In this document: one piece after another, positions 1 to 64,000 of the stretch
Position numbering within the stretch: position 1 is the first letter of the stretch
Layout of the letters: each line of letters starts with the position of its first letter
DNA from: an uncultured Oscillospiraceae bacterium
GTDB lineage: Bacteria; Bacillota; Clostridia; Oscillospirales; Oscillospiraceae
DNA: 64,000 nt
Direction: 5' to 3'
NCBI GenBank assembly: GCA_905234625.1
Contig: CAJOIC010000002.1
Span: 1 to 64,000 of the forward strand
Program-made: the position numbers and the translations under genes
The notes under the pieces: generated by a model
Databases searched by the model: none
What the model saw: the letters and a program-made list of their open reading frames with translations, nothing else
Told to the model about the DNA's origin: nothing

Positions 1-468
1 AAGCTCAAACTGCGCCTCCGGTGCGAAAACGGGGTAAAATGCCCCCTGTCCCTGCGCCGGCGCATCAAAAAAGCGGCAAAGGCCGTGCTGGACGCGGAGG
101 AGATCGCCGAGCCCTGCGAGCTGTCCGTACTGCTGACGGACGACGACGGTATCCACGTCCTCAACAAAGAATTCCGGGATGTGGACAGGCCCACGGATGT
201 GCTGAGCTTTCCCATGGGGGACACCGATCCCCGTTCGGGACGGCTGCTCCTGGGGGACATGGTGCTGAACACGGACCGGGCCGCCGCCCAGGGGATGGAG
301 TTCGGCCACGGCCCGGAGCACGAGATCAGCTATCTCACCGTCCACAGCGTCCTGCATCTTCTGGGCTACGACCATGTGGACGAGGGCGAGATGAAGCGGG
401 CCATGCGCGCCCGGGAGAAGGTCATCATGGCCGTTCTGGAACCGAACGGCATCAAAACAGAGGATTGA
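1..468 (+). CDS. ybeY: Endoribonuclease YbeY (rRNA maturation factor), 5' end truncated by window edge
   Basis: Frame is open from base 1 (KLKLRLRCENGVKCPLSLRRRIKKAAKAVLDAEE...); LNKEFRDVDRPTDVLSFPM and HxxxHxxGYDH motif (HSVLHLLGYDH); precedes era. Confidence 0.95.
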   Translation, partial: KLKLRLRCENGVKCPLSLRRRIKKAAKAVLDAEEIAEPCELSVLLTDDDGIHVLNKEFRDVDRPTDVLSFPMGDTDPRSGRLLLGDMVLNTDRAAAQGMEFGHGPEHEISYLTVHSVLHLLGYDHVDEGEMKRAMRAREKVIMAVLEPNGIKTED

Positions 469-472
469 ACGA

Positions 473-1369
473 ATGATAACGAAAACCGCTATGATCACCA
501 TCGCGGGACGGCCGAATGTCGGCAAGTCCACGCTCACAAACGCCCTGGTGGGGGAGAAGATCACCATTGTTTCCCCCAAGCCCCAGACGACCCGCCGCCG
601 TATCCTGGCGGTGACCAGCCGGGGGGACACGCAGTTCGTCTTTGCCGATACGCCGGGCTTCCACCGCGCCCGCACGAAGCTGGGGGACTATATGGATAAC
701 GTGGTCCGTCAGAGCGTGGCGGACGTGGACGCCGTGGCGCTTCTGGTGGAGCCGGTGGCCTCCATCGGTCCCCAGGAGAGGGCCCTTATCGACAGACTCC
801 GGGAAAATGCCATGCCCGCTGTCCTGGTGGTCAACAAAGCCGATACGGTTACGGACAAGCGGGAGCTCCTGCCTGTGATGGCGCTGTACAGCGAGGCGTA
901 TGATTTTGCGGACATCGTCCCTATCTCCGCCAAGACCGGCGAGGGGGTGGAGGAGCTTCTGGAGGTGCTGGGGAAGTTCGCCATGGAGGGGCCGCAGCTC
1001 TTCCCGGACGACATCGTCTCCGACCAGCCGGAAAAACAGATCTGCGCGGAGATCGTCCGGGAGAAGCTGCTCCTGACCCTGGATAAGGAGATCCCCCACG
1101 GCACCGCCGTCGTCGTCACCAAATTCTCCCAGCGGGAGGACGACGACATCATCGATATGGATGTTACCATTTACTGCGAGAAGCAGTCCCACAAGGGCAT
1201 CATCATCGGAAAGCACGGCGCCATGCTAAAGCGCATCGGAGAGCTGTCCCGGCGGGATATCGAGGCCTTCATGGGCCAGAAGGTGTTCCTGCAGACCTGG
1301 GTGAAGGTCAAGGAGAACTGGCGAGACAGCGACGCGCTTCTGAGAAATTTTGGTTTCACCGATGAATGA
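473..1369 (+). CDS. era: GTPase Era
   Basis: GRPNVGKST, DTPGFH, NKAD motifs and C-terminal KH domain (IIIGKHGAMLKRIGELSRRDIE). Confidence 0.97.
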   Translation: MITKTAMITIAGRPNVGKSTLTNALVGEKITIVSPKPQTTRRRILAVTSRGDTQFVFADTPGFHRARTKLGDYMDNVVRQSVADVDAVALLVEPVASIGPQERALIDRLRENAMPAVLVVNKADTVTDKRELLPVMALYSEAYDFADIVPISAKTGEGVEELLEVLGKFAMEGPQLFPDDIVSDQPEKQICAEIVREKLLLTLDKEIPHGTAVVVTKFSQREDDDIIDMDVTIYCEKQSHKGIIIGKHGAMLKRIGELSRRDIEAFMGQKVFLQTWVKVKENWRDSDALLRNFGFTDE

Positions 1370-1501
1370 TGCTTCGTATTCGCTTTGAGGCGCGTGGGAT
1401 TCCCACGTATGCGCCCGGTAACGAAAACTGGAGCATATTGGCAGCGGTTCAAAGCATCAAATACCCCCCGCAGAGACAAACTACGATCGCGGGGTGGTTA
1501 T

Positions 1502-1639
1502 TTGAAAGAGATCAGTTCCGATCTTCTTTGGCAGTTGTTTTTGGAAACGGGCGATCCCCTGTGCTGGATGCTGCTCCGGCGCGGGCGGGAGGATCCCCGT
1601 CACGATGGGAAGGGCAATAGAACACCCTTCCGCCGGTGA
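1502..1639 (+). CDS. yqzL: YqzL-like small protein (about 45 aa, TTG start)
   Basis: LKEISSDLLWQLFLETGDPLCWMLLRRG resembles the YqzL family; lies between era and recO as in Bacillus; GGGGTGG precedes the TTG. Confidence 0.6.
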   Translation: MKEISSDLLWQLFLETGDPLCWMLLRRGREDPRHDGKGNRTPFRR

Positions 1640-1652
1640 GGGCGGTACATAG

Positions 1653-2396
1653 ATGTTTGCTGGAACAAGGGGCCTCGTCCTGCGGGAGGTCCGATATAAA
1701 GAGGCGGACCTGATCCTTACGGTGCTGACGGAGGATCGGGGAAAGCTGACTGTCAAGGCCAGGGGCGCTCTCCGGAAGGGCAGCCGTCTCGGCGCCGCCA
1801 GTCAGGCGCTGTGCTGGTCGGAGTTCACCCTCTTCGGCAACAGAGGCCGCTGGACGGCGGACGAGGGCTCCACCCTGGAGCAGTTTCTGGGACTCCGGGA
1901 GGATATCGCGCTGCTGGCTCTGGGAGCGTATTTCGCGGATCTTCTCGATACGGTCTGCGCCGAGGAGATGCCGGACGCGCCGGCGCTGCAGCTGGGGCTG
2001 AACGCTTTGTACGCTCTGAGCCGGGGGCTGTATGCCCCGGAGCATGTGAAGAGCGTGTTCGAGCTTCGGCTCATGTGCCTTGAGGGTTTTCGCCCGGAGG
2101 TGGACGTCTGCGGCGTGTGCGGGCGGGCGGACCTTATCGATCCCATGTTCGCGCCGGAGGACGGCATGGTCCATTGCCGGGACTGCGGCGGACTGTCAGC
2201 GGGGGCGTCGATCTCTCTGGACGCCGAGACTCTCGCGGCCATGCGGCACATCGTGAACGCCCCGGCGAAGAAGGAGTTTTCCTTCGTTATCCCGGAAGCC
2301 TCTGAGGAGCGGCTGGCCAGGGTGTGCGAGACCTATGTCCGCCGTCAGCTTGACCGGAGTTTTTATTCTCTCGACTACTATAAAAGCGTGAAATGA
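1653..2396 (+). CDS. recO: DNA repair protein RecO
   Basis: N-terminal OB-fold pattern (TRGLVLREVRYKEADLILTVLTEDRGKLTVKARGALR) and CxxC...CxxC zinc site; follows era. Confidence 0.95.
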   Translation: MFAGTRGLVLREVRYKEADLILTVLTEDRGKLTVKARGALRKGSRLGAASQALCWSEFTLFGNRGRWTADEGSTLEQFLGLREDIALLALGAYFADLLDTVCAEEMPDAPALQLGLNALYALSRGLYAPEHVKSVFELRLMCLEGFRPEVDVCGVCGRADLIDPMFAPEDGMVHCRDCGGLSAGASISLDAETLAAMRHIVNAPAKKEFSFVIPEASEERLARVCETYVRRQLDRSFYSLDYYKSVK

Positions 2397-2397
2397 T

Positions 2398-4779
2398 ATG
2401 GAATTACAGGAACTTTACGAAAAATCCCTGAGGACGATCGAGCTGCCCTCTGTGCTGGAGCTTCTGGCGGCCAAGGCCGCCTCCGACGGCGCGAAGGAAG
2501 CGGCGCTGGCCCTGCGTCCCTCCGCAGATCCCCGGCAGGTGAAGGAGCGCCTCGCGGAGACCTCCGACGCCAAGCTTATGGTGGAGGTGAAGGGAAGCCC
2601 CTCCTTCTCCGGCCTGAAGGACGTGCGCTCGTCCCTTGCGCGGGCGGACCTGGGAGGCATGCTGAACACCAGGGAGCTCCTGGACATCGCCGGGGTGCTG
2701 TTCTGCGCGCGGTCACTTTCGAGCTATGCTGCGGGCCGGGGGGAGAGCGGAAGCCTGAAGCGCCTGTTCGTGTCTCTCATGCCGAACCGCTTCCTGGAGG
2801 AGAAGATCACCACCTCCATCACCGGAGAGGAAGAGATCGCGGACGGCGCCAGCCCTGAGCTCGCGGATATCCGCCGGAAAATGCGCGCGGCCACGGCCCG
2901 CGTCCGGGACAGCCTCCAGAAGATCATCACATCGCCCTCTTACGCCAAGGTCCTCCAGGAGGCTATCATTACCCAGCGCGGCGGCCGGTATGTGGTCCCT
3001 GTCCGGGCGGAGAAAAAGGGCGAGCTGCCCGGTCTTGTCCATGACGTCAGCGGCAGCGGGTCGACGTTGTTCGTGGAGCCCATGAGCGTGGTGAAGGCCA
3101 ACAACGAGCTCCGGGAGTTGGGAGCGAAGGAAAAGGCGGAGATCGAGCGCATCCTCATGGAGCTGTCCGCCGAGTGCGCCGCGAACCGCGGGAACATCGA
3201 CCTGGACTATACGGTGCTGACGGCCCTGGACCTTATCTTTGCCAAGGCGGAGCTGAGCTATCAGATGAACGGTGGCGAGCCGCTCCTGACGGAAGATGAG
3301 ATCATCCTGAAAAAGGCCCGGCACCCGCTCCTGCCGAAGAGCACCGCCGTGCCCATCGACCTGACCCTGGGCGGCGCGGAGCACGACACCATCGTCGTTA
3401 CCGGACCCAATACAGGCGGCAAGACCGTGACCCTCAAGACCCTGGGCCTCATGTGCGCCATGGCGGGCTGCGGCCTGCATATCCCCGCGGGGGACGGCAG
3501 CGCTGTACCGGTGCTGGAGTCGATCCTGGCGGACATCGGAGATGAGCAGTCCATCGAGCAGAGCCTCTCCACCTTCTCCAGCCATATGGTGAACATGGTG
3601 GAGATCCTGAAAAACTGCGGACCGGGCAGCCTTGTCCTGCTGGACGAGGTGGGCGCGGGCACGGATCCCACCGAGGGCGCGGCCCTGGCCATCGCCATCA
3701 TCGAATACGCCCGTCAGGCAGGCGCTCTCATGGCGGCCACCACCCACTACGCGGAGCTGAAGATCTATGCCACCAACACCCCGGGCGTTGTGAACGCCTC
3801 CTGCGAGTTCGATGTGGAGACCCTGCGGCCCACCTATCGGCTCCTGGTGGGTATCCCGGGAAAGTCCAACGCCTTTGCCATATCCGCCCGGCTGGGCCTG
3901 CCGGAGACCGTCATCGACGATGCCAGACGGCGCCTCACCGCGGAGACCTCCACCTTCGAGAAGACCATCGAGAGGCTGGAGCAGCAGCGGGTCGCCATGG
4001 AGCGGCAGACCGAGGCCCAGGAGCGTCTGAAGCGCGCCGCGGAGGAGGACGCGAAGCGGGCCGAGCAGATGCGCCGGGAGCTGGAGGTCCGCCTGGAAAA
4101 GGCGGAGCTCAAGGCCAAACGTGACGCGGAGCGCATCATCGCCGAGGCCAGAGCAGCCGCGGACGAGGCCTTCCGGGAGATCGACCGCCAGCGTGCGCTG
4201 GACAACGACAGCGCCAACGTCCACGAGATCAACGAGGCCCGGGCGGAGCTGCGCCGGAAGCTGAATCTGGCGGAGGACAAGGTCCGGGAGCGGGAGGAAG
4301 TCTATACGCCTGCGGAGAAGCCCTCCCGGCCCATCGCTGCGGGGGATACGGTGGAGCTTCTGGCCAGCGGCGTCAAGGCGGATGTCATCAAGGTGAACGA
4401 CAACGGGACCCTGTCCCTCCAGGCGGGGATCATGAAGGTGACCGCCTCGCCGGAGGAGGTGCGCCTCATAGAGAACGCGCCGAAGAAAAAACAGAGCGTG
4501 TCCGCAGCGGCGGGGGCGTCCCTGCGGGCGGCGTCCTGTCCGCCCGAGCTGGACATACGGGGCATGATGGCGGACGAGGCGGATCTGGTGGTGGAGCGGT
4601 ATATCGACAATGCCTACCGCGCCAGACTCAAATCCGTCCGGATCATCCACGGCAAGGGTACGGGAGCCCTCCGGGCGGCGGTGCAGCAGATGCTCAGGCG
4701 CAACCGTCTGGTCAAGAGCTTCCGTCTGGGACGCTACGGTGAGGGTGAAAACGGCGTGACCGTGGTTGAATTGAAATAA
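2398..4779 (+). CDS. mutS2: Endonuclease MutS2 (MutS ATPase with C-terminal Smr domain)
   Basis: GPNTGGKTVTLKTLGL Walker A, LLDEVGAGTDPTEGAAL Walker B, C-terminal Smr domain (ELDIRGMMADEA...IIHGKGTGALR). Confidence 0.96.
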   Translation: MELQELYEKSLRTIELPSVLELLAAKAASDGAKEAALALRPSADPRQVKERLAETSDAKLMVEVKGSPSFSGLKDVRSSLARADLGGMLNTRELLDIAGVLFCARSLSSYAAGRGESGSLKRLFVSLMPNRFLEEKITTSITGEEEIADGASPELADIRRKMRAATARVRDSLQKIITSPSYAKVLQEAIITQRGGRYVVPVRAEKKGELPGLVHDVSGSGSTLFVEPMSVVKANNELRELGAKEKAEIERILMELSAECAANRGNIDLDYTVLTALDLIFAKAELSYQMNGGEPLLTEDEIILKKARHPLLPKSTAVPIDLTLGGAEHDTIVVTGPNTGGKTVTLKTLGLMCAMAGCGLHIPAGDGSAVPVLESILADIGDEQSIEQSLSTFSSHMVNMVEILKNCGPGSLVLLDEVGAGTDPTEGAALAIAIIEYARQAGALMAATTHYAELKIYATNTPGVVNASCEFDVETLRPTYRLLVGIPGKSNAFAISARLGLPETVIDDARRRLTAETSTFEKTIERLEQQRVAMERQTEAQERLKRAAEEDAKRAEQMRRELEVRLEKAELKAKRDAERIIAEARAAADEAFREIDRQRALDNDSANVHEINEARAELRRKLNLAEDKVREREEVYTPAEKPSRPIAAGDTVELLASGVKADVIKVNDNGTLSLQAGIMKVTASPEEVRLIENAPKKKQSVSAAAGASLRAASCPPELDIRGMMADEADLVVERYIDNAYRARLKSVRIIHGKGTGALRAAVQQMLRRNRLVKSFRLGRYGEGENGVTVVELK

Positions 4780-4836
4780 AACCCTCCTGAAATCGCCCGG
4801 TTGTATGTGCATTCCTCCAAAACGTGCAAATAGGGT

Positions 4837-4865
4837 TTGCGAAGTCGGATGAATTTTGGTAATAT
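4837..4865 (+). promoter_or_regulatory. Candidate sigma-A promoter for HPr gene
   Basis: TTGCGA-N17-TAATAT upstream of 4903. Confidence 0.5.
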
Positions 4866-4902
4866 AGGGCCAGAATGATATGTGTAAAGGAATGGTGTGC
4901 AC

Positions 4903-5166
4903 ATGATTACTCGTGAAGTTACCATCAATAACCAGGTCGGCCTCCACGCCCGGCCCGCGACCTTCTTTATCCAGAAGGCCAACGAATTCAAGTCTGTCAT
5001 CTGGGTTGAGAAGGATGATCGCCGCGTCAATGCGAAGAGCCTTCTGGGCGTTCTGTCCCTGGGCATCGTGAAGGGTACGACCATCACCATCATCGCCGAC
5101 GGTACGGATGAAGAGCAGGCCGTCGAGACCCTCGCTGACCTCATCGACCGGGAGTTCGCGGAATAA
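4903..5166 (+). CDS. ptsH: Phosphocarrier protein HPr
   Basis: With the ATG at 4903, His falls at residue 15 (GLHARPA) and Ser at residue 46 (AKSLLGVLSLGI), matching canonical HPr numbering. Confidence 0.9.
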   Translation: MITREVTINNQVGLHARPATFFIQKANEFKSVIWVEKDDRRVNAKSLLGVLSLGIVKGTTITIIADGTDEEQAVETLADLIDREFAE

Positions 5167-5186
5167 TCGACTAACAACAGATGGAA

Positions 5187-5209
5187 GGGTGTGCCGCATC
5201 AGCACACCC
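5187..5209 (+). terminator. Hairpin downstream of HPr gene, possible weak terminator
   Basis: GGGTGTGC-CGCATCA-GCACACCC, poor T tract. Confidence 0.45.
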
Positions 5210-5229
5210 TCCTTCTGTATCTATGAAAC

Positions 5230-7074
5230 ATGGACAAGATCGCAGAGCTCAGGGAAAAAGCGAATAAGCTGCCGCTGCTGCCGGGCGTCTATATCATGAA
5301 GGACGCCGCGGGGGAGGTCATCTACGTCGGCAAAGCCAAGGCGCTGAAAAACCGCGTCACCAGCTATTTCCGCGGAGATCATCTTCCCAAGGTGGCGGCC
5401 ATGGTGAGCCATGTGGACGATTTCGACGTCATCGTGGCGGCCACGGAGTTCGAGGCGCTGGTGCTGGAAAACAGCCTTATCAAGCGCCATATGCCCCACT
5501 ACAACATTCTCCTCAGGGACGATAAGACATATCCCTTCCTGCGGCTGGACGAGAGGGAGGAGTACCCCGTCTTCACCATCGTGAACAGAGTGAAGGACGA
5601 CGGTGCCCGGTATTTCGGGCCCTACGGGGGCCGGGGCGTTTCGAAAAGTATCCTGGAGACCCTGGCGAAAGCCCTGAAGCTGCCTGACTGCGGGCGTCGG
5701 TTCCCCCGGGACATCGGGAAGGACCGGCCCTGCCTCAACCTCCATATGAACACCTGTGACGGCTGGTGCCGGGGCGAGCCGGACGCGGAGGAATACCGCC
5801 GCCGGATCGGGCAGGCGGAGCAGATCCTCTCCGGGGACTCCAAGGCCCTTCTGGCGGGCCTGGAGCGGGAGATGACCGAGGCGGCGGAGGAGCTCCGATT
5901 CGAGAAGGCCGCCCAGCTCCGGGATCGGATCAGGGCCGTTCAGGAGGTATCGAACCGGCAGAACGTCATCAAGGCCGCCCGGGCGGACACCGACGCCATC
6001 GGCTTCCACCGCGGCGCGCGGACGGCGTTCGTGGCGCTGCACTATACCGACGGCGACCTGACTGGCAAGGATTTCGAGCTGATGCCGGAACCCCTGGAGG
6101 AGGATGCCCAGGCTGTGTCCAGCCTCGTGCGGCAGTACTACGTCCGTCGCGGCGCCTGGCCAAAGCTGGTGCTGCTGCCCTGCGAGATCGAGGACGCGGA
6201 GGCTCTGGCGCGGCTCCTGACGGAGATGGCGGGCCATAAGGTGGAGCTGTCCGTCCCCCGGCGGGGTACGCGGAGGGAGTTCGGCGAGGCCGCCATGCGA
6301 AATGCCCGTGAGGAGAGCCTCCGGGCCGAGACTGAGTATGAGCGCCGCTCCAAGACCCTGGAGTGGCTGCGGAAGATGCTGGTCATGGAGGGACCGCTGC
6401 GCCGCATCGAGGCGTACGATATATCCAACACCGGGAACTTCGGCATCGTTGCCTCTATGACGGTGTTCGAGGAGGGCAAGCCCGCCAAAAAGAAATACCG
6501 CAAGTTCCGCATGAAGACTGTGGAGGGGCAGGACGATTTTGCCAGCATGTATGAGGCTGTTTCCCGCCGCGCCCAGCGGTTTCTGGACGGAGACGAGAAA
6601 TTCATGCCCCTGCCGGACGCGTTTTTCATCGACGGCGGTCCCGGACAGGTGGCCGCGGCGGAGGACGCCCTGGCGGCGAAAGGCCTGGGGAACGTCCCCG
6701 TCTTCGGCATGGTAAAAGACGACCGGCACCACACCCGGGCCCTGACCACCCGGGACGGATGTGAGATCGGCATCCAGGCCAATCCCGCCGTGTTCGCCCT
6801 GGTGGGGAACATCCAGGAGGAGACCCACAACTTCGCTATCGCGTATCACAAGAAGCTGCGGCAGAAGACCATAGCCTCCGGCCTGGAGGAGATCCCCGGG
6901 GTGGGGGAGAAGCGCCGCAGGGCCCTGCTGCGCGCATTCAAGAGCATGAAGCGCATTCGGGAGGCTACGGTGGAGGAGCTGAGCGCCGTTATCCCACAGA
7001 ATGCCGCCAAAGCCGTATATGAACACTGCCATCGTGGGGAGGAGGACTCTCCTGATGGGGAGGAGACGTTATGA
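5230..7074 (+). CDS. uvrC: Excinuclease ABC subunit C
   Basis: GIY-YIG start (PGVYIMKDAAGEVIYVGKAKALKNRVTSYF), UVR motif, C-terminal HhH. Confidence 0.97.
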   Translation: MDKIAELREKANKLPLLPGVYIMKDAAGEVIYVGKAKALKNRVTSYFRGDHLPKVAAMVSHVDDFDVIVAATEFEALVLENSLIKRHMPHYNILLRDDKTYPFLRLDEREEYPVFTIVNRVKDDGARYFGPYGGRGVSKSILETLAKALKLPDCGRRFPRDIGKDRPCLNLHMNTCDGWCRGEPDAEEYRRRIGQAEQILSGDSKALLAGLEREMTEAAEELRFEKAAQLRDRIRAVQEVSNRQNVIKAARADTDAIGFHRGARTAFVALHYTDGDLTGKDFELMPEPLEEDAQAVSSLVRQYYVRRGAWPKLVLLPCEIEDAEALARLLTEMAGHKVELSVPRRGTRREFGEAAMRNAREESLRAETEYERRSKTLEWLRKMLVMEGPLRRIEAYDISNTGNFGIVASMTVFEEGKPAKKKYRKFRMKTVEGQDDFASMYEAVSRRAQRFLDGDEKFMPLPDAFFIDGGPGQVAAAEDALAAKGLGNVPVFGMVKDDRHHTRALTTRDGCEIGIQANPAVFALVGNIQEETHNFAIAYHKKLRQKTIASGLEEIPGVGEKRRRALLRAFKSMKRIREATVEELSAVIPQNAAKAVYEHCHRGEEDSPDGEETL

Positions 7075-7601
7075 GAGTCATCACGGGATCGGCCAGAGGC
7101 CGCAAGCTTTATGAACCCAAGGACCAGTCCGTCCGGCCCACCACGGACATGGTGAAGGAGGCCATCTTCAGCATCCTTCAGTTCGACGTGCCCGGTCGGC
7201 GGGTGCTGGATCTTTTTGCCGGGACGGGCCAGCTGGGCATCGAAGCCCTCAGCCGAGGCGCACGGGAATGCGTCTTCGTGGATAACAGTGCTGCATCTCT
7301 GGCGCTGGTGCGGAAAAACCTCGACATCTGCGGCTTTCAGGGTACTGTCGTCCGGTCGGATGCCGCGAGCTTTCTGAAACGCTGCGGGAAGTTCGATCTT
7401 GTGCTCATGGACCCCCCGTATCATGCGGGACTGTACGCCGATACCCTGGACGCGCTATTTTCGTTTGACATATTAAATGAAGGTGGTATAATACTTGTCG
7501 AAAGTATGCGAGGCGAGTCGATGCCGGAGCCGGTACCGCCTTATACGAAGGGCAAGACCTATTCCTACGGCAAGATATCTCTCACGTTGTACGCGAGGTA
7601 A
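7071..7601 (+). CDS. rsmD: 16S rRNA (guanine(966)-N(2))-methyltransferase RsmD
   Basis: MRVITGSARGRKL..., LDLFAGTGQLGIEALSRGA, LMDPPY motifs; followed by coaD. Confidence 0.95.
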   Translation: MRVITGSARGRKLYEPKDQSVRPTTDMVKEAIFSILQFDVPGRRVLDLFAGTGQLGIEALSRGARECVFVDNSAASLALVRKNLDICGFQGTVVRSDAASFLKRCGKFDLVLMDPPYHAGLYADTLDALFSFDILNEGGIILVESMRGESMPEPVPPYTKGKTYSYGKISLTLYAR

Positions 7602-7607
7602 TTCGTT

Positions 7608-8102
7608 ATGACGACTGCGATCATCCCCGGCAGCTTCGACCCCATCACGCTCGGCCACCTGAACATCATCCGCCGGGCGGCGCAGATCTTTGACCATGTG
7701 GTGGTCTGCGTCATGAAAAACAGCGCCAAGACCTACATGTTCAATACCGCCGAGCGGGTAGAGCTCGTTCGGAAGGTCGTCGCCCGCTTCCCGAACGTGG
7801 AGGTGGACACCACGGACCTGCTTCTGGCGGAATACGCCAAGCAGCACGAGGGCGCCGTCATCGTAAAGGGCCTTCGAGCCGTGTCGGATTTCGACTATGA
7901 GTTCCAGATCGCCCTCATCAACAAAAAAATGAACCCGGAGCTGGATACGCTCTTCCTGACATCCAGCGAAAAGTATACCTTCCTCAGCTCTACCGTCGTC
8001 AAGGAGATGGCGGCCTACGGAGCGGATCTCTCGGAGTTTGCCCCCGCGGAGATCATCAACGACATCATAGAGAAAACAAATAACAGGAGGCAGACGCAAT
8101 GA
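7608..8102 (+). CDS. coaD: Phosphopantetheine adenylyltransferase
   Basis: IIPGSFDPITLGHLNII (T/HxGH) and FLSSTVVKEMAAYGADLSEF. Confidence 0.97.
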   Translation: MTTAIIPGSFDPITLGHLNIIRRAAQIFDHVVVCVMKNSAKTYMFNTAERVELVRKVVARFPNVEVDTTDLLLAEYAKQHEGAVIVKGLRAVSDFDYEFQIALINKKMNPELDTLFLTSSEKYTFLSSTVVKEMAAYGADLSEFAPAEIINDIIEKTNNRRQTQ

Positions 8103-8599
8103 ACGAGAATGAAGGGATCCTTGAGCTGGTGGAAATGCTCTACAACATGATCTCCGAGGCCTGGGGCGTGCCCCTTGGAAACGACAAGTGCCTGGTGGAT
8201 CGTGACAAAGCCCTGGACCTGATCGAGGAGATCAAGAACCAGCTTCCGGCGGAGATCGCCGAGGCCCGGCGTCTCGTCTCCCGCCGGGACGAATTCATCC
8301 AGAGCGCCAAGCGCGAGGGTGAGTCCATCCGCAAGATGGCCGAGGAACGCGCCCGCAAGCTGGTGGACGAGCAGGAGATCGTCCGTGCGGCCCGCGCCCG
8401 CGCCGAGGAGACTGTGGCTTCCGCGGAGAACAAATCCCGGGAGATCCACCGCGCCATGAACGAATACGTGGACGAGACTCTTCGTTCCGCGGAGGAGACC
8501 GTGGCGCAGTCCCTGGATATCATCCGCCAGTCCCGCTCCCGCTACCGCAATGCCGCCGCCGGCTATAATCAGGGCGGCGCCTCCCGCGAGGAAAACTAA
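8099..8599 (+). CDS. Coiled-coil protein of unknown function (ATP synthase B/E subunit-like helices)
   Basis: Overlaps coaD stop; long Ala/Glu/Arg-rich helix; no catalytic motif seen. Confidence 0.7.
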   Translation: MNENEGILELVEMLYNMISEAWGVPLGNDKCLVDRDKALDLIEEIKNQLPAEIAEARRLVSRRDEFIQSAKREGESIRKMAEERARKLVDEQEIVRAARARAEETVASAENKSREIHRAMNEYVDETLRSAEETVAQSLDIIRQSRSRYRNAAAGYNQGGASREEN

Positions 8600-8624
8600 C
8601 CCCGCGTCCCATATAGCTTGCCCA

Positions 8625-8669
8625 ACCGGGCGAGGTACGGTTTTTCCGTACCTCGCCCGGTCTTTTTTT
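8625..8669 (+). terminator. Intrinsic terminator
   Basis: 16-bp perfect stem ACCGGGCGAGGTACGG/CCGTACCTCGCCCGGT followed by T-run. Confidence 0.9.
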
Positions 8670-8761
8670 ATGCCGAACTAGATGTTGTGGTCGGTTACGA
8701 AAGTTACAACAAAAGGAAAAAATTTACAGGTGAAAAAGCTGAAAAAAATGGTTTCTGCCTA

Positions 8762-8790
8762 TTGCATTTTCTTTGAACGCCCCCTATAAT
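8762..8790 (+). promoter_or_regulatory. Promoter of the mraZ/dcw operon
   Basis: TTGCAT-N17-TATAAT. Confidence 0.8.
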
Positions 8791-8799
8791 GAATCCATG

Positions 8800-8850
8800 A
8801 GTGGGGGAAAGTGGTGTAAAGTGCATCAAATTCCCACAAAGTGGGGCGGA
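8800..8850 (+). promoter_or_regulatory. Candidate MraZ operator array (10-bp period AGTGG boxes)
   Basis: AGTGGGGGAA AGTGGTGTAA AGTGCATCAA ATTCCCACAA AGTGGGGCGG immediately upstream of mraZ. Confidence 0.75.
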
Positions 8851-8861
8851 GGTGAAGCCGG

Positions 8862-9278
8862 ATGACAGGTGAATATCAGCATTCCCTGGACGCGAAGGGG
8901 CGTCTGTTCATCCCGGCGCGCCTGCGGGAGGAGCTCGGTACGGAGTTCTATGTCACCATCTCCGCCGACACCTGCCTGTGTGCTTACAGCGCGGAGAACT
9001 GGCAGAAGTTTTCTGACAAGATCGGCGCCATGCCCTACAAGGACCAGCGGAAGATGCGCGCACTGCACGCCTTTGCCGCCAAGTGCGAGCTGGACGCCCA
9101 GGGGAGGATCCTGCTGCCGCAGACCCTCCGGGAGTTCGCCAAGCTCGAAAAAAGCGTTACCGTCCTCGGCGCCAACAACCACGCCGAGTTTTGGAATAGT
9201 GATCTCTGGGCGGATATCCGCGATACGGAGATGTCGCCTGAGAACATCGCCGCTCTCATGCAGGAGCTCGACTTCTGA
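8862..9278 (+). CDS. mraZ: Transcriptional regulator MraZ
   Basis: Two SpoVT/AbrB-like repeats (GEYQHSLDAKGRLFIPARLREELG; CELDAQGRILLPQTLREFA); first gene of dcw cluster. Confidence 0.97.
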   Translation: MTGEYQHSLDAKGRLFIPARLREELGTEFYVTISADTCLCAYSAENWQKFSDKIGAMPYKDQRKMRALHAFAAKCELDAQGRILLPQTLREFAKLEKSVTVLGANNHAEFWNSDLWADIRDTEMSPENIAALMQELDF

Positions 9279-10204
9279 TGGAGCATATCAGCGTACTTCT
9301 TCCGGAGTGCGTCCGGTATCTGGATATAAAGCCCGACGGCGTCTATGTGGACGGCACCCTGGGCCTGGGCGGGCATTCGGAGGCCATCGCCTCGAAGCTC
9401 ACCACCGGACGGCTCATTTCCATCGACCGGGACGACCGGGCCCTGGCCTTTGCCCGGAAGCGCCTGGAGTCCTTTGGGGACCGGGTGACCTTCCTCAAGG
9501 GGAACTTCGGCGACCTGGGAGCGCTCCTTGACAGCGCCGGAGTGGACAAGGCCGACGGCATGATGTTCGATCTCGGCGTTTCGTCGCCCCAGCTGGACAA
9601 CGCGGAGCGGGGCTTTTCTTACAGCCAGGACGCACCGCTCGATATGCGGATGGACGAGTCCGAGTCTCTGACGGCGGCGGACATCCTGAACACCTGGAGC
9701 GAGGCGGAGCTGCGGAGCGTCTTCTGGCGTTACGGCGAGGAACGCTACGCCGGACGCATCGCCGCCGCCATCGCGGCCCGCAGGGAGGAGGCTCCGATCC
9801 GGACCACAGGCGAGCTGGTGGATATCATCCGAAGGACGATGCCTGCCGCGGCGCTGCGGGAAAAGCAGCATCCGGCGAAGCGGTGCTTCCAGGCGCTGCG
9901 CATCGCCGTGAACGACGAGCTGGGCTCTCTGGAACGGATGCTGGCCCAGGCTCCTGACCGCCTGACGGTGGGCGGGCGGCTTCTGGTCATCAGCTTTCAT
10001 TCTCTGGAGGACCGCCTGGTGAAGGAAGCTATCCGCAGCCGGGAGAACGGCTGCACCTGCCCCAAGGATTTTCCGGTGTGTACCTGCGGCTTCGTCCAGA
10101 CGCTTCGGAGCGTCACGCGAAAGCCCGTGGCGCCCACACCGAAAGAAATAGAGCGTAATCCCCGGGCGCGCAGCGCGCGTCTCAGGATCGCGGAGAGGGT
10201 ATGA
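9278..10204 (+). CDS. rsmH: 16S rRNA (cytosine(1402)-N(4))-methyltransferase
   Basis: HISVLLPECVRYLDIKPDGVYVDGTLGLGGHSEAI; dcw position. Confidence 0.97.
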   Translation: MEHISVLLPECVRYLDIKPDGVYVDGTLGLGGHSEAIASKLTTGRLISIDRDDRALAFARKRLESFGDRVTFLKGNFGDLGALLDSAGVDKADGMMFDLGVSSPQLDNAERGFSYSQDAPLDMRMDESESLTAADILNTWSEAELRSVFWRYGEERYAGRIAAAIAARREEAPIRTTGELVDIIRRTMPAAALREKQHPAKRCFQALRIAVNDELGSLERMLAQAPDRLTVGGRLLVISFHSLEDRLVKEAIRSRENGCTCPKDFPVCTCGFVQTLRSVTRKPVAPTPKEIERNPRARSARLRIAERV

Positions 10205-10208
10205 GAAC

Positions 10209-10781
10209 ATGAGCACCACGAAGAACTTCAAAAGCTATAACTTCGTCACCGGCGCCGTAGACGGTACCCTGGCCTACGACTTCAGCAGTCCCGCCTATTA
10301 CCCCGAGGAGGAGGTCTACGAAGCGCCGCCGAGGAAGGCGGAGTCGCCCCGGGAGACTATTTGGGTCAAGGAGGACGTGCGGGAGAAGGTCCAGACCGTC
10401 GTCCGCGGCAAGCAGGGCTTTTCTCCGCTGGCGGTGATGGGGGTCCTCTGCGTCGTGGTGCTGTTCGTCATGACCCTTCTCGCCCAGATACAGCTGGTGA
10501 ACATCTCGCGCACGGCGGTGGAGCTGGAGGCCCAGATCACGGAGCTCCAGGCCGAGCGGGACAAGCTCACCATCGAATATGAGACCATCTTCAACCTCAA
10601 GGATGTGGAGGAATACGCCGTGGGCGTCCTGGGTATGCAGGAGCCTCGGGATGATCAGATCTACTATCTGACGAACGTCTCCTCCGCGGACAAGGCCGTC
10701 GTGCTCTCCGGCAGCGGCACGAACATGTTCAGCCTCGGCCTGGAGGATCTCGCCGCGTCCGTCAAGGCATATTTCAGCTGA
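10209..10781 (+). CDS. ftsL: FtsL-like cell division protein
   Basis: Single TM plus short coiled coil between rsmH and PBP gene. Confidence 0.7.
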   Translation: MSTTKNFKSYNFVTGAVDGTLAYDFSSPAYYPEEEVYEAPPRKAESPRETIWVKEDVREKVQTVVRGKQGFSPLAVMGVLCVVVLFVMTLLAQIQLVNISRTAVELEAQITELQAERDKLTIEYETIFNLKDVEEYAVGVLGMQEPRDDQIYYLTNVSSADKAVVLSGSGTNMFSLGLEDLAASVKAYFS

Positions 10782-10867
10782 TGGACGAAGTATACTGGAT
10801 ATTACAGGAGAAGTATGTTATACTTATGTAAACTCTTGCAGTGTCCGGTGTATCAAAGGAGATTTCC

Positions 10868-13201
10868 ATGGCTATCAAGCGCAAACAAAAAAGCGGACCC
10901 GTTTCGCCCAATACCATGATGCTTCGCCGCACACTCTTCCTTATGGTGGTGTGCGGCATAGTTGCATTTTTACTGCTGGCTCTGCGGCTGTTCAGGATAC
11001 AGATCATCGACCATGATTATTACGAGGCTCTGGCGGTGGATCAGCAGCTCCGGGAGACCACCGTGTCCGCCAAGCGCGGCACGATTTACGACCGTAACAT
11101 GAACATCCTGGCCATGAGCGCCTCCGTCTCGAATATCTATCTCAGCCCGGCGGAGATGGTGATGTACGGGGAGGACCCGGCCCTCATCGCGGAGGGGCTC
11201 TCCCAGATCCTGGACATGGATTACAATGAGATCTATGAGAAATGTCAGAACCGGAATTCCTGGTATGTGACCGTTGCCAAAAAGGTGGACGATGAGATCG
11301 CCGAGCAGGTGCGCGCCTTCAAGGAGGCGGGCTACCAGACGTTGAATGATGATGGTAAGCCCGTCACCCGGGCGTTCCAGGGCGTAAAGATCGAGGAAGC
11401 CACCAAGCGTTACTATCCCTATTCGAGCCTTGCCAGCCATGTGATCGGCTTCGTGGGCGCGGACGATTACGGCCTGGCCGGCGTGGAGTATTATTACGAC
11501 GACGTTCTCTCCGGCACGGACGGCCGCATCGTGCGGGCCACCACCGCCAACGGTACGGATATGCTGTTCACGGATTTTGAGGACTACTACGACGCCCAGG
11601 ACGGCGAGAGCGTCGTCCTCACCATCGACGAGACGGTGCAGTATTACCTGGAGAAGCACCTGGAGCTGGCGGTGGAGAATTATGACCTGCAGAACGGCGC
11701 GGCAGGCATCGTCATGGACGTGAACACCGGCGCGATCCTGGGCATGGCCTCTCTGGGGAATTATGATCCCAACAACTACCTGGAGGTGGACGAGGAGACC
11801 CAGGAGCGCGCGGACGCCCTGGCGGAGATCGATCAGGAAACGGCGGACGCCGTCCTGGCGGAGGCGCGGAACGCCCAGTGGCGGAACAAGGCCCTCTCCG
11901 ATACATATGAGCCCGGCTCCACGTTCAAGATCATCACCCTGGCCATGGGTCTGGAATCCGGCGCCATCACCATGGATTCCGCCTTCTTCTGCGGCGGCAG
12001 CATGATGGTCGCCGGTCGTACCGATCCCCTGAACTGCTGGAACACCGGCGGACACGGCTCCGAGACCCTGACCCAGGCCATCATGAACTCCTGCAACGTT
12101 GCCCTCGTCAACATCGGCCAGCAGGTGGGGGCGGAGCGGTTTTATGAGTATGCCCGGGCCTTCGGCCTGTTCGACAAGACTGGCGTGGACCTGCAGGGCG
12201 AGTCCAACAGTCTCTGGTGGGACGAGGATACTTTCTTCGACCCCTATAACCAATCCCAGCTGGCGGCGGCCTCCTTCGGCCAAACCTTCACCATCACACC
12301 GCTCCAGCTCATCACGGCGGTCAGCGCCGCGGTGAACGGCGGCAATCTCATGCAGCCCTATGTGGTCAGCGAGGTGCTGGACGGCGAGGGCAATACCGTC
12401 TCCCAGCGGGAGCCCACCGTCGTGCGGCAGGTGGTCAGCGAGGAGACCTCCGCCCATGTGTGCGAGATCCTGGAGCAGGTCGTGGGCAATTCCGCCGGTA
12501 CAGGTAAGAACGCCTATGTGGCCGGTTATCGCATCGGCGGCAAGACCGGCACCTCCGAGGACGTGGTCTATGAGGCCCAGACCGGTACGAAGCGCTATAT
12601 CGTCTCCTTCATCGGCATCGCGCCCATGGACGATCCACAAGTGGCGGTGCTGGTACTGCTGAAGGCCCCCGGCCCCAACGCCTCTACCTACGTCAGCGGC
12701 GGTCAGATGGCCGCGCCCACCGTGGGCAGCATCATGGCGGACATTCTGCCCGTTCTGGGCGTCCAGCCGGTGTACAGCGGCGACGAGGCCGCCATCGTGG
12801 ACCGTGCCGTGCCCCGTGTCATCGGTCTTGACCTGGCGGATGCGGCCGCGGCGGTCACGGAGGCGGGCTTCACTTACCGCACCGTGGGCTCCGAGGGGAC
12901 CGTCACGGCCCAGCTGCCCCGGTCCGGCTCCACCATCGCCGCCAACAGCGAGGTGATCCTGTACCTGGGCGACGAGGAGCCTCAGGAATCCACCGTCACT
13001 ATGATGGACCTTACGGGCCTTGACTATGAATCCGCCCGCATCCGCATGGGCTGGGCCGGACTATATATCAACGGCGAAGGCGCCATGCTCAGCGGCTCCG
13101 CGTATGTCACACGGCAGAGCGTGCCTGCCGGAGAGCAGATCTCCGTGGGCAGCGTGGTGACCGTATCCCTGTCCGACTCCAGCAACCTCGGACGGTATTG
13201 A
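10868..13201 (+). CDS. Class B penicillin-binding protein with two C-terminal PASTA domains (FtsI/SpoVD type)
   Basis: PBP dimer domain, SxxK (EPGSTFKIIT), KTG (GGKTGTSED), two PASTA repeats; AAGGAGA upstream of ATG 10868. Confidence 0.93.
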   Translation: MAIKRKQKSGPVSPNTMMLRRTLFLMVVCGIVAFLLLALRLFRIQIIDHDYYEALAVDQQLRETTVSAKRGTIYDRNMNILAMSASVSNIYLSPAEMVMYGEDPALIAEGLSQILDMDYNEIYEKCQNRNSWYVTVAKKVDDEIAEQVRAFKEAGYQTLNDDGKPVTRAFQGVKIEEATKRYYPYSSLASHVIGFVGADDYGLAGVEYYYDDVLSGTDGRIVRATTANGTDMLFTDFEDYYDAQDGESVVLTIDETVQYYLEKHLELAVENYDLQNGAAGIVMDVNTGAILGMASLGNYDPNNYLEVDEETQERADALAEIDQETADAVLAEARNAQWRNKALSDTYEPGSTFKIITLAMGLESGAITMDSAFFCGGSMMVAGRTDPLNCWNTGGHGSETLTQAIMNSCNVALVNIGQQVGAERFYEYARAFGLFDKTGVDLQGESNSLWWDEDTFFDPYNQSQLAAASFGQTFTITPLQLITAVSAAVNGGNLMQPYVVSEVLDGEGNTVSQREPTVVRQVVSEETSAHVCEILEQVVGNSAGTGKNAYVAGYRIGGKTGTSEDVVYEAQTGTKRYIVSFIGIAPMDDPQVAVLVLLKAPGPNASTYVSGGQMAAPTVGSIMADILPVLGVQPVYSGDEAAIVDRAVPRVIGLDLADAAAAVTEAGFTYRTVGSEGTVTAQLPRSGSTIAANSEVILYLGDEEPQESTVTMMDLTGLDYESARIRMGWAGLYINGEGAMLSGSAYVTRQSVPAGEQISVGSVVTVSLSDSSNLGRY

Positions 13202-13218
13202 TCCCAGGGAGGCACCCT

Positions 13219-14676
13219 ATGAAACTTAAAGACATCATCCGGGATATCCCCGTGACGGCGTGCACCGCCGATCCAGATATGGAGATCGGGGATATCCGTT
13301 ACGACTCCCGCGCGGTGCGGGAGGGAGACCTGTTCGTGGCTGTGGTGGGCTTTGCGTCCGACGGACACCGCTTCATCCCGGCGGCTGTGAAAAGCGGCGC
13401 AGCGGCGGTGCTCTGCCAGGAGGTACCGGACGGGATCGAGATCCCCTATATCCTCACGCCGGACAGCCGGAAGGCTCTGGCGCTGGCGTCGGCAGCGTTT
13501 TTTGGCTATCCAGCGAAGGACCTGACCATGATCGGCGTCACCGGCACCAACGGAAAGACAACCTCCACGACCCTCATAAAGCACATTCTGGAGGAGGCTA
13601 AGGGTGCGAAGGTGGGCCTCATCGGCACCATAGCCAATTATATCGGCGATACGGAGCTCCACGCGGAGCGGACCACGCCGGAGTCCTATGAGCTGCAGAA
13701 GCTCCTGCGGCGCATGGCGGACGAGGGCTGCGCATACGCTGTCATGGAGGTGTCCTCCCACGCGCTGGCCCTGGATCGGGTGGCGGGCATCCGCTTCGCC
13801 GCGGGAGTCTTTACGAATCTCACCCAGGACCACCTGGATTTCCACAAGACGATGAAGGACTATGCCGCGGCCAAGGCCCTGCTTTTTCAGGTGAGCGACG
13901 CCGCCGCTGTGAACACGGACGATCCATGGGTCCCCTTCATGACGGAGAAGATATCCTGCCCGGTGCTGGGCTTCGGAACGGCCGGCGGCGATCTGACCGC
14001 GCGGGACATCGAATACTCCGCAGCCGGCGTGCACTTCACGGCCTGCCTGGGCAGCCAGCAGGTCCCCGTGTCCCTGGGTATCCCGGGAAGGTTTTCCGTC
14101 AGCAACGCGTTGACGGCCCTGGCGGCGGTGACTCTGGTGGACGTGCCGCTGGAGGATGCCGCAAGAGCCCTGGGGACGGCCTCCGGGGTGAAGGGCAGGG
14201 TGGAGGTGGTCCCCACACCGAAGGACTTCACTATCGTCATCGATTACGCCCATACGCCGGACGCCCTTGAGAAGGTGCTCCAGGCCATGCGCGCCGTGAC
14301 GGAGGGGCGGCTCGTGGCCCTCTTCGGCTGCGGCGGCGACCGGGACGGCACCAAGCGCCCCATCATGGGCCGCATCGCCGCGGAGAACGCCGACTTCACC
14401 GTCGTTACCAGCGACAATCCCCGCACGGAGGATCCGGAGGCCATCATCTCCGACATCCTGGCCGGGATCCCGGAGGACGCGCCGAAGGCGGTCATCCCGG
14501 ACCGGCGGGAGGCCATTGCCTGGGTCATCGATCACCACGAGCCCGGGGATATCATCGTCCTGGCGGGGAAGGGGCATGAGACCTATCAGGAAGTAAACGG
14601 CGTCAAAAACCACATGGACGAGCGGGAGATCGTCGCGATGCATCTCGCCGAAGCGAGAGGAGAGGAACTATCATGA
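13219..14676 (+). CDS. murE: UDP-N-acetylmuramyl-tripeptide synthetase
   Basis: GVTGTNGKTTSTTLIKHIL; SNPRTEDP-type motif (DNPRTEDPEAI); GGGAGG before ATG 13219. Confidence 0.95.
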   Translation: MKLKDIIRDIPVTACTADPDMEIGDIRYDSRAVREGDLFVAVVGFASDGHRFIPAAVKSGAAAVLCQEVPDGIEIPYILTPDSRKALALASAAFFGYPAKDLTMIGVTGTNGKTTSTTLIKHILEEAKGAKVGLIGTIANYIGDTELHAERTTPESYELQKLLRRMADEGCAYAVMEVSSHALALDRVAGIRFAAGVFTNLTQDHLDFHKTMKDYAAAKALLFQVSDAAAVNTDDPWVPFMTEKISCPVLGFGTAGGDLTARDIEYSAAGVHFTACLGSQQVPVSLGIPGRFSVSNALTALAAVTLVDVPLEDAARALGTASGVKGRVEVVPTPKDFTIVIDYAHTPDALEKVLQAMRAVTEGRLVALFGCGGDRDGTKRPIMGRIAAENADFTVVTSDNPRTEDPEAIISDILAGIPEDAPKAVIPDRREAIAWVIDHHEPGDIIVLAGKGHETYQEVNGVKNHMDEREIVAMHLAEARGEELS

Positions 14677-15686
14677 TGACTATCCGACTGATCCTGGCGT
14701 TTGTCATAGCCTTCGTCGTAGCGGCGGTGGTGGGGAAGTTCTATGTCCCCTGGCTGCGCCGCATCAAGGCGGGGCAGGAGATCAAGGAGATCGGTCCCAA
14801 CTGGCACAAATCCAAGGCCGGGACTCCCACCATGGGCGGCATCATCTTCATCGCGGCGGTGGCCGCGGCGGTGCTGACGGTGGGCTTCCGGAACATGGTC
14901 CACGGCGACCGCGGCGCGGTGGTGGTGCTGATGTTCTCCCTGTTTTTCGGCGCCATCGGCTTCCTGGACGATTTCGAAAAGCTCAAGAAAAAGCAGAACC
15001 TGGGCCTCTCCGCCAAGGCGAAGTTCATCCTGCAGCTGGCGGTATCCGTGGCTCTGCTGTATCTGCTGCGGCTGGACGGCTATCTGGAGCCGCATCTGTA
15101 CGTCCCCTTCTGGAACGTGACGGTGGATATGCCGGAGTGGCTGTATTTCGTCCTGGCGGCCTTCATCATCGTCGGTACGGTGAACGCGGTGAACCTGACA
15201 GACGGTCTTGACGGTCTCGCCGCCAGCGTTACCATTCCGGTGATGGTGTGCTATACCGCCGTGACCTTCTGGTGGGGGAGCCGGTTTGAGTCTCTGGGCG
15301 TTTTCGCCGCGGGCCTGACCGGAGGTCTCTTCGGCTTTCTGCTGTATAACTTCTATCCTGCGAAGTGCTTCATGGGTGATACCGGCAGCCTGTTTCTGGG
15401 CGGCGCTGTCTGCGGCATGGCCTTCGCGCTGGATATGCCTCTCATCCTGGTGCCTCTCGGCATCATCTACATCATCGAGACCCTGTCGGACATCATCCAG
15501 GTGGGCTATTTCAAGCTCACCCACGGCAAGCGCGTCTTCCGCATGGCCCCCTTCCATCACCACCTGGAGATGGGTGGCTGGACCGGACACAAGTGGACGG
15601 AAAAGCATATCGTGACGCTCTTCACGGCGATCACGGTGGTCTTTGCCGTGCTGGCGTTCTTCGGCTGCGCGGACCGGTATGTGTAA
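14673..15686 (+). CDS. mraY: Phospho-N-acetylmuramoyl-pentapeptide-transferase
   Basis: GTPTMGG, NLTDGLDGLA, FMGDTGSLFLG, PFHHHLE motifs. Confidence 0.97.
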   Translation: MMTIRLILAFVIAFVVAAVVGKFYVPWLRRIKAGQEIKEIGPNWHKSKAGTPTMGGIIFIAAVAAAVLTVGFRNMVHGDRGAVVVLMFSLFFGAIGFLDDFEKLKKKQNLGLSAKAKFILQLAVSVALLYLLRLDGYLEPHLYVPFWNVTVDMPEWLYFVLAAFIIVGTVNAVNLTDGLDGLAASVTIPVMVCYTAVTFWWGSRFESLGVFAAGLTGGLFGFLLYNFYPAKCFMGDTGSLFLGGAVCGMAFALDMPLILVPLGIIYIIETLSDIIQVGYFKLTHGKRVFRMAPFHHHLEMGGWTGHKWTEKHIVTLFTAITVVFAVLAFFGCADRYV

Positions 15687-15716
15687 ATCCTGACTTCCCG
15701 GGGGAGGTGAGCGCCT

Positions 15717-16889
15717 TTGAACGAGCGCAATTCCATCAGCTATGAGAATACAAGGCTCGCCGACTATACCTATGACGACAGTATCGAGCGCGGCAATGTG
15801 GATATCCCGTTCACCATGCTGTCGCTGCTGCTGCTTACCATCGGCGTGGTGATGGTGCTGTCCTCCAGCTACGCCCGCGCATATTACGATGTGGAGGGAG
15901 TCACCGGCGGCAACGGTACCTATTACTTCGTCCGGCAGGCGTTGTTCGCCCTGTGCGGCGTGGGCGTCATGTTTGTGTGCTCCCGCGTGCCCATGGGCTT
16001 TTACCGCCGTGTGTCCTTCGTGGTGTTCCTGACCTCCATCGGCCTTCTCGTCCTCGTCATTCTCATCGGCGTAGTGGGCGGCGGTGCGCGGCGGTGGATC
16101 AACCTCGGCTTCACGACCTTCCAGCCCTCGGAGCTGACGAAGATCGGCGTCATCCTGTATTTCTCGCTCCTCATATGCCAGCAGAAGGAGAAGATGAAGA
16201 CCATCAAGGGTCTCATCCCCTTCGCGGCATGGCTCATCCTGATCTTCGCTCTCCTGGCGGCGGAGCCTCACGTCTCCGCCATCGTCATCATCGCGGCCCT
16301 GGGGATCACCCTGGTCTTCGTGGGCGGCGCGAACCTGGGCCTGTTCATCGGCGGAGCTGTAGGCGCGGGGGTGCTGGGGGGCCTTGCTTACGCCTTCCTG
16401 CCCTACGTCCGTGACCGTATCTCCGCCTGGCGGGACCCCTTCTCCGACCTGGCGGACACCGGCTGGCAGGTGGTGCAGAGCCTGTATTCCATCGGCTCCG
16501 GAGGCCTCATGGGGCTGGGACTCGGCAACTCCCGGCAGAAGTTCCTGTATCTGCCCGAGGAGCACAACGACTATATCTTCTCCATCGTCTGCGAGGAACT
16601 GGGGTTCATCGGCGCGGTGCTGGTGCTGGCGCTGTTTGCCCTGCTCATCATTCGGGGCTACTGGCTCGCCATGCATGCCCGGGACCGATACAGCTGCCTT
16701 GTCTGCGTGGGCATCACGACGCTGTTCGCGCTCCAGGTCATCCTGAACGTGGCCGTCTGCACGAACTCCATCCCCAGCACCGGCATCTCGCTGCCGCTGT
16801 TCAGCTATGGCGGCACGGCGCTGCTGCTTCAGATGGCGGAGATCGGCATCATCCTCTCTATGTCCCGGGATATCCCGGAGCAGAAGTAG
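15717..16889 (+). CDS. ftsW: FtsW/SpoVE-type SEDS peptidoglycan polymerase
   Basis: SEDS signature (GGARRWINLGFTTFQPSELTKI; SIGSGGLMGLGLGNSRQKFLYLPEEHNDYIFSI); TTG start. Confidence 0.93.
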   Translation: MNERNSISYENTRLADYTYDDSIERGNVDIPFTMLSLLLLTIGVVMVLSSSYARAYYDVEGVTGGNGTYYFVRQALFALCGVGVMFVCSRVPMGFYRRVSFVVFLTSIGLLVLVILIGVVGGGARRWINLGFTTFQPSELTKIGVILYFSLLICQQKEKMKTIKGLIPFAAWLILIFALLAAEPHVSAIVIIAALGITLVFVGGANLGLFIGGAVGAGVLGGLAYAFLPYVRDRISAWRDPFSDLADTGWQVVQSLYSIGSGGLMGLGLGNSRQKFLYLPEEHNDYIFSIVCEELGFIGAVLVLALFALLIIRGYWLAMHARDRYSCLVCVGITTLFALQVILNVAVCTNSIPSTGISLPLFSYGGTALLLQMAEIGIILSMSRDIPEQK

Positions 16890-16901
16890 GAGCGTCATAC
16901 C

Positions 16902-18026
16902 ATGAAAGTGCTGTTTACCTGCGGCGGCACCGCAGGCCATATCAATCCCGCTCTGGGCGTGGCGGGGCGAATCCGGGAGCTCATCCCGGACGCGGAGATC
17001 CTGTTCGTAGGCGCCCAGGGTCATATGGAGACGGAGCTCGTCCCCCGGGAGGGCTATGCCCTGGAGACCATCCGCATCGACGGGTTCCAGCGCAGTCTCA
17101 AGCCGAAAATGCTCCTGCGCAACATGCGCACGGCGTGCTGGCTGGCGGAGTCCATGAGGAAGGCCAGACGCATCGTGCGGGACTTTCAGCCGGACGTGGC
17201 TGTGGGCACGGGGGGCTACGTGTGCTATCCCGTGCTGAAGGCGGCCTCCGACCTGGGGGTGCCCACGGCGGTCCACGAGTCCAACGCTGTCCCCGGTCTG
17301 ACGACGAAGCTCCTGGAGAAGAGAGTTACCCGCATCCTGGTGGGCCTGGAGGAGAGCCGCAGTGCATACAGGGATCCTGCCAAGGTGGAGCTCACGGGCA
17401 CGCCCGTGCGGGTGGAGTTTCTGAGCAGCGACAAAAAGCGCGCCCGACGGGAGCTGGGACTTCCGGAGGACGAACCCATCGTCCTGGCGGTTTTTGGCTC
17501 TTTGGGGGCGGGATATATGAATGAGAGGATGAGGGAGTTCATCCGCCGCATGGAAGGCGGCGCGGACTTCCGCCTCATCTACGGTACGGGCAAGCAGTAC
17601 TACGATGCCGTCCGGGAGTCTCTGCCTCCGCAGGCGCTGCGCTCCGGGAAGATCGACGTGCGGGAGTATATCTATGATATGCCCAAGGTCATGACAGCGG
17701 CGGATATCATCATCTGCCGGGCAGGGGCTTCCACCATCGGGGAGCTCACCTGTATCGGAAAGCCCGCGGTGATCGTGCCGAGTCCCAACGTAGTGAACCA
17801 TCACCAGGAGAAGAACGCGAAGGTCCTGGCGGACGCAGGCGCTGCAAAAATGCTCCTGGAGGGGCATTTCACGGGCGACGAACTCTATGACACCGTGTCG
17901 GGCCTTATCCGCGATCCGGCGGCTCTGGGGGGCATGCACGAGGCCTCGGAGCAGATGGGCGTGAAGGACGCCACCGACCGCATAACCTCCATCGTCCTGG
18001 GGCTTGCGATGCATACGAACGAATAA
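16902..18026 (+). CDS. murG: UDP-N-acetylglucosamine--MurNAc-pentapeptide transferase
   Basis: CGGTAGHINPAL, VGTGGYVCYP, CRAGASTIGELTCIGKPAVIVPSP motifs. Confidence 0.97.
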   Translation: MKVLFTCGGTAGHINPALGVAGRIRELIPDAEILFVGAQGHMETELVPREGYALETIRIDGFQRSLKPKMLLRNMRTACWLAESMRKARRIVRDFQPDVAVGTGGYVCYPVLKAASDLGVPTAVHESNAVPGLTTKLLEKRVTRILVGLEESRSAYRDPAKVELTGTPVRVEFLSSDKKRARRELGLPEDEPIVLAVFGSLGAGYMNERMREFIRRMEGGADFRLIYGTGKQYYDAVRESLPPQALRSGKIDVREYIYDMPKVMTAADIIICRAGASTIGELTCIGKPAVIVPSPNVVNHHQEKNAKVLADAGAAKMLLEGHFTGDELYDTVSGLIRDPAALGGMHEASEQMGVKDATDRITSIVLGLAMHTNE

Positions 18027-18039
18027 AGGGGATTACCAA

Positions 18040-18795
18040 GTGGCAAGATACGACAGATACGGCGCGGTGCGCAAAAAACGCAAGAGATCTCTCTTCGCGC
18101 CCATCTCCTTCCTGCTGGTGGGCGTGGCCATCATCTTCGGTATGGGCGTGTTTTTCCGCGTCCAGAAGATCGAGGTCGTGGGCTCCGTGTCCTATACCGA
18201 CGAGGAAGTCATCGAAGCCTCCGGCATCGACATCGGCGACAACCTGTTCTTTATCAACCGGTTTTCCGCCTCCAGCCGCATTTTCTCGAAGCTGCCCTTT
18301 GTGGAGGAGGCCAGCATAGAACGCAGCCTTCCCAATAAGCTCATCATCACAGTGGACGAGTCATTCGCCCTGGCGTACGTGAACTGGCAGGGGCAGAACT
18401 GGATGATGACCGGCAACTGCAAGCTGCTGGGCACCGGCTCGGGGGAGGACCTCCGGGGCCTTATCCACGTTCTGAACGTGACGCCGGAGGATCCTAAGGC
18501 AGGCGAGATCATGCAGGTGCAGGCAAACGAGAGCCTGAAGCTGTCCTATCTCCAGTCCCTTCTCCACGCCATGCAGCTGGCGGATATGACCGCCGACGTT
18601 GAGGATCTCGATATGGGAAACCCCGCCAATCCCACCTTCCGCTACCTTGACCGCTTCACGGTGAAAATGGGGCCCAACGACAATACGGACTATAAGCTCC
18701 GCATGCTCCTGAGCGCCGTCGCCCAGATGGAGAGCGATATGACCGGGACCGTGGATCTGGCGGAGGGGACGGCGGTGCATGTAAGTCCCGACTGA
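18040..18795 (+). CDS. ftsQ: FtsQ/DivIB-type division protein (POTRA)
   Basis: Single N-terminal TM then POTRA (VQKIEVVGSVSYTDEEVIEASGI); GTG start; between murG and ftsZ. Confidence 0.88.
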   Translation: MARYDRYGAVRKKRKRSLFAPISFLLVGVAIIFGMGVFFRVQKIEVVGSVSYTDEEVIEASGIDIGDNLFFINRFSASSRIFSKLPFVEEASIERSLPNKLIITVDESFALAYVNWQGQNWMMTGNCKLLGTGSGEDLRGLIHVLNVTPEDPKAGEIMQVQANESLKLSYLQSLLHAMQLADMTADVEDLDMGNPANPTFRYLDRFTVKMGPNDNTDYKLRMLLSAVAQMESDMTGTVDLAEGTAVHVSPD

Positions 18796-18841
18796 CGGAG
18801 CAAGGTTTTTTCTAATTTACATAATATTTTTGCAAAAGGTA

Positions 18842-18870
18842 TTGACCTGCCCGCAGATTCGTAATAAAAT
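18842..18870 (+). promoter_or_regulatory. Candidate ftsZ promoter
   Basis: TTGACC-N17-TAAAAT. Confidence 0.65.
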
Positions 18871-18927
18871 GTTACTAATGTAATTTGCACGGGTGTGCCG
18901 TTGAATAATACACGGGAGGCAAATAGT

Positions 18928-20064
<1,137 letters not shown>

Positions 20065-20079
20065 TCCCCTGATATGACA

Positions 20080-20112
20080 AGATCCCCTGCCGTTGCGGCA
20101 GGGGATCTTTTT
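20080..20112 (+). terminator. Intrinsic terminator after ftsZ
   Basis: AGATCCCCTGCC-GTTGC-GGCAGGGGATCT followed by T-run. Confidence 0.9.
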
Positions 20113-20608
20113 ATCGGAAGCAGCGGAGGATGAGCTCCCGCTTTTCCTGGGACGCGGCCCGCCGCTGGCAGGCGTAGTCCCGCAGCAGAGGAGAAAGGTC
20201 TCCGTCTGCGACCGCAGCTGCGTCGTAGGCCGCTGCCGCAGCCTCGTCCCGCAGCATGGCCTCCCGCAGGGAGTCCATAATGCCCTGTGTCCTGGGACAG
20301 CTCTCGCTCGTACTGATCCGTGCTCCGGTGCGCAGAAAGATCTCTGCCCGCAGCCGCTGGGCCCGCCGGACAGCCTGGGACGCGTGGCGAAGCAGCAGCT
20401 GCTTTCCCGGCCCGAGGCATCCCGCCAGAGCGCGGTCGTAGGCCGCGGCGCGAAGCTCATCACCCGCCAGCTGCTCCAGACAGAGCGACGGGTCATGCCT
20501 GGGCTGCGGCGATGTATTCGTCTCCGATCCCTCGACCCGGCGCCACACCCCGTCGAAGCCTTCCAGCACGGCGCGGACATATTCATCATGCAGCGTTTCG
20601 CTTTCCAT
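20111..20608 (-). CDS. Hypothetical protein, possibly helical ferritin-like
   Basis: ORF with internal ATG at 20608 (MESETLHDEYVRAVLEGFDGVW...); follows terminator of upstream minus gene; family not recognised. Confidence 0.5.
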   Translation of the reverse strand: MESETLHDEYVRAVLEGFDGVWRRVEGSETNTSPQPRHDPSLCLEQLAGDELRAAAYDRALAGCLGPGKQLLLRHASQAVRRAQRLRAEIFLRTGARISTSESCPRTQGIMDSLREAMLRDEAAAAAYDAAAVADGDLSPLLRDYACQRRAASQEKRELILRCFR

Positions 20609-20648
20609 ATAAAACGACCTCCCGCACCATCGTATGCGGGAGGTCGTG
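20607..20648 (-). terminator. Intrinsic terminator for the SGNH hydrolase gene
   Basis: Minus strand ACGACCTCCCGCA...TGCGGGAGGTCGT-TTTATAT. Confidence 0.8.
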
Positions 20649-20661
20649 ATTTTGCGTTCGC

Positions 20662-21507
20662 TTATTGATAGCCGTGTGTCCGGACATTGGTCTTGACCAC
20701 CTCGAAGCCCGCGGGTCCCAGGTGGATGCCGTCGCCGTTGCCGTAGTCGGCGTTCAGGTTGCCCGTATCGTCCATCAGCAGATCGTGGGTGTTGAGGTAG
20801 CGGGTGCCGGTGGCTTCCGCCACGTCGTAGATCCATTGGTTCGCCTGGAGGACGCCGGCGTTGCTGATACCGGTGGGAGCCATACTGTCGGTGACGGGGT
20901 AAATGGAGTGACAGATGATCTTCGTGTCAGGATTTGCCTGCCGGATACCGCTGATGAGATCGGTGTATTCCTCTTTGAACTGGACCTCGTCCATATAGGA
21001 GATGCCGTTGAGACCCAGGGTGATGATGAGGTACTCCGGCTTCACGTCCGCCACGGCGTCGCGGATGGAGAGACTTCGGACGGAGCCGTCCTCTGCGTAG
21101 ACGTCGAGATCCACATAGCTCTGAGCCCCCAGATCCATGGTGCCGATAGAGGTGGTCCAGACCTGAGGCCAGGGCAGCGCTTCATAGACGCCGGCGCCAT
21201 AGGTGGTACTGTCGCCCAGGAAGACGCATTTGGCGAGGTATTCCTCACCCATATCCTCCGTCTCCTGCAGCTCTGTAGGAGCTGGCTCCGGCGTGGGAGA
21301 GGGCGTGGGCTCCGGGGTGGCGGAGGTCTCCGTCCCGGCATCCTCCGCCATGGCGGCGTCCTTCATGGCGGGAGCGGAATCGTCTGCGTCTCCGCCGGAG
21401 GCTCTCGTGCAGGAGACGAAAAACACAGCGAAAAGCGCGGCCGCGGCGCAGATCACGATGGCCGCCAGCCAAAGCACGTGGAAATATTCCCGGATCCGTT
21501 CGCTCAT
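20662..21507 (-). CDS. SGNH/GDSL-type hydrolase, membrane anchored
   Basis: N-terminal TM, Thr/Pro/Glu linker, FLGDSTTYGAGVYE (GDS block), LGLNGIS, GDGIHLGPAG (DxxH block). Confidence 0.85.
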   Translation of the reverse strand: MSERIREYFHVLWLAAIVICAAAALFAVFFVSCTRASGGDADDSAPAMKDAAMAEDAGTETSATPEPTPSPTPEPAPTELQETEDMGEEYLAKCVFLGDSTTYGAGVYEALPWPQVWTTSIGTMDLGAQSYVDLDVYAEDGSVRSLSIRDAVADVKPEYLIITLGLNGISYMDEVQFKEEYTDLISGIRQANPDTKIICHSIYPVTDSMAPTGISNAGVLQANQWIYDVAEATGTRYLNTHDLLMDDTGNLNADYGNGDGIHLGPAGFEVVKTNVRTHGYQ

Positions 21508-21526
21508 GTGTTTTTCTCTCCTTTGA

Positions 21527-21554
21527 AAAAGGGGAAGCGGCTGCTTCCCCTTTT
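21527..21554 (-). terminator. Intrinsic terminator downstream of the EF-G-like gene
   Basis: AAAAGGGGAAGC...GCTTCCCCTTTT hairpin between stop of 21577 CDS and next gene. Confidence 0.8.
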
Positions 21555-21576
21555 AGTGTGTGCTGTTATGTCCGGA

Positions 21577-23607
21577 TCATTCGGCCTCGGCCAGAGCCTT
21601 GGCTTCCTCGATGATCTTCTGCTGGACGTTCGCGGGGGTCTCGTCGTAGCGGATGAACTCCAGGGTGAAGGAACCGCGGCCCTGGGTCATACTGCGCAGA
21701 TCGATGGCGTAGGTGGTCATCTCCGCCATGGGGACCTCGGCCTCCACGACCTGCATGCCGTCGTGGGCGTTCATGCCCAGCATGGTGCCGCGGCGCTTGG
21801 AGGGGATGTCGCTCATGATGTCGCCGAGGTTTGCGTCGGGGATGGTGACCTTCAGCAGGCCGATGGGCTCCATAATGACGGGGTTGGCGTTCACCAGCTC
21901 CTTATAGGCGAGACCGGCGGCGGTCTTGAATGCCATTTCGGAGGAGTCCACGGGGTGGAAGTCGCCGTCGTACAGGACGGCCTTCAGGTACACCATGGGA
22001 TAACCGGCGAGGACGCCCTTCTGGCAGTTTTCGCGCAGGCCCTTTTCCACGGCGGGGAAGAAGTTCTTGGGAACGGAGCCGCCGAAGACCTCCTCGGCGA
22101 AGATCATGTCCTCCTGCTCGGACTGGGGCTCGAAGCGGATCTTGACGTCCGCGAACTGGCCATGACCGCCGGTCTGCTTCTTGTGGCGGCCGTGGGTCTC
22201 CAGAGTCTTGCGGATCTTCTCGCGGTAAGCCACGCGGGCGGGGGAGAGCTCCACCTCCACGCCGAACTTGCTCTTGAGCTTGGAGCAGAGGACGTCGATG
22301 TGCATATCGCCGGCGCCGGCCACCACCTGCTGATGGGTCTCGGCGTTCAGGGTGACGGAGAAGGTGGGATCCTCCTCGTTCAGGCGGGAGAGGCCCTGGG
22401 CGACCTTGTCGTCCTGGCCCTTCACCTTGGGGGAGATGGCCATCTGATAGCAGGGGACATCGAACTCGATGCCGGGCAGGGCCTCAACGGCGCCGGGAGC
22501 GCAGAGAGTGTCGCCGGTCTTGGTATCGGTGAGTTTGGACACCGCGCCGAAATCGCCGCAGCCGATCTCGGGGACTTCGGTGTTCTTCTTGCCCTGCATG
22601 GTGTAGATGTGGCCGAGCTTTTCCTGAGCGCCGGAGCGGGCGTTCGTCAGGGTCAGATCGCCGGTCACCTTGCCGGAGACGACCTTGAACAGGGAGAACT
22701 TGCCGAACTGGTCGGAGACGGTCTTGTAGATGATGACCTTCGCCGGACCGTTGGGATCCAGGGCCTTGCCGCCCTCAGAGGGCTCGGGGAAGATGGAGAC
22801 GGCGGCGTCCAGCAGGATGCGGGTGCCGAGGCCGGTGAAGGCGCTGCCGGCGTAAACGGGGCAGATGCTGCCGTCGGCGACGCCTGCGCTCAGGGCGCCG
22901 GAGATCTCCTCGGGGGAGAGCTCCATGGTCTCGAAGTACTTCTCCATCAGCTCCTCGCTGGTCTCGGCGGCGGACTCGGCAAGCTCGGTGTAGAGCTCCT
23001 CGAGACGGTCGCTCATGGAGTCTGGCATGGGGATGTCCACGCGCTTGTTGCCCTCCATCTTGAAGGCCTTCTTCGTGATGACGTCCACGATGCCGACGTA
23101 CTTGTCGCCATCCTTGATGGGGGCGGTCATGGCACAGACGGAGTTGCCGAAGGCGGCGCGCAGACCGTCGAAGGTCTTGTCGAAGTCGGCGTGCTCCTCA
23201 TCGAGCTTGGAGATGTAGATGGCGCGGGGCTTTCCGGCCTCCTTGAGGAGCTTCCAGCTCTTTTCGGCGCCGACGTTCAGACCGTCCTTCGCGGAGACGC
23301 AGATGATGCCCAGGTCGGCGACGCGGAGGGCCTGCTTCACCTCGCCGGCGAAGTCGAAGAATCCCGGCGTGTCGATGATGTTTATTTTATAGCCCTGCCA
23401 GTTGGCATACATGGTGGCGGCGGAGATGCTGATTTGACGGCGGATCTCCTCCGCGTCGAAGTCGGAGACGGTGTTGCCGTCCACGACCTTGCCCATGCGG
23501 TCGGTCATACCGGCGATGGACAGGATGTTCTCAGCCAGCGTGGTCTTGCCGTTGCCGCCGTGACCGAGCAGAGCGATGTTGCGGATCTTCTTCAGTTCAG
23601 TGCTCAT
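21577..23607 (-). CDS. Elongation factor G-like translation GTPase (divergent, EF-G-II/FusA2 type)
   Basis: P-loop GHGGNGKTTL, switch II DTPGFFDFAGE, SKLD; all EF-G domains present. Confidence 0.88.
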   Translation of the reverse strand: MSTELKKIRNIALLGHGGNGKTTLAENILSIAGMTDRMGKVVDGNTVSDFDAEEIRRQISISAATMYANWQGYKINIIDTPGFFDFAGEVKQALRVADLGIICVSAKDGLNVGAEKSWKLLKEAGKPRAIYISKLDEEHADFDKTFDGLRAAFGNSVCAMTAPIKDGDKYVGIVDVITKKAFKMEGNKRVDIPMPDSMSDRLEELYTELAESAAETSEELMEKYFETMELSPEEISGALSAGVADGSICPVYAGSAFTGLGTRILLDAAVSIFPEPSEGGKALDPNGPAKVIIYKTVSDQFGKFSLFKVVSGKVTGDLTLTNARSGAQEKLGHIYTMQGKKNTEVPEIGCGDFGAVSKLTDTKTGDTLCAPGAVEALPGIEFDVPCYQMAISPKVKGQDDKVAQGLSRLNEEDPTFSVTLNAETHQQVVAGAGDMHIDVLCSKLKSKFGVEVELSPARVAYREKIRKTLETHGRHKKQTGGHGQFADVKIRFEPQSEQEDMIFAEEVFGGSVPKNFFPAVEKGLRENCQKGVLAGYPMVYLKAVLYDGDFHPVDSSEMAFKTAAGLAYKELVNANPVIMEPIGLLKVTIPDANLGDIMSDIPSKRRGTMLGMNAHDGMQVVEAEVPMAEMTTYAIDLRSMTQGRGSFTLEFIRYDETPANVQQKIIEEAKALAEAE

Positions 23608-23752
23608 GAGGTTTTCTCCTTCTATAATGATTCGTAAACGTAAATACAGGGGATCGGGCGCGCAAAGCACACCACATTAAAATATTATACACGATTGCTG
23701 AATGATTAGCAATAGCATATCCGTGAGAAATCGAGGGTCCCGGCCTGAATTT

Positions 23753-26093
23753 TTACCGGCTCTGTCCCAGGGAGAGGATGAGCGCCGGGAGGAACCACAG
23801 GGCCATAAAGGAGAGGACGTTGCCCGCGGAGGCGGTGTCGAAGGCTCCCACGCGGCAGAGAAGGAACATGATGACCATGCCGATGCCCGCGCCTGCCAGG
23901 GACAGGATCGCGGAGATGCGGCTGGCGTTGTATGCTTTGCGGGCGGCCTCGGCGGCCTCCACGAGAGGAAGCATCCCCGGACGGGAGATCACGGCGTCGA
24001 TGGGGGTATCTCCGCCCTCGGCGGCTTCTTCCCGAAGACGGTAGCGCTCACGGAAGGAGGGGAAGTTGAACCGGTCCGTGGGCATGCGGAAGAGCTTTCC
24101 GATCATGCGCGGGGTGATATTGAAGTCCCGGATGGCGAAGACAGTCTGGGTCTTTCCCCTCATGAGAGTGACGAGTGCCTCCTGTACGGAGGTCACGGGT
24201 ATGTAATCGATGACGAAAACGCCCACAAGCTCGCCGGAAATGGCGGTGCAGATGGAGTTTCGGGTCTGCAGGTTCTGGGGCAGGCGGATGCCCATGAGAT
24301 TCATAAAGCCCGCGGAGCCTACCAGGACCCTCTCTCCGCTGATCAGGCCGGACAGACCGCCGCCCTCATGGACGGCGAATTCTTCCACGCCGGGCATGTT
24401 GTAGCCCCGCCGTGAGACCAGCTCGTCAAACAGGGCGGAGACGCCGCTGCCGGAGGCGGAGAGAAGCCCTGCTGTGGAGGCGACGACCTTCCCCAGAAAG
24501 ACGCCCTCGGCCACGTTGATCTCAGAGAATTTCATGGTGCCGGGGGGAAATAGGTCCTCGTCCGTGATGACGACCCGGTTGGTCTTGCCTATGTCGGCAC
24601 AGCCGTCGTACCCGGCGAGTGCGGCGCCGGAGCTGCGAAGGCGGCGGGCGGCGATGGCATAGGGCAGGGGGAAGCCCACGAAGGCCGCGAAGGAGGCGCT
24701 GACGGATACCAGCGCGGAGAAGGTGTGCAGGAAATACGCGCCGTTTCCGATACAGGCTATGACGGAAAGCAGCAGCGATGCTCCCAGGAGAAACGGCGCC
24801 GCCGCAGCGTAAGCCGTGCGGCAGATGTCCTGGGATTCGCTCCGGCGCACGATGCCCTCAGTGCTGTCCCGTTCCGTGCGCAGAAGAGCCTGATCCGCGC
24901 CGGAGGACAGGACGGAAGGCGTCTTGGAGGCCGCGGCGGTGCGGAAGGTGCGGCGCAAGGCCTTGCAGGTGAGTTGTTCGCCCCAGAGCGCCGCCGTGAG
25001 GGAGGCCGCGCCGATGGCGCAGAAGGGCAGCGTGTCCACCAGCTCGAACAGGACGAGAACGGCGTCGATGCCGGATAGGATCGCGGCGATAGAGGCCAGG
25101 GCCTCCGCGCCGGGCTTTAAGTCAAAGAGCTGCCGCAGTCCGGCGGTGACCACATCCAGCGCCGTCATCATGACGGCCAGGAGCAGGACAAGGCTGACAC
25201 CGGCCTGCAGGGGGATGCTCCTGCCGAGCATGCCCGCCATGGGCAGCCGCAGGCTGATCCAGGCGAGGATGACGGTGAGGAGCAGGGCTACCCGCAGCCG
25301 CATGGACAGGGGACGCAGCAGAGAGCCGTAATACTTGGCGGCCTTGCCCGGGGTCAGCTCCGGGGTCTCCCGGATGTCCAAAGGCTCGGGCCAGTTGGCG
25401 GCCTCCGCCGTCTGCATCTGGCGGCGAGCGATGCGGGTCGCCACCATGCGTACCGCCGGGGCGAGGAAGCGCTCGGTAAAGGACTGGCGGGGCGGTTCCT
25501 GCGTCTGAACGGGACGCTGGGTGCGTTCCGGACGGGGCTTTTTCACAGGGATCTCCGGCTCCTTCTGAGGGGCCTCCTCTGCGGCATTGTCCTTATATCG
25601 CAGGGTGATGATCCCATCCTCGCCGATGACCACCCGGGGCCGCTGCTCCCGGGAGTCGTTTTCCGTCTCGTCAGGGGGAGCGGAGGGGGCCTGCGGGGAC
25701 GCATCCTGCGCGATGGCGTCCTCTTCGGCGGGAGCACCCTCCCGCACAGGCGCAGACGGCGCTGCCTCGGGCTGCGGGGCTTCTTCCCGGTGGGCCTGGG
25801 CCTCCTGCTGATAGTGGCGCAGCGTCTCGCCCAGGGTGCTCATGGCAGCGCGGCGGGACCGCTCGGCGATAGAGGCGGCGTCCCCGGCGGGGGGGTCCAC
25901 GGCCTTCGGCCTCCGCCGCGGCAGGACGCACCTGGGGCGCCGGAGCGTTGGTCTTTTCCTCGGTCGGGGGAGCGGGGTTACCCGCCGCCGCGGCGCGGTT
26001 GGCCGCGGTTTTTCGCGCGTACTCCTGCAGGAGAGCGGCTACGGAGTATTCGTCGTACTCCGGAGTTATGTCCCGGATCTGTCTCTCACTCAT
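23753..26093 (-). pseudogene. P-type ATPase-like membrane protein with degenerate catalytic motifs; ORF split by a frameshift at a G7 tract
   Basis: N-terminal part in frame of 26093 (MSERQIRDITPEYDEYSVAALLQEYARKTA), remainder in frame of 25900; removing one G at 25889-25895 fuses them; P1B-like layout with DKTGT replaced by DEDLFPPGT. Whether it is truly non-functional is unknown. Confidence 0.6.
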
Positions 26094-26829
26094 GGCGCTG
26101 ACGTACGATCTCGTACAGGAGGATGGCGGCGGCGACGGAGGCGTTCAGGGAGTTTACTCTGCCGGCCATGGGAATGGAAAGGATGAAGTCGCAGTTTTCC
26201 CGCACGAGACGGCTGATGCCGCGGCCCTCCGAGCCGATGACGAGGCAGATGGGGCCTCTCATATCCGTCTTCCAGAGCGGCGCGTCTCCGTCGGCCTCCG
26301 CGCCGTAGACCCAGAGACCTTCCTTCTTGAGGTCCTGGAGGGCGGCGGTGAGGTTTGCCACTCTGGCGACGAGCATATGCTCAGCAGCGCCTGCGCTGGC
26401 TTTGTCCGCGGCGGCGGTGATCCCCGCGCTGTGGTGCCGGGGGATGATGACTCCATGGGCTCCGGCGCATTCCGCGCAGCGGATGACGGCCCCCAGGTTC
26501 CGGGGATCCTCCAGCCCGTCGCACACCACGATGAAGGGGTCCTCGTTCCGTTCCCTGGCGAGGGCCAGGATATCCTCCGGGGCGCAGTACTCCTTGGCGG
26601 CGGCTACGGCGATGACGCCCTGGTGCGCGCCGTTCGTGACGCTCATGGCGTCGAGCTTGCGCCGGTCGCATTCCGTGACGGTGATCCCGGCGTTTCTGGC
26701 GTTGGACGCAATGAAGCCGAGGGCCTTGTCGCTGGTCCCCCTGGCCAGGAAGATCTTGTCCAGCGGCCGCCCCGCGCGGATAGCCTCTATGACGGCGTTC
26801 TTTCCCTCTATGATGTTTTCATCTGACAT
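26086..26829 (-). CDS. rlmB: 23S rRNA (guanosine-2'-O-)-methyltransferase RlmB (TrmH family)
   Basis: IIEGKNAVIEAIRAGRPLDKIFLARG; DGLEDPRNLGAVIRCAECAGAHGVI; IGSEGRGISRLV; SIPMAGRVNSLNASVAAAILLYE. Confidence 0.95.
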   Translation of the reverse strand: MSDENIIEGKNAVIEAIRAGRPLDKIFLARGTSDKALGFIASNARNAGITVTECDRRKLDAMSVTNGAHQGVIAVAAAKEYCAPEDILALARERNEDPFIVVCDGLEDPRNLGAVIRCAECAGAHGVIIPRHHSAGITAAADKASAGAAEHMLVARVANLTAALQDLKKEGLWVYGAEADGDAPLWKTDMRGPICLVIGSEGRGISRLVRENCDFILSIPMAGRVNSLNASVAAAILLYEIVRQRHE

Positions 26830-26966
26830 ATTCATACGCAATATACTATATCACAAAGCCAAAGGATTGGAAAGCCTGAACAGGGAAAAATATATGGACT
26901 TTATTACCGAAAAAGGGTATGATTAACTTGTTGAGTGATATCGGATCGCATAAGAGGTGAATTGTT

Positions 26967-27839
26967 TTGAAAGCACTGAACGCCAAGATCGACCGCTTCT
27001 GCCTGACGCATCCGCGCTTCGGCATCCCGCGGCTCATGCTGTATATTGTCATCGGGAATATCCTGGTCTACGTCTTCGGACTGATGGACACCACCGGAAC
27101 GCTTTATTCTCTTCTGTACTTCGATCCCGCGCTGTTCTGCCGGGGACAGGTATGGAGGCTCATTACCTTTGCCCTGGTGCCCACCACGAACGGTATCCTG
27201 TGGCTTGCCATTTCCCTGTATTTCTACTACTTCATCGGCTCCGCGCTGGAAAACGCCTGGGGACCCGGAAAATTCACCATTTACTATTTCAGCGGTATGC
27301 TGCTTACGGCGCTGTACTCCCTTATCGTCTATTTCATCGCCGGAAAGCGTATCCTGGTCTCCGCTTCTTATCTGAACCTGTCCCTGTTTTTCGCCTTTGC
27401 CACACTCTGGCCGGAGCAGAGGGTGCTGCTGTTTTTCGTCATCCCTGTGAAAATGAAATGGCTCGCCTGGATCGACGCGGCGTTTTTCCTGCTCCAGATC
27501 GTCAGCGGCGTCATCGCCGGTCAGGTCTGGGCGGCGCTGGTGCCTGTGGTGGCGATGCTGACCTATCTCGTCTTCTGTGGGGAGTGGCTGTTCGACCTCA
27601 TCCGTCCGAACCGGGTGCAGCAGAAGGTGAAGCAGAAGGCGCGCACCATCCAGTTCAAGGAGGCCGCCGCCAAGATCCAGCGGCAGCAGCAGGCCCAGGG
27701 CTTCACCCGCAAATGCGCCGTCTGCGGCCGTACAGACGCGGACAATCCCGGTCTGGAGTTCCGGTTCTGCAGCCGCTGCGCCGGTTATCACTGCTTCTGC
27801 GAGGATCACATCAACAACCACATTCACTTTACCGAGTGA
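26967..27839 (+). CDS. Rhomboid-like (probably protease-dead) membrane protein with C-terminal zinc ribbon
   Basis: RGQVWRLITFALVP, YYFIGSALENAWG rhomboid-like blocks; no GxSG; C-terminal CAVCGRT...FCSRCAGYHCFCEDH. Confidence 0.65.
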   Translation: MKALNAKIDRFCLTHPRFGIPRLMLYIVIGNILVYVFGLMDTTGTLYSLLYFDPALFCRGQVWRLITFALVPTTNGILWLAISLYFYYFIGSALENAWGPGKFTIYYFSGMLLTALYSLIVYFIAGKRILVSASYLNLSLFFAFATLWPEQRVLLFFVIPVKMKWLAWIDAAFFLLQIVSGVIAGQVWAALVPVVAMLTYLVFCGEWLFDLIRPNRVQQKVKQKARTIQFKEAAAKIQRQQQAQGFTRKCAVCGRTDADNPGLEFRFCSRCAGYHCFCEDHINNHIHFTE

Positions 27840-27856
27840 CGGAGTAACGTTAAACT

Positions 27857-29629
27857 ATGACACCGAAGGAAGTTCACCGCTGGCTGCTGAAGTCTTCCGT
27901 GCTGGCGGCGCTTGTTATCTGCCTGTGCGTGCTTGTGGTGAAGCTGCACGGTCTGCTCAGGGAAACGGAGGCTGTGGCCGCTGTCAAGCTGTCGGAACAG
28001 GCCGCCATACCGGAGCCGACGGAGGAGCCGGAGCCCATCGAGGCTTCCATGACGCTCTCCGAATGGCTGACGCAGACCGCTTACGGCTCCCGATTCACGG
28101 AGCTGCCGGAGTTCAGTCCCGCGCATCAGAGCTCCGACGTCATCACGGGCACCGCGATCTCCGTAGATGGCGAGCCCCTTGAGACCGAATACGCCGCCGG
28201 GCCCGACCGGATCATGGACTTCGGCTTTCCTGAGGATTATACCGGAGCGAAGGGCATCGTTACCTTCCGCGGCAACAACTTCCGGGACAATGCCCAGTAC
28301 GGTCTGGCGGAGATCTCCGAGCGGAAATTCGGCGACAGCTGGCGTCAGGCCACGGACGGCCTGTCCGACAGCAGTGGCGGCTACTGGGGCGGCAGCGGCT
28401 GGACGGGCCAGCCCCTCATCGTGGAGTGGCCCGCGTCCACGAGGCGGGTCATGAACATGTACGACTGGGCCAGGGAGAAGGAGGGCCTCGTGGAGGTCAT
28501 CTACTGCACCCTGGACGGCTTTGTGAACTTTTTCGACCTGGAGACGGGGGAACGCACCCGGGACCGGGTCTTCCTGGGCTGGTCCTTCAAGGGCGCCGGG
28601 GCCCTGGATCCCCGGGGGTATCCGCTGCTGTACGTGGGCGGCGGTCTGTTCAACCCCAGCGGACAGGCGCCACGGGTCCTCGTCGTCAGCCTGATCGACG
28701 GGGAGATTCTGCACACCTTCGGAAACAACGACGACTTCTCGCCCAGGCCGGAGTGGTCCGCCTTCGACAGCTCCGCCCTGGTGGACGCCGAGACGGATCA
28801 GCTCATATACCCCGGTGAGAACGGCGTCCTGTACATCGAGAAGCTGAACACCCGGTATGACGAGACCGCCGGGACCATCACCATCGACCCGGAGGAGACG
28901 AAATTCACCTTTACCTCATCCTCGGCGGAGGAGTTCTATTACGGCATGGAGGACAGCGCCCTTGCCTGGCGCGGTCACCTTTTCATCGCCGATAACGGCG
29001 GGGATTTCATCTGCCTGGATCTCAACACGCTGAAGATCGAGTGGCGCTTCGACTGTCTGGACGATACGAACTGCACCGGCGTCATGGAGCTGGACGATAC
29101 CGGCCATCCGTATATCTATCTGTCCACATCCTTCCACCTGGGCTGGCGCAGCTGGAACACCGCCGTGATCCCCGTGTGGAAGATCGACGCCGTCACCGGT
29201 AAGGAGGTCTGGCACCGCGACTATACCTGCTATTCCGAGAGCGGACTCTCCGGCGGCGTCCAGGGCTCCCTGTCCCTGGGAAAGGGCGAACTGGACGGAC
29301 TGCTGTATGTGGCCATGGCCCGCTGCCCCAACGCCGGGAACGGACAGCTCCTGGCGCTGGACACCGAAACCGGCGAGGAGGTCTGGGCCTTTACCTCCGA
29401 CAGCTACTCCTGGTCCACGCCCACCTGCTTCTATGACACGAAGGGCAACGGATATGTCCTCTATACCTCCTGCATCCAGGGTGAGCTCTACTGGCTGGAC
29501 GGCAAGGACGGCACCCTTCTGGATACCTTCCCCTTCAACTGCACCACGGAGGCCAGCCCTGTCGTCTATAACAACACCGTGGTCATGGGCACCCGCAGCA
29601 TGGAGATATATGGCATCACGCTGAAGTAA
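27857..29629 (+). CDS. PQQ-binding-like beta-propeller repeat protein, membrane anchored
   Basis: N-terminal TM; repeated [LI]DxxTGExxW-type strands (LDTETGEEVWAFTSDS; IDAVTGKEVWHRDYT). Confidence 0.8.
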   Translation: MTPKEVHRWLLKSSVLAALVICLCVLVVKLHGLLRETEAVAAVKLSEQAAIPEPTEEPEPIEASMTLSEWLTQTAYGSRFTELPEFSPAHQSSDVITGTAISVDGEPLETEYAAGPDRIMDFGFPEDYTGAKGIVTFRGNNFRDNAQYGLAEISERKFGDSWRQATDGLSDSSGGYWGGSGWTGQPLIVEWPASTRRVMNMYDWAREKEGLVEVIYCTLDGFVNFFDLETGERTRDRVFLGWSFKGAGALDPRGYPLLYVGGGLFNPSGQAPRVLVVSLIDGEILHTFGNNDDFSPRPEWSAFDSSALVDAETDQLIYPGENGVLYIEKLNTRYDETAGTITIDPEETKFTFTSSSAEEFYYGMEDSALAWRGHLFIADNGGDFICLDLNTLKIEWRFDCLDDTNCTGVMELDDTGHPYIYLSTSFHLGWRSWNTAVIPVWKIDAVTGKEVWHRDYTCYSESGLSGGVQGSLSLGKGELDGLLYVAMARCPNAGNGQLLALDTETGEEVWAFTSDSYSWSTPTCFYDTKGNGYVLYTSCIQGELYWLDGKDGTLLDTFPFNCTTEASPVVYNNTVVMGTRSMEIYGITLK

Positions 29630-29666
29630 ACCGGAGCCGGCAGCTTCCATCGGCGCCTTCAACAAG

Positions 29667-29706
29667 AATAACGCCCGCGTCCTGGGGATTGGACGCGGGC
29701 GTTATT
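29667..29706. terminator. Bidirectional intrinsic terminator between convergent genes
   Basis: AATAACGCCCGCGTCC-TGGGGATT-GGACGCGGGCGTTATT. Confidence 0.85.
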
Positions 29707-29722
29707 GCGTGTTGCTCCTGGT

Positions 29723-30784
29723 TTACTGAGCGTTCATGGGCTCCTTGAAAAAGAGCTTCTTGATCCACTTGATAAAGGCGCCGTACCAGTCGTTGAACAC
29801 CGGCAGGCCCAGGATACTCAGGACGGCCACGGCGATCAGGAGCGCCAGGGGGATGGTGATGTACCAGCGGTCCAGCACCGGAACGAGGAAGTAGATGTTC
29901 TTCATGAACATGATGACGTAGGTGTGCAGCAGATACGGCACCATGGTCCGGGTGCCCACGTCCCGCATGACGGGCAGGGACCTGTCCGGGATGAAGACGA
30001 ACAGGAACACGATCTGGAGCATGGACACAAGATATCCCAGCACCCGCAGGATCATGCCCTTGACGACGCCGTAGGAGAAGGTATGGAAGATGCCCTCCTC
30101 ACCGATGAAGGGCTCCCAATAGTAGTAGAAATCGATGTGGAAGACGCCCTTGACGTTCAGGTAGCCCCATACGCCCAGCACCACGGCCGTGGCGATGGCG
30201 ACGGGGAGCTTGGGCAGGTTCTCCAGCTTTGCCACGTCCTCACGGCTCATCTGCATTCCCAGAATGTAGAAGGGCAGGAAGCCAATGGTGCGGCTCAGGC
30301 TCAGCATGTGGCTCACGTCCGGGCAGAAAGCGCCCACCAGCAGCGCCGTCACGATGGAGAGGGGAAGTATGTACTTGATCTGCTGGAGCCACTTGGTCAT
30401 GAGCTTCCAGGCGAACATACACAGCATATACCAATAGGCAAAGGTGGGGGTGAACACGTTGGGAGCGCTGGTACCGTAGCACAGTACGAAAAGGCTGTTG
30501 AATATAAGGTACGGGATGAGAAAGTCAAAGATGGCGCTCTGATAGCACTTGTAGCCCTTCTTGGAGAAGTATCCCGAAATGAAGCAGAAGCCGGGCATGG
30601 TGATCATGCGGGACCAGCAGACGATGACGGTGATGAGCCAGTTGTAGGTGATGTCCGTCTGGGTGAGCATGTGCTCCGCGATGACGTTGAAGAGCAGGAT
30701 ATAGCGGATATTGTCGGCCCGGAACCAGCGCTTTTTTGGCGCGGACACTGCGGCGCCGGGCAGGGGTGCTGCGATCGTTTCCAT
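29723..30784 (-). CDS. Acyltransferase family 3 membrane protein (fucose 4-O-acetylase-like)
   Basis: RWFRADNIRYILLFNVIAEHM, MPGFCFISGYFSKK, about 10 TM segments. Confidence 0.8.
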   Translation of the reverse strand: METIAAPLPGAAVSAPKKRWFRADNIRYILLFNVIAEHMLTQTDITYNWLITVIVCWSRMITMPGFCFISGYFSKKGYKCYQSAIFDFLIPYLIFNSLFVLCYGTSAPNVFTPTFAYWYMLCMFAWKLMTKWLQQIKYILPLSIVTALLVGAFCPDVSHMLSLSRTIGFLPFYILGMQMSREDVAKLENLPKLPVAIATAVVLGVWGYLNVKGVFHIDFYYYWEPFIGEEGIFHTFSYGVVKGMILRVLGYLVSMLQIVFLFVFIPDRSLPVMRDVGTRTMVPYLLHTYVIMFMKNIYFLVPVLDRWYITIPLALLIAVAVLSILGLPVFNDWYGAFIKWIKKLFFKEPMNAQ

Positions 30785-31032
30785 GGTGTTTCCCTCCGGT
30801 GAGCGCCCTTCGGCGCATAAACTCAGCAAATATTATAAATATTTTTCAATGCTTCGTCAATAGCAAACAGATTGTACCCTCCGGTCAAAATTATGGATAG
30901 AACCGCCGGGGAAACAGTTGTAATCTATAATATTTCATGTTATTATTTATATTTGTAAGATTATGACCAGCTTTGAAAAATAACATTTTGTTAACCAATG
31001 ATCAAACGATATCTCCGGAAGGGAGTCTCTCC

Positions 31033-32802
31033 ATGAATGACAATCAGAAGCTGAAGAAACAGGGAGATTACTGGCACACCTGGCCGAAGCGTTTTCTGAC
31101 GCTGCTGGCTCCGGCGTTCCTCATCTGCTTTACGGTGATCTTCTTCGGGCCGCTGGATATCGTGAATTCGAACCAGCAGTACCTGACCTTCGCCGCCGGG
31201 GACATCGCGCCGGCTTTCGGGCTCGTGACGCTGGGCGGCACCGTGATCATCGCGGCGGTGTTCGCCTTCGTACCGGGCAGGGCCCGGGGCGTGGTGATGG
31301 GGCTTCTGCTGGGGATCGCGGCGCTGCTGTATCTCCAGGGAGCCTTCCTCAACGGCGACGTGCTCATCGTCCTGGACGGCAACACCTTCGACTGGCACGA
31401 CGTCCCCGCGCAGGCCTACCGGAATATCGCCATCTGGGGCGGGGTGCTTCTGGTGCTGATGGTGCTGGGCGGCATTTTCCCGGAGCAGGCGAAGACCGTC
31501 ACGCTCATCGTCTCCCTGGCGCTGGTGGCAGCCCAGACGGTGGCCCTGGTGACCACCTGGGTGCCGAAGGACAAGAGCGAGCCGAACTATCAGCTGGATG
31601 GCAAGAACGAGTTCGTCTTCTCCACGGAGGAGAACATCATCTTCATCACCCTGGACCAGTTCAACCCCCTCATCTTCGAGGAGCAGCTGGAGGAGGACCC
31701 CTCTCTGCGGGACTACTTCAAGGACTTTATCTACTACGACAATATGTCCTCCTGCTATTCCTTCACCTTCCCGTCCCTCATGTATCTGGCGACCCACCAG
31801 TACTTTGACACCACCATCCCAACCAGGCAGGCGGTGTATAACGCCTGGCACAGCGATCAGGCCCAGGAATTCTACGATATCCTCCATGAGCACGGGTATG
31901 AGGCGAACCTCTATATGGAGTCGAACTACGCCGCCCTCGGTGCGGAGAACATGATCGGCAAGGCGGACAACGTGAAGGAGGCCGGCGACCTTGTGGTGAC
32001 GCCGCTGTTTTTTGAGTTCGTGCTGGACATGTCCCTGTACCGCTACCTGCCCATTATGCTGAAAAATGACGTCTGCGTCTCCACCGGCGGCATCGTGGAT
32101 ATCTCCACCTTCAAGGGCATGACGAAGCTGCGCATCAACTACGATTTTCTCTCCTCGCTGGATGAGGAAGGCATCTCCCTCACGGACGAGACCAATATGT
32201 TCCAGTGGTACCACATGGCCGGTGCGCATTTCCCTTACGTGGTGGACTGGGACGGCTACTATGTCCCCGAGGAGGAATCCGACCGCACCATCGCCCTGCA
32301 CGGATATCTCGAGATGGTGGGACACTTCCTGGAAGCGCTCCGGGAGGCGGGGGTCTATGATGACGCCACCATCATCATCTCCGCAGACCACGGGTATTTC
32401 GAGTGCTTCCAGACCGTCGGCATGGTGAAGCTTGCCGGACAGACGGGGGAGGAGATGACCGTCTCCAGCGCCCCCGTGGCCCAGGAGGACATCATGCCCA
32501 CCATCCTCAGCGTCCTGGGGGAGGACTACTCCGACTACGGCACCACCTTCTTCGACTGGACCGAGGACGACCATCGGGTCCGCTGCACCCGGGTCTGGGG
32601 CTATATGACCCAGTATCCCGACGTGGAGTGGATCGGAAACCTGGACCAGTGGGACGCGGAGGCCAACGGCTTCGAGCGCTATAACGTCCTGGGCGTCTTC
32701 TTTTACGACGGCGATCGTGACACCATCCTGAACAAGGAACGCTACTGGTACAACTACGGCTATGCCGATCAGGTCCTGCCGCTGACGGACAGCTTCTATT
32801 AA
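31033..32802 (+). CDS. Membrane sulfatase/alkaline-phosphatase superfamily protein (LTA synthase-like topology)
   Basis: N-terminal TM block then NIIFITLDQFNP and IISADHGYFE metal-site motifs. Confidence 0.75.
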   Translation: MNDNQKLKKQGDYWHTWPKRFLTLLAPAFLICFTVIFFGPLDIVNSNQQYLTFAAGDIAPAFGLVTLGGTVIIAAVFAFVPGRARGVVMGLLLGIAALLYLQGAFLNGDVLIVLDGNTFDWHDVPAQAYRNIAIWGGVLLVLMVLGGIFPEQAKTVTLIVSLALVAAQTVALVTTWVPKDKSEPNYQLDGKNEFVFSTEENIIFITLDQFNPLIFEEQLEEDPSLRDYFKDFIYYDNMSSCYSFTFPSLMYLATHQYFDTTIPTRQAVYNAWHSDQAQEFYDILHEHGYEANLYMESNYAALGAENMIGKADNVKEAGDLVVTPLFFEFVLDMSLYRYLPIMLKNDVCVSTGGIVDISTFKGMTKLRINYDFLSSLDEEGISLTDETNMFQWYHMAGAHFPYVVDWDGYYVPEEESDRTIALHGYLEMVGHFLEALREAGVYDDATIIISADHGYFECFQTVGMVKLAGQTGEEMTVSSAPVAQEDIMPTILSVLGEDYSDYGTTFFDWTEDDHRVRCTRVWGYMTQYPDVEWIGNLDQWDAEANGFERYNVLGVFFYDGDRDTILNKERYWYNYGYADQVLPLTDSFY

Positions 32803-32812
32803 TCCCTCCGGA

Positions 32813-34711
32813 GTGTACTTCGACATGATAAACTTTCTCGCTCATATCTTCGGCTATCTCATGGACTGGTGCTATGCCCTTGTGCCCAACTGGGTGCTGG
32901 CTATCGCCCTGTTCACCCTCATCACGAAGATCATCCTCATTCCCGTGTCCCTCTGGTCCAACGCCAACGGCCTCAAGATGGTATCCATCATGCCGGAGAT
33001 CAACCGCATCAAGGCGAGGTTCTACGGCGACCGGGAGAAGATCGACGAGGCCCAGGCCGCCATGTACAAGCAGACGGGCTATCATCCGCTGCTGACCATG
33101 GTGCCCCTGGCCATCCAGATCATCATCCTCCTGGGCCTCATCGGCGTCATCCACAACATCACGGACACCGGCATGGCGCCGAAGCTGGGTCTCGTCCCCG
33201 TGACGGACGGAGGCTGGTCCTGGCTCATGCCGCTGGCGGCGGGTGCCGCGGCGGTGGTCCTGAGCATCGCCCAGAACCACATAAATCCCCTCCAAAGGGA
33301 GCAGAGCCGGGGGGAGCAGCTCTTCACCAACGGCATCTCCGTGGCGATCTCCCTGATCCTGGGGGCCTTCGTGTCCGTAGGCGTGGCGCTGTACTGGATC
33401 TTCTCGAACCTCATGACGATCCTGGTCCAGCTCATCTGCAACCTCATCATGCCCCCGAAAAAATACGTGGATTACGGAGATCTTGCCGAGAGCCGGAAGG
33501 AGCTGGACAAGCTCGACAGTATGGGCCCGGTCCAGACGAAGGAGCTGAAAAAACGGGAGAAGGCCGACTATAAGCGCTTCTTCTCCGTGGTGAACAAAAA
33601 GCTGGTGTTCTACTCCGAGTCCAGCGGGTTTTATAAATACTTCCAGAACATCATCGAGGAGCTGCTGCGCCGGTCCAACGTGACCATCCACTACATCACC
33701 TCCGACCCGGAGGATCAGATCTTCGCCCTGGCGGAGAAGGAGCCCCGGATCCAGCCCTACTATATCGGCGAGCGGCGGATGATCACCATGTTCATGAAGC
33801 TGGACGCGGATATCGTCTGTATGACCATGCCGGACCTGGAGACCTATCAGTACAAGCGCAGCTACGTCCGCAAGGATATCGAGTACGTGTACATATTCCA
33901 CGGCATGTTCTCCGGCCTCATCACCCTCCGGAAGGGGGCGCTCGACCACTTCGACACGCTCCTGACGCCCACCCCGGGCTTTGAGGAGGAGATGCGGGCC
34001 TGGAACAAGGTGAACGGTCTGCCGGACCAGAAGATGGTCCCCTGCGGGTACGGCGTCATCGACAATATGGCGGCGCAGTACGATGCCATGGAGAAGACCG
34101 ATCACGAGCCGAAGACCATTCTCATCGCCCCCTCCTGGCAGGAGGGGAACATCCTGGACTCCTGCCTTCAGGAGCTGGCGGAACCGCTTCTCGAAGCGGG
34201 CTATGACGTGACAGTTCGGCCCCATCCCCAGTATATCCGCCGTTTCCCCCAGAAGCTGGAGGCGCTCATGAGGGCCTGTGAGGGCTATGACAGGGACCGC
34301 TTCCGATTCCAGACGGATTTCAGCTCCAACGAGACGGTGTTCTCCTCCGACCTCGTGGTGACGGACTGGTCGAACATCGGCTACGAATATGCCGTGGCGA
34401 CGAAAAAACCCGTCCTGTTCATGAACACCCCCCGTAAGGTCGTGAACGAGGCCTGGACGGAGGAGGACGTGGCGAAATACGCCCCGGACGATCAGATCCG
34501 CTCCATCATCGGCATCGCCGTCGACCCTGCCGACGCCCGGGAAAAGGGCGCGGAGGCCGTGAACTATATGCTGACCCACAGGGCGGAGTACGAGGCGGTG
34601 CTGGAGAACGTCCGCCGGGAACGGCTGTATCACTTCGGTGAGAGCGGGGCTTACGGTGCGAAATACCTCCTGGAGCGCATCGTAGAGAATCAAAAGAAAA
34701 AGAGGGACTGA
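32813..34711 (+). CDS. Fusion: YidC/Oxa1-type insertase domain + CDP-glycerol glycerophosphotransferase-like domain
   Basis: N-terminus TLITKIILIPVSLWSNANGLKMVSIMPEINRIKARFYGDREKI...YKQTGYHPLLTMVPLAIQ (YidC-like); C-terminus IAPSWQEGN, VRPHPQYIRRFP, LVVTDWSNIGYEYAVATKKPVLFMNTP (TagB/TagF-like). Confidence 0.85.
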   Translation: MYFDMINFLAHIFGYLMDWCYALVPNWVLAIALFTLITKIILIPVSLWSNANGLKMVSIMPEINRIKARFYGDREKIDEAQAAMYKQTGYHPLLTMVPLAIQIIILLGLIGVIHNITDTGMAPKLGLVPVTDGGWSWLMPLAAGAAAVVLSIAQNHINPLQREQSRGEQLFTNGISVAISLILGAFVSVGVALYWIFSNLMTILVQLICNLIMPPKKYVDYGDLAESRKELDKLDSMGPVQTKELKKREKADYKRFFSVVNKKLVFYSESSGFYKYFQNIIEELLRRSNVTIHYITSDPEDQIFALAEKEPRIQPYYIGERRMITMFMKLDADIVCMTMPDLETYQYKRSYVRKDIEYVYIFHGMFSGLITLRKGALDHFDTLLTPTPGFEEEMRAWNKVNGLPDQKMVPCGYGVIDNMAAQYDAMEKTDHEPKTILIAPSWQEGNILDSCLQELAEPLLEAGYDVTVRPHPQYIRRFPQKLEALMRACEGYDRDRFRFQTDFSSNETVFSSDLVVTDWSNIGYEYAVATKKPVLFMNTPRKVVNEAWTEEDVAKYAPDDQIRSIIGIAVDPADAREKGAEAVNYMLTHRAEYEAVLENVRRERLYHFGESGAYGAKYLLERIVENQKKKRD

Positions 34712-34714
34712 GCT

Positions 34715-35554
34715 ATGCTGAAACGCTGTGACGATACCTATATCCCCCGGGTGGTGGACTATATCGGGGAGGACAAGATCCTCTGCTTTTACCTGTACAT
34801 GGACCTTTTGGAGTGCGGCACCCAGGCCGACGGCGTGGGGCTCTGGGTCTGCGAGACCTGCGAGGCCAGCGAGGCCAGCGAGACCTGTGAGGAGGAGAAC
34901 GGCGGGCTGTCTGCGGTGATGTACCGCTACTACGACTGCCTGCACATTTACAGCCGGGAGCTCTGTCCCCTGGAAGATGTCCTGGCCCTCATCGGCGAGC
35001 TGGACCCCAAGGTCATCACAGGAAAGCAGGAGAACATCGACCGCATCGCGGAAGCGCTGGGGAAGGACCGGTACACTTATGAACTGAGCCACATCATCAC
35101 GGCGGACAAGCTCATGGACGGCAAGAGCGACCTGACGGTGCAGCCTGCGGGCGAGGCGGACGTGCCCGAGATCGCGGCCCTCATGATGAAGGAGCATATC
35201 TATAACACCGTGTACACCTACGATAACCTCTGCGAGGCCCTGGTCCGGCGCATCCGGGAGGGCTTCGGGCGGCTGTTCGTCATGCGCACGGAGGAAGGAC
35301 GGCTGGTGGCCACCAACGCCCTGTCCGCGGAGTCGGAGGAGTTCGCCGTCATCAACGGCCTCGTCACCGATCCGGACATGCGGGGCCACGGTCTGGGTCG
35401 GGCCATCACGGCCAGCACCTGGAACCTTGTGAAAAACGAGGGGAAGCGGGGCCTGGCCTTCCTTGGGGCGGACAATGTGAACACCCTGTCCCTCCATCGG
35501 AAGATGGGCTATACATTTTTGGGGCTTTACGCCCGTCTGATCCGGGAGGACTAA
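34715..35554 (+). CDS. GNAT family N-acetyltransferase
   Basis: VINGLVTDPDMRGHGLGRAITASTWNLVKNEGKRGLAFLGADNVNTLSLHRKMGYTFLG. Confidence 0.85.
   Translation: MLKRCDDTYIPRVVDYIGEDKILCFYLYMDLLECGTQADGVGLWVCETCEASEASETCEEENGGLSAVMYRYYDCLHIYSRELCPLEDVLALIGELDPKVITGKQENIDRIAEALGKDRYTYELSHIITADKLMDGKSDLTVQPAGEADVPEIAALMMKEHIYNTVYTYDNLCEALVRRIREGFGRLFVMRTEEGRLVATNALSAESEEFAVINGLVTDPDMRGHGLGRAITASTWNLVKNEGKRGLAFLGADNVNTLSLHRKMGYTFLGLYARLIRED
34851..34886 (+). repeat. In-frame 9-bp tandem repeat, 4 units
   Basis: GCGAGACCT GCGAGGCCA GCGAGGCCA GCGAGACCT, encoding CETCEASEASET. Confidence 0.85.
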
Positions 35555-35557
35555 AAT

Positions 35558-37363
35558 ATGCAGGCATTGATGCTGGCGGCCGGTATGGGCAAGCGCCTCG
35601 GCGCATATACGAACAACCAGACCAAGTGCATGGTGAAGGTGGGGGGCAGGACCCTCCTGGAGCACGCCGCGGACGCTCTGCGGGAGGCGGGGATCCGCAG
35701 GTTCGTGATCGTCGTGGGCTACGAAGGGGAGAAGCTGATGGCTTTTGCCCGGGAGAAGCTCGCGGATTTCGACCTGGAGTTCATCGTGAACGAGGACTAT
35801 GCCACCACCAACAATATCTACTCCCTGTACATGGCCAGGGAGCAGCTGGCGGCGGACGATACGGTCCTTCTGGAGTCCGATCTCATCTATGAGCCCCGGC
35901 TCATCCGCATGCTGCTGGAAACGGAGGCTCCCAACGTGGTGGCCGTGGCGAAGTACGAGCAGTGGATGGACGGCACCGTCACCCTGGTGGACGACGACGG
36001 CCTCATCCGGGAGTTCATCGAGAAGAAGGATTTCAGCTATGCCAGCGTCGACAAGTACTACAAGACGGTGAACGTCTATAAGCTCAGCCGCAGCTTCTGC
36101 GCGGAGCAGTACGTTCCCTTCCTGGAGGCATATATCCGCGCCTACGGGAAGAACCAGTACTATGAAATGGTCCTCAAAGCCCTGGCGCATCTGCCATTTG
36201 CGGGCCTGAAGGCCTTTGAGATGGGGGATATCAAGTGGTATGAGATCGACGATGTGCAGGATCTGGACATCGCCAACACCCTCTTTGCCCGGCAGGAGGA
36301 TCGGCTCCACGCCTATGAGCTGCATTTCGGCGGCTATTGGCGCTATGGGAACCTGAAGGACTTCTGCTACCTTGTGAATCCCTATTTTCCGCCGAAAAAG
36401 CTGCTGGATCAGATGATGTATTTCTATCCCACGCTGCTGACCCAGTACCCCTCCGGCATGAACACCCAGAAGCTCCTGGCGTCCAAGATGTTCGGGGTGA
36501 AGACGGACTATCTCCTGGTGGGGAACGGCGCCGCAGAGCTCATCAATACCCTGGGCAGGACCATGACCGGGAGGACGGCTCTTTCTATTCCGGCCTTCAA
36601 CGAGTATATCCGCTGCTTCCCGGACTGCGAGATCGTGTCTCTGTCCGGGGAGGCGCACGACTACCGCTTCGAAATGGATGAGCTGCGAGAGGCGGCCAGC
36701 ACCTGCGATAACCTTGTTCTCATCAATCCCGATAATCCCTCCGGCGCGTTCCTGGAAAGGGCTCAGCTCCTGGAGCTGGCGGACCTCTGCGCGGAGCACG
36801 GCACGAAGCTGGTGGTGGACGAGTCCTTCGCGGATTTCGCGGACCCGGCTGTGCGCTATACCCTTCTGGACGATGATATCCTGGAGAAATACCCGAACCT
36901 TCTTGTCATGAAGAGTATCAGCAAGTCCTACGGTGTGCCGGGGCTTCGCCTGGGGGTCTGCGCCTGCGCGGACACGGCCTGGACGGAGCGGCTGCGGAGG
37001 CTGCTGCCCATCTGGAACATCAACTCCTTCGCGGAGTATTTCTTCCAGATCTATGGGCTCTACGCAGGGCAGTACCAGGCGGCCTGCGACGCCATCGCCC
37101 TGCGTCGGGCGGAGATGACGGAGCGGCTGTCGAGATTTCCGTTCCTCACGCCCTATCCCTCCCAGGCAAACTACATTCTCTGCCGGGTGGACGGGATCGG
37201 CTCCAAGGAGCTGGCAGGCATTCTCCTGCGGGACGACGATCTCCTTATCAAGGATTTGTCCGAGAAAAACGGCTTCTCCGGCCGGAGCTTCATCCGGGTG
37301 GCCGTGCGGAACGAGGCGGATAACGAGGCCCTCTACCGGGCGCTGGAGAAGATCAGACTGTAA
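35558..37363 (+). CDS. Fusion: sugar-phosphate/choline-type nucleotidyltransferase + HisC/CobD-like PLP-dependent domain
   Basis: LAAGMGKRLGAYTNNQTKCMVKVGGRTLLEH (NTP transferase) and NPDNPSG, DESFADF, MKSISKSYGVPGLRLG (fold-type I PLP lysine). Confidence 0.85.
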   Translation: MQALMLAAGMGKRLGAYTNNQTKCMVKVGGRTLLEHAADALREAGIRRFVIVVGYEGEKLMAFAREKLADFDLEFIVNEDYATTNNIYSLYMAREQLAADDTVLLESDLIYEPRLIRMLLETEAPNVVAVAKYEQWMDGTVTLVDDDGLIREFIEKKDFSYASVDKYYKTVNVYKLSRSFCAEQYVPFLEAYIRAYGKNQYYEMVLKALAHLPFAGLKAFEMGDIKWYEIDDVQDLDIANTLFARQEDRLHAYELHFGGYWRYGNLKDFCYLVNPYFPPKKLLDQMMYFYPTLLTQYPSGMNTQKLLASKMFGVKTDYLLVGNGAAELINTLGRTMTGRTALSIPAFNEYIRCFPDCEIVSLSGEAHDYRFEMDELREAASTCDNLVLINPDNPSGAFLERAQLLELADLCAEHGTKLVVDESFADFADPAVRYTLLDDDILEKYPNLLVMKSISKSYGVPGLRLGVCACADTAWTERLRRLLPIWNINSFAEYFFQIYGLYAGQYQAACDAIALRRAEMTERLSRFPFLTPYPSQANYILCRVDGIGSKELAGILLRDDDLLIKDLSEKNGFSGRSFIRVAVRNEADNEALYRALEKIRL

Positions 37364-37407
37364 GCAATACGGAAGATTTGCAAATCCTTCCGGCTGAACG
37401 ATTTGAC

Positions 37408-37436
37408 TTGATTAATGCCGGACGGGGTGTTATACT
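37408..37436 (+). promoter_or_regulatory. Candidate promoter for the small 37481 CDS
   Basis: TTGATT-N17-TATACT. Confidence 0.5.
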
Positions 37437-37480
37437 CAGTTAGATAACAAAACATTCAGAGAAGAAAGAAGGACAAAACC

Positions 37481-37819
37481 TTGAAAAAGCTACGTTTCGC
37501 GTTTTTCTTCACGGGAATGGCCGTGATGCTGATGATCCCTGCCGCCGCCTATGTGGATCCCTCCGTTACCTCCATGGCCATCCAGGCCATCGCAGGCGTC
37601 GTGGTAGCCGTGGCCGCCGTGGCGGGCGTCATGTGGAGCAAGGCCAAGAAGAAGGCCAAGCAGGTTCTGAACATCGACGAGAACGCCGGCAAGACCGTGG
37701 AGGACGAGGTCGTCGTTTTCGATGACGAGACCAAAGAGAAGCTTGGGGAAGTCAAGGAAGCCGTGGCCGAGGCCAAGGAAGCCATTGACGAGCTCAAGGA
37801 CACCGTCTCCGCAGAGTAA
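37481..37819 (+). CDS. Small secreted/membrane protein with YVDPS motif
   Basis: Signal/TM then AAYVDPSVTSMAIQAIAGVVVAVAAVAGVMW and charged helical tail. Confidence 0.65.
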   Translation: MKKLRFAFFFTGMAVMLMIPAAAYVDPSVTSMAIQAIAGVVVAVAAVAGVMWSKAKKKAKQVLNIDENAGKTVEDEVVVFDDETKEKLGEVKEAVAEAKEAIDELKDTVSAE

Positions 37820-37833
37820 GCATAGCCGCATAA

Positions 37834-37877
37834 CACGAAAACGCCCCGGAACGATAACGTTCCGGGGCGTTTTCGTG
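37834..37877. terminator. Bidirectional intrinsic terminator
   Basis: 20-bp perfect stem CACGAAAACGCCCCGGAACG-ATAA-CGTTCCGGGGCGTTTTCGTG. Confidence 0.9.
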
Positions 37878-37882
37878 TGACC

Positions 37883-38320
37883 TCAGCTTTTTCCGTATTT
37901 ATCCAGCAGATAGTCGATGGCCATGATATAACCGTCGAAGCCGTAGCCCGCGTAGGTCTTCTCGCAGGCCATGCCGGCGTAGGAGATCTGGCGGAAGGCC
38001 TCCCGGGCGCTGATGTCTGACAGATGCACCTCCACCGCCGGGAGCGCCACGGCCTTGAGGGCGTCCAGAATGGCGACGCTGGTGTGGGTATAGGCCGCGG
38101 GGTTTATGACAATGGCGTCCACGACCCGGTAGGCGGACTGGATCATATCCACCAGCACCCCCTCGTGGTTCGACTGGAAGATCTCGCACTCCACGTTCCG
38201 GGCGTCACAGGCGGCGCGGATGGTGTCCTCCAGGGCGGCATAGGTCTGCCTGCCGTAGATATCCGGCTCGCGGATGCCGAGCATGTTGAGGTTGGGGCCG
38301 TTCAAAAACAGGATCTTCAT
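37883..38320 (-). CDS. aroQ: Type II 3-dehydroquinate dehydratase
   Basis: ILFLNGPNLNMLGIREPDIYG; SNHEGVLVDMIQ; INPAAYTHTSVAI. Confidence 0.96.
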   Translation of the reverse strand: MKILFLNGPNLNMLGIREPDIYGRQTYAALEDTIRAACDARNVECEIFQSNHEGVLVDMIQSAYRVVDAIVINPAAYTHTSVAILDALKAVALPAVEVHLSDISAREAFRQISYAGMACEKTYAGYGFDGYIMAIDYLLDKYGKS

Positions 38321-39540
38321 CGGATCGCCTCCCATATTTTCGTTACTGTGTGATAGATGACCTCATCGCTGTCGACGGTGATGTCGGCAAAGGCGGCGTA
38401 TTTGTCCTTTCGCTGTTCGTACAGGGTCTCCGGGGCGTTCCGCTGAGAGAGGGGCCGTCCCGCCGTGGGCAGGTTCTTCAGATCCCGCCGCAGCCATACG
38501 ATGACGCCGTTCTGATGGAGCAGGGGGTAGTTTTCCTGCCGGGTGACACAGCCGCCCCCGGTGGCTATGATGGCGCCGGAGCCCATACCCAGGCGGGACA
38601 GCACGGCGGTCTCCCGGCGGCGGAAGCCCTCCTCGCCCTCAGACGCGAAGATCTCCGGGATGGTCATGCCCGCCTCCTCCGCCAGCACCGTATCGGCGTC
38701 GATGAAGGGCCTGCCCAGCTTCCGCGCCAGACGGCGGCCCACGGTGGATTTGCCGCAGCCGGGCATGCCGATGAGGATGATGTTCCGCATCTGCCGCTCC
38801 AGGATGTCCGCGATCTCACGCACCCGGCTGTCAGGGATGGCGGTTTTTGCGAACTGCTCCGCGCTCCTGCGTGCCTGAGCCACCAGCATGATGAGACCGC
38901 CCGCGTGGGGGATGCCCCGGGCTTCCGCGTCCAGGAGGAGCTTCGTGCGGGCTGGATTATACACCACGTCCAGCACCGCCTCGCAGGCGGGAAAACGGTC
39001 CAGCTCCGCGGGAGATACCCCCGTGTTAGGGTACATGCCCAGGGGCGTGGCGTTCACCAGTATGCTGGCGTCGGCGTGCCTGTCGAGATTGTCATAGTTG
39101 TCGGCCCCGGAGCGGGATATGTTCACGATGGGGTCCGCCCCCAGGTCCCGCAGCGCCGCGATCACGGCCAGGGACGCGCCGCCGGAGCCGAAGACCAGGG
39201 CCTTCTTTCCTGACACGGGGACGCCGCACTGCTCCGTCATGGCGACGAAACCCGCGTAATCGGTGTTGTCCCCGAACCAGCCGGAGGGCGTCTTCACCAG
39301 GGTGTTCACGCTGCCGATGGCCCGGGCCGCGTCCGACAGAGCCGTGCAGAAGGGGACCACCGTCTTTTTGTAAGGGATCGTCACGTTCATCCCGGCAAGG
39401 TCCGTTTCCGCCAGGAACTCCGCCACCTGCTCCGGCTCCTTTTCGATGAGGGCGTAGTCGTATCCGCACAGGAGGGTATGTATCTGCGGGGACCAGGAAT
39501 GGCCCAGCTTCTGCCCGAGAAGTCCGAACTTATCCGCCAT
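38317..39540 (-). CDS. Bifunctional shikimate dehydrogenase / shikimate kinase (AroE-AroK fusion)
   Basis: AroE: HSWSPQIH, NVTIPYKK, GDNTDYAGF; AroK: ILIGMPGCGKSTVGRRLARKLGRPFIDAD, FRRRE, TGGGCV. Confidence 0.95.
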   Translation of the reverse strand: MADKFGLLGQKLGHSWSPQIHTLLCGYDYALIEKEPEQVAEFLAETDLAGMNVTIPYKKTVVPFCTALSDAARAIGSVNTLVKTPSGWFGDNTDYAGFVAMTEQCGVPVSGKKALVFGSGGASLAVIAALRDLGADPIVNISRSGADNYDNLDRHADASILVNATPLGMYPNTGVSPAELDRFPACEAVLDVVYNPARTKLLLDAEARGIPHAGGLIMLVAQARRSAEQFAKTAIPDSRVREIADILERQMRNIILIGMPGCGKSTVGRRLARKLGRPFIDADTVLAEEAGMTIPEIFASEGEEGFRRRETAVLSRLGMGSGAIIATGGGCVTRQENYPLLHQNGVIVWLRRDLKNLPTAGRPLSQRNAPETLYEQRKDKYAAFADITVDSDEVIYHTVTKIWEAIR

Positions 39541-39808
39541 GACGATCCTCCATGCACCGCGCCTGATGGCTGCGGCTGGCAGCCAGTATGGCGGTGAAAA
39601 CGTCCGCGATGAGGTCCGCGGTCTCTTTCCGGCATTGGGACCGGACGGCGTCCAGCTTCACCTGCTCCCGGGCCGTGTCCAGGATGGCAAGGCCCGCGTC
39701 CTGCTTGTAGGCCGCGATGCCCGCAGCCACGTCCATGCGCGCCTCCAGAAGGGCGATGATCTCCCGATCCAGCGCGTCGATACGTTCGCGGTATTCCGTC
39801 AACTCCAT
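39530..39808 (-). CDS. Chorismate mutase (AroQ-fold, PheA-N type)
   Basis: YRERIDALDREIIALLEARMDVAAGIAAYKQ. Confidence 0.9.
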   Translation of the reverse strand: MELTEYRERIDALDREIIALLEARMDVAAGIAAYKQDAGLAILDTAREQVKLDAVRSQCRKETADLIADVFTAILAASRSHQARCMEDRHGG

Positions 39809-40809
39809 GCTTTTCCCTCCAGCAGCGCGTCGTATAGGGCGCAGGCGGCGGCGGCCTCCACCACGGGCACCGCCCGGGGGACGATGCAGGGGTCATGGCG
39901 ACCCCTGACGGTGAGCCTTACGTTCTTGCCGGTCGTGAGATCGACGCTGTCCTGCTCTAGACCGATCGACGGCGTGGGCTTGAACGCAGCGCGGAAGACG
40001 ATGGGAGCGCCGGTGGTAATGCCGCCCAGGATGCCTCCGGCGTTGTTCGTTCGGACCCGGACGCGGCCGTTTTCATCATAATAATACGGGTCATTGTTCT
40101 CGCTGCCGCGCATTCCGGCGGCGGCAAAGCCCGCGCCGAACTCCACGCCCTTCACGGCGGGGATGCCGAAAACAGCCTGGGCGATGCGATTTTCCATGCC
40201 GCCGAACATGGGCTCGCCGAGCCCCGCCGGCATACCCTCGCAGACGCATTCGACGACGCCGCCCACGGAGTCGCCCGTGTCCTTGGCCCTCTGCATAGCT
40301 TCGGTCATCTTGACGCTGTCCGTTTCGCCTCCGATGGCGGCGATCCGCGCCCGGACGGTGATGCCCTCCTGTTCCAGAAGCTGCAGGGCGAGGCCTCCGG
40401 CGATGCACAGCGGCGCTGTGAGACGCCCGGAGAACTGACCGCCTCCGGCCACGTCCCGGGCGTTTCCGTACTTTACCCATGCGGGGTAGTCCGCGTGTCC
40501 CGGACGGGGCACCCGGCGCAGCTCGTCATAGTCGGCAGAGCGGGTGTTTGTGTTTTGGATGACGGCAGTCAGGGGAGCGCCGCAGGTGACGCCGTCCGCG
40601 AGACCTGAAAGGATCTCCGGGGTGTCCGCCTCCTTCCGTGTGGTGGAGAAGGGGCCGTTTCCCGGCGCCCGTCGGGCCAGGAACGCCGTCAGCTTCTCCA
40701 TATCAGGCGCAAAGCCGGCGGGCAGGCCCTCAACGGTGACGCCGATGGCGGGGGCGTGGGATTGGCCCCAAATGGTGAAGCGGTACAGGCTGCCGAATGA
40801 ATTACCCAT
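39799..40809 (-). CDS. aroC: Chorismate synthase
   Basis: GNSFGSLYRFTIWGQSHAPAIGVTVEGLPAG; RPGHADYPAWVKYG; GGQFSGRLTA. Confidence 0.97.
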   Translation of the reverse strand: MGNSFGSLYRFTIWGQSHAPAIGVTVEGLPAGFAPDMEKLTAFLARRAPGNGPFSTTRKEADTPEILSGLADGVTCGAPLTAVIQNTNTRSADYDELRRVPRPGHADYPAWVKYGNARDVAGGGQFSGRLTAPLCIAGGLALQLLEQEGITVRARIAAIGGETDSVKMTEAMQRAKDTGDSVGGVVECVCEGMPAGLGEPMFGGMENRIAQAVFGIPAVKGVEFGAGFAAAGMRGSENNDPYYYDENGRVRVRTNNAGGILGGITTGAPIVFRAAFKPTPSIGLEQDSVDLTTGKNVRLTVRGRHDPCIVPRAVPVVEAAAACALYDALLEGKAWS

Positions 40810-42032
40810 TACTTGTCCTCCAGGATGACGTTTCCGCCGAGACGCTTGTAGTCGTCCCAGAACGCGGGATAGGATTTGTTTACCGCCTCTGCGCCGTGCA
40901 GGATCACGGGAGCATCGCAGGCCAGCGCGGCTACGGCGGCGCTCATGGCGATACGGTGATCGTTGACGCTGGAGACCTCGCCTCCCGAAAGCCGGGAGAC
41001 GCCGGTGACGGTGAGCCCGTCCGGCAGCTCTTCGACCCTGCCGCCCAGGGCGGAGATCAGCGCTGCGGTGGAGGCGAGGCGGTCGCTCTCCTTGATGCGC
41101 AGGCGCTCGGCGTTCATGAAGCGGGTGACGCCGGGACTGACGGACGCCAGCACCGCCAGGACCGGCACAAGGTCCGGGATATCCCGACAGTCCACAGCGG
41201 CGCTGCCGGCGGCGATGCGAAGGGAGACGCGCTCCACGGCCTTGTCCCCCTGGGGAGAATCGGGATCAAGGCCGGTGATGCTCAGGGTACCGCCCAGGAT
41301 GCGGTCCGCGCAAATCCAGAAGGCGGCGTTGGACCAGTCGCCCTCCACACGGGTCTCCCCGGGGGAGACATACCGCTGTCCTGCCGGGAGGGTATAGACC
41401 CCGTCCGAGAGAGCGGCCTCCACGCTGAAGGCTCTCAGTGCCTTGACGGTCATGTCCAGGTAGGCCGTGGATTCTGCTGCGCCGGTGAGGCGGATGCGGC
41501 TCTCGGAGCCCAGGAGCGGCAGCGCGAAGAGCAGGCCGCTGATGAACTGGGAGGAGATGTTTGCCGCCATGGTATAGTCCCCGGCGGAAAGGGCGCCCGC
41601 CTTCACGCGGATGGTGTCCTCCGTGGGGCGGGACATCACGGCGCCGTGGCGCTCAAGCTCCTCCCAGAGGGGGGACAGGGGGCGCTCCGGCAGCCGTCCG
41701 TGCATGACAATGGTGGTATCGACGCCCAGCGCACAGACCACCGGCAGCAGAAAACGCAGTGTAGAGCCGGATTCGCCGCAGTCGATGACGGCGGCGGCAG
41801 GCCTTTCCCGGATGGGGTCCACGGTGAACATGCCGTCCCCATAGGATATGTCCGCACCCAGGGCCCGCATGCAGGCGGCGGTGGCCTCGATATCGGCGGA
41901 GAGAGTGGCGCAGCGGACGCGGGTCGTCCGGTCCGACAATGCCGCGCAGATCAGGAGCCGATGCGCTTGGCTCTTGGAGGCGATGGCCTCGATCTCTCCG
42001 GAAAGGGTCGAAGGATGGATCGTTGCTCTCAT
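40809..42032 (-). CDS. aroA: 3-phosphoshikimate 1-carboxyvinyltransferase (EPSP synthase)
   Basis: SKSQAHRLLICAAL; DCGESGSTLRFLLPV; LRIKESDRLAS; DHRIAMSAAV. Confidence 0.96.
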   Translation of the reverse strand: MRATIHPSTLSGEIEAIASKSQAHRLLICAALSDRTTRVRCATLSADIEATAACMRALGADISYGDGMFTVDPIRERPAAAVIDCGESGSTLRFLLPVVCALGVDTTIVMHGRLPERPLSPLWEELERHGAVMSRPTEDTIRVKAGALSAGDYTMAANISSQFISGLLFALPLLGSESRIRLTGAAESTAYLDMTVKALRAFSVEAALSDGVYTLPAGQRYVSPGETRVEGDWSNAAFWICADRILGGTLSITGLDPDSPQGDKAVERVSLRIAAGSAAVDCRDIPDLVPVLAVLASVSPGVTRFMNAERLRIKESDRLASTAALISALGGRVEELPDGLTVTGVSRLSGGEVSSVNDHRIAMSAAVAALACDAPVILHGAEAVNKSYPAFWDDYKRLGGNVILEDK

Positions 42033-43084
42033 AGGCCGCTCTCCATGAAGATCCGCAGCGCCGCTTCGTCCATGGGGCGGATGGAGCAATGGCCGATCCT
42101 CTCGGGGACGATGACGTTTACCGTGCCGCCGGAGCGCTTTTTGTCCGACAGCATGACGGGCAGGAGAGTGTCGATGGATAGCTCTGTGCGGGTGGGAAGC
42201 CCCAGCTTTTCCAGCAGAGCCTCCACGGCCCCCGGAAGGAAATCGCCGCAGATCCCGGCTTTAGCGGCGGCACGGCATACGGTGGCGGTGCCGATGGCGA
42301 CGGATTTTCCGTGGGAGAGAGAAAAATCGGAGCAGGCCTCTACCGCGTGGCCCAGGGTGTGCCCCAGGTTCAGAAGTCCCCGCTTTCCCGTGTCGAACTC
42401 GTCCGCAGCCACGATGTCCCGCTTGTGCTGGACGCAGCGGGCGATGACCGTCTCCGGGTCGAAGGCTTTCCCCGCGTGATACAGGGTGGAAAACAGGGCG
42501 GGATCGAAGAGGATGGCGGTCTTTGCCGCCTCCGCGCAGCCGTCTGCGAAAACAACCTCCGGCAGGGTCGCCAGGGAGTCCGTGTCACACAGGACACAGC
42601 GGGGCTGCCAGAAGGCGCCCATGAGGTTCTTCCCGGCGGGCAGGTCCACGGCGGTCTTGCCGCCCACGGAGGAATCCACCGCCGCAAGAAGCGTGGTGGG
42701 GCATTGGATATAGGCGATGCCCCGCATATACACCGCCGCGGCAAAGCCTGTCAGATCTCCCACCATGCCGCCCCCCAGGGCCGCGAGGGCGTCGGAGCGG
42801 GTCATGTGCTTCTCGGTGAGGAAATTCAGGAGGGCCACGAGACTGCCGGTATTTTTCGAGGCCTCTCCGTGGGGGACTACATAGGTCTCCACGTCAAAGC
42901 CCGCGTCCGACAGGGCCCTGACGGCTGTCTGACCGTGGAGGGGGAAGACGGTGTCGTCCGAGACGACGGTCACGGTCTTGGCCTTGGGCACCAACGTCCT
43001 CATTCGCTCGCCCAAAAGGGAGAGAGCGCCGCTTCCGATCTCCACCCGGTAGGGGGTGGAGGCGGACACTTCGATGACCTTCAT
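42029..43084 (-). CDS. aroB: 3-dehydroquinate synthase
   Basis: GEASKNTGSLVALLNFL; ALGGGMVGDLTGFAAAVYMRGI; LGHTLGHAVE. Confidence 0.96.
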   Translation of the reverse strand: MKVIEVSASTPYRVEIGSGALSLLGERMRTLVPKAKTVTVVSDDTVFPLHGQTAVRALSDAGFDVETYVVPHGEASKNTGSLVALLNFLTEKHMTRSDALAALGGGMVGDLTGFAAAVYMRGIAYIQCPTTLLAAVDSSVGGKTAVDLPAGKNLMGAFWQPRCVLCDTDSLATLPEVVFADGCAEAAKTAILFDPALFSTLYHAGKAFDPETVIARCVQHKRDIVAADEFDTGKRGLLNLGHTLGHAVEACSDFSLSHGKSVAIGTATVCRAAAKAGICGDFLPGAVEALLEKLGLPTRTELSIDTLLPVMLSDKKRSGGTVNVIVPERIGHCSIRPMDEAALRIFMESGL

Positions 43085-43914
43085 CCGTCGATCTCCTCCT
43101 TTCTGAGCTTGCCCTCCTGCAGGAGCTCCCGGAGGGCGGGGCGGTCGTCGTCCGCGATGGCGTCGCGGTATTTCGTGAGGTTTTCTATGATGATATCCAT
43201 TTCGCCGAGCATGTTCTCCCGGTTCTGGAGTATGAGCTCCGCCCACATGTCGGCGTTCAGCCAGGCGACCCGGGTCATGTCCCGGTAGCTCCCGGCTGAG
43301 AAGCCCTTGTGTCATCCGGCGGTGGGGCTTTTGATGTAGGCGTTTGACACCACGTGGGCCAGCTGAGAGGTGAAGGCGATCATCTCGTCGTGAGCCTCTG
43401 CGGTTGTGACGCTGAAGCGTCCGAAGCCGCAAGGCTTCAAGAGGCGCTTAATGCGGGCCAAAAGCTCGATATCGTCGTACACCGGCGGCACGATGACCAT
43501 GGGGGCCCGGTCGAAGAGCGTGGCCTTGGCGTATTTGAGGCCGGAAAACTGAGTGCCTGCCATGGGATGCCCGCCCACGAAAGTGAAGCCGTGCTCCTTC
43601 GCCATGGCAAAGCCGATGTCACAGATCTCCTTTTTCGTGCCGCCGCAGTCCATGACGATGCCGGTCTTGGAGAAATCGTCCGCGTGCGCTCGGAGATAGT
43701 CGATGCAGGTCTCGGGATAGGACGCCAGCAGGACGAGCTCGCAGTCCCTGAGTTTGACCGGGGTGAGGATCCCGTCGATATATCCGGCGAGAAGGGCGAA
43801 ATCCGCCGTTGCTTCGGTTCTGGCGCAGCCCAGAACGGTGACGGACTCGTCCCGGTGGAAGGCCATGGCCAGGGAGCCTCCGATGAGGCCGAGGCCGACG
43901 ATGCCGACGGTCAT
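43081..43914 (-). pseudogene. tyrA: Prephenate dehydrogenase TyrA interrupted by an in-frame TGA
   Basis: MTVGIVGLGLIGGSLAMAFHRD...HPMAGTQFSGL...SPTAG-[TGA 43314-43312]-HKGFSAGSYRDMTRVAWLNADMWAELILQNRE; same frame on both sides of the stop. Confidence 0.85.
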
Positions 43915-44915
43915 GACTGCACCGCCTCCCGGACCCTCCGCACCCGCTCCATGAGCTGGGCGAACTGGGGCGGCGTCAGGGACTGAGCACCGTCGCACTG
44001 GGCGTGGAGCGGGTCGTTGTGGACCTCGATCATGAGACCGTCCGCGCCGCAGGCCGCCGCCGCCAGGGCCATGGAGGGTACGAGGTCGGCCCGGCCGGTG
44101 GCATGGCTGGGATCGACGATGACGGGCAGATGGGTCAGCTGCTTCAGCACCGGCACGGCGGAGAGGTCCAGGGTGTTCTTCGTATAGGTCTCAAAGGTGC
44201 GGATGCCCCGCTCGCAGAGGATGACGTTGGCGTTGCCTCCCGCCAGCAGGTATTCCGCGCTCATGAGGAGGTCGTTGATGGACCCGGCGAGGCCCCGGCG
44301 CAGGAGGATGGGCTTGTCCGTGTGTCCCAGGGCCCGGAGCATTTCATAGTTCTGCATGTTCCGGGAGCCCACCTGGACCACGTCCACCTCCGCCAGAAGG
44401 TCGAAATCCTTCATGTCCGCCAGCTCCACCACGATGGGAAGACCGGTGGCCTTTTTCGCCTCCAACAGATACTCCAGTCCCTCCGCGTGGATCACCTGGA
44501 GATCGTAAGGGGAGGTGCGGGGGCGGAAGGCGCTGCCCCGCAGGAGGGAGGCGCCGGCGTCCTTCACGGCCGCAGCCACGGCTGTGATCTGCTCCCGGCT
44601 CTCTACGGCGCGGGGACCGGCGATGACGGCGAAGCTCCCGCCGCCCACGGAGGCGCCGCCCACGGTGACGACGGTGTCCAGGGGGTGGAATTTCCGGTTC
44701 ACCTTTTTGAAGGGCTCGCTGACCCGCTTGACGGACTCCACGATGGCGAGGCTCTCCAGAAGCTCCACGTCGATATGGCCGGTATCGCCCACGAGGCCGA
44801 GGATGGTGTACTCCTTGCCCTCGGAGACGTGGACCTGGAGCCCCTGGCCCTCCAGCCAGGATATGAGGTGGTCGCGCTGTTCCTTGGTAGCGCTGCTTTT
44901 CAGAACTGTGATCAT
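43911..44915 (-). CDS. aroF: 3-deoxy-7-phosphoheptulonate (DAHP) synthase, with N-terminal ferredoxin-like regulatory domain
   Basis: SPYDLQVIHAEGL, VGSRNMQNYEMLRALG, VDPSHATGRADLV, EVHNDPLHAQCDGAQSL; see finding on GPRAVES. Confidence 0.92.
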   Translation of the reverse strand: MITVLKSSATKEQRDHLISWLEGQGLQVHVSEGKEYTILGLVGDTGHIDVELLESLAIVESVKRVSEPFKKVNRKFHPLDTVVTVGGASVGGGSFAVIAGPRAVESREQITAVAAAVKDAGASLLRGSAFRPRTSPYDLQVIHAEGLEYLLEAKKATGLPIVVELADMKDFDLLAEVDVVQVGSRNMQNYEMLRALGHTDKPILLRRGLAGSINDLLMSAEYLLAGGNANVILCERGIRTFETYTKNTLDLSAVPVLKQLTHLPVIVDPSHATGRADLVPSMALAAAACGADGLMIEVHNDPLHAQCDGAQSLTPPQFAQLMERVRRVREAVQS

Positions 44916-44935
44916 GGTGCGGTTCTCCTTGCTCG

Positions 44936-44970
44936 AAAAAAAGCCGTGCAGCGCGGATCGTGCTGCACGG
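44936..44970 (-). terminator. Attenuator terminator in the aro operon leader
   Basis: Minus strand CCGTGCAGC-ACGATCCGC-GCTGCACGG-C-TTTTTTT between leader peptide and DAHP synthase start. Confidence 0.85.
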
Positions 44971-45015
44971 CGGATTGGGTACATGTGAGGGGCTTTGCGG
45001 CAACACAGATCGCTA

Positions 45016-45075
45016 TTACTTCGTTGTAAAGTAATAGGAATAGGTATAGGCGCTGCCGAAAGTCATGAAACGCAT
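45016..45075 (-). CDS. Tyr/Phe-rich leader peptide of the aro operon (19 aa)
   Basis: ATG..TAA encoding MRFMTFGSAYTYSYYFTTK; preceded by AAAGAGGT; followed by terminator and DAHP synthase. Confidence 0.8.
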   Translation of the reverse strand: MRFMTFGSAYTYSYYFTTK

Positions 45076-45104
45076 GTGTGGATACCTCTTTAAATGATGA
45101 AAGT

Positions 45105-45133
45105 ATTATATGCCAACCGAAGAAAAATGTCAA
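45105..45133 (-). promoter_or_regulatory. Perfect consensus promoter of the aro operon
   Basis: Minus strand TTGACA-N17-TATAAT. Confidence 0.9.
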
Positions 45134-45138
45134 CGGTT

Positions 45139-46752
45139 TTATTCCGATTCCAGGCGGTCGTTGTAGTTGCCCCAGAAATAATCCGCCAGGAAGCTGCCGA
45201 AGGACGACTTGGGAACGTATACCTTGAGACGGCCGGGGGTGTTGTCGAACAGGCCTGTGCCGGGAATGAGGATGTTCGCGCCGGCGTCGTTGTCGATGTG
45301 GATCTCTGTGAGCCTCGGCGCACCGTCAAAGGCGCTCTGCATGATCCGGCTGATGTTCGACTGGATGCGGATGACGCGCAGCTCGTCGCAGCCGTCAAAG
45401 GCGTTCTGCCCGATGGCCACAACCTTCTGACCGTCGATGAGCCAGGGGATCTCCAGCTCGGATAGGGCCTTGCCGTCGTCGTTGACGCCGGTGATCATGA
45501 GACCCTCGTTGAAGGCTTCATAGGTGAAGTACTGGGCGTCCCTGCTGGAGCCGACGGCCTCCGGTGTGGGAACGGGGGTGGGCTCCGGATCTGCTTCGGT
45601 CTCGGCGGCAGCGGCGTCGGACCCGTCGTTGGCGTCGGGCATCACACCGGGGACCATGCCGGGCGGCGGCAGCATACCGACATTGGCGCTGTTGCGTCCC
45701 TGGGGGAGGGGCATGGCGCCGGGGGCCATGCCGGGGGCCAGAGGCTCGCCGCTGACACCGGCGTTCTCCGCCACGGGCGGCGCGGGGATCTCGATGTTCA
45801 CGAGGGAGCCGTCGCCTATGAAGTCCTGCAGATCCTGGATGAGCCGGGCGGTGTGCTCGATGACGCCCCGGTCGGTGACGTGGTAGTTGGTGTCGTAAAA
45901 ATAGCCCGGAGCCATGATGTAGTCCGTGATATCGGAGATGATCTGGCAGTGGAAATTCTCCCGGATGAAGGTGGCGTAGGCCAGGATCCCGTCCAGATCC
46001 TGCTGGACGGCCAGGGCGTTCATGGGCGGCCAGGAGAAGAACACCTGCGCTCCCTGGCGCTCGCAGTAGTCGATGTAGTCGTTCACATAGTCGATGTAGT
46101 CCTGATCCACGATGTCCGGCGTCAGGTCCACCAGGACCTCCGTGTCATACCACTCGTCCATGATGGGCTGGGTCCGGGTGAAGATGATGTCGCCGTACTC
46201 GTCGAAGGAGTCGTGATCGTAGACGCCGTCGGGATTGGGCTTTCCGTAGAGATAAAACTGGAATTTCTTCTGTGCGTAGGTCCAGAAGCTGCCCAGCATC
46301 TCGCCCCAGTCATGGGGGCGGATCTTGAAGAGCATGGTGAAGTCGCTGTCGCAGCAGTTCCACATGCCCTCGCCGTTGAAGTACATGGACATGGTCTGGT
46401 GATCGGTCTCCGGCGCCAGGACGACGATGTCGCCCTCGTGGATATGGCCGCGGGTGAGGTCCATCATGATGGCGGTGCCGAGAGGACCGTACAGGCCGAA
46501 ATTCACGGCGGGGATGCCGAGATTCTGCTCTATCATGGGAGATTTGATGCCGAAGGCGACGCTGCTGCCGCCGATGATGACGATCTTGTTCTCGTCGTCA
46601 AAGCTGCGCAGACGGGCGTATTTGTCCGCCAGCTCACCCAGGTAGAGGTGGTCGAACTGGGAAGGGAGGATGAGCACCGAAGCGAATACGATGGTCATGC
46701 CCAGAAGCAGCGCGAGGCAGACGGCGACGATGGCTTTGAAGGTTTTGTTCAT
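45139..46752 (-). CDS. Membrane-anchored SGNH-like protein with Pro/Ala-rich linker and C-terminal leucine-rich (BspA-like) repeats
   Basis: IIGGSSVAFGIKS, FYDTNYHVTDRG (D..YH), C-terminal FDGCDELRVIRIQSNISRIMQSAFDGAPRLTEIHI. Confidence 0.78.
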   Translation of the reverse strand: MNKTFKAIVAVCLALLLGMTIVFASVLILPSQFDHLYLGELADKYARLRSFDDENKIVIIGGSSVAFGIKSPMIEQNLGIPAVNFGLYGPLGTAIMMDLTRGHIHEGDIVVLAPETDHQTMSMYFNGEGMWNCCDSDFTMLFKIRPHDWGEMLGSFWTYAQKKFQFYLYGKPNPDGVYDHDSFDEYGDIIFTRTQPIMDEWYDTEVLVDLTPDIVDQDYIDYVNDYIDYCERQGAQVFFSWPPMNALAVQQDLDGILAYATFIRENFHCQIISDITDYIMAPGYFYDTNYHVTDRGVIEHTARLIQDLQDFIGDGSLVNIEIPAPPVAENAGVSGEPLAPGMAPGAMPLPQGRNSANVGMLPPPGMVPGVMPDANDGSDAAAAETEADPEPTPVPTPEAVGSSRDAQYFTYEAFNEGLMITGVNDDGKALSELEIPWLIDGQKVVAIGQNAFDGCDELRVIRIQSNISRIMQSAFDGAPRLTEIHIDNDAGANILIPGTGLFDNTPGRLKVYVPKSSFGSFLADYFWGNYNDRLESE

Positions 46753-46764
46753 GACCGCGCCTCC

Positions 46765-48279
46765 TCAGAATTGGAAATAGATGAAAGCCGCGGCACCGTC
46801 GCCGGCCATGAGCATGAACCAGGAGACGATGATCGCTATGAGCAGGAAGCCCGCGGTCTCGGTTTTGAGGAGCGTGCCGCCGCCGGGAAGGCTGCGCATG
46901 GGCCAGCCCTGGACCAGCAGCCGGTCTACGAAGCTCATGGAGACGATGCTGAAGAACACCGTGATGAGGCCGGTCTCGTCGATCTGGAGGATGTCCAAAA
47001 GATCGATGAAGCGCCAGTTGGTGAAGAGATTATTCAGCAGTATGCCAAGATCGGCCACGGAATTTGCCCGGAAGAAGATAAGGGCGAAGACCCCGAGCCA
47101 GAACACGATGAAGATCTGCCAGGCGTGCCAGAGCTTCGACTCCCTGTCGATGCGGAGCTTGGCGCAGAGATCCTCCCGGCTCTTTTCCGTGAGCTTTCCG
47201 ATGATCTGATACACGCCGTGGATGCAGCCCCAGAGGACGAAGGTCCAGGCCGCTCCGTGCCATAGGCCGGAGAGGAAGAAGGTCACGAACAGCGCCACGA
47301 ACTGGGGCAGCATGACCCCGATGCGGCGGTTGTTGTATTTCTTGCCCAGCTTCCTGGCCCAGCGGGAGAGCTTCTTGTTGGTGGCCAGGGGGTAGAACAC
47401 GTAATCCTGGAACCAGCTGGTCAGGCTGATATGCCAGCGGGTCCAGAACTCGGAGATGCTCCGGGACATGTAGGGCAGGTTGAAGTTCTGCATAAGGCGG
47501 ATGCCCATGATCCGTGCGCAGCCCACGGCGATGTCCGTGTAGCCGGAGAAGTCGCAGTACACCTGGAAGGTGAACATGACGGTGGCGAGGATGATGGCGG
47601 GGGCTGTGGCGTGCTCGGGATTCGAATAGACGGCCACCACGTATGTAGCCAGCTGGTCTGCGATGACGACCTTCTTAAAGAAGCCCGCCAGGACGATCTT
47701 GAGGCCCTCCCGGAGATCGTCGGCGCTGAACCGGTGCTCCGCCTTCAGCTGGGGCAGGAGGTTCTGGGGCCGCTCGATGGGTCCGGCCACCAGCTGGGGG
47801 AAGAAGGAGACGAACAGGGCATAGTACCCGAAATGCCGCTCCGGCTCGATGGTCCCGCGATACACGTCGATGACATAGGACAGGGTCTGGAACGTGTAGA
47901 AGGAGATGCCAACGGGCAGGATGAGGTCCAGCAGGTGATCCTCCACCGGCAGCCGGAACAGGCGCAGAAGGCCCGTTACGCTGGAGGAGAGGAAGTTGAA
48001 GTACTTGTAGAAGAACAGGACCCCGAGGCAGGCAACGACGGTCACGATCATATACGCCTTGCGGGCGTTCTTGCTATCGGTCCCCGCCATGAGCCGTCCC
48101 GAGGCATAGGATACCGCAGTTGTGAAGGCGATGAGGAACACCAGGTTCGGGTTCCAGCTCATATAGAAATAGTAGCTGGCCGCCAGGAGCATGATCCAGC
48201 GGTACTTCGTGGGGATCACGAAGTGCAGGATCGCCACGATGGGGAAGAAAATGAGATACTGCAGGGAGTTGAATGTCAT
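46765..48279 (-). CDS. MBOAT family O-acyltransferase (DltB/AlgI type)
   Basis: Multi-TM; YCDFSGYTDIAVGCARIMGIRLMQNFNLPYMSRSISEFWTRWHISLTSWFQDYVFYPL; FLSGLWHGAAWTFVLWG. Confidence 0.95.
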   Translation of the reverse strand: MTFNSLQYLIFFPIVAILHFVIPTKYRWIMLLAASYYFYMSWNPNLVFLIAFTTAVSYASGRLMAGTDSKNARKAYMIVTVVACLGVLFFYKYFNFLSSSVTGLLRLFRLPVEDHLLDLILPVGISFYTFQTLSYVIDVYRGTIEPERHFGYYALFVSFFPQLVAGPIERPQNLLPQLKAEHRFSADDLREGLKIVLAGFFKKVVIADQLATYVVAVYSNPEHATAPAIILATVMFTFQVYCDFSGYTDIAVGCARIMGIRLMQNFNLPYMSRSISEFWTRWHISLTSWFQDYVFYPLATNKKLSRWARKLGKKYNNRRIGVMLPQFVALFVTFFLSGLWHGAAWTFVLWGCIHGVYQIIGKLTEKSREDLCAKLRIDRESKLWHAWQIFIVFWLGVFALIFFRANSVADLGILLNNLFTNWRFIDLLDILQIDETGLITVFFSIVSMSFVDRLLVQGWPMRSLPGGGTLLKTETAGFLLIAIIVSWFMLMAGDGAAAFIYFQF

Positions 48280-48512
48280 TTCCGTCTTCCTCCGAAGCTG
48301 AATATGAGGCCGAACACCGCGGAGAGAAGGCAGAACAGGAGCACGTCCTGGGAGGGGATGTTCAGGAAAAACAGGATGGGCAGCGCCGCCGCCAGCCAGA
48401 CGAGGAGCAGAGCGCCGACCGTCCTGCGCAGGGGACGGATGAGATAACCGAGGCCCTGGAGCACGCCGGACACGCCGGACAGGATCAGGGTCGTCACGAG
48501 TTCTTTAGACAT
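48276..48512 (-). CDS. Small membrane protein (78 aa)
   Basis: Stop overlaps MBOAT start; two to three hydrophobic segments. Confidence 0.65.
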   Translation of the reverse strand: MSKELVTTLILSGVSGVLQGLGYLIRPLRRTVGALLLVWLAAALPILFFLNIPSQDVLLFCLLSAVFGLIFSFGGRRK

Positions 48513-48548
48513 AGGGGACCTCCAGGGGATTCGAGGGTATTGCGGGGA

Positions 48549-50480
48549 TCACTCCCCGTCGGTCTCGCCGCCGGCGTCCTTGGGCGCCTGGAAATCCGGC
48601 GAGGCAAAGTAGGCGTTCAGATCCCGGGCCAGCAGGGCGGTGTATTCCGCCCGGGCGGGGGATGCCAGGTGGTAGTCGTCATCGAAGAAAACGGCGGGGT
48701 CCAGGATGTTCTCCTGGAGATCGCTGATGACGGTGACGTTCAGGTTCTCGTCCAGATACCGCTCGAAATCCTCCATGGCCTCGTCGGTCTGATAGGAGTA
48801 GAGGGAGTTGCGGTTCAGAGGGGTGAACGCCAGGGCATAGTCCACGCCCATCTGATCCAGCTTCCAGTATTGGACGTTCGAATAATAGACCATGAAATCG
48901 TAGAGGAAATTATCGCCGAAGTAGATGCTGCGGTTCTTCCAGAAGGTGTCGGAGCCGTTGGGTTTCGTGACGACGGTGAGGGTGCCCCGGTCGTCGTAGT
49001 AGCCGGTGGTCCCTGCCAGGGAGGACACATAGTCCTCGTAGGTGGTCTCCGATTCGCTCCGCCGATGGTTGAGATAGTCGTGGAAGCAGTCGAACAGCTT
49101 CACGAATTTGCCCGCCCGAACCCAGGAGAAGGCGTTATAGCAGCTCTCGAAGGAACGGAAGGTCTCCCAGGTGCACTGGACGCCGCCCATCTGCCAGAAG
49201 CTGTATTCGATGATCTGCAGGAGGAAATCCCCCTCGTTCATGAAGCGCATGGCCCACTCGCTGGTCATGTTGAAGAGGTTCGCGCCGTTGGAACCGCAGT
49301 TGAGGACGAGGTAATCCCGGTCCAGCAGGGACTCCAGCTGTCGGGCGTCCACGGAGTAGGCCGTGGAGGAGCCGCCCAGGATGATCATCTTCGGACGGTC
49401 CGAGTCCTTGTAGTAGTTCATGAGCTCGATCTTCTTCGTGTGGTTGTTGAACCAGTTGGTGTAGTGCGGGTTTGTGGCCGCGGAGAAGAAGACGGTGTAC
49501 AGCGCCGCGTCGTTTTCAAAGGAGGCGTCGGAGACATACTCCAGGGAGTCGAACAGCACCAGAGCGGCCAGATTCTCCATCTCGCTGCAGGAATAGTCGG
49601 AGATGACCTTCATGGTCTTGGGGAAGACGATGCTGGTGATGTCGGCGTTGCCGGAGAGAGCGCCGGCGGTGACGCCTACCACGGGCTCATTCTCATAGGA
49701 ATCCGGGATGACGAGCATCTCCGCGTCGCCGGTATAGCCCGTGACGGACCAGCCGTGGTAGGTGGTGTTGTATTCAAAGGTGAAGTCCTTGACGGGGCAC
49801 TGCTCCCGCCAGACGCACCAGAGCTCGACGACGTGGTCGGTGTCCTCAAAGGCTTTGCCGCCCAGGTTATAGAAGGTGCCGGATTCGTCCGGCTCGGTGT
49901 TGTAGCCCACCAGGGTGTAGCCCTCGCGCTCAAAGTAGCCCATATCGGCGGGGGTGTTGGGGTAGAGGAAGTAGGCCAGGGAGAAGTCGTCCCAGTAGAT
50001 CTCGCCCTCCTCCGTCTCCCGGGCTGCCGCCTCCAGGGCCTCCGCCGTGGCGTCCGCCTCCCGCAGGGCCCTGCCGCCGTTGGCATGGTAGCGCACCAGC
50101 ACGGAATCGGTGCCACGGAAGTTCGCGTAGAGGGTGGTGTCGGACAGGAGGAAGAAGTCGAAATCCTTGTCATAGCTCAGCACCATGCCACCGTCCGCCA
50201 GCGTGCCGCCGATGGTCCAGCAGTAGAAGGAGCTGCCCTCCGCGGGCAGGGCGTGGGCGGTGAGGGGGGTGCCGGAGGCGTGCTTTCCCGTGCCGCCGTC
50301 AGCGGTAACGCTGCCCTCCCGGCCGTCATACACCAGGGAGAACTCGTAGATGACGGACTCGTCGATCACGGGGTCACCGTCCCGGGCGACGCCATCCACC
50401 CGCAGAGATATGTTCTCGCAGGCGACGAGGACCGCCAGCGCCAAAGCGCAGATCAAAAGGATCAGGATCGTTTTCTTCAT
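48549..50480 (-). CDS. Lipoprotein with InlB B-like repeat, leucine-rich repeat and C-terminal SGNH-like domain
   Basis: Lipobox-like LAVLVAC; TLYANF / ELWCVWRE repeat; TSIVFPKTMKVISDYSCSEMENL; IILGGSSTAYSVDA; FDDDYHLASPARAEY. Confidence 0.75.
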   Translation of the reverse strand: MKKTILILLICALALAVLVACENISLRVDGVARDGDPVIDESVIYEFSLVYDGREGSVTADGGTGKHASGTPLTAHALPAEGSSFYCWTIGGTLADGGMVLSYDKDFDFFLLSDTTLYANFRGTDSVLVRYHANGGRALREADATAEALEAAARETEEGEIYWDDFSLAYFLYPNTPADMGYFEREGYTLVGYNTEPDESGTFYNLGGKAFEDTDHVVELWCVWREQCPVKDFTFEYNTTYHGWSVTGYTGDAEMLVIPDSYENEPVVGVTAGALSGNADITSIVFPKTMKVISDYSCSEMENLAALVLFDSLEYVSDASFENDAALYTVFFSAATNPHYTNWFNNHTKKIELMNYYKDSDRPKMIILGGSSTAYSVDARQLESLLDRDYLVLNCGSNGANLFNMTSEWAMRFMNEGDFLLQIIEYSFWQMGGVQCTWETFRSFESCYNAFSWVRAGKFVKLFDCFHDYLNHRRSESETTYEDYVSSLAGTTGYYDDRGTLTVVTKPNGSDTFWKNRSIYFGDNFLYDFMVYYSNVQYWKLDQMGVDYALAFTPLNRNSLYSYQTDEAMEDFERYLDENLNVTVISDLQENILDPAVFFDDDYHLASPARAEYTALLARDLNAYFASPDFQAPKDAGGETDGE

Positions 50481-50521
50481 GCTTTCTCTACCTCCCGATG
50501 GACTCCCGCCAGAGCCTTGGG

Positions 50522-52321
50522 TCAATCCAGCGTTTCAAAATATGCGTTCAGTTCCCCGGCCAGACGCTCGGTATACTCCGCCCGGGCGGGGGAGGCCAGA
50601 TGATAGTCGTCGTCGTAGAAGACGGTGGGATCGTAAATGTTGTCCTGCAGGTCGCTTATGATGGTGATGTCGAGATTCTCCGCGAGATACCGCTCGAAAT
50701 CCTCCATCTCCCCGTCAGTCTGCTCGGGGTAGAGGGAGTTGCGGTTGAGGGGCGTGTAGGACATGGCGTAGTCGATGCCCATGTCCGCCAGGGATGCGTA
50801 ATCGGCGTTCAGGTTGTCCACCATGTAGTCGTACAGCCAGTAGTCGCAGAAGTATATGCTCCGGCCCTGCCAGAAATCGGGAGAGCCGTTGGGATAAGTG
50901 GTGATGGTGAGGGTGCCCTGGTCGTCATAATAACCCGTGGGCGCCAGGGAGGCGTAATGGTCCTCATAGGTCAGTTCGGGCAGGGCCTTGCGGGCGTCCA
51001 GGAATTCCTTGAAGCAGTCGTAGAAATAGAGATAATCGCTCATGGGGACCCAGGAGAAGACGTTGTAGCACCCCTCGAAGGAGCGGAACGTCTCCCAGGC
51101 GCACTGGATGCCGCCCATCTGCCAGGCGCTGTATTCGATAATCTGGAGAAGGAAATCCCCCTCGTCCATGAAGTGCTCAGCCCAGCGGCAGGTCATGTTG
51201 AAGAGGTTCGCGCCGTTGGTGCCGCAGTTCAGGACCACATATTCCCGGCCGAGCAGGGACTGGAGCTGCTGCGCGTCCACCGCGTAGGCTGTGGAGGAGC
51301 CCCCCAGGATGACCAGCATGGGGCGCTCGTCGTCCGTCCAGTAGCGCATGAGCTCCACCTTTTTGCTGTGGTTGTTGAACCAGTTGGAGTAGTGGGGCGC
51401 CGTGGCCGCGCAGATGTTCACGGTGTCGAGGGCGGTATCCCCCTGGAAAGCGGCGTCCGCGATATAGTCGAGGGAGTCGAAGAAGGTGACCTCCCGAAGG
51501 CTCGTCATATCGGAGCAGGAACCGTCTGCGATGAACTTCAGGGTGGAGGGGAAGACGATGGACTCCACGGAGCCGTTCCCGGCGAAGGCGTCCGCCGCCA
51601 CGCCGATCACGGGATCGCCGTTCCAGGCGCCGGGGATGCTCACCTCCGGGTCGGAGCCGTAATAGGCGTCCACGATCCAGCCGCCGTAGATGGCGCTGTA
51701 TCCGAAGCTGAAATCGTCGGCGGGGGACTGCTCCCTCCAGACGCACCAGAGCTCGATGACGGCGTCGGTATCCTCGAAGAGCTTCCAGCCGGGGGCATAA
51801 GTCTCGCCGGAGCCGTCCGGCTCGGTGTTGTAGCCCACCAGGGTGTAGCCATCCCGCAGGAATACGCCGGTGTCGGCCAGAGCATTGGGGTAGAGGTAGT
51901 AGGCCAGGGAGAACTCGTTCCACAGGTCGCCGCCCTCCGCCTCGTCGGAGACGATCTCGCCGCCGTTGGCGTGATAGAGCACGAGGGCGGAATCGCCGTC
52001 CCGGAAGTTGGGATAGAGCCAGGTCTCCTGGGTCAGGATAAAGGTGTAGTCCGGGTCGTAGCTCACCAGGATGCCGCCGTCCTCCAGGGTGCCGCCGGAG
52101 GACCAGGCGTAGAACGCCTTGCCGTCCGCGGGCTGCGCGTGTACCTCGATCTCCGTCCCGGCGTCATAATAGCCGTGGGTGCTGGAGCTGTATGCGTTGC
52201 CGTCGCGGCCGGCATTCACGATGCCGAAGGCGACGCCGTCCGCAGGCGTCCGGGTCGCTCCGCAGGCGCACAGGGTGAGGGCGGTCAAGACGAGCAGCAG
52301 GATGAGGATCGTTTTTTTCAA
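50522..52321 (-). CDS. Lipoprotein paralogous to 48549-50480 (InlB-like, LRR, SGNH-like), TTG start
   Basis: Lipobox-like LTLCAC; colinear with neighbour throughout (HYSNWFNNHSKKVELM; VILGGSSTAYAVDA; YDDDYHLASPARAEYTERLA). Confidence 0.75.
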   Translation of the reverse strand: MKKTILILLLVLTALTLCACGATRTPADGVAFGIVNAGRDGNAYSSSTHGYYDAGTEIEVHAQPADGKAFYAWSSGGTLEDGGILVSYDPDYTFILTQETWLYPNFRDGDSALVLYHANGGEIVSDEAEGGDLWNEFSLAYYLYPNALADTGVFLRDGYTLVGYNTEPDGSGETYAPGWKLFEDTDAVIELWCVWREQSPADDFSFGYSAIYGGWIVDAYYGSDPEVSIPGAWNGDPVIGVAADAFAGNGSVESIVFPSTLKFIADGSCSDMTSLREVTFFDSLDYIADAAFQGDTALDTVNICAATAPHYSNWFNNHSKKVELMRYWTDDERPMLVILGGSSTAYAVDAQQLQSLLGREYVVLNCGTNGANLFNMTCRWAEHFMDEGDFLLQIIEYSAWQMGGIQCAWETFRSFEGCYNVFSWVPMSDYLYFYDCFKEFLDARKALPELTYEDHYASLAPTGYYDDQGTLTITTYPNGSPDFWQGRSIYFCDYWLYDYMVDNLNADYASLADMGIDYAMSYTPLNRNSLYPEQTDGEMEDFERYLAENLDITIISDLQDNIYDPTVFYDDDYHLASPARAEYTERLAGELNAYFETLD

Positions 52322-52514
52322 GGCTGTTTATACCTCCCGGCGGGACCGTTCGCGTCGGGACCGCCATTGTGTTCACACAATATATTATGATACGTCAGAT
52401 CTCGAAGAATTTCAACTTAAAAATCACCCGGATCCCACAGGGACTGAAACATTACGGATTTATAACGGTATTTTAACCGAGTGGGAACGATTCATTAAGG
52501 CGTCTTGCCGGGGG

Positions 52515-52544
52515 TTGACAGGCGCGGAGGCTCGGTTGTAAAAT
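52515..52544 (+). promoter_or_regulatory. Candidate promoter for the adenylation/ACP operon
   Basis: TTGACA-N18-TAAAAT upstream of 52582. Confidence 0.6.
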
Positions 52545-52581
52545 CATGGATTAGAACGGATGATTTTCGGAGCGTGGAAGC

Positions 52582-54057
52582 ATGGAAACTGTGATCGGAT
52601 ATCTGGACGCGTCCTGCGCGGCTTGGCCCGACAGCGTCGCCGTATCCGACGGGGAGCGGGAGCTGACGTTCACCGCTCTGCGGCGGATGGCCTGGGGCCT
52701 GGGGAACCTGCTCATGGAGCGGGGCCTTACCCGCGCCGCCGTGGGTGTCTACGCCCAGCGGAGGGCGGAGGTCGTCGCCGCCATGCTGGGATGCGCCGTC
52801 TCCGGGAACACATATGTCCCCCTCAATCCCGACGCGCCGGAGGAGAAGACGAAAAAGATCTTATCCCACGCAGGGGTGAGTCTGATCCTGGGCTTTGCCG
52901 AAGGGGAGTACGCCGCCGATGATCTGGGGATCGGGTATCTCCGTCTGGACGGGGACTTTCCCGTGTCCGACGTCCGTCCGGACGTGACTGTCACAGGGGA
53001 GGACACGCTTTACATCATTTATACCTCCGGCTCCACGGGGGAGCCCAAGGGCATCCGGAAGAGCCATGGCTCCGTGGTGGATTTCATGGAGGCTTACGCC
53101 AGGGAGCTGGACTTCGGTCACAAGGAGATCCTGGGGAACCAGACCCCCTTCTGCTTCGATGCCTCCGCCAAGGATATCTATCTCATGCTGAAGACCGGCG
53201 CGAGGATGGAGATCATACCATCGGAGAAATTTGCCTTCCCCGTGACCCTGATCGAATATCTGAACGAGAAAAAGATGACCTTCCTGTCCTGGGTGCCTTC
53301 TGCCCTGGCCATCGTAGCCCGTCTTCGCACCTTCCGGGACATCCTGCCTGAGACGGTGCGGCGGGTGGCCTTCGTGGGGGAGGTGTTCCCTCTCAAGGAC
53401 CTGGAGGCATGGCGGACGGCTCTGCCGGACATCGAATATATAAACCTTTACGGCTCCTCGGAGCTGGCTGGCGTCGCGGCCCTGTACCACATCCCCAAGG
53501 AGGGACCGCTGCCCTCGCCGCTGCCCATCGGAAGGCCTCTGGCAAACTCCCGCATTTTCCTCTGGGAGGACGGTCGTATCGTCCCGGATCGGGGCGAGAT
53601 GCTGGTGGCAAGCGGGGCGCTGGCGGACGAATATCTGAACGATCCCGAAAAAACCGCCGCTACCTTCGAAACCATAGATGTGGAGGGCGTCCCCACCCGA
53701 GTGCTGCACACCGGGGATTGGGCGCGGTATGACGAGGACGGGAATCTTGTCTTCCTGGCCAGGAGCGACGCCCAGATAAAATACAAGGGCTACCGCATCG
53801 AGCTGGGGGAGATCGAGGCCGCGGTGAATGCGCTGGACTTCATCGGCAGAGCCTGCGTGCTGTATAACGCGGACAGGGAGCGCATCACGGCCTTCGTCAC
53901 CTCGGACAGGCCCGATCTGAAGCTCCGGGACCTGAACGCCGCGCTGGACGGAAAGCTGGTGGACTATATGCTGCCGCGAAGGCTGGTGGTGCTGGAGCAG
54001 ATGCCCCTCAACGCCAACGGTAAGATCGATCGGCCCTATCTCAAAACGCTTCTGTGA
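52582..54057 (+). CDS. Amino acid adenylation enzyme (DltA/NRPS A-domain type)
   Basis: YIIYTSGSTGEPKGIRKSH, FCFDASAKDIY, INLYGSSELAG, YKGYRIELGEIE, PLNANGKIDRPYL. Confidence 0.9.
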   Translation: METVIGYLDASCAAWPDSVAVSDGERELTFTALRRMAWGLGNLLMERGLTRAAVGVYAQRRAEVVAAMLGCAVSGNTYVPLNPDAPEEKTKKILSHAGVSLILGFAEGEYAADDLGIGYLRLDGDFPVSDVRPDVTVTGEDTLYIIYTSGSTGEPKGIRKSHGSVVDFMEAYARELDFGHKEILGNQTPFCFDASAKDIYLMLKTGARMEIIPSEKFAFPVTLIEYLNEKKMTFLSWVPSALAIVARLRTFRDILPETVRRVAFVGEVFPLKDLEAWRTALPDIEYINLYGSSELAGVAALYHIPKEGPLPSPLPIGRPLANSRIFLWEDGRIVPDRGEMLVASGALADEYLNDPEKTAATFETIDVEGVPTRVLHTGDWARYDEDGNLVFLARSDAQIKYKGYRIELGEIEAAVNALDFIGRACVLYNADRERITAFVTSDRPDLKLRDLNAALDGKLVDYMLPRRLVVLEQMPLNANGKIDRPYLKTLL

Positions 54058-54066
54058 GGTGATCCC

Positions 54067-55239
54067 ATGACGGAGGAAAAGCTGCTCTCCCTGGCGAGGG
54101 AGTATGCCACGCCCTTATATGTATTCGACGCGGATGCCTTCCGAAAGAGGGCCCGTCTCGTAAAAGACGCCCTGGGGGAGAAGATCCGCCTGTGTTATTC
54201 TATCAAGGCCAATCCCTTCCTGCTTCGGTGCCTGCCGGAAGAGATATCCTTTCTGGAGGTCTGCTCTCCCGGAGAGCTCACCGTGTGCGAGAATGCCGGA
54301 GCGGACCTGACGACCATCGTCTTCTCCGGGGTCAATAAGACCCGGGACTGCGTGGAGCGGGCCATGGACGACCGTGTGGCCGTGTTCACGGCGGAGAGTC
54401 CGCTGCACTGCGAGCACATCGAAGCTGCGGCGGCGGAGCGTGGCATCGATGTCCCCGTCCTGCTGCGCCTTACGAGCGACAATCAGTTCGGCATGGACGA
54501 CGATCTCATCGTGGAGCTGTGCGCCCGGCGGGAGCGGGAGTTTCCCCATATCCGCTTTGTGGGCCTGCACTACTTCTCCGGCACGCTGAAAAAGCGGCCC
54601 ACCCTCATCGGCCGGGAGCTTGACAAGCTGGACGCCCTGGCCCTGCGGGTCCGGGAGGAGACGGGCGTCGTCTTCACCCATATGGAATACGGTCCCGGTC
54701 TCTGGATCGACTATTTCGGGGAGGACCCGGACGGAGCGGAGGAGGCCCTTCTCGCGGAGGTCGCGCCCGTCATCCGTCCAATGGGGGAGAAATATGTCCT
54801 CACCGTGGAGATGGGCCGGTATTACAGCGCTCCCTGCGGCGCGTACCTCACCACGGTCATGGACACGAAGACTAACTGCGGCTATCACTACGCCATCGTG
54901 GACGGCGGCCTGCACCAGATGAACTATGACGGTCAGATGAAGGGCACCCAGGTGCCGGATATCCGCCGTCTTACCGGCGCCGACGGGGAACCGGAGGACT
55001 GGTGTGTCTGCGGCAGTCTATGCACGCCGAACGACGTGCTTGTGCGGCGGGTCTCCATGCCGGCGCCCGAGCGGGGAGATATCCTGGCCTTCATGCGCAC
55101 CGGCGGCTATTCCATCTGCGAGGGTTTTGCCTTCCTGTTGAGCCGGGACCTGCCCGCGGTGGTCATCTATTCCGAAGCGGGCGGCGCCCATGTGGCCAGA
55201 GAGCATATCAAGCTTGATCCGTTGAATACACCAAAATAA
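54067..55239 (+). CDS. PLP-dependent decarboxylase, LysA/ornithine decarboxylase (fold type III) family
   Basis: LCYSIKANPFLLR, GLHYFSGTL, VEMGRYYSAPCGAYLTTVMDTK, CGSLCTPNDVLVRRV, FMRTGGYSI. Confidence 0.85.
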   Translation: MTEEKLLSLAREYATPLYVFDADAFRKRARLVKDALGEKIRLCYSIKANPFLLRCLPEEISFLEVCSPGELTVCENAGADLTTIVFSGVNKTRDCVERAMDDRVAVFTAESPLHCEHIEAAAAERGIDVPVLLRLTSDNQFGMDDDLIVELCARREREFPHIRFVGLHYFSGTLKKRPTLIGRELDKLDALALRVREETGVVFTHMEYGPGLWIDYFGEDPDGAEEALLAEVAPVIRPMGEKYVLTVEMGRYYSAPCGAYLTTVMDTKTNCGYHYAIVDGGLHQMNYDGQMKGTQVPDIRRLTGADGEPEDWCVCGSLCTPNDVLVRRVSMPAPERGDILAFMRTGGYSICEGFAFLLSRDLPAVVIYSEAGGAHVAREHIKLDPLNTPK

Positions 55240-55251
55240 GGGAGAAACAGA

Positions 55252-55857
55252 ATGGATATCGACTATTTTTCCAACAAAGAGCTCCGGGAGATGGGGTTCA
55301 AGAGCCTGGGCAAGCGGGTCCTCATCTGCCGCACCTGCAAGCTCTACCACACTGACCAGATCGAGATCGGCGACGATGTGGAGATCGACGACTTCACCAT
55401 CCTCAACGGCACCATCAAGATTGGCAACCACATCCACATCAGCTCCAACTGCGAGCTGTACTCCGGCGAGTCCAGCATCGAGATCCAGGACTACGCGGGC
55501 ATTTCGTCCCATTGCTCCTTCTACGGTATCACGGACGACTATGTGGGACCCTACATGAACAACCCCACCATCCCGCCCCGCTTCCGGAACCTGACGGAGC
55601 AGCCTGTGGTCATCGGAAAGCACGTCCTCATCGCCACCCACAGCGTCATCCTGCCCGGCGTCACCATCGGGGAGGGGTGCTCCTTCGGCGCCCACGCCAT
55701 GGTGTCCAAGTCCACGGAGCCCTGGGGCGTGTATGTGGGCTGTCCCGCCAAGCGCATCAAGGAGCGCGACCGGGGCATCCTGGAGAAATGTAAGGAACTG
55801 GAGGCCTCCGAGGCCGCCAGAAAAGAACGGGCTCTCGCCCGGAAAAACAAGAACTGA
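55252..55857 (+). CDS. Left-handed beta-helix acyltransferase (WbbJ/maltose acetyltransferase-like)
   Basis: Hexapeptide repeats and VVIGKHVLIATHSVILPGVTIGEGCSFGAHAMVSKS...GCPAKRIKER. Confidence 0.88.
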   Translation: MDIDYFSNKELREMGFKSLGKRVLICRTCKLYHTDQIEIGDDVEIDDFTILNGTIKIGNHIHISSNCELYSGESSIEIQDYAGISSHCSFYGITDDYVGPYMNNPTIPPRFRNLTEQPVVIGKHVLIATHSVILPGVTIGEGCSFGAHAMVSKSTEPWGVYVGCPAKRIKERDRGILEKCKELEASEAARKERALARKNKN

Positions 55858-55880
55858 CAACATAACGGAGGTAAAGCACA

Positions 55881-56105
55881 ATGAGAGAACAGGTTTTGGA
55901 GATCCTGCTGGATGTGGTCCCCGACGTGGATTTTGAGAATGAGGTCGATCTGGTAAAGGATAAGATCATCGACTCCTTCGCGGTGGTGGCCATGGTGAAC
56001 GAGCTCAACGACGAGCTGGACATCGATATCCCCTCCCGGGAGATCCTGCCGGAGAACTTTTACAGTCTCGATACCATCGTGGCTCTCGTGGAGAAATACA
56101 GCTGA
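55881..56105 (+). CDS. Acyl/peptidyl carrier protein (DltC-like)
   Basis: MREQVLEILLDVVPDVDFENEVDLVKDKIIDSFAVVAMVNELNDELDIDIPSREI; DSF phosphopantetheine site. Confidence 0.88.
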   Translation: MREQVLEILLDVVPDVDFENEVDLVKDKIIDSFAVVAMVNELNDELDIDIPSREILPENFYSLDTIVALVEKYS

Positions 56106-56215
56106 GCTCGGCTTCTTTCGAGAAAGGAGCTCAAAGGACCTTGATCCCGAACCAAGGTGTTTCGGCAACAGACCTCTGCGCCCGGCACCGCTGCCGCGGC
56201 GCTGTGGAGAATGTC

Positions 56216-56250
56216 AAAAACGGCGTGACCGGATCGGTCACGCCGTTTTT
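56216..56250. terminator. Bidirectional intrinsic terminator
   Basis: AAAAACGGCGTGACC-GGATC-GGTCACGCCGTTTTT. Confidence 0.9.
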
Positions 56251-56265
56251 CGTGGAATATGGGTT

Positions 56266-57039
56266 TTATGCGCCTGTGAACATCTCCCAGAGGATGCGGA
56301 CGAAGAACACCGCCAGCACCACGCCGATGATGGGCTTTACGATTTTAGAGCCGTTTTTCGTGAAGCTCCTGGCTCCCAGCCAGTTGCCGGCGATGCCGAA
56401 GACGCCCGCGATAAGGCCCAGGGTGAGGTACACCTTGCCGTTTATGAGGTATGTCACGAGGGCCGCCACGTTGGTGGAGAGGTTGATGACCTTTGTGATG
56501 CCGGCGGCGGAGTTCAGGTCCATGTGGGCGAGGCCTGTCAGGAGCAGCAGCAGGAAGGTGCCGGTGCCGGGACCGTAGAACCCGTCGTATACACCGATGA
56601 CGAGAGCGCAGCCCGCCGCCGCGGCATAGGTCTTCCCAGGGGAGAGGGGGTCGCCTCCCGCCGTGTCCAGGGCCTTGGAGCGGAAGACGTAGAAGGCGGT
56701 CAGAGGCAGGATGAATAGCAGGATGATCTTGAAGACCCGGTCGCTGACGAGAAGGGCCAGATTCGCGCCGCCGGTGGAGCCCGCCAGGGCGCACACGGCG
56801 CATACGAGGGCGAGCTTCCACCGGATGAAGCCCTGCTTCCAGAATTTGTAGGTGGTCAGGGTGGTGCCCATGGCGGAGCTGACCTTGTTGGTGCCGATGG
56901 CGGAGTGGGCAGGCAGGCCCGCGATGAGGTAAGCCGGCAGAGAGATGAGTCCGCCGCCTCCGGCGATGGCGTCCACATATCCGCCGAGAAAGATCAGCGG
57001 ACAGACGATGAGATATCGCGTGAGCTCGCTCATGATCAT
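56266..57039 (-). CDS. TSUP family (TauE/SafE) membrane transporter
   Basis: GGYVDAIAGGGGLISLPAYLIAGLPAHSAIGTNKVSSAMGT; GVYDGFYGPGTGTFL. Confidence 0.93.
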   Translation of the reverse strand: MIMSELTRYLIVCPLIFLGGYVDAIAGGGGLISLPAYLIAGLPAHSAIGTNKVSSAMGTTLTTYKFWKQGFIRWKLALVCAVCALAGSTGGANLALLVSDRVFKIILLFILPLTAFYVFRSKALDTAGGDPLSPGKTYAAAAGCALVIGVYDGFYGPGTGTFLLLLLTGLAHMDLNSAAGITKVINLSTNVAALVTYLINGKVYLTLGLIAGVFGIAGNWLGARSFTKNGSKIVKPIIGVVLAVFFVRILWEMFTGA

Positions 57040-57159
57040 GCCTCCTCCGGTTGACAGAAATGCCGGTTTTTCATATACTGGGACATATTTTACCGCATAT
57101 TACCGCAAAGTTCCATGGACGAAATGGTGAAACTTTGTGTCGGAAGAGGAGAGAGTTTT

Positions 57160-57669
57160 ATGCTGTTGCGCTATGAAGACAAGGCCCCGGCCATGGGTCG
57201 GCGGTGCTATATAGCGCCCAATGCCGCCGTGATCGGGGACGTGACCCTGGGGGACGACGCCTCCGTCTGGTTCGGCGCGTCTGTTCGGGGCGATTCCGCG
57301 CCCATCACCGTCGGCGAGGGTACGAACATCCAGGACAACGCCTCCGTCCATTGCTCGGACGGTATCCCCTGCGTCATCGGCCGGGACGTGAGCGTGGGCC
57401 ACAACGCCGTGGTGCACAGCGCCGTCGTGGAGGATGGCGCGCTCATCGGTATGGGCGCGGTGGTGCTGGACGGCGCCGTGGTCGGCGCGGGGAGCATCGT
57501 CGGCGCGGGAGCAGTGGTCACGAAGGGGACCGTCGTCCCGCCGGGGAGCCTCGTCATGGGCATCCCCGGGAAGGTGATCCGCACCGTGCCGGAGGGGGCA
57601 AACCTGGAAAACGCCCGCATCTACGCCCAGCGTAAAGAAGCGTATCGCAAGGAGGAAGAGGAGAAATGA
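57160..57669 (+). CDS. Gamma carbonic anhydrase-like hexapeptide protein
   Basis: YIAPNAAVIGDVTLGDDASVWFGASVRGDSAPITVGEGTNIQDNASVH; GHNAVVH. Confidence 0.9.
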   Translation: MLLRYEDKAPAMGRRCYIAPNAAVIGDVTLGDDASVWFGASVRGDSAPITVGEGTNIQDNASVHCSDGIPCVIGRDVSVGHNAVVHSAVVEDGALIGMGAVVLDGAVVGAGSIVGAGAVVTKGTVVPPGSLVMGIPGKVIRTVPEGANLENARIYAQRKEAYRKEEEEK

Positions 57670-58964
57670 CACGCTATCAGGAGGAATATAAGCGCAAGCT
57701 CGTTACCGTGGAGGAGGCTCTCTCGAAGCTCAAGACCGGCGACGTTATCGGAACCAGCCAATGCGCCAACGAGCCCACGGCGATCTTCGATCAGATGCAC
57801 ACCTTGCATGGGAAGATCGGTCCCGTGAAGATGTACGGTCCCATGTGCTTCCTGCCCCATGAGTTCATGCTTGATCCCAAGTACCACGACACCTTCAACA
57901 TGGACGTGGCCTTCCTCATGGGGGACACCCGGAAGAGTCACGCCATGGGCGCTCTCAACTACTATCCCACGGATCTGCACAACGGCCCCTCCCGCTGGAT
58001 GAGCGTGAACGACGTGAACGTCTTCATCACGGCGGCGACGCCCATGGATAAGCACGGATACATGAAGATCCCCCTGTGCCTCATCCACGAGAAGGCGTTT
58101 TTCGAGGCCGCGGACACGGTCATCGTCCAGGTGAACGCGAATCTGCCGGACGTCTGGGGGGACACGGAGATTCATGTGTCCGAGGTGGACTGGATCGTGG
58201 AGGCGGACTCGCCCCTGCCGTACCTGCCCGAGAGCCATCCTGACGAGACAGAGAAGATCATCGGAGGCTATATCTCCGAGCTCATCCATGACGGGGATTG
58301 CATCCAGCTTGGCATCGGCGGCATCCCGGACGCGGCGGCCCAGTCCCTCATGGACAAGCACGACCTGGGCGTCCACTCCGAGATGATCACAAACTCCATG
58401 GTGGACCTGGTGGAGGCCGGAGTCATCACCGGCAGGAAGAAGACCCTGCACCAGGGGAAGATCGTGGGGGCCTTCGCCTTCGGCACCCAGCGGCTTTACG
58501 ACATGCTGGACTGCAATCCCGGGGTCATGCTCCGGCGGGGAGATTTCGTGAACGATCCCTGGGTCATCGCCCAGAACGATAACTTCGTGTCCGTGAACTC
58601 CTGCCTGTCGGTGGATCTGACGGGACAGGTCTGCTCCGAGTCCATCGGCTCCCGGCAGTATTCCGGCACCGGCGGGCAGTCTGATATGGCCGTGGGCGCG
58701 GCCCACGCCAAGGGCGGACGGAACTTCATCGCCGCGCCCTCCACACGAAAGGGCGGTACGGTGTCCACCATCACCGCCCAGCTGGCGCCGGGCTCGGTGG
58801 TGAGTCTCAGCCGCAATCAGGTGGACTGCATCGTGACGGAATACGGTGTGGCCTGGCTCAAGGGCCGGAACCTCCGTCAGAGAGCGGAGAATCTCATCGC
58901 CGTGGCCCATCCGGATTTTCGCGCCGAGCTCCGGGAACAGGCGAAAAAGCTTTGTCTTTGGTGA
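57666..58964 (+). CDS. Acetyl-CoA hydrolase/transferase family CoA-transferase (4-hydroxybutyrate/butyrate:acetyl-CoA type)
   Basis: LGIGGIPDAAAQSL, LGVHSEMITNSMVDL, SRQYSGTGGQSDM. Confidence 0.9.
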   Translation: MTRYQEEYKRKLVTVEEALSKLKTGDVIGTSQCANEPTAIFDQMHTLHGKIGPVKMYGPMCFLPHEFMLDPKYHDTFNMDVAFLMGDTRKSHAMGALNYYPTDLHNGPSRWMSVNDVNVFITAATPMDKHGYMKIPLCLIHEKAFFEAADTVIVQVNANLPDVWGDTEIHVSEVDWIVEADSPLPYLPESHPDETEKIIGGYISELIHDGDCIQLGIGGIPDAAAQSLMDKHDLGVHSEMITNSMVDLVEAGVITGRKKTLHQGKIVGAFAFGTQRLYDMLDCNPGVMLRRGDFVNDPWVIAQNDNFVSVNSCLSVDLTGQVCSESIGSRQYSGTGGQSDMAVGAAHAKGGRNFIAAPSTRKGGTVSTITAQLAPGSVVSLSRNQVDCIVTEYGVAWLKGRNLRQRAENLIAVAHPDFRAELREQAKKLCLW

Positions 58965-59101
58965 ATCGGATAAACGATTGCTCCGGGAAGCGAAAAGCCT
59001 CCCGGAGCTGATTATTCCGGCGCTCTTTAGGAAAAGTAACGTTACCGGGCTTCCACTCTTGTGAATAGCGGGGATTCTGTGCGAGTGTAAAGCTCTTTTT
59101 G

Positions 59102-59129
59102 GGTACTTTTTCGTTCAAGAAAAAGTACC
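59102..59129. repeat. Inverted repeat overlapping the stop codon of the 59115 CDS
   Basis: GGTACTTTTTC-GTTCAA-GAAAAAGTACC. Confidence 0.75.
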
Positions 59130-60476
59130 AAGATAGCGGGCGATCTCCGCCTCCGCGTCCCATACGAGGCGATCCTCGTCGATCCCGGCAAGATGTCCGT
59201 CCTCCACAACGACCCGTCCGTTCACGACGGTGGTATCGACCGGCCCCTTGAGCCCTACGGTACACAGCACGGCCTTGGGGTCCCGGCAGGCGCCGACGAG
59301 CTCCAGCCGGTCCTTCCGCAGCAGGAAGAAGTCCGCGCACTTGCCTGCCTCCAAGCTCCCGATCTCGCGCTCCCGGCCCAGCAAACGCGCGCCGCCTACG
59401 GTGGCCATTTTCAGGATGTCGTACCCGGTGGGCGCTCGGTCCCCGGATGTCAGGCGATGCAGCAGATAGCACACCCGCATCTCCTCCAGGAGGTTCGAGC
59501 CGTCGTTCGAGGCGCTGCCGTCCACGCCGAGACCCACCGGCACGCCCGCCGCCAGTAGCTCCGGGATCCGCGCCGTGCCGGAGGAGAGCTTCATATTGGA
59601 AACGGGACAGTGACAGACCCCGGTGCCGGTCCTCCCCAGCAGGCAGATCTCCTCGTCGTTGAAGTGGATGCCATGGGCGTACCAAACGTCCGGTCCCAGC
59701 CAGCCCAGGGTCTCCATGTACGCCAGGGGGCGCATGCCCACGGTCTCCAGGGTGTACCGCTCCTCGTCCTTCGTCTCGCACAGGTGAGTGTGCAGGCGCA
59801 CGCCCAGGGACCGGGCCAGCTTCGCGCTCTCCCGAAGGAGCGTCTCGGACACGGAAAACGGAGAGCAGGGGGCCAGAGCCACCCGGCGCAGGGAGCCGAA
59901 GGCGGGGGCGTGGTATCGCTCCACGGCGTCCCGGCTGTCCCGCAGGATGTCGTCAACCGGCTGGACCACGCTGTCCGGCGGCAGACCTCCGTCCTTTTTC
60001 GAGAGGTCCATGCTCCCCCGGGAAAAGTGCATCCGCACGCCCATCCGCTCCGCCGCCGCGGCCTGGGCCCCCAGAAGGTCCCCGGCGTCCCTGGGAAAGA
60101 CGTAGTGGTGGTCGAATACGGTGGTGCAGCCGTTTTTCATGAGCTCCCCGATGCCCGCGAGGCTGGAGAGATACACCGTGTCCTCGTTCATTCCCTTCCA
60201 GACCTCGTACAGGGCGACGAGCCAGGGGAAGAGCTCCAGACTCTGCACCTGGGGCAGGTTGCGGGAGAAGAGCTGGTACAGGTGGTGATGCGTGTTCACT
60301 AGACCGGGATAGCACAGCATCCCCCGTCCGTCTATCACCCGGTCCGCCGTAGGCGTCTCCGGTCCGATGGAGCGGATGATGCCGTCCTCGGCGTACAGGT
60401 TCGCGTTTTCATATACCCGGTCGTCTCCGTCGCAGGAGATGAGAGTGTCGATATCCTTCACGAGCAGCGATGCCAT
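59115..60476 (-). CDS. Amidohydrolase (8-oxoguanine deaminase/chlorohydrolase-like)
   Basis: YPGLVNTHHHLYQLFSRNLPQVQSLELFPWL; HTHLCETKDEE; YAHGIHFND; GLGVDGSASNDGSNLLEEMR. Confidence 0.9.
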   Translation of the reverse strand: MASLLVKDIDTLISCDGDDRVYENANLYAEDGIIRSIGPETPTADRVIDGRGMLCYPGLVNTHHHLYQLFSRNLPQVQSLELFPWLVALYEVWKGMNEDTVYLSSLAGIGELMKNGCTTVFDHHYVFPRDAGDLLGAQAAAAERMGVRMHFSRGSMDLSKKDGGLPPDSVVQPVDDILRDSRDAVERYHAPAFGSLRRVALAPCSPFSVSETLLRESAKLARSLGVRLHTHLCETKDEERYTLETVGMRPLAYMETLGWLGPDVWYAHGIHFNDEEICLLGRTGTGVCHCPVSNMKLSSGTARIPELLAAGVPVGLGVDGSASNDGSNLLEEMRVCYLLHRLTSGDRAPTGYDILKMATVGGARLLGREREIGSLEAGKCADFFLLRKDRLELVGACRDPKAVLCTVGLKGPVDTTVVNGRVVVEDGHLAGIDEDRLVWDAEAEIARYLGTFS

Positions 60477-60562
60477 GGCGGGACCTCCGTTTCTTTCCAT
60501 GACCGCAGAGTACCACATTCCGCCGGATCTCACAAGAGAAAGATAGCTTTATTATAAACATA

Positions 60563-60592
60563 TTGACATGGTGGGTTTATGGGTAGTATAAT
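60563..60592 (+). promoter_or_regulatory. Candidate promoter of iscS-iscU-mnmA
   Basis: TTGACA-N18-TATAAT. Confidence 0.75.
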
Positions 60593-60647
60593 GTACTCGC
60601 GGACGGGGGATCGTCCGCGAAAACCCGTGAAACGAGGGATAAGATCC

Positions 60648-61835
60648 ATGTATGTTTACGCAGACAACGCGGCAACGACGCGCACCAGTGAGACGGCTAT
60701 AAACGCGATGCTGCCGTTTTTCCGGGAGACGTACGGAAACGCCTCCTCTCTCCACACCCCGGGCCAGCGGGCGATGGAAGCCCTGGTGGCTGCCCGGGAG
60801 AAGGTCGCTGCGATCCTGAATGCGGACCCGAAGGAGATCTACTTCACCTCCGGCGGCAGCGAGGCGGACAATCAGGCCATCGTATCTGCCGCCCGGAACG
60901 GCGCACGCAGGAACAAGCGCCATATCATCTCCACGGCCTTTGAGCATCACGCCGTGCTGCATACCCTGGACAAGCTGAAAAAGGAGGGGTATGAGATCGA
61001 GCTTCTGGACGTGCACGAAAACGGCGTCGTGACGGCGGAGCAGGTGGCGGCAGCGATCCGGGAGGACACGGCGCTGGTGACGATCATGTTCGCCAACAAC
61101 GAGATCGGAACGCTCCAGCCCATCGCGGAGATCGGCGCGGTATGCCGGGAGCGGGGCGTTCCCTTCCACTGCGACGCGGTGCAGGCCGTGGGGCATGTCC
61201 CCGTGGATGTGAAGGCTCTGAACGTGGATATGCTCTCCCTCTCGGCCCACAAGTTCCACGGCCCCAAGGGCGTGGGCGCCCTGTATGTCCGGAAGGGCAT
61301 CCCCGTGGTGAACATCATCGAGGGCGGCCAGCAGGAGAGAGGCAAACGCGGCGGCACGGAGAATACCCCCGGCATCGTGGGCATGGCAGCGGCCATGGAG
61401 GAGGCCGTCGGGAATCTGGATAAAAGCATCCCCTATGTGACGGCGCTCCGGGAACGGCTCATCGAGGGTCTGTCTCAGATCCCCCACAGCCGACTGAACG
61501 GCGACCGGGACCGCCGTGTCCCCGGAACGGTGAATTTCTGCTTCGAGGGCATCGAGGGCGAGAGCCTTCTGCTGCTTCTGGACGAGAAGGGCGTCGCGGC
61601 GTCCTCCGGCAGCGCGTGTACCTCCGGGTCCCTGGACCCGAGCCATGTGCTGCTGGCCATCGGACTGCCCCACGATGTAGCCCACGGCAGCCTGAGGCTG
61701 AGCATTGACGATGAGAACACTCCGGAGGAGGTCGAACATATCCTTTCGGTCGTTCCCGGCATCGTGGAGTATCTGCGGGATATGTCGCCCATCTGGGACG
61801 AGCTTCAAAAAGGCGAAAAGCCGTACTTGCTCTGA
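60648..61835 (+). CDS. iscS: Cysteine desulfurase (IscS/NifS)
   Basis: YADNAATTRTS, SLSAHKFHGPKGVGALYVRKG, SSGSACTSGS. Confidence 0.95.
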   Translation: MYVYADNAATTRTSETAINAMLPFFRETYGNASSLHTPGQRAMEALVAAREKVAAILNADPKEIYFTSGGSEADNQAIVSAARNGARRNKRHIISTAFEHHAVLHTLDKLKKEGYEIELLDVHENGVVTAEQVAAAIREDTALVTIMFANNEIGTLQPIAEIGAVCRERGVPFHCDAVQAVGHVPVDVKALNVDMLSLSAHKFHGPKGVGALYVRKGIPVVNIIEGGQQERGKRGGTENTPGIVGMAAAMEEAVGNLDKSIPYVTALRERLIEGLSQIPHSRLNGDRDRRVPGTVNFCFEGIEGESLLLLLDEKGVAASSGSACTSGSLDPSHVLLAIGLPHDVAHGSLRLSIDDENTPEEVEHILSVVPGIVEYLRDMSPIWDELQKGEKPYLL

Positions 61836-61871
61836 CGGCAAACTGTGCTATAATCAAGGAGGTTACAGAAA

Positions 61872-62315
61872 ATGGCGCTTTACAGCGATAAGGTCATGGA
61901 TCATTTCCGCAATCCGCGGAATGTGGGAAAGATGGAGGACGCCGACGGGATCGGCGAGGTGGGCAACGCCAAGTGCGGCGATATCATGCGCATGTACATC
62001 AAGGTCGAGGACGATATCATCACGGACGTGAAATTCATCACCTTCGGCTGCGGCAGCGCCATCGCCAGCTCGTCCATGGCGACGGAGATGATCAAGGGCA
62101 TGCCCATCTCGGAGGCTCTGGAGCTGTCGAACAAGGCGGTGACGGAGGCTTTGGACGGGCTTCCCGCCCACAAGCTGCATTGCTCCGTTCTTGCGGAGGA
62201 GGCGGTCCGCGCCGCTGTGAAGGACTACTATGACAAAAACGGGATCGCCTACGATCCCGCCCTTTTCGCGGACTGTGACTGTGCCCACGAGCACGACCAT
62301 GAATCTGAGGATTGA
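61872..62315 (+). CDS. iscU: Fe-S cluster assembly scaffold IscU/NifU-N
   Basis: DHFRNPRNVGKMEDADGIGEVGNAKCGDIMRMYI; FGCGSAIASSSMATEM; LHCSVLAEEA. Confidence 0.95.
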   Translation: MALYSDKVMDHFRNPRNVGKMEDADGIGEVGNAKCGDIMRMYIKVEDDIITDVKFITFGCGSAIASSSMATEMIKGMPISEALELSNKAVTEALDGLPAHKLHCSVLAEEAVRAAVKDYYDKNGIAYDPALFADCDCAHEHDHESED

Positions 62316-62328
62316 GCCGGCGCTGAGG

Positions 62329-62359
62329 CCTCCCGCCGAACACCGGCGGGAGGTTTTTT
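62329..62359 (+). terminator. Terminator-like hairpin abutting the mnmA start codon
   Basis: CCTCCCGCCG-AACAC-CGGCGGGAGG-TTTTTT directly followed by ATG at 62360. Confidence 0.75.
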
Positions 62360-63433
62360 ATGGCTGACAAGGTGATGATCGGCATGTCCGGCGGCGTGGA
62401 TTCCTCCGTGGCGGCGCTGCGGCTGAAGGAGGCGGGCTTCGACTGCGTCGGCGTCACCATGAAGCTCTATACGAACGACGAGCTGGGGCTTCCGGAGCGG
62501 CATACCTGCTGTTCCCTGGACGACGTGGAGGACGCCCGGAGCGCGGCCTTCCGGCTGGGGATGCCGCATTATGTGCTGAACGAGAAGGCTGCCTTCGAGG
62601 AGAAGGTCATACGGCACTTTGTGGAGACGTACGAGGCCGGCGGTACGCCGAACCCGTGCATCGAGTGCAACCGGCACCTGAAATTCTCCGCCATGCTCCA
62701 TCGGGCGGAGGAGCTGGGCTGTGCCTATATCGCCACGGGGCATTATGCCCGGATCGAGCGCCGGGAGGACGGCCGCTGGCTTCTGAAAAAGGGGACCGAC
62801 GCCTCCAAGGACCAGAGCTATGTGCTGTACATGCTGACCCAGGAACAGCTCTCCCGGACAAAGCTCCCCCTGGGGGAGCTCACGAAGCCGGAGGTCCGCC
62901 GGATCGCGGAGGAGCGGGGCCTTCTGAACGCAAAAAAGCATGACAGCCAGGATATCTGTTTCGTGCCGGATGGGGATTACGAGGCTTTCATCCGCCGCTA
63001 TACCGGGAAGGAGTATCCCTCCGGGGATTTCGTGGACGAGGACGGAAACGTCCTGGGGCGGCACCGGGGCCTCATCGCGTACACCGTGGGCCAGCGCCGG
63101 GGCCTGGGTGTCTCGGGCGGACGCCCCCTCTACGTCTGCCGAAAGGATATGAAGAAAAACGCCGTCGTCCTCTCGGACAACGACGCCTTATTCTCAGATA
63201 CGCTGAAGGCCCGGAACGTGAACCTCATTGACCGGGAGCGCATGGACGGTCCTCTTCGCTGCGCGGCAAAGATCCGCTACTCCCATAGTGAGGCTCCCTG
63301 CACCGTCACCCAGACGGGGGAGGACGAGTGGACAGTGGTCTTCGACACGCCCCAGCGGGCCGTGACCGGGGGCCAGGCCGTGGTCCTGTACGACGGAGAC
63401 ACCGTCATCGGCGGCGGCACCATCATCGGATAA
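62360..63433 (+). CDS. mnmA: tRNA-specific 2-thiouridylase MnmA
   Basis: IGMSGGVDSSVAALRLKEAG; GGTPNPCIECNRHLKF; GHYARI; DQSYVLYML; SQDICFVPDGDY. Confidence 0.97.
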   Translation: MADKVMIGMSGGVDSSVAALRLKEAGFDCVGVTMKLYTNDELGLPERHTCCSLDDVEDARSAAFRLGMPHYVLNEKAAFEEKVIRHFVETYEAGGTPNPCIECNRHLKFSAMLHRAEELGCAYIATGHYARIERREDGRWLLKKGTDASKDQSYVLYMLTQEQLSRTKLPLGELTKPEVRRIAEERGLLNAKKHDSQDICFVPDGDYEAFIRRYTGKEYPSGDFVDEDGNVLGRHRGLIAYTVGQRRGLGVSGGRPLYVCRKDMKKNAVVLSDNDALFSDTLKARNVNLIDRERMDGPLRCAAKIRYSHSEAPCTVTQTGEDEWTVVFDTPQRAVTGGQAVVLYDGDTVIGGGTIIG

Positions 63434-63509
63434 GGAGATTTTGATACTGCACCTCGATAAATAGCGAATGGTTTTGTAACGAGGAATAGTAAGAACCGTT
63501 GAATGCGGT

Positions 63510-63545
63510 GCGACCCCGATCCGGAACGGATCGGGGTCGCTTTTT
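63510..63545 (+). terminator. Intrinsic terminator after mnmA
   Basis: GCGACCCCGATCCG-GAA-CGGATCGGGGTCGC-TTTTT. Confidence 0.92.
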
Positions 63546-63564
63546 GCAGTATGGTCCGGGAGGA

Positions 63565-64000
63565 TCACTCCGCCAGAAGGACCTCCAGCGCCGCAAGACG
63601 GGCGCAGATGCAGAAGAGCTTCATGGCGGCACCAAGGGTGTTGACGTCGGGATAGCTGGGAGCGATGCGGATGACATTGTCTTCCGGGTCCTTCCCATAG
63701 GGGAAGGGGGCGCCCGCGCCGGTGAGGGTGAGGCCCGCGTCCTTGCAGAGGGCCACGGTCCGCTTGGCCGTGCCGGGAAGTCCCGTGTAGGCTACGAAGT
63801 ACCCGCCCTTCGGCTCGTGCCAGGAGGCGATGCCCAGCGGCGCGATCTCCATTTGGAGAGTCATGAGGACACAGTCGAACTTGGGAGCCATGATGGCGGC
63901 GTGCTTCTTCATGTGCTGACGGATGCCATCGGCGCTGCGGAAGAAATTGTAATGCCGGAGCTGGTTGATCTTATCATATCCGATGGTCTGGACGCCCATT
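63565..64000 (-). CDS. Class I aminotransferase C-terminal part (5' end outside window)
   Basis: HMKKHAAIMAPKFDCVLMTLQMEIAPLGIASWHEPKGGYFVAYTGLPG...NVIRIAPSYPD. Confidence 0.7.
   Translation of the reverse strand, partial: MGVQTIGYDKINQLRHYNFFRSADGIRQHMKKHAAIMAPKFDCVLMTLQMEIAPLGIASWHEPKGGYFVAYTGLPGTAKRTVALCKDAGLTLTGAGAPFPYGKDPEDNVIRIAPSYPDVNTLGAAMKLFCICARLAALEVLLAE

Follow-up and report, generated by a model that had tools for sequence, protein, structure and literature searches.

P-type ATPases are textbook ion pumps, and a gene that has kept their architecture without their catalytic machinery raises the question of what its product does. Such a gene lies on the minus strand of the window, the 64,000-nucleotide stretch of contig DNA from an uncultured Oscillospiraceae bacterium analysed here, and runs from an ATG at position 26093 to a stop at 23753. 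A sequence-only reading had described its product as a P1B-like protein lacking every catalytic motif on an otherwise intact scaffold, with a regulatory or structural role rather than random decay behind it. Here we examine the descent of this protein, the extent of its losses, its conservation and a short N-terminal motif that it has in common with other membrane proteins.

A gene in two frames downstream of rlmB

The window copy of the pseudo-P-type ATPase gene is divided between two reading frames. The main open frame (23753–25900, minus strand; 715 amino acids from a GTG at 25900) encodes the end of a linker, eight predicted membrane helices, a P-domain remnant and an N-domain. The N-terminal part with the start of the linker lies in another frame (25671–26093, minus strand), whose true coding portion stops near a run of seven G residues at 25889–25895. 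Close to this run, after the N-terminal motif and ahead of the protein body, the reading frame changes. Of the extent of 23753–26093 originally given for the gene, the 23753–25900 frame contains all the strings quoted, and the upper limit of 26093 marks the ATG with which the N-terminal part opens in the other frame. Two relatives (L001 and L004) carry the N-terminus continuous with the body in a single frame. As these are intact across the site, the frame change of the window copy is an assembly error or a strain-specific frame shift.

Upstream, the end of rlmB (26086–26841, minus strand), a conserved neighbour encoding a SpoU/TrmH-type 23S rRNA 2'-O-methyltransferase, overlaps the start of the pseudo-ATPase gene by 8 bases in the window. 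Downstream lies a gene for an EF-G-like GTPase (21577–23670, minus strand), a frequent neighbour across the loci.

Descent from a P1B pump

The window protein matches none of the models in Pfam or NCBIfam, and Pfam has no model that fits the family as a whole, DUF6594 being touched weakly by 3 of 79 members. A phmmer search with the single sequence returned the N domain of Archaeoglobus fulgidus CopB (E = 1.6e-5). With a profile of 79 homologues the top match was LpCopA (PDB 3rfu, E = 2.7e-33), and further P1B pumps for copper, cadmium and zinc came next. Profile-profile comparison by hhalign with three true P-type ATPases extended over 495 columns (probability 99.6, E = 6.7e-24). This is further supported by structure. 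The AlphaFold2 model of the core (mean pLDDT 94.8, pTM 0.90) has as its best Foldseek match in the PDB LpCopA (E = 1.8e-18), again followed by other P1B pumps. TM-scores against full-length P1B pumps are moderate (0.43–0.55, query-normalised), as expected for a protein that lacks the actuator domain and whose domains are free to move.

The model and a hydropathy scan agree on eight membrane helices with leading MA and MB, the P1B pattern. The first block, equivalent to MA, MB, M1 and M2 (residues ~201–306), is encoded at 24983–25300, the M3–M4 equivalents (residues ~365–418) at 24647–24808 and the C-terminal pair equivalent to M5–M6 (residues ~659–714) at 23759–23926, all on the minus strand. 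Profiles, model and Foldseek together demonstrate the common membrane, P and N domain fold of the P-type ATPase superfamily, and the profile and structure searches rule out a chance resemblance. The P1B layout first read from the sequence is therefore confirmed, with the predicted fold at high confidence. The pseudo-ATPase descends from a P1B pump, the copper type being nearest by profile.

With the P1B-1 copper ATPase LpCopA (PDB 3rfu/4bbj) the protein has in common the membrane, P and N fold, the eight helices and the N-domain GxG region. Unlike LpCopA it has no DKTGT, TGES, CPC, HP or GDGxND, deletions have removed a block of its P domain and the greater part of its actuator domain, and its cytosolic N-terminus is a long linker bearing a short motif; no metal-binding domain is seen.

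Loss and retention of the catalytic motifs

The motif census covers 94 homologues, aligned together with true pumps. Neither DKTG, the motif of the phosphorylated aspartate, nor the GDGxND hinge occurs in any of the 94, and the acidic residues of the hinge are gone in all. The columns of the actuator TGES loop are gapped throughout (94/94), and the histidine of the N-domain HP dipeptide is found in 0/94. The CPC cysteines persist in 7 and 3 of the 94 homologues and the motif III lysine (PxxK column) in 3. The losses of DKTGT, of the CPC site and of the hinge claimed for the single window protein thus hold for the homologues as well, no aligned relative retaining DKTGT. Beyond these positions, the actuator domain is for the most part deleted, as is a later P-domain block between TGDN and the last helices, so the description of the scaffold as otherwise intact does not stand.

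Two positions argue against a loss of every motif. At the TGDN place the window protein reads RDFN (residues 591–594, 24119–24130, minus strand); the replacement had been noted before, but the aspartate of TGD is in fact kept (D592; 92 of 94 homologues). The N-domain GxGV place reads GGGL (residues 513–516, 24353–24364, minus strand), and the second glycine of GxG is present in 93/94.

In place of DKTGT stands DEDLFPPGTM (residues 447–456, 24533–24562, minus strand), in which the family motif is D-x-D-[LIV]-F-P. The replacement was recognised correctly in the sequence-only reading; its register was off by one, since T446, a variable position one before D447, is where MAFFT places the phosphorylated aspartate, as does the HMMER alignment to LpCopA. 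With the nucleophile placed one residue earlier by the aligners, D447 as a retained catalytic aspartate is unsupported and a minor rival at most. Based on the motif losses, formation of a phosphoenzyme is inferred to be impossible, and the pump function is almost certainly lost.

The conserved residues could nevertheless reflect some other chemistry. D-x-D is motif I of the HAD phosphatases, and its two aspartates are kept in 79 and 81 of the 94 homologues alongside D592, as one would expect if the protein were a changed but working enzyme that hydrolyses a phosphate ester or couples some chemistry to its membrane part. Of the HAD phosphatase motif set, however, D-x-D is widely kept and the later motifs are missing: nearly all homologues have lost the motif III lysine, and none has the acidic residues of GDGxND. 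Several divergent families also lack the first aspartate of D-x-D, and the nucleophile column itself falls on the variable T446. We therefore regard such an enzyme as unlikely.

A similar judgement applies to the membrane part. All eight P1B helices are kept and some membrane positions are invariant, which would fit an ATP-independent, passive channel or facilitator for an ion or small molecule. Against this, the CPC of M4 has been replaced by Ser/Ala/Pro/Phe, and no conserved charged or sulfur ligands are seen there; we consider a channel improbable.

Conservation, synteny and selection

Among the genomes of the Oscillospiraceae a match is present in 189 of 201, and in 127 of the 129 of good quality, with no internal stops among the matches listed. 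Across the order the profile has a match in 243 of 249 genomes, the weakest of which may be true P-type ATPases. Length and gene order show the loci from divergent families to be orthologues. Of the genomes sampled across the class, the 139 outside the order give a best E-value of ~1e-35, from proteins that look like ordinary copper pumps; the six in-order genomes of the same sample give 1e-108 to 1e-202. A contig scan, separate from these counts, returned one close relative (L001). In the tree all 16 sampled members form one clade with support 100/100.

In 91 of 101 loci, among them those of the most divergent families, rlmB is the immediate upstream neighbour of the gene; some of the 101 are duplicate entries of one gene. 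Of the ten remaining loci, nine are limited by short flanks or by contig ends, which leaves L066 as the only true exception observed. This arrangement bears on the idea that the protein serves a true P-type ATPase as a heteromeric pseudo-subunit, whether as a subunit proper or as an inhibitor. True P1B pumps are encoded in the same genome, and pseudoenzymes often regulate active relatives. The gene is, however, linked to rlmB, and often to the EF-G gene, rather than to a pump gene, and most P1B pumps are not known to require a subunit of this kind, which leaves the pseudo-subunit a doubtful explanation.

The ratio dN/dS (Nei-Gojobori) ranges from 0.03 to 0.33 over the 13 pairs with finite dS, and the clade is under strong purifying selection. 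Identical losses across homologues combined with purifying selection characterise it as a family of pseudoenzymes. A pump gene in decay that persists by chance would fit the frame change in the window copy, but the open frames, a dN/dS well below 1, the fixed synteny and the identical losses throughout the order refute it for the family, and for this gene we hold it to be extremely improbable. Order-wide conservation, rlmB synteny and the dN/dS values together exclude random decay, in agreement with the original view of the gene.

A conserved motif at the N-terminus

The N-termini of the family differ greatly in length and are unalignable apart from a single conserved motif close to the beginning, [FYL]-S-[LVI]-[ED]-[DESA]-I-L-x-E-[FY], for example FSLEDILAEF, with I, V or A in the last place in some distant families. 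The presence of this motif on the cytosolic N-terminus of the pseudo-ATPase and in LspA and other membrane proteins is new in this analysis. The window protein carries a weak variant, YSVAALLQEY (26019–26048, minus strand), which the frame change separates from the body.

The motif precedes a long linker predicted to be disordered and on the cytosolic side. In the AlphaFold2 model of a full-length homologue it forms a short low-confidence helix (pLDDT ~59) within the disordered linker, which fits binding to another molecule. Docking of the motif onto the protein's own core is unsupported in view of the low confidence of this helix in the full-length model.

Several members among L005 to L031 have a second conserved stretch after the motif, like RSREIVMEALGETI. 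The FtsZ encoded in the window (18895–20064, plus strand) reads FDSIFKIF at its C-terminal end, a loose likeness to the motif that is too weak to interpret; SepF genes were located as well.

Other carriers of the motif

With a strict DNA pattern the motif was found in the bacterium's own genome at the C-terminal end of the lipoprotein signal peptidase LspA, after a long low-complexity tail, and LspA of genomes from the same genus likewise carries it at the C-terminus. The LspA gene of the own genome (L108, G000:C36, 685–1539) encodes a long low-complexity C-terminal tail ending FSLDDILSEFGDE. A looser 10-residue pattern gave 65 matches in 61 Oscillospiraceae genomes compared to 5 for the reversed control. 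Sorted by coordinates and by reading the loci, 39 of these are pseudo-ATPases and 14 are LspA C-termini, with one more LspA from a contig end that is repeated. Another 2 belong to degenerate P-type ATPases, and 9 look like chance. Tagged LspA thus occurs in only 14 of the 61 sampled genomes; the protein is otherwise an unrelated enzyme, which in some genera ends in the motif-bearing tail and has the tag alone in common with the pseudo-ATPase.

The two degenerate P-type ATPases carry the motif at opposite ends. One (L203, 538–2589, minus strand) has it at the N-terminus and reads FNKTGT without a GDGxND, and the other (L204, 2429–4960, minus strand) has it at the C-terminus and reads FGKTGV and GTGTGD. 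In the tree, whose branches are long in that region, both group in a CadA-like clade and outside the family of the window protein. A second degenerate P-type ATPase of the own genome (L065, G000:C3, ~124000), also CadA-like (FDQHSAL, LSEET, GDAAKDA), is without the docking motif and adjoins a gene reading like a class II fructose-bisphosphate aldolase. These three proteins resemble the window's family in their broken catalytic motifs, and L203 and L204 also in the short terminal motif, but they represent another P1B clade that is less reduced and that Pfam still recognises.

Across the order a variant pattern returned mostly pseudo-ATPases, together with single cases of an LCP protein (L234, N-terminal motif), an ABC-2 type permease (L245, N-terminal) and a single-pass membrane protein (L235, C-terminal). 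The 30 LCP loci surveyed from the order contain no motif; the one LCP case is therefore not a rule, and the motif is not general to LCP proteins or envelope enzymes. In LspA, LCP and ABC-2 carriers the motif presumably lies on the cytosolic side according to their usual topology, and it probably does so in the remaining carriers.

Discussion

What may such a protein do in the cell? For a changed enzyme, a channel and a pump subunit, the points given above are all the positive evidence there is. The evidence points best to a conserved pseudo-P-type ATPase. Its most likely role, to which we give about even odds, is that of a scaffold or regulator in the membrane, without catalysis, whose N-terminal motif would dock on a cytosolic partner that other proteins share. 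Held in the membrane by its eight helices, it would not pump. The FSLEDILAEF motif would dock on a candidate cytosolic hub, and this same hub would also bind the cytosolic ends of LspA, of other degenerate P-type ATPases and of a few more membrane proteins. The core could then, as a scaffold or regulator without catalysis, bring partners together at the membrane or sense them there. Alternatively, the tag could serve to sort the protein or to control its turnover. The shared motif supports the regulatory or structural role originally suggested for the gene, short of proving it. A scaffold or regulator of this type would resemble the iRhoms, catalytically dead descendants of membrane enzymes retained for regulation, which have a different fold.

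A literature search covering few subscription journals returned no description of a pseudo-, degenerate or inactive P-type ATPase family of bacteria or of the Oscillospirales. Within the literature searched, this clade, near-universal in its order and without catalytic machinery, would be the first described bacterial family of pseudo-P-type ATPases, and since its genes are absent from Pfam they will likely be overlooked or misnamed as pumps. More tentatively, the order might possess an undescribed docking system in which FSLEDILAEF marks its carriers for one hub and the pseudo-pump is the central membrane scaffold. The shared motif turns the question of function into a direct experiment, namely what binds FSLEDILAEF.
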